Made by a program: the position numbers and the translations under genes. Under the pieces are notes generated by a model. That model saw only the letters and a program-made list of their open reading frames with translations, searched no databases and had not been told where the DNA came from. Shown piece after piece: positions 1 to 18,842 of a stretch of 18,842 nt of DNA (position 1 is the stretch's first letter; each line of letters opens with the position of its first letter). Origin of the DNA: Willaertia magna (Eukaryota > Heterolobosea > Eutetramitea > Acrasida > Naegleriidae); the NCBI GenBank assembly GCA_902984215.1, contig CADWAF010001102.1, positions 1 through 18,842 on the forward strand. Direction: 5' to 3'.

Positions 1-741
1 AATTATATAAATTTAGAAACTTTAAATTTAAATGATTTACAAATTGTAACGGATAATATTTTAGAAGAAATTACAAAAAATTGTAAAAATTTAAAAACTT
101 TATTTTTAAGAAATTGTAATTTAATTTCTATAAATGGATTAAAAAATTTAAAAAATTTAGAAAATTTAGCAATTTCTTATAATGAAAATATAAATAATTT
201 AAATGAAATTTTTAATTTAAAAAATTTAGAAATAGCTCACTGTCCAAATTTAGATTTTAAAGATTTAAAAAAATTTAAAAATTTAATTTCTTTAGATTTA
301 AGTGAAAATGACAAGGTGAATGATTTGACATTTGATTTATTACAAATGGAAAGTTTACAAAAATTATTTTTAACAAATTGTAAAAATATAAAAAATATAA
401 ATAATTTATTAAAATTAAAAGATTTAAAACATTTAGATATTATAGAATGTGAAAATTTACAAAATTTAAATACTTTACAAAACTTTACAAATTTAACTTC
501 ATTTTCATTTACTTTACAAGAAGAATTTTTAAAAAATGAATTTTCTTTACCGCCAAATTTAAATAAATTACAAATACATTTTTTAAATGATAATATTTTA
601 TTTGAAAATATTAAATTATTAATTAATGAATTAAAGAAATTAAAAAAATTAAAATTTATTGAATTAATTTGTAATCAAGAAGAAAATAGAAATGAAATGA
701 TTAAAATGTTAAAATTAAATTTAAATGTAATTTGTTTGTAA
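1..741 (+). CDS. Leucine-rich-repeat protein, 3' part (5' end outside window)
   Basis: Frame 1 is open from the first base to the TAA at 739-741, giving 246 codons. The GTG at 316 is an internal codon, not a start. The protein is built of about 22-24-residue units with the LxxLxLxxN/C pattern (for example 'LKTLFLRNC', 'LISLDLSEN', 'LQKLFLTNC', 'LKHLDIIEC'), the consensus of leucine-rich repeats; the Cys-ending units resemble the LRR type found in F-box/LRR proteins. LRRs form curved protein-binding surfaces. No signal peptide or kinase domain lies in the visible part. It is intronless and extremely AT-rich, nearly all Leu being TTA. A possible polyadenylation signal AATAAA lies at 775-780. 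With an F-box gene following, the family may supply substrate receptors for ubiquitin ligases, but that is inference. Confidence 0.85.
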   Translation, partial: NYINLETLNLNDLQIVTDNILEEITKNCKNLKTLFLRNCNLISINGLKNLKNLENLAISYNENINNLNEIFNLKNLEIAHCPNLDFKDLKKFKNLISLDLSENDKVNDLTFDLLQMESLQKLFLTNCKNIKNINNLLKLKDLKHLDIIECENLQNLNTLQNFTNLTSFSFTLQEEFLKNEFSLPPNLNKLQIHFLNDNILFENIKLLINELKKLKKLKFIELICNQEENRNEMIKMLKLNLNVICL

Positions 742-904
742 ATTTCAATTTATTTTTTGTATTTTAATTTGTTAAATAAAGGGTTTTAATACAAATTAAA
801 TGTTTTTTATTGAAACACAATTTACTGAACTCAACAATTATTTTTGGTGAACTTCATTTTCAATTTTGATTGTAACAGTTCAGTTGTGTGGCATGTTCTT
901 AACA

Positions 905-1036
905 ATGAAATTAACTATTGACGCTTTAACAAAGAAAGTAGGAGATTTAGAAAGAAAATTGGAAGAAAGTCAACCCCAATTCCAAAGAAATAACATTAAC
1001 GCTTTAAAAGTAAATTTTCCAAAGAACAATACTTAA
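905..1036 (+). CDS. Small ORF, 43 aa, possible coiled coil, unknown function
   Basis: ATG at 905, TAA at 1034-1036. Residues 5-21 have heptad-like spacing of charged and hydrophobic residues ('LTKKVGDLERKLEE'), suggesting a short coiled coil. The codon mix (GAC, GCT, AAG, CCC) is less AT-biased than in the flanking LRR and F-box genes and resembles the hydroxylase-like fragment 15 bases downstream, so both may belong to one older host-type segment. It could also be the remnant of a larger gene or an untranslated upstream ORF. No family recognised. Confidence 0.35.
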   Translation: MKLTIDALTKKVGDLERKLEESQPQFQRNNINALKVNFPKNNT

Positions 1037-1051
1037 TTATTAATCAAAAGA

Positions 1052-1265
1052 ATGTCTGAACCAATTGTAACTGTTGTAGATAAAGGAAATATCTGGATTG
1101 TTGACAATGTATTTACAGAAGATGAATGTAATAAATTTATTCAATGCAAACAACGGTTTAGATGACAATCATCCAACTACAATAACTGAAGAAAATATTA
1201 ATCCTACTTATAGTGATATCATTTGGAAGAAAAATAGTTATTGGTCCAAATACGAAATTGCAGCG
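1052..1265 (+). pseudogene. Prolyl-4-hydroxylase-like (2OG-Fe(II) oxygenase) N-terminal fragment, frameshifted
   Basis: The ATG at 1052 opens 'MSEPIVTVVDKGNIWIVDNV' followed by FTEDECNKFI. A leading hydrophobic 'W-I-V-D-N-V-F-T-x-x-E-C-x-x-F-I' stretch is typical of the start of prolyl-4-hydroxylase-type 2-oxoglutarate/iron oxygenase domains. That frame stops at the TGA ending near 1162. A different frame continues as 'ANNGLDDNHPTTITEEN' and ends 'KKNSYWSKYEIA', which also fits the family's pattern of a basic/polar stretch before 'xxLW'. One base gained or lost in 'ttcaatgcaaac' (about 1140-1150) would join them. The metal-binding HxD...H core is absent. Composition turns abruptly more AT-rich at 1266, where the F-box gene starts, so this is read as a truncated remnant fused to that gene. 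Family assignment is by eye only. Confidence 0.4.
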
Positions 1266-2336
1266 ATGGATGTATGGACTATAATTTTATCTTTTTTAGA
1301 TCCAATTCAAGAATTTAAAAATTTATATTTAGTGAATAAATATTTTCATTATTGGATATCTTATTATTTTCAAAATATAAATGATTTATATATAAGTTCA
1401 GATTATCCAATTGAATTAATTACACCAATTTTAAATGTTCTAAATAATGTCAAAAAGAATAAATTATTAAAATTAGATAGATTAATTATTTGTGGAAGAT
1501 TATTTAGTGATTTTATTTATAAATCTTTATTAAATTTTCCTAAATTTGAGATAAATACAATTATAGTTTATGGTCACAGTTTAAATATTAAAATGAATTC
1601 AAATTATGATTATTATTTTCCAGTTAAAAAAACAATTGTTGATTTTGATAAATACGTTAAAAAATATTTATTATTTTTAAATGTAAATAGTTTACAATCA
1701 AGTGAAATGATATTTTCAAATAAAGTTATTTATATCTCTAATAATGAAAAATGTAATTTAACAAATTTTCCAAATCAAGAAAATATTATAAAATATAACA
1801 CAAAAAACATTTCAATTATTGAATTAGATGAATTATTTAACAATTATAATTTAAATCAACTACCAACTGACATTTGTCAATTTAGATCTGATGATATCCA
1901 TGAAATGAATTTATTACTTAAAAACTTGGATAATGTTAAAATTAATAATACAATTTGGAATAATTTAAAAAAATGTACTTTATTATATCCTTATTTACAA
2001 AATGTATTTTATGAATTGACTAAAATTTATTTAGAACAAATTAAAATTGAATTTAAATTATTTTCCAAAACTGAAACTACATTTCGTAATGTTTTAGATA
2101 AATGGAATGATAAGATTTTGGTAAAAAAGAATAAAGTTAAATATTTAATTACAAATATGATTAGAGATAAGGAAATTATTTTAGATTTAACAAAAATTGC
2201 TGAAGAAGTTGATTTATTAGTGGAACGTAAATGTAATGCAACACAACAGAAAGCAAAAGTTAATTTTATTTGGAAGAAATTTATTTGGGATTGTTTAAAA
2301 GAAAATGTATATTTAACAACTAAAATAAGAAAGTAA
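1266..2336 (+). CDS. F-box protein
   Basis: The reading frame is open from 1098, but the start is placed at ATG 1266 because codon use and composition change there. The first 35 residues ('MDVWTIILSFLDPIQEFKNL' then YLVNKYFHYWI) match the F-box pattern: a hydrophobic helix, 'I-L-x-F-L-D-P', then 'L-x-L-V-N-K-x-F-x-x-W'. F-boxes bind Skp1 in SCF ubiquitin ligases. The other 320 residues are N/K/L-rich with no clear repeat family; they may be diverged substrate-binding sequence. Length from 1266 is 356 residues, ending in TAA at 2334-2336. The gene is intronless and converges on the kinase-like gene, 91 bp away. AATAAA at about 2353-2358 may serve polyadenylation. An upstream start at any earlier in-frame codon would add the oxygenase-like fragment to the N-terminus. 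Confidence 0.7.
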   Translation: MDVWTIILSFLDPIQEFKNLYLVNKYFHYWISYYFQNINDLYISSDYPIELITPILNVLNNVKKNKLLKLDRLIICGRLFSDFIYKSLLNFPKFEINTIIVYGHSLNIKMNSNYDYYFPVKKTIVDFDKYVKKYLLFLNVNSLQSSEMIFSNKVIYISNNEKCNLTNFPNQENIIKYNTKNISIIELDELFNNYNLNQLPTDICQFRSDDIHEMNLLLKNLDNVKINNTIWNNLKKCTLLYPYLQNVFYELTKIYLEQIKIEFKLFSKTETTFRNVLDKWNDKILVKKNKVKYLITNMIRDKEIILDLTKIAEEVDLLVERKCNATQQKAKVNFIWKKFIWDCLKENVYLTTKIRK

Positions 2337-2816
2337 TCTCTTTGTTGCCATGAATAAAACCAATTATTTTTAATTGTAAAGAAAAATTACAATACTTGGG
2401 AGTGAAGTGGTTTGAGTATGATTCTAATTATTCATTTTGAATAAAATCTAGAGCACGAACAATTTCTGTGTCTTTCGTTTTAACCAAGTGCCAAAATCTC
2501 TCCCTCTCTTTAAAATAACGAATGGTTTCTTTAAGCTTTGGTTGAATTGCTTCATCCAATTTCAATAAATTTACCAAATCCAAAGGTGATGATCGTTGTT
2601 TTGAATCTTGCCTTAACATTGATTTGAGAAGTTTAAGTATTGTTTTATCTATTATTGCCAATTTATCACATTTCTGAAAGATTTCTTTCTCATCCTTTGA
2701 CTCCCAAGAATTGCGCCTTTTACCTTTAAGTATTTCAAGAATTACTAAACCAAGAGAATAAACATCACTTTTTGGAGAAACAAGATTATCTATACGTCTC
2801 TCTGGAGCTCGATATC

Positions 2817-2851
2817 CTGCAAAGTAAGATTAAGAAGAAATTATTACTTAC
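2817..2851 (-). other. Spliceosomal intron (35 nt) in the kinase-like gene
   Basis: Read on the minus strand it begins GTAAGTAATAA and ends CTTACTTTGCAG. The upstream exon ends 'TTTG' and the downstream exon begins 'GATATCGAG', so splicing makes a GGA codon and joins 'SFTFG' to 'YRAPE', completing the kinase activation segment. Without splicing the frame hits TAA two codons into the intron. Very short GT-AG introns such as this point to a protist nuclear genome. Confidence 0.9.
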
Positions 2852-3647
2852 CAAAAGTAAAACTCTCACTCTTTGTTTCTTTTTGTGGATCAAATATTAG
2901 ACTAATTTCATAGTCAATTAAAAACCAATGCTCGTCGTATTTTACCATATTTTCTGGTTTTACATCATTATGAATAAAATTTGTTTGTTCTAATGCACAT
3001 AATTGAACAATTAAATCTAAAGTAAAATTAAATACTGAGTTGGCATCTGGAAGGTTTTTTCCATTAGTAGTGAAACAATCAGATAGTGGAATTCCAGCTA
3101 AGGAAATACAATATTGAGGATCATTTGTTATAATATAAAGGGTAGCAAATGGCAATGTTGATGCAATATAATGCTCATTTGTGGATCTTAAATTTGACTT
3201 TACATAAATTGGTGTTTCGTCTAAAAGTAATGCTTTTTTGATTATTTTTCCTTTTGCTACATAACAATACTGTGAATTTTCTTCATAAGTAACAAATATA
3301 TTTCTTGGTACTGGAAAAGACATCCTGAAACACTTAGGTAAATCGGTTTGTTTTTTAGAGGAACTAATCAAACGAGTTTGTAAATATTGTGCTACTAATT
3401 CAATTTTTGGTGTTGACAACGCAATAATTAATTTTGACATTAATTGAATTCTATCATCCCTCTTAAAGTGAGAAAAGGTTCCTAAGTAGTCTAGAGTATA
3501 GTGTAAGGAAATTTTACCAGTTAGATTCTGTTCAATAGAGCAAGACATGCAGTAAGCGTAGCTGTTTTTCGAATCTGTTGTAACTCCAAGTACAGTAATT
3601 AAATTGTGCCAATCTTCAATTTCATCCCTTATTAAATTTCTAACTGT

Positions 3648-3672
3648 TTTTGTTAATGCTAGCCTCATTTCT
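3648..3672. repeat. 25-bp direct repeat, left copy (target-site duplication)
   Basis: Exact copy of 10241-10265. It starts TTTTGTTAATG and ends CCTCATTTCT. The bases on each side differ between the copies. On the minus strand both copies encode 'EMRLALTK' in the kinase frame. Deleting 3673-10265 leaves an uninterrupted frame, as expected of a target-site duplication made by an insertion. Confidence 0.9.
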
Positions 3673-4636
3673 GTTTCAATACTATTAGTACGGGGTACCC
3701 TATATTTAATTATGCACTACCCTATTTAGAGAATTAACATTTAACGTTTAGAATAGAAGAAACAAATAGAGCTCGATATAATATTGAAGAAAATTAAGCC
3801 TTTATTTGTTAAAGGTTAAAAGTTTGTAATTGCATGAATGTAAGGATGTAGGTGTAAATTTTTACTTTGTCAAATTGGTCACTTATTATTCTTTTATATG
3901 CTTCTTTTAATTCTTATTAATTTTTCTTTTGAGCAATATAATATTGGATCAAATAAGTAGCTATTATCATCATTTATTGCCTAAAAGAACGTTTGTTGGT
4001 GATTTAAAATTTTATTAAGGATATATTGCAGTTTTTCAATGGAATTAGATATTTTATTTATTTTACAATTGGGATTGTTGAATGCTAATGTTTCTATTGT
4101 AAAAAGTAACTTCAAGATGTATTCTTGTTCCAATATTCGTTATGAAAGAAAGTAGGAGGAAGTAGGAGTTAGAAATAAAGTAGTGATTGTAGTGATTGCT
4201 GTATTTAAATTTTTAAAAAACAACAATAAAATAGTTTGTTATGATCAAACAACTTTTCATAAGGTACCACATTCTTGTAAATAGAAGAATTATCTATATC
4301 CACTTCATAACTAAATATAATAGTTTTACAAATATATATAATAACTATATTTAAAGGTAATTATTACATGATAATCACATGATTGTCACATAATCATAAC
4401 ATAATTGTCACATGATAATAACATGAGTATGACTTTACATAACCGTCACATGATTATCACATGAGAATCACATGAGAATCACATGAGAATCACATGATCA
4501 CCACAAGACAATCACATGACTATCACAAGACAATCACGTGAATACATCTAGAAATTTGGGAATTACAAGTTATTACCATTTCTAAAGTTTGAAATCCACA
4601 TTATAATGTTAATTAAACCTTTAAATTCTCTAATAA
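3673..4636. other. Non-coding left arm of the insertion
   Basis: No ORF or recognisable gene on either strand. It contains two similar short motifs (TACCCTATATTTA at about 3706 and CTACCCTATTTA at about 3718) near the outer edge, and the 11-bp tandem array at 4368-4537. The composition is mixed and less extreme than in the neighbouring AT-rich genes. It may hold terminal recognition sequence of the element. Confidence 0.5.
4368..4537 (+). repeat. 11-bp tandem repeat array (15 units)
   Basis: Fifteen consecutive units with consensus ATGAnAATCAC; one is 16 bp, the others are 11 bp. Three units in the middle (ATGAGAATCAC) are identical. The unit junctions create CACATG and, at the end, CACGTG hexamers. 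The period is close to one turn of the DNA helix. There is no ORF through it. Confidence 0.9.
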
Positions 4637-5007
4637 ATAACCCATCACAAGATTTACAAACTAATACAAAAGAACTTAGTAAAACTACTAGTTGTAATTC
4701 TGTTTTAATGAGATTGATTGGAAATAATTTATAAAATTTTTTAAAAAATTAAAAAAAAATGGATTCATTTATGATGAAATTTTTTCCTATTTCTAATAAC
4801 CAATAACAATAAAATTATTAGCACGAATAATTTTTTGTTATTTATTAGATTATTTAAGTATAAATAGTTAAAATTATTAGCACGAATAGTTTTAATTATT
4901 ATTTATTATACTTAAATTAGGTTTTTTTAAGGGTTGGTACAAATTTAAAAGTTTGTTATCGGATTGGTTTAGTTTTTGTCTTTAATAAACTTTGAATTAT
5001 TGTTGTA
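4637..5007 (+). repeat. 371-bp dispersed repeat, copy 1
   Basis: Aligns without gaps to 15341-15711 with about 8 differences (about 98% identical). It begins ATAACCCATCACAAG and ends TTATTGTTGTA. It holds two hairpins in tandem with the same loop, AGCACG: arms 4802-4819 with 4826-4842, and an imperfect larger hairpin 4854-4915 with outer arms TTAAGTATA/TATACTTAA. No coding capacity. At its right edge it abuts an inverted piece of cadherin-like sequence. Confidence 0.9.
4802..4915. other. Twin stem-loops with identical AGCACG loops
   Basis: First stem: AATAACAATAAAATTATT pairs with AATAATTTTTTGTTATT (one bulge) around AGCACG at 4820-4825. Second: AGTTAAAATTATT and AATAGTTTTAATT around AGCACG at 4879-4884, with outer 9-bp perfect arms. 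Both are kept in the second copy (15506-15619). They could be protein-recognition hairpins or a folded transcript end. Confidence 0.7.
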
Positions 5008-5109
5008 AACAATAGTTTGAAGAGTAATTGCATTAGTTGTCTTTAAAACTACATTACCGTTAGTTACTTGAACTAAATTCTTGCAATAAGTAAATCACCA
5101 TCTTCATTT
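5003..5109 (-). repeat. Inverted 107-bp cadherin-like segment
   Basis: The reverse complement of 15951-16057 with 4 mismatches, all transitions, and no gaps. The minus strand reads a cadherin-like stretch ('VQVTNSN...VLKTTNAITLQ'). At 5110 the sequence switches to forward-oriented cadherin-like coding, so 5109/5110 is an inversion breakpoint. The first five bases overlap the end of the 371-bp repeat. Confidence 0.85.
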
Positions 5110-6348
5110 AAGAGATATTACATTTACTTATAAAACAACTAATGGCGCAAAATCTTCAACAATCTCTGCAACAGCAACAATTACAATTATTAATACTGAT
5201 AAACCAGTCGCAAATTCATTATCTCAAATTGTACATTGGAGAACTTTTTAAGCTGGAATTACTTATAATGTTTACAATGCAGCTAAAGATTCTAATGGTG
5301 ATATTATTATTTTAACTTTAGTTAGTAATGGTATAGATATCAAAACAATTGCATTCCAACAAACAACAACTGGAGATCATGTTTGTACATACAAACTTTC
5401 TGATAGTAAAGAAGAAACACAATCAACTGTTACAACAACTATTACAAATGCTAAACCAACTGCTTTAAATCTTAATTATGATTTCCACTTTACTATGTTA
5501 GAAACTGGTTTAGAAATTGATTTAACTGAAGTAATTGCAGATACAGATGTTTTTGATATTGAATTGAATTGAAAATCAACTGTTTTAATCACTAAGAAAC
5601 AAGTACAAAAACTTACTGGTACACCAATTCAAGCATACAAATCCAATAAATCTTTACAAGATGAAGAATTAGTTAAATTATTGAAGACATCATTCAAAAT
5701 TGAAAAGAAGGATGCATTTTAATTGATAAAACTCTTAATATCTATATTACAAATGCAGCTCCAGTTGCAAATTCAGATACTGTTACAAAATTATGGAGAG
5801 AAATTTCATTTACTATTTCTCTATTATATAATAATGTTGATTCAAATTCTGATTCAATTATAATTACCTCAGCTTCAGGTTCAAAAGATATCTTGACTAT
5901 TTTTCAAGATAAGAAGACTATCGCATATAACTATGGTGGAACCAAAAGTGTTTTCTCTGAAATAATTACTTATACCATTATAGATGGTCCAGCAACTTCC
6001 ACTTCAACTATCACAATCGATTTCATTAATACTGCCCCAACAACTCAAGATTTATAAATGGAATTCTGCAATTGCTGTTACTAGTTTATTAAGCAAATGT
6101 ATTGATTCAAACAATGATCCATTAACCTTCCAAGGAGTTGATTCTGCAAGTAAAGGAACAGTTACTGTTACTAACGCTCAATTAGATGATACTAGTTACA
6201 CCCCAAGTACTTTAATTGCTTATACAAGTAAAATGGTGTATGGTCAATAACAGACTCATTCAATTATAAATGTTCTGATGGTTTAGTAACATCTACAGGA
6301 ACAGTTTCAGTAACAATTACTAATACTCCTCCAACATGTGTAAACAAG
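5110..6348 (+). pseudogene. Cadherin-like/Ig-like tandem-repeat protein, decayed copy A
   Basis: Successive stretches read as extracellular beta-sandwich repeats: 'ATITIINTDKPVANS', 'VTTTITNAKPTALN', 'LNIYITNAAPVANSD', 'TITIDFINTAPTTQD', 'TVSVTITNTPPTC'. The recurring 'I-T-N-x-x-P-x-A-N-S' linker every 80-100 residues is the pattern of cadherin-like or bacterial-Ig-like repeats of large secreted or surface proteins. The frame is broken by an in-frame TAA near 5248, a TGA near 5570 and frameshifts near 5720 and 6050. No start, signal peptide or membrane anchor is present. Positions 5573-6348 duplicate 17782-18564. It ends abruptly at 'gtaaacaag', where AT-rich unrelated sequence begins. Confidence 0.75.
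5573..6348 (+). repeat. Duplicated cadherin-like block, copy A
   Basis: Matches 17782-18564 in the same orientation; the 7-bp length difference is a deletion near 6230 ('AGTAAAATGGTG' against 'AGTAAACCATTAAATGGC' in the other copy). Differences are mostly C/T and G/A transitions. Both copies carry the same two frameshifts. Confidence 0.9.
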
Positions 6349-7216
6349 GCGCATTTTTTTTTTGTAATTTAGATAATAATCTTTTTAATAAATTTTTAAA
6401 TCGTTCAAAAAAAAGTAAAACCTAATTTATCTATTTTTTAGTTTCGTTTTTTTATAAGAAAGTTTATAGTGCTATATTTTTTTATTTACAAAAACTTTTT
6501 GAAGTTGGATAACATTTTTTAAAAAATTTTCTTTAACTAACAATGAAAAACAAAGATTTTTTCAAACAATACATAACTTTTAAAATACTAATAGTTATAA
6601 ACTCAAATTGCAAATGAGCATTATATTAAAGGTTAACATGAAAATGGTTTAAAAAGTTTATTAATATATTTAATAACAAAAAAGAGAAGGCTAGCAATTG
6701 TTAATAATTTTATAAATTTTGAATTATTAGTGATTTTATAAAGTTTGAATTATTAGTAATTTTGTAAACATTGAATCATCAATGATTTTGTAAACTTTGA
6801 ATCACCGGTGATTTTTGTAAACTTTGAATCACCGGTGATTTTGTAAACTTTGAATCATCAATGATTTTGTAAAAAAGTTAAAAATAAATAATTATTTTAA
6901 TATTTATACCTAAAAAATAAAAATTTAATATACTTTTTCTTTAAAAGTTACAATATAAAATTACATTATTGAACAAATAAGTTTATTCATAAGTATTAAG
7001 AAAGAAAAGTAACAACAAAGTATAGTAAAGTTTACAAATTAATAAAAATGTTTTAAAAGATATTTTTTATAAATTTACAACCTAACAAAATCAAAATATA
7101 TTCTTAATAAAGACCATATCTCTAATTTTTATATTCATCTTTTGAATATAAAATCAACTTACATTAAATAACAAATATTGTTATTACAAAAAAATTATTA
7201 TATATCTCCCTTGAAT
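6349..7216. other. AT-rich non-coding spacer upstream of the 964-codon gene
   Basis: No ORF of note. It holds homopolymer-rich sequence, the 26-bp palindromic tandem array at 6721-6877, and, closer to the gene, TATA-like A/T runs that could be its promoter. It presumably carries the regulatory region of the gene at 7217. Confidence 0.5.
6721..6877. repeat. 26-bp tandem repeat with a palindromic core (6 units)
   Basis: Six head-to-tail units, each GAAT-core-ATT(T)TGTAAACTTT with small changes; the fourth is 27 bp. Units 4 and 5 hold the perfect palindrome AATCACCGGTGATT; units 3 and 6 have AATCATCAATGATT, unit 2 AATTATTAGTAATT and unit 1 AATTATTAGTGATT. The two arms change together, so near-dyad symmetry is kept while the sequence drifts. 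It lies about 340 bp upstream of the gene at 7217. Confidence 0.9.
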
Positions 7217-10111
7217 ATGACCAAAAAAATCAAAAAACAAATAGAAAATAAATTACAAAATTCAAAACAAAATAAATCACGCAAGATAATAAGTAATGAT
7301 GAATTTAATTATGAAACAAATAGTTGTTTGTCTGTTAAAGAAATTAATAATAACAATAAATTTAATTTATCATTTACCAAAGAAATTATAGAAATTTCTT
7401 CTGATGAAGAATGTAGTAGCAATAATAGTAGTAGTAACAGTAGTAGCAGTAGCAGCAGTAGTAGCAATAGTAGCAGTAGTAGTAAATTACAATTTGTTAA
7501 AGAAAAAAAGTTATGTGGTTCAAGAACTGGAAGAGGTGGATTCTGTAGACATCCATACAATAGCTGTCCTTTCCACAAAAAAAAGGAAATTCCTGATGAC
7601 ATAAATGAAATATCTACTGATGAAGAATCTCTAACAACAAATTCAACACTTTGTGGAAAACTAACCGCTATTGGTGATCTTTGTAGAAACAAAGCAGGCC
7701 ACTATTGTGTTCATGATAGAAAGTATATTATTTGTGGAGCAAAAAATAAGTATGGTAAACCTTGTCTACAAACACAAGGTAAATGTCCTTATCATAACAC
7801 TTTCGAAGAAAGAATAGAATATATTAAATTAAATTTAAAAGAAGAAGACAAAGTAAATTTAAATTTTATCAAAGATTTAAAACTTAATTATGAAGACATT
7901 AAAAATAATAAAATTAAATTCTCAGATTTTAAAGGACAAACAGCCAAAGATAAAAAGGCTGCTTGTATTAGTTATTGTTATTTTATGAGTAAAGGAGAAG
8001 TTAAAAATAATCAATTAGGATTATATTTTAATACATCTATTAGTACTATTGGTCAAATAAAATCAAGTAAGAAAAAAGAAATGGATCAATATTTATTATA
8101 TTTTTATAACACTTCCAAGAAAAATACAAATGTGGAAGAGTTTTCAAATAATTCTACAATTAAATGTCATACTTGTGATATATTTACTAACAATTTTCGT
8201 ATTATTAATATTGATAATTATATAAAAATTAAAAATACATTTACTAATAAAGTTACTATTATTGGTAAAAAAGTTTGTATGAATTGTTTTAAAAAAGCAA
8301 AGAAAATTAAAATAGAAAATACTTTTACTAAACAAATAATTAATCAACACAAATATAATAATTTTGATGATTATTTAAATAATTTAAATAATTACTTTAC
8401 CAATGAAAAAAAAGAATCACAATTTATTTTACAAAATATTTATGAATTTATAGCTTCAAAAAATGAAGGAGTTACTATGAATGATATATATAAAAAATTT
8501 GATGTAAAAATATTGGAAAGTCTATTATTAGATTGTCAAAATATTGTTAAAGACATTAATGTAGAAAATGAAATAGTATATAAATATAATGACAATAATG
8601 CATTATATATCCCAAATATAATTGAGGACCAGTTAAAATATTTTAAAGAATTACAAATACAATTTAATTCAGAATTATTTACTTTTGATTATAATAATTA
8701 TACAAATTTCGATATACTAAAATCTAAAATTGATAGTAATATTAAAAATTATATTGAAAATAAAAGTAATAACAATAATAATGATGTTACATTTTCAAGA
8801 AATATGATAAATACTTTTTTAATAGAAAATTATAAAAAGTTATTTCATAAAGAAGCACCATTTATAGATAAAATGACTAAAAAGAATAAGATTATATATA
8901 CTATTGTTAATAATTATAAACAAGATTTTCAAGATACATCTATAATTAGATTATGGGTTTCAGTTAATAAAATATTTGATAAAAATTTTGAATTTCCAAG
9001 TAACAATTTTAGAGATGATATTTATAATATTATTTATTCAAAAAACAAATATTCATTATATTTTACACAAGACTTACCAACAGGATATTTTAATATTAAA
9101 TTTTATAATAATAAAGATGTCCAAGGAAAAACAAAAGAAAAAATTAAACAAAAAAAAAGGACTCAAAATTATAATATTATAAATAACAGAGCAAAATTAT
9201 TAACTGATTACAGAATTGGTAGTACTAAAATAAGAAATTACCATTGTATTAACGAACTGGAAAATAATTTAAATGATAAATTAAATTTTTATACTGATAA
9301 CAATATTTATAAATCAAACCATACAATTTTTGATATGGACCATATTCCTTATTTAAATTCACAAAGAACAACTCAAGTTGAAAAGAAATATAGAGATGAG
9401 TTTTGTGTTTCTTTTTGTGGATTTCATATAAATCAGTTACTGAAATTATTTTCAATGGAGGATAGATTATTATTAAGAATATTAAAAGAAAATAATTTTA
9501 ATATCAAAAATAACAATTACTACAAAATTAATTATAGACAATTAAAAGATAATATTTCTAAAGAAAAGTTAAATGAATGGATTAGTGATATTCAACAAAA
9601 AATAAATGTAATTTCTAAAAAAGTCAGAAACCAAGTACTTAGAAGACATACTAATGACGAATTACAATATTTATTTAATAACGTACTTATTACCTTTAAA
9701 AAAACAAAAGGAATACAATTAGTATTATGGAAAGACAAAAGTAAGGAACATGAAAATTTAGTATGGGATCATTCACATGAGAATTCTTGGAAATTATTTA
9801 ATGTATTTACAAAGTATTTGAACTTAAGTGTTGAAAATGTGAATAGTGATGATGACATGTATAGGGTTTTTATGGATATTAGAAATAAATATATTGGTAA
9901 TGGTAAACTCCTTCAGTATTTAATGCATAGTCATATTATGTATTATGGAAGGGGTTTTATAGATGACGATTTCAATAAAAGTTTGGGAAATTATGAAACA
10001 TTGTTAAGATTAGGTTGGGATGATAAAAAAATATGGCAAGAAATAACAAGCATGCTAATTGGAGACCCTATTTTAGACAACGATGGTTATTTAATACCTT
10101 ATTTTGCATAA
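7217..10111 (+). CDS. 964-aa protein with three C-x9-C-x6/7-C-x1/2-H knuckles; candidate mobility protein of the insertion
   Basis: The start is ATG 7217 ('MTKKIKKQIENKLQ'); the frame extends upstream only to a TTG at 7178. The N-terminus is basic, followed by an acidic Ser/Asn tract (about residues 57-91). Three Cys/His modules follow: C100-C110-C117-H120, C146-C156-C164-H166 and C173-C183-C190-H193, each with 'CG-x-x-x-x-x-G-x-x-C'. They look like small zinc knuckles. A further C317xxC320...C354xxC357 pair may bind another zinc. The C-terminal half (about 500-964) is N/K-rich with 'DMDHIPY' at 706-712 and 'WDHSHENSW' at 850-858, possibly catalytic acidic/His clusters. No reverse transcriptase, DDE, tyrosine recombinase or polymerase motif was recognised. 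It is intronless, ends TAA-TAG, and is the only intact gene in the insertion, so a role in mobility is inferred from context alone. It could also be a passenger or giant-virus-like gene. Confidence 0.8.
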   Translation: MTKKIKKQIENKLQNSKQNKSRKIISNDEFNYETNSCLSVKEINNNNKFNLSFTKEIIEISSDEECSSNNSSSNSSSSSSSSSNSSSSSKLQFVKEKKLCGSRTGRGGFCRHPYNSCPFHKKKEIPDDINEISTDEESLTTNSTLCGKLTAIGDLCRNKAGHYCVHDRKYIICGAKNKYGKPCLQTQGKCPYHNTFEERIEYIKLNLKEEDKVNLNFIKDLKLNYEDIKNNKIKFSDFKGQTAKDKKAACISYCYFMSKGEVKNNQLGLYFNTSISTIGQIKSSKKKEMDQYLLYFYNTSKKNTNVEEFSNNSTIKCHTCDIFTNNFRIINIDNYIKIKNTFTNKVTIIGKKVCMNCFKKAKKIKIENTFTKQIINQHKYNNFDDYLNNLNNYFTNEKKESQFILQNIYEFIASKNEGVTMNDIYKKFDVKILESLLLDCQNIVKDINVENEIVYKYNDNNALYIPNIIEDQLKYFKELQIQFNSELFTFDYNNYTNFDILKSKIDSNIKNYIENKSNNNNNDVTFSRNMINTFLIENYKKLFHKEAPFIDKMTKKNKIIYTIVNNYKQDFQDTSIIRLWVSVNKIFDKNFEFPSNNFRDDIYNIIYSKNKYSLYFTQDLPTGYFNIKFYNNKDVQGKTKEKIKQKKRTQNYNIINNRAKLLTDYRIGSTKIRNYHCINELENNLNDKLNFYTDNNIYKSNHTIFDMDHIPYLNSQRTTQVEKKYRDEFCVSFCGFHINQLLKLFSMEDRLLLRILKENNFNIKNNNYYKINYRQLKDNISKEKLNEWISDIQQKINVISKKVRNQVLRRHTNDELQYLFNNVLITFKKTKGIQLVLWKDKSKEHENLVWDHSHENSWKLFNVFTKYLNLSVENVNSDDDMYRVFMDIRNKYIGNGKLLQYLMHSHIMYYGRGFIDDDFNKSLGNYETLLRLGWDDKKIWQEITSMLIGDPILDNDGYLIPYFA
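7414..7487 (+). repeat. AGT/AGC trinucleotide microsatellite encoding Ser
   Basis: A run of AGT, AGC and AAT codons giving a Ser/Asn tract inside the 964-codon gene. The unbroken reverse frame (poly-Leu) is only a shadow of it. Confidence 0.85.
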
Positions 10112-10125
10112 TAGTTTGAGTGAAA

Positions 10126-10160
10126 ACATATTGTGTATTGTGGTGTGGACATATTGTGTA
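10126..10160 (+). repeat. Pair of 12-bp direct repeats near the right end of the insertion
   Basis: ACATATTGTGTA occurs at 10126-10137 and 10149-10160, 15 and 27 bases past the stop codon region, about 80-110 bp from the right edge of the insertion. It may be subterminal recognition sequence; the left arm shows no counterpart. Confidence 0.5.
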
Positions 10161-10240
10161 CTAGAATGTTCTGATTAAAATATTTTGTGGGGAGAAATTG
10201 GACAATCTGAGGCGCAGGTGGATATAAACGTAATACTTCA

Positions 10241-10265
10241 TTTTGTTAATGCTAGCCTCATTTCT
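10241..10265. repeat. 25-bp direct repeat, right copy (target-site duplication)
   Basis: Identical to 3648-3672. On the minus strand the kinase frame enters it as 'LVLEMRLALTK' and then meets TGA at once in the inserted sequence, so the 5' half alone would make a truncated protein of about 294 residues. Confidence 0.9.
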
Positions 10266-10460
10266 AGTACTAAGTTAATAAAATCTTTATGATCTGTATG
10301 AAAATTATATTGATCAGATGAATCTTCTCTAATTAATCTCATGCAACTTGTTCCTCCATAATCAACTACAATAAAATCATCAGGATGGAAATCGGGTATT
10401 GCTGCGTGAAAATTTTGAGCTATAGATCCATAACTAATGTATGACTTAATAGAACAATTA

Positions 10461-10503
10461 CTATTCAAATTAAAGAGTAAAATCAAAAGTTCAAGTTACT
10501 TAC
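10461..10503 (-). other. Spliceosomal intron (43 nt) in the kinase-like gene
   Basis: On the minus strand it begins GTAAGTAACTTG and ends TTTAATTTGAATAG. Splicing forms a GCT codon and gives 'EGNANCSIKSY' across the junction. The 5' site GTAAGT is the same as in the other intron of this gene. Confidence 0.85.
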
Positions 10504-11159
10504 GCATTACCTTCACACCCTTTAAAATTACCAATGAAATTAAATAAGGGAGCAAACATATTTCTTGTTAATTCCTGTTCTGTAGCTTTTCCAATAGTTT
10601 GTCTTATAAAAGGAGAGATAGCTTGTTTCCATAAACATTCATCACTATTCTTAATTTTCATCTCCTTACCAATTTCAAGTATAAAAGAATTGAAATCAAT
10701 TTTACCAGAATCATAGTCATGCAATAATTGTTCAATATTCACCCCCTTAGAGTGTTCAAAAAGAGGAATTAAATTATTTCCTAAAGTTATCCCAAGCGCG
10801 TTAATCATGTATATAAAAGCTGTCTTTACTTTACAATGCTCAAGATGTGTTTGCCATAATTGTGGAATAGGAGTCTTTGCTATTGATTCAATCCAACCTT
10901 TAAGATCTGGTTGTTTTTCCGTTAGGTTATTAATTTCTGTGTCTGTTAAATCATCGACTCGTCTTTTTGTCTTGTCTTGATCTACAAATGCACTTAAAAA
11001 ATCTAGCACAGTACATTTAATAACCTCTTTTTCAATATTCTTGTTTTTTCCTTGTTTTTTCTTCTTCGTTTCTGGTTTATTCAAATTATTATTTATTTCT
11101 TTGTTTGTTCTTTTTCCCAAAATAGATCCAAGTACGGATACAAGATTTCCAAACCACAT

Positions 11160-11361
11160 TTTTTAATTCACTACAAACTTTCAGCATTAAAAACCTACAA
11201 AAACCAAAAAATATACAAATGAGGCACAAAAATATAAAAATGATTTGGATAACAAAAAAAAAGAAAAGAGATTACAATGAAATAAATAAAAATAGATGCA
11301 GTGAATTTAGAATAAATTATTGATTTATTGTAATTAATAATATTAAATAAAAAAAACAAAT
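11160..11361. promoter_or_regulatory. Divergent intergenic region
   Basis: 202 bp between the start of the kinase-like gene (minus strand) and the start of the AT-rich cluster (plus strand). It is A-rich on the plus strand with A9 and A8 runs and TATTAAATA just before the ATG at 11362. Promoters for both directions are expected here but no defined element can be picked out. Confidence 0.4.
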
Positions 11362-12177
11362 ATGAATAATATTAATAATTATAAAGAAATAATTTTAGAA
11401 GAAGGGGACTGTAATTTATTTAATAATATTACAAAAGAAAATAATAAATTTATTTTTAAAGATGAAACAAATAATAATATTGTAAACAATTTTTTTATTC
11501 CTGTTAAATTTACTATTTTAATTGACCAAAGTAATACATTTTTTAAAGATAATAACTGGCAATTTATTAATAATAGTAATTTATATATAAATAATGAAAA
11601 AACAACAACAGAAATTAAAGAAAATTATAAAATAAAAGACAATAATTATAATTTTATTTTAGAACATAATCAATTTATATTTGAACCAAAATATAAAAAT
11701 TTTAATGAAGTACCAAAAGAAAAATAAATTGTTTATGGATATATGTGGAAATGGTTCAGTAAAAGTGCAAGATGTATTATAAATCAACAATTACAATTTA
11801 GAACCTTAAATAATATTAAACATTTAACAATAAGTAATTGTGATCCACAAGTATTTTATTTAGGATTATGTGATAACAAAGGGGGAAAATTTTATCAATG
11901 GTATCAAGATGTTTTATGGAATGGTATTAAACAAAGAATAAATTGTATACAATTTAGATTTAATAATTGTATTCCAGCATTAGATAATTTTAATAATTGG
12001 TCAGAAAATGAAATTAATCATGAATATAATAGCATCGATAATGTTAAATATATAACAAAACATAAAATAAATATTGATTATATTTCATTAACATGTAATA
12101 TAGAAACAGGAGAAGTTTGGTCAAGTTTTAAATTTAAAAAACAAATAGATTTTGGTAATGGTTATGAAAAATTGTAA
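11362..12177 (+). pseudogene. AT-rich gene of unknown function split by one in-frame TAA
   Basis: Two ORFs lie in the same frame: 11362-11727 (121 codons, 'MNNINNYKEIILEEGDCNLF') and 11743-12177 ('MWKWFSKSARCIINQQ'). Only the TAA at 11725-11727 and five codons separate them, so they read as one 271-codon gene with a nonsense codon. Alternatively the second part is translated by itself from its ATG. The second part is rich in aromatic residues and Cys ('FYQWYQDVLWNGIKQRINC', 'YISLTCNIETGEVW') and is probably a folded domain; no family was recognised. It is intronless with the same extreme AT bias as the following reading frames, 26 bp downstream, and may belong to the same element. Confidence 0.55.
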
Positions 12178-12203
12178 TTTTTTGTAAATTAATTTAAATA
12201 AAA

Positions 12204-12929
12204 ATGCCTTTAAAAAAAAATATTACTTTTCATCTTCCGAATGAAAAATTAAAAAGAGGAAGACCAAAAAATTTAAAGAATAATAATTTAAATAAAAAAA
12301 ATAAATATACAAATAATTTATCAAATAATAATTTAAATAATTTATCAAATAATAATTTAAATAATTTATCAAGTAATAATTTAAATAATTTATCAAATAA
12401 TAATTTAAATAATTTATCAAATAATAATTTAAATAATTTATCAAATAATAATTTAAATAATTTACAAAACAATAATTTAAATAATTTATCAAATAATAAT
12501 TTAAATAATTTACAAAATAATAATTTAAATAATTTACAAAATAATAATTTATATAATTTATTAAATTTTATTTTACAAAATTTAAATAATATAGAAAATA
12601 ATAATTTAATTTTATTATTAAATTTTATTATTTATAGTTTAGAAAATAATGATTTAAATAATTTATCAAATAATAACTTCAATAATGTATTAAATAATTT
12701 AAATGACTTACAAAATAATAATTTAAATAATTTACAAAATAATAATTTAAATAATTTATCAAATAATAATTTAAATAATTTACAAAATAATAATTTAAAT
12801 AATTTACAAAATAATAATATAAATAATTTACAAAATAATAATTTAAATAATTTACAAAACAATAATGAAGAACAATTAAAAATAATTTTATTTTTTATAA
12901 TTATAAAGAAACAGGTGATAAAATTATAA
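12204..12929 (+). CDS. AT-hook protein with octapeptide repeats; likely first segment of the broken transposase-like gene
   Basis: ATG at 12204. Residues 17-23 read 'KRGRPKN', an AT-hook core (RGRP flanked by basic residues) that binds the minor groove of AT-rich DNA. It is followed by ten 8-residue repeats (S/Q)NNNLNNL, a short hydrophobic interruption, and a second block of the same repeats. The last residues ('IILFFIIIKKQVIKL') look out of frame: another frame is open from 12869 and continues 'FYNYKETGDKIIKIERKNNY' for 300 codons with no ATG for its first 430 bases. A -1 shift at the T6 run (12891-12896) joins the two. The protein therefore probably continues into the next segment. Confidence 0.55.
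   Translation: MPLKKNITFHLPNEKLKRGRPKNLKNNNLNKKNKYTNNLSNNNLNNLSNNNLNNLSSNNLNNLSNNNLNNLSNNNLNNLSNNNLNNLQNNNLNNLSNNNLNNLQNNNLNNLQNNNLYNLLNFILQNLNNIENNNLILLLNFIIYSLENNDLNNLSNNNFNNVLNNLNDLQNNNLNNLQNNNLNNLSNNNLNNLQNNNLNNLQNNNINNLQNNNLNNLQNNNEEQLKIILFFIIIKKQVIKL
12321..12560 (+). repeat. 24-bp coding minisatellite, block 1 (10 units)
   Basis: Ten units of TCAAATAATAATTTAAAT plus AATTTA, each encoding SNNNLNNL or QNNNLNNL. Ser/Gln alternation comes from TCA against CAA at the unit start. The long minus-strand ORFs over it are shadows of the repeat. Confidence 0.9.
12709..12867 (+). repeat. 24-bp coding minisatellite, block 2
   Basis: About six and a half further units of the same 24-bp repeat, mostly QNNNLNNL, after a 150-bp interruption holding degenerate units. 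The array ends just before the frame-change region at about 12869-12900. Confidence 0.85.
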
Positions 12930-13795
12930 AAATTGAACGTAAAAATAATTATTTTATTTCACTTTGTAACACTAATAAATTTCATTTTACAAAAAATACA
13001 GAAGATGATTTTAAAGAAATTTATAATTATAAAATAAATAATAAAAATATAAATTTTTTAAATATTAATAAAAAATCAATAAATACTTTAATTGAAATAC
13101 CTTTTAAAAATAATAATTTATCTTATCAACAATGTAATTATTATAAAAATAAATTAGGAAAATTATTTTTTGGAATTGAATTATTATTATTTAATAATGG
13201 TATTACAAATTTTTATAATTTAATAAATTTATTTATAGATTATTTTACAAATAATTTTATTGAAATTATTCAAAAAAGAAATGATTACAAAGAAATAATT
13301 ATGAAATTAAATAATTTTACAATAAATAAAGATAATATTAATGATTTTAAAGATGCTATTAATTTTTATTATAATAATAATAACATACAACATAACAATA
13401 ATAATGAAGACTCAAATGATAATTTAATAGAAGAAGAAATTGATAATAATGAAAATGAATATTTAGAATATAATGATGGATCATTAGCGATAAATATTAA
13501 TGAAAATAATTTACAAAATAATTTACAAAACAATTCACAAAATAAATCACAAAATAATTTACAAAATAATTTACAAAACAATTCACAAAATAATTTACAA
13601 AATAATTTACAAAATAATTTACAAAATAATTCACAAAACAATTCACAAAATAATTTACAAAATAATATAATTATTAATAACGAAAATGAAAATAATGAAT
13701 GGGAAGAATATGAAAAAGAAGAAAATGAATATTTACAAAATAAAAATAAAAATAAAAAACAAAAAAAACAAATAACAAAAAAACAAAAAAAATAG
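12869..13795 (+). CDS. Middle segment of the broken transposase-like gene (no own start)
   Basis: This frame opens after a TGA at 12866-12868 and stays open to TAG at 13793-13795. The first ATG is at 13301, far inside, so it is read as a continuation of the preceding frame and not as a separate gene. Residues before 13301 form a sensible folded stretch ('KIERKNNYFISLCNTNKFHF', 'LGKLFFGIELLLFNNG'). After that comes an acidic N-rich part, a 12-bp repeat coding (L/S)QNN and a Lys/Gln-rich end. The stop is preceded by CAA AAA AAA, so the slippery heptamer A AAA AAA sits directly before TAG. A -1 shift there enters the next frame. No domain is recognised in this segment. Confidence 0.5.
   Translation, partial: RTIKNNFIFYNYKETGDKIIKIERKNNYFISLCNTNKFHFTKNTEDDFKEIYNYKINNKNINFLNINKKSINTLIEIPFKNNNLSYQQCNYYKNKLGKLFFGIELLLFNNGITNFYNLINLFIDYFTNNFIEIIQKRNDYKEIIMKLNNFTINKDNINDFKDAINFYYNNNNIQHNNNNEDSNDNLIEEEIDNNENEYLEYNDGSLAININENNLQNNLQNNSQNKSQNNLQNNLQNNSQNNLQNNLQNNLQNNSQNNSQNNLQNNIIINNENENNEWEEYEKEENEYLQNKNKNKKQKKQITKKQKK
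13509..13664 (+). repeat. 12-bp coding repeat (LQNN/SQNN)
   Basis: About 13 units of TTACAAAATAAT or TCACAAAACAAT, encoding LQNN and SQNN. It resembles the second half of the 24-bp unit upstream (QNNNL), so both probably expanded from similar seeds. Confidence 0.85.
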
Positions 13796-15363
13796 AAATA
13801 AATTCAAAAATAATTAAAAATTTTATTGCTAAAGAAAAAGCTAATATGAGTGATGAAGAATATGAAAAATTTATTACAACAAATGAAACTGAAGAAACAT
13901 GTAGATCACAAATTAGTTTATTTCGTGTTATTATTAATATTTTTTTATTTTTAAAAGTTTTTATTTTTAATTATAAAGAAGACATAGTTTATGTAGAATT
14001 AAAAGAAGTAATAGAACAAATTTTAAAATATCATATAATATGGACAACAAAACAAATAAATAAATCAGTTAAAAGAAAAAATAATTTAATTAATGAAGAT
14101 AAATATTTTACAGGAATTAAAATATTTAAATTAAATTTAGATTCATCAAATAATAAAACAACATTCAATATATCATGTTTAAATTTAAAATGTTTTGGTA
14201 ATAATCAATCTAGAAAAACTGTTTTTACTTTAGCAATTTGGAAAGGTGGTGAAGAAATGTTTAAAAAAATTGCATATATTTATAAAGAAAGTATTGAAAA
14301 TATTAAATTAAATGGAATAGAAATTAATGGTATTGTTTTTAAAATAGATTTTATTTTAACAACAGATTTATTATTTTTAATGAAAATTTCAAATTTAACA
14401 TTTAAAGAAATGTGCCCTTATTGTAAAACACATTCAACAATATGTGATCATAAACATTTAATTAGAAGTAAAGATGATTTGGGCTGTTTATTAGGAATAG
14501 ATTCATCAAAAATAATTATTTGTTTACTACATATGAAAAAAAGAATAACAGAACGTTTATTAATTGATTCAATTATTATTAGTAAAAATTCTACTAAAAT
14601 AATAAAATTGATTCAAAAATTACCAGAATTAAAAAAATTTACTTTACGTGAAATAAAAATTAAAAATCAAATTTATTATAAATGTTATTTAACAGGTAAA
14701 CAATGTAATATTTTATTAAAGAATTTACATATTTTTCGTAATAATATACCAAATATATATTGTACTATATTTAGAAAATTTAGAAAAGTTTTAAGAATTT
14801 TAGAATTGGAAGAAATAGATGATACAAATTATAAAAATTTAATAAATTATTTAAAAGAATTAAAAATTATATATTTAAAATTATATAATGACGAACATAA
14901 TAAAAGTTGGTATATGCATATTTTATTACATCATGTTGTAGATATAATAAAAATATATGGTAATTTAAAATGTTATGAAACACAAAAATTTGAATCAGCA
15001 CATATAGAAGAATTAGAAAGAATGGAAAAAACGTCTAAAAATGGTGGAAAATTAAATTATATAAACAAATTATTACCTAATTTAAAAGAAAAAATATTAT
15101 TACAATTTTTATTTTCAAAACTTAGATTACTTTTTTTATGTTGTAAATATAATTATGATTTTGATAAATGTTATATTTATGATACAGATAAATTATTACA
15201 ATTTTTAAATAAACCATATCCAAAGTTTCCTGATGATAAAACTGATTTAAATGCATTAGTCATGTTAAATAATAATATAAATTATGAAAATATTTGTTTT
15301 AATTGTAGTAAACATTTTACTCATATAAATTTATCTCAATATAACCCGTCACAAGATTTATAA
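13756..15363 (+). CDS. Transposase-like protein, C-terminal segment
   Basis: The frame is open from 13756; the first ATG, at 13846, gives 505 residues ending in TAA at 15361-15363. Features by position from that Met: D168 and D174 in 'KIDFILTTDLLFLMKI', a C190xxC193...C200xH202xH204 cluster, then 'HILLHHVVDIIKIYGNL' (358-374), 'YETQKFESAH' (377-386), and a terminal C484xxC487xxHxxH. An acidic residue before a CPYC-type zinc cluster, and later a His-rich helix followed by 'G-x-L-x-x-x-x-x-x-x-F-E-x-x-H', is a layout I associate with uncharacterised eukaryotic DDE-type transposases; the catalytic assignment is inference. The last six residues are encoded inside the 371-bp repeat. Joined by two -1 shifts to the preceding segments it would make a protein of about 1,053 residues with an N-terminal AT-hook. 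Confidence 0.5.
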   Translation, partial: KTKKTNNKKTKKIEINSKIIKNFIAKEKANMSDEEYEKFITTNETEETCRSQISLFRVIINIFLFLKVFIFNYKEDIVYVELKEVIEQILKYHIIWTTKQINKSVKRKNNLINEDKYFTGIKIFKLNLDSSNNKTTFNISCLNLKCFGNNQSRKTVFTLAIWKGGEEMFKKIAYIYKESIENIKLNGIEINGIVFKIDFILTTDLLFLMKISNLTFKEMCPYCKTHSTICDHKHLIRSKDDLGCLLGIDSSKIIICLLHMKKRITERLLIDSIIISKNSTKIIKLIQKLPELKKFTLREIKIKNQIYYKCYLTGKQCNILLKNLHIFRNNIPNIYCTIFRKFRKVLRILELEEIDDTNYKNLINYLKELKIIYLKLYNDEHNKSWYMHILLHHVVDIIKIYGNLKCYETQKFESAHIEELERMEKTSKNGGKLNYINKLLPNLKEKILLQFLFSKLRLLFLCCKYNYDFDKCYIYDTDKLLQFLNKPYPKFPDDKTDLNALVMLNNNINYENICFNCSKHFTHINLSQYNPSQDL

Positions 15364-15711
15364 ACTAATACTATAGAACTTAATAAAACTACTAGTTGTA
15401 ATTCTGTTTTAATGAGATCGATTGGAAATAATTTATAAAATTTTTTAAAAAATAAAAAAAAAATGGATTCATTTATGATGAAATTTTTTCCTATTTCTAA
15501 TAACCAATAACAATAAAATTATTAGCACGAATAATTTTTTGTTATTTATTAGATTATTTAAGTATAAATAGTTAAAATTATTAGCACGAATAGTTTTAAT
15601 TATTATTTATTATACTTAAATTAGGTTTTTTTAAGGGTTGGTACAAATTTAAAAGTTTGTTATCGGATTAGTTTAGTTTTTGTCTTTAATAAACTTTGAA
15701 TTATTGTTGTA
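15341..15711 (+). repeat. 371-bp dispersed repeat, copy 2
   Basis: Gap-free match to 4637-5007, offset 10,704 bp. Its first 23 bases contain the stop of the transposase-like frame, so here the repeat is the 3' flank of that gene. The twin AGCACG hairpins are intact. To the right it meets a different sequence (ACATAAAAAACAAAGG) from that next to copy 1, so 15711 is a true repeat edge. Confidence 0.9.
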
Positions 15712-16310
15712 CATAAAAAACAAAGGTATTTATAAACATTTAATTAATTGGATTCTTTGAACAGTAGAAATATTGATATTTCTAATGTTTAATGCTGTAA
15801 CTAACTTCCTAATATCATTATAAATAATCCTGCAACTGCAATATCATCTATTTTAATTACCGCAACAAATAATGTTGTTCCTCAACCTAAAGTCTACACA
15901 AACAACTAGTACATTAATTCTATTCTATTATTTACTTCAGCATCACCAAGAAATGAAGATAGTGATTTACTTGTTGCAAGAATTTAGTTCAAGTAACTAA
16001 CAGTAATGTAGTTTTAAAGACAACTAATGCAATTACTCTTCAAATTATTGTTTACAAACAATGCAAATTACTTAGATACTGATACTTTCACTTTTAATAT
16101 TATTGATGGTTTAAATATTGCAACAATTAAATTCACTATTTACAATAACAAACCAGTTGTTAAACCATCAGCTGAAACATTCCACAGGAAACAAGCTAAA
16201 GATGTAGTCACAAGAAACTCAATTACATTGACTGACAGTGATAAAGAAGATACTTTCTCTTTAGTCAAAAGTTCACACCTTGTTTTTACTGTTGACACAT
16301 AAACATAAGA
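15712..16310 (+). pseudogene. Decayed cadherin-like sequence, left of the PI4-kinase fragment
   Basis: Pieces in changing frames read as the same repeat type as copy A: 'VQVTNSN...VLKTTNAITL' (about 15988-16045), then after a frameshift 'NNANYLDTDTFTFNIIDGLN' (about 16057-16116) and 'IKFTIYNNKPVVKPSAETFH'. TAA at 16300-16302 interrupts it. Positions 15951-16057 reappear inverted at 5003-5109. The first 150 bp are too degraded to read. Confidence 0.65.
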
Positions 16311-17130
16311 TAATTACAAAATCTGGAAATCAAATAACCTTAGAGTTGTAAGAGCAACAAGCTTACAATTTATTATTTTAATTATGAAAGAATTCCCTTC
16401 TTTGTATTGGAGTACAAGATGTTTATTTTCTTTATTGGAAATCCTATCTGCTTTATATCAAGTAATTTACATGTTTTCTAAAGAATCTATAGAAATTGCA
16501 ATCTTTTGTTGGGATTGTATTGCAGTTGCAAGAAACGATGAATATATTATTCCATTAATGACAGAAATATCTAATGCTTGGAAATATACTATTAAGAAAC
16601 GTTTAGGATTATTTACTGGAATAGAAGAAGAAGAAATTGAATTGGCAACATCTTCTGCACCAACCGTGACTGAAAGTGAATGAGTAGATGAAACCTTCTC
16701 TTATTGTATGTGGATTAACTTTCTCGGAGAAAGATTCCAAGCATTTGTTCTTAGTAACGCCTTTATTTCAATTTATTTAGATTTATTGTTGAATGCAAGT
16801 GAAGATATTCAATTACTTTCTAAATCTCATATCACCTTAGATACAAAATTCCATTTGTTATCATTAGCATTACAAATTTATAGAATTATTATTGACAATA
16901 GTTACAGATTTAGTTACACTGGTTCAACATCTAATGTTAACTCATTGGTTAATATGGCAGTTATTTTATAACATCGTACCTTCTCTATTTTACTTCATTG
17001 GTTTACTTTACATCCAATATGGTATGATCCAAAGAGTAATCATTTAGTTCAAGAAGATATTAAGGTATTACAAGACATTAAGAAAAGACTTGAAAGAGAA
17101 CAAAAAGAATTAAATAGATATCAACCAGTA
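16311..17130 (+). pseudogene. Fragment of phosphatidylinositol 4-kinase type III alpha (Stt4/PI4KA-like), helical region
   Basis: Three blocks in one frame match, from memory of the family, the helical region N-terminal to the kinase domain: 'FPSLYWSTRCLFSLLEILS' (family FPHLLWS...LDIL), then 'SIEIAIFCWDCIAVARNDEY', 'IPLMTEISNAWKYTIKKRLG', 'LFTG' (family ETALACWEWL...VPFMREMAGAWHMTV...GLF), then 'MWINFLGERFQAFVLSN' (family IWIDFLVQRFE), 'FHLLSLALQIYR' and 'WYDP' (family WYNP). The order is conserved but stretches between blocks are missing, and TGA (16681-16683) and TAA (16969-16971) interrupt the frame. The lipid-kinase domain is absent. In cells the enzyme makes PI4P at the plasma membrane; this fragment cannot. 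It passes in frame into cadherin-like sequence at about 17130 ('ATTDIFTYKIINGQ'). Confidence 0.75.
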
Positions 17131-18842
17131 GCTACTACAGATATCTTTACTTACAAAATCATTAATGGCCAAACAACTTCTGAACTTTATACAATTAGTA
17201 TTCACATTGGTAATACAGCCACAGTATCAAGGTATAAAATCTTGTAATATTTTAATTATTACAAAATGTACCTAAAACTGCTGGTTTGACACTTTAACTG
17301 TTTTAACATTAATTGATACTTTAATTTCTTATACAATTTCTGATGGTCGCGAAGAATACTGACGTCAAGTATTGGCTGGACAAGCTATTGATTTAACTTT
17401 AAGATTAACTGATGCAAATAGTGATATTTATTGTTATCATTGTCTCAGTAACTACTCAAAGTACTGCTGCTACTGTTTTATAGAATTCCGGAACAAAAGT
17501 TGTTAATTATAAGACTAAACAAGCTTAGAAAAGTACTGATTCATTTACTGTAACATTTACTGATAGATAGATACAACAAACAGCTGTATTTACAGTTCAA
17601 GTAACAAATAGTATTCCTGTTATTAAAACAATTACAAAGACAATCAAACATACTAAAGCATTAAATTATGCTTTAACCATTGTTGATTCAAATGATTCAA
17701 GCATTGTACTAACTGATGTAGATTCATCATTATTAACTATTTTTTCCATCGGTATTCCAGTAAAAGGTTTCGTAACAACTTAAATCAACTATTTTAATCA
17801 CTAAGAAACATGTATAAAAACTTACAAGTACACCAATTCAAGCATACAAATCCGATAAATCTTTACAAGATGAAGAATTAGTTAAATTATTAAAGATATC
17901 ATTGAAAATTGAAAAGAAGGAAGCATTTTAATTGATAAAACTCTTAATATCTATATTACAAATGCAGCTCCAGTTGCAAATTCAGATACTGTTACAAAAT
18001 TATGGAGAGAAACTTCATTTACTATTTCTCTATTATATAATGATGTTGATTCAAATTCTGATTCAATTATAATTACCTCAGTTTCAAGTTCAAAAAGTAT
18101 CTTGACTATTTCTCAAGATAAGAAGACTATCGCATATAACTATGGTGAAACTAAAGATGTTTTCTCTGAAATAATTACTTATACCATTATAGATGGTCCA
18201 GCAACTTTCACTTCAACTATCACAATCGATTTCATTAATACTACCCCAACAACTCAAGATTTATAAATGTAATTCTGCAGTTGTTGTTACTGATTTATTA
18301 AGCAAATATATTGATTCAAACTATGATTCATTAATCTTCCAAGGAGTTGATTCTGCAAGTAAAGGAACAGTTACTGTTACTAATGCTCAATTAGATGATA
18401 CTAGTTACACCCCAAGTACTTTAATTGCTTATACAAGTAAACCATTAAATGGCATATGGTCAATAACAGACTCATTCAATTATAAATGTTCTGATAGTTT
18501 AGTAACATCTACAGAAACAGTTTCAGTAACAATTACTAATACTCCTCCAACATGTGTAAACAAGACAAAGATTGTCACAAGAGATTATAACAATCCAAAT
18601 GTTCAAATTACCTCAACTGAATTATTAATCGGAACAACAAATACAAACTCAGATTCCCTTTCCGTTAGTAATATAGCTTAGTAGCAGGTTTTGATAGTTA
18701 ATTTTCAGTTATCCTACAATGTTCAAACGTTATTTTCTTTTATAGTCTATCCTACTCTAGTGTTCAAATATTTACCTACACCGTCACTGATAAACAACTT
18801 ACTGCAACCTGTAATTACGTAGTTAGTAGAATAATGGTGCAA
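17131..18842 (+). pseudogene. Decayed cadherin-like repeats, copy B, running off the window
   Basis: Repeat-like stretches continue in shifting frames: 'TDIFTYKIINGQTTSELYTI', 'STDSFTVTFTDR', 'AVFTVQVTNSIPVIKTI', then the block duplicated at 5573-6348, and finally 'SVQIFTYTVTDKQLTATCNY' at the edge. Stops and frameshifts occur throughout (for example TAG near 17527 and 17567, TAA near 17781 and 17813). The longest readable piece is 18253-18681, ending in TAG. The original gene must have been very long, with many 80-100-residue beta-sandwich repeats, and probably encoded a surface adhesion protein. Confidence 0.7.
17782..18564 (+). repeat. Duplicated cadherin-like block, copy B
   Basis: Partner of 5573-6348. 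It lacks the 7-bp deletion of copy A but has a CAA-to-TAA change near 17813 where copy A keeps CAA. Both copies share frameshifts near 'GCATTTTAATTGAT' and 'GATTTATAAATG', so they decayed in part before they were duplicated. Confidence 0.9.

Follow-up and report, generated by a model that had tools for sequence, protein, structure and literature searches.

A composite 6.6-kb insertion with a 25-bp target duplication in a kinase-like gene of Willaertia magna

What kind of event leaves 6.6 kb of DNA between two copies of the same 25 bp in the middle of a gene? The question is raised by one locus of the free-living amoeba Willaertia magna, contained in a window (the whole stretch of DNA analysed here) of 18,842 nucleotides. 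An earlier note on this DNA had suggested that the 6.6 kb may be one large mobile element of an undescribed type. The insertion described here is large and composite and has a long, perfect target duplication, a feature that by itself does not define a transposon.

The split gene and its duplication

The direct repeat bracketing the insert (Table 1) is exact over 25 bp and could not be extended, the neighbouring bases differing on both sides. Among 100 random windows from a Markov-1 model (positions 12199-13800 left out), no exact repeat exceeded 21 bp and the longest averaged 16.3 bp, and the 25-mer occurs at these two sites only in the 19.24-Mb assembly of the window (hereafter, its own assembly), even when up to 3 mismatches are allowed. 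Direct comparison thus bore out the exact repeat with differing flanks as well as the duplication of 25 bp of target at insertion, both of which the earlier note had claimed.

When the flanks were joined, with one copy of the repeat kept and two introns removed (10461-10503, 43 nt, and 2817-2851, 35 nt, both with GT...AG ends), we recovered a minus-strand gene of three exons running from 11159 down to 2428. Its product of 686 amino acids (2,061 nt including the stop codon) agrees with the in-frame 2,061 coding nucleotides announced for the site. The repeat codes for residues 285-292 of this joined protein, and a Pfam Pkinase match covers residues 505-639 (E 3.6e-17). The kinase motifs from which a recent insertion had been deduced are indeed present; they are weak evidence of recency, because they belong to the C-terminal portion of the protein, which lies left of the insert, and because a methionine within the repeat could start a downstream kinase frame of 401 codons.

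No empty site was found. The search of the own assembly returned only the window's four exon pieces and, at 24-37% identity, other kinases, and a protein search with the joined kinase as query gave none at E <= 1e-10 among the 7,998 candidates that were scored. The own assembly comprises 19.24 Mb in 894 contigs and may hold about half of the genome, a published genome of W. magna C2c Maky having 36.6 Mb and 24.8% GC (PMC6892926); absences from the own assembly are weak evidence for this reason. For strain T5(S)44, too, a W. magna genome built from long and short reads has been published (PMC11702301).

Comparison of the insert ends confirmed the reported lack of terminal inverted repeats, and the edges carry no poly(A) or poly(T) run. 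The first 82 bp and the last 129 bp of the insert had no match elsewhere in the own assembly, in which the only match of the left end was an internal scrap at C342 and the right end had none. The same assembly yielded no second copy of the whole insert and, in its 19.24 Mb, no further insertion bounded by the same ends (3673 and 10240), which the earlier note had proposed to look for.

Table 1. Coordinates of the split gene, the duplication and the pieces of the insert, by position in the window
Feature	Position	Strand	Basis
Kinase-like gene, 3' part: remainder of exon 2, intron 2817-2851 and exon 3; includes the kinase domain	2428..3647	-	Joined frame, Pfam
Left copy of the 25-bp target duplication	3648..3672	.	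Repeat comparison, assembly search
Insert, 6,568 bp	3673..10240	.	Bracketed by the repeat copies
Piece matching C342, 95% over 55 columns	3755..3808	-	Local re-alignment
Piece matching C96, 95%	3820..3960	+	Local re-alignment
41-bp piece matching C193 and C159, 93%	4025..4065	+	Local re-alignment
11-bp/22-bp tandem repeat, no match found elsewhere	4366..4541	.	
Second repeated element, last 371 bp; 98% identical to window 15341-15711, its first part 85% identical to C522	4637..5007	+	
Surface-protein-like gene scrap, inverted; 96% to window 15951-16062	4999..5109	-	
Surface-protein-like gene scrap; C70, 87%	5107..5579	+	
Putative methionine-aminopeptidase/PA2G4-like gene, coding-end piece, 144 bp; C10, 97%	5573..5716	+	
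Surface-protein-like gene scrap; C70, 93%	5707..6350	+	Local re-alignment
Piece matching C611, 93%	6351..6480	+	Local re-alignment
26-bp tandem repeat	6707..6873	.	
Upstream region common to the window and C370 copies of TE1	6898..7216	+	
TE1 orphan gene, 964 aa, intact	7217..10111	+	Open reading frame
129 bp between TE1 stop codon and right repeat copy	10112..10240	.	No match in the assembly
Right copy of the 25-bp target duplication	10241..10265	.	Repeat comparison, assembly search
Kinase-like gene, 5' part: exon 1, intron 10461-10503 and the beginning of exon 2	10266..11159	-	Joined reading frame

Composition of the insert

The left half of the insert is a patchwork. Searched against the own assembly, the stretch 3600-7171 had 19 matches in addition to the self-match, of which three lie in the window's right flank, and after local re-alignment 3755-6480 consisted of pieces that abut, with some gaps, and have their best matches elsewhere at 87-98%. 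No match in the own assembly was obtained for 3673-3754, 3809-3819, 3961-4024 and 4066-4636, nor for 6481 to about 6897 and 10112-10240. Four of the five joins between adjacent matches show overlaps (9, 3, 7 and 10 nt) and the fifth shows none, which is possible microhomology in an AT-rich genome. The gene on C10 that matches one of the pieces appears, from our reading of its translation, to be methionine-aminopeptidase/PA2G4-like.

The join between the C10 and C70 pieces is found a second time, since 5573-6348, which includes it, recurs in the right flank at 17782-18564 with 94% identity; part of the patchwork thus appears to be older than its presence in the insert. This flank holds a degenerate surface-protein-like gene (15829-18842) related to copies on C70 and C140, and the 144-bp piece of the PA2G4-like gene lies inside it at 17782-17925.

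A second repeated element with several frames occupies 11347-15711. One frame starts with a KRGRPK AT-hook-like motif and has long NNLxNN repeats, and tandem repeats of 24 bp (12279-12866) and 12 bp (13503-13666) fall within Asn/Leu/Gln-rich frames; the three frames of the element that were scanned had no Pfam match. The final 371 bp of the element, which contain two palindrome-like stretches around AGCACGA, are found again in the insert at 4637-5007. We assign that piece to the end of the second element because, on C522, a frame related to the open reading frame 13756-15363 runs on into sequence like 4637-5007.

The TE1 gene and its boundaries

The right half of the insert, from about 6898 to 10111, contains a gene that we call TE1, for which, as for the insertion itself, a literature search gave no description. 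The frame is uninterrupted over 979 codons (7172-10111), the 964 residues being counted from the methionine at 7217. The earlier note had overlooked this orphan gene.

We found at least 21 TE1-like stretches on at least 17 contigs, the window included. Most contain stops (4 of 21 have none internally), and the stops counted for the C370 copy fall outside its open frame of 937 codons. The stretches on C283 and C491, which share 861 bp at 99.8%, may be one locus. Between the window and C370, dS was 0.57 and dN 0.30, and this lower dN points to some constraint on the protein. A 917-residue protein of the public W. magna set (P0001) occurs letter for letter within a C370 frame of the own assembly, which assigns the window to W. 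magna or a very near relative; P0001 was the only relative of TE1 among the matches listed from protein databases (7,990 and 7,996 candidates scored), and neither the 964-residue protein nor the joined kinase was among the matches listed from that public set. Scanning viral contigs with P0001 gave two stretches that fit a pattern, neither of which encodes a relative.

Pfam and fold searches recognised no known domain in TE1 with confidence. There was no transposase or reverse-transcriptase family in the Pfam matches of nine TE1 sequences, RVT_connect (E 0.059) falling short of its cut-off, and the fold searches recognised no catalytic domain, a result with which a divergent DDE transposase is compatible. 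By our own reading of the translation the N-terminal third contains Cys/His-rich motifs, and a winged-helix-like domain was predicted near residues 398-460. As a repeated and partly constrained orphan protein family, TE1 is the part of this locus most worth following; if it moves DNA, it would be a new class of transposition protein.

Closely related TE1 copies are alike in their upstream sequence and diverge directly past the stop codon. Those on C587 and C527, 90% alike, cease to match 3 bp past it, the match between the window and C370 ends at 10106, five bases before the end of TE1, and the match of the C671 copy ends at the same place against both of these. Alignment scores of the 129-bp 3' flanks were 21 for window/C370 (shuffle maximum 24) and 17 for C587/C527 (maximum 35), against 124 (maximum 46) and 223 (maximum 48), respectively, for the 129-bp 5' flanks. 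The copies on C747 and C36, whose match to C547 breaks off about 130-150 bp ahead of its stop, are neutral on this point. Because the shared sequence stops at the stop codon, TE1 would have a shared right boundary 129 bp inside the insert edge, a placement based on few copy comparisons, and the edges of the insert would not be those of TE1, since close copies differ right after this codon. Together with the mosaic make-up and the edges that do not recur, this boundary leaves the suggestion of one undescribed 6.6-kb mobile element unsupported.

At the edges of the TE1 core in the window, direct repeats did not exceed 6 bp and there were no inverted repeats of 8 bp or more. A search for duplications at the copies on C587, C527, C724, C547 and C370, whose left ends are unplaced, gave only AT-rich matches of at most 14 bp. 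On C587, 24 bp separate the end of TE1 from a 217-bp piece that is 100% identical to a gene on C67, probably aldehyde-dehydrogenase-like from our reading; beyond this piece there is one 71% match and no close one. Host scraps thus lie beside TE1 at two loci, the insert and C587. The right flank of the C370 copy has two 70% matches on C459.

Possible origins of the insertion

Three known kinds of element fit the insert poorly. A DNA transposon with terminal inverted repeats is not indicated by the insert ends, which have none. Non-LTR retrotransposons make target duplications of variable, sometimes long, length and resemble our insert in this respect, but no reverse-transcriptase domain is recognisable in TE1 and the edges lack the poly(A) or poly(T) run. 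Helitrons carry Rep and helicase domains and are not known to duplicate their target, whereas neither Rep (HUH) nor helicase is recognisable in TE1 with Pfam and the insert has its 25-bp duplication. What Helitrons and other gene-capturing transposons have in common with this locus, according to the part of PMC4778049 available, is the presence of host-gene scraps beside a multi-copy gene with variable 3' neighbours.

We give about an even chance to the insert being a composite block of DNA captured at a break whose ends were offset by 25 nt. The break would have opened exon 2 of the kinase-like gene, with an offset of about 25 nt between its ends; filling in of the overhangs would have created the duplication, and 6.6 kb of DNA from elsewhere would have been joined into the gap. 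This block would have brought together host-gene scraps, the end of the second element, a copy of TE1 plus the region upstream of it, and the last 129 bp, and may have been either ready-made or assembled during the repair. Capture at a break is consistent with the ectopic origins of the pieces, the direct duplication of the target and the edges that do not recur in what may be about half of the genome, with the lack of a second copy of the whole insert in the own assembly, with the divergence of close TE1 copies past the stop codon, with an insert without terminal inverted repeats and without a Pfam transposase or reverse-transcriptase family, and with the captured gene piece 24 bp past the TE1 end on C587. 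No donor block for the insert was found in the own assembly.

Fill-in of protruding break ends produced small tandem duplications in experiments (PMC8355091, in part), and section 4.3 of PMC7407515 describes, in rice, insertions of 10-1000 bp, some from ectopic donors, after asymmetric nicks. Judged from these portions of the two papers, the locus resembles rice patch-mediated repair and break-end tandem duplications in combining a target duplication with ectopic DNA, element structure being unneeded; it differs from the rice insertions in its size, 6.6 kb, and in carrying a whole repeated gene. Against capture at a break, a transposase, too, would leave a perfect duplication of 25 bp with no target bases lost, and the multiple copies of TE1, its dN below dS and the host DNA beside it at two loci fit a role of this protein.

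Such a role is assumed in the main alternative, which we consider a tentative possibility: TE1 would be a transposition protein, and a TE1 element with host and repeat DNA on both sides would have been inserted by a cut with a 25-bp stagger. Besides the repetition of TE1, the constraint on it and the captured host DNA adjoining it, the Cys/His-rich motifs and the predicted winged-helix-like domain argue for this, as does the ability of the Helitron transposase to carry neighbouring DNA by read-through (stated in the available part of PMC4778049). However, shared outer edges are absent from the own assembly, the five other TE1 copies examined (left ends unplaced) show no comparable duplication, and no catalytic domain is recognised. 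It seems doubtful to us that TE1 serves as transposition protein for a eukaryotic class of element not yet described and so far seen in Willaertia only, one without terminal inverted repeats, with its right end at the TE1 stop codon, with target duplications of about 25 bp and with frequent capture of host-gene fragments.

Stepwise nesting, in which a smaller insertion would have made the 25-bp duplication and TE1, the second element and the host scraps would have entered later, is unlikely in our opinion. The unequal identities of the pieces to their best matches would suit it, as would the right flank of the window, a similar patchwork that lacks the insertion. The joined kinase frame, which has no stop, argues against it: with an AT-biased nonsense fraction of 0.061, a neutral change of 3% would be expected to leave 3.8 stops, with a probability of 0.022 for none at all; the figures become 1.5 and 0.22 if only the 285 N-terminal codons are free of selection. 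Set against the 2-13% by which the pieces diverge from their best matches, the stop-free kinase frame favours, without proving, an insertion younger than its patchwork.

A misassembly in which the insert was wrongly joined into the kinase gene is very improbable, because, although the site is known from one contig with no independent copy in the own assembly, a wrong join alone would not place the same 25 bp at both edges with the gene in frame.

Some minor features complete the description. At positions 1-741 of the window, an open-ended frame encodes leucine-rich repeats (LRR_Zer-1, E 8.4e-8). At L062 (C547:5500-8684), two frames of 592 and 258 residues separated by one stop (2-2554) precede a TE1 relative that is oriented as they are; they have no Pfam match above the cut-off and are possibly the second gene of a longer TE1-type element. 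At L013 (C671:4737-8420), C-terminal and N-terminal TE1 fragments adjoin in opposite orientation, as a rearranged copy.
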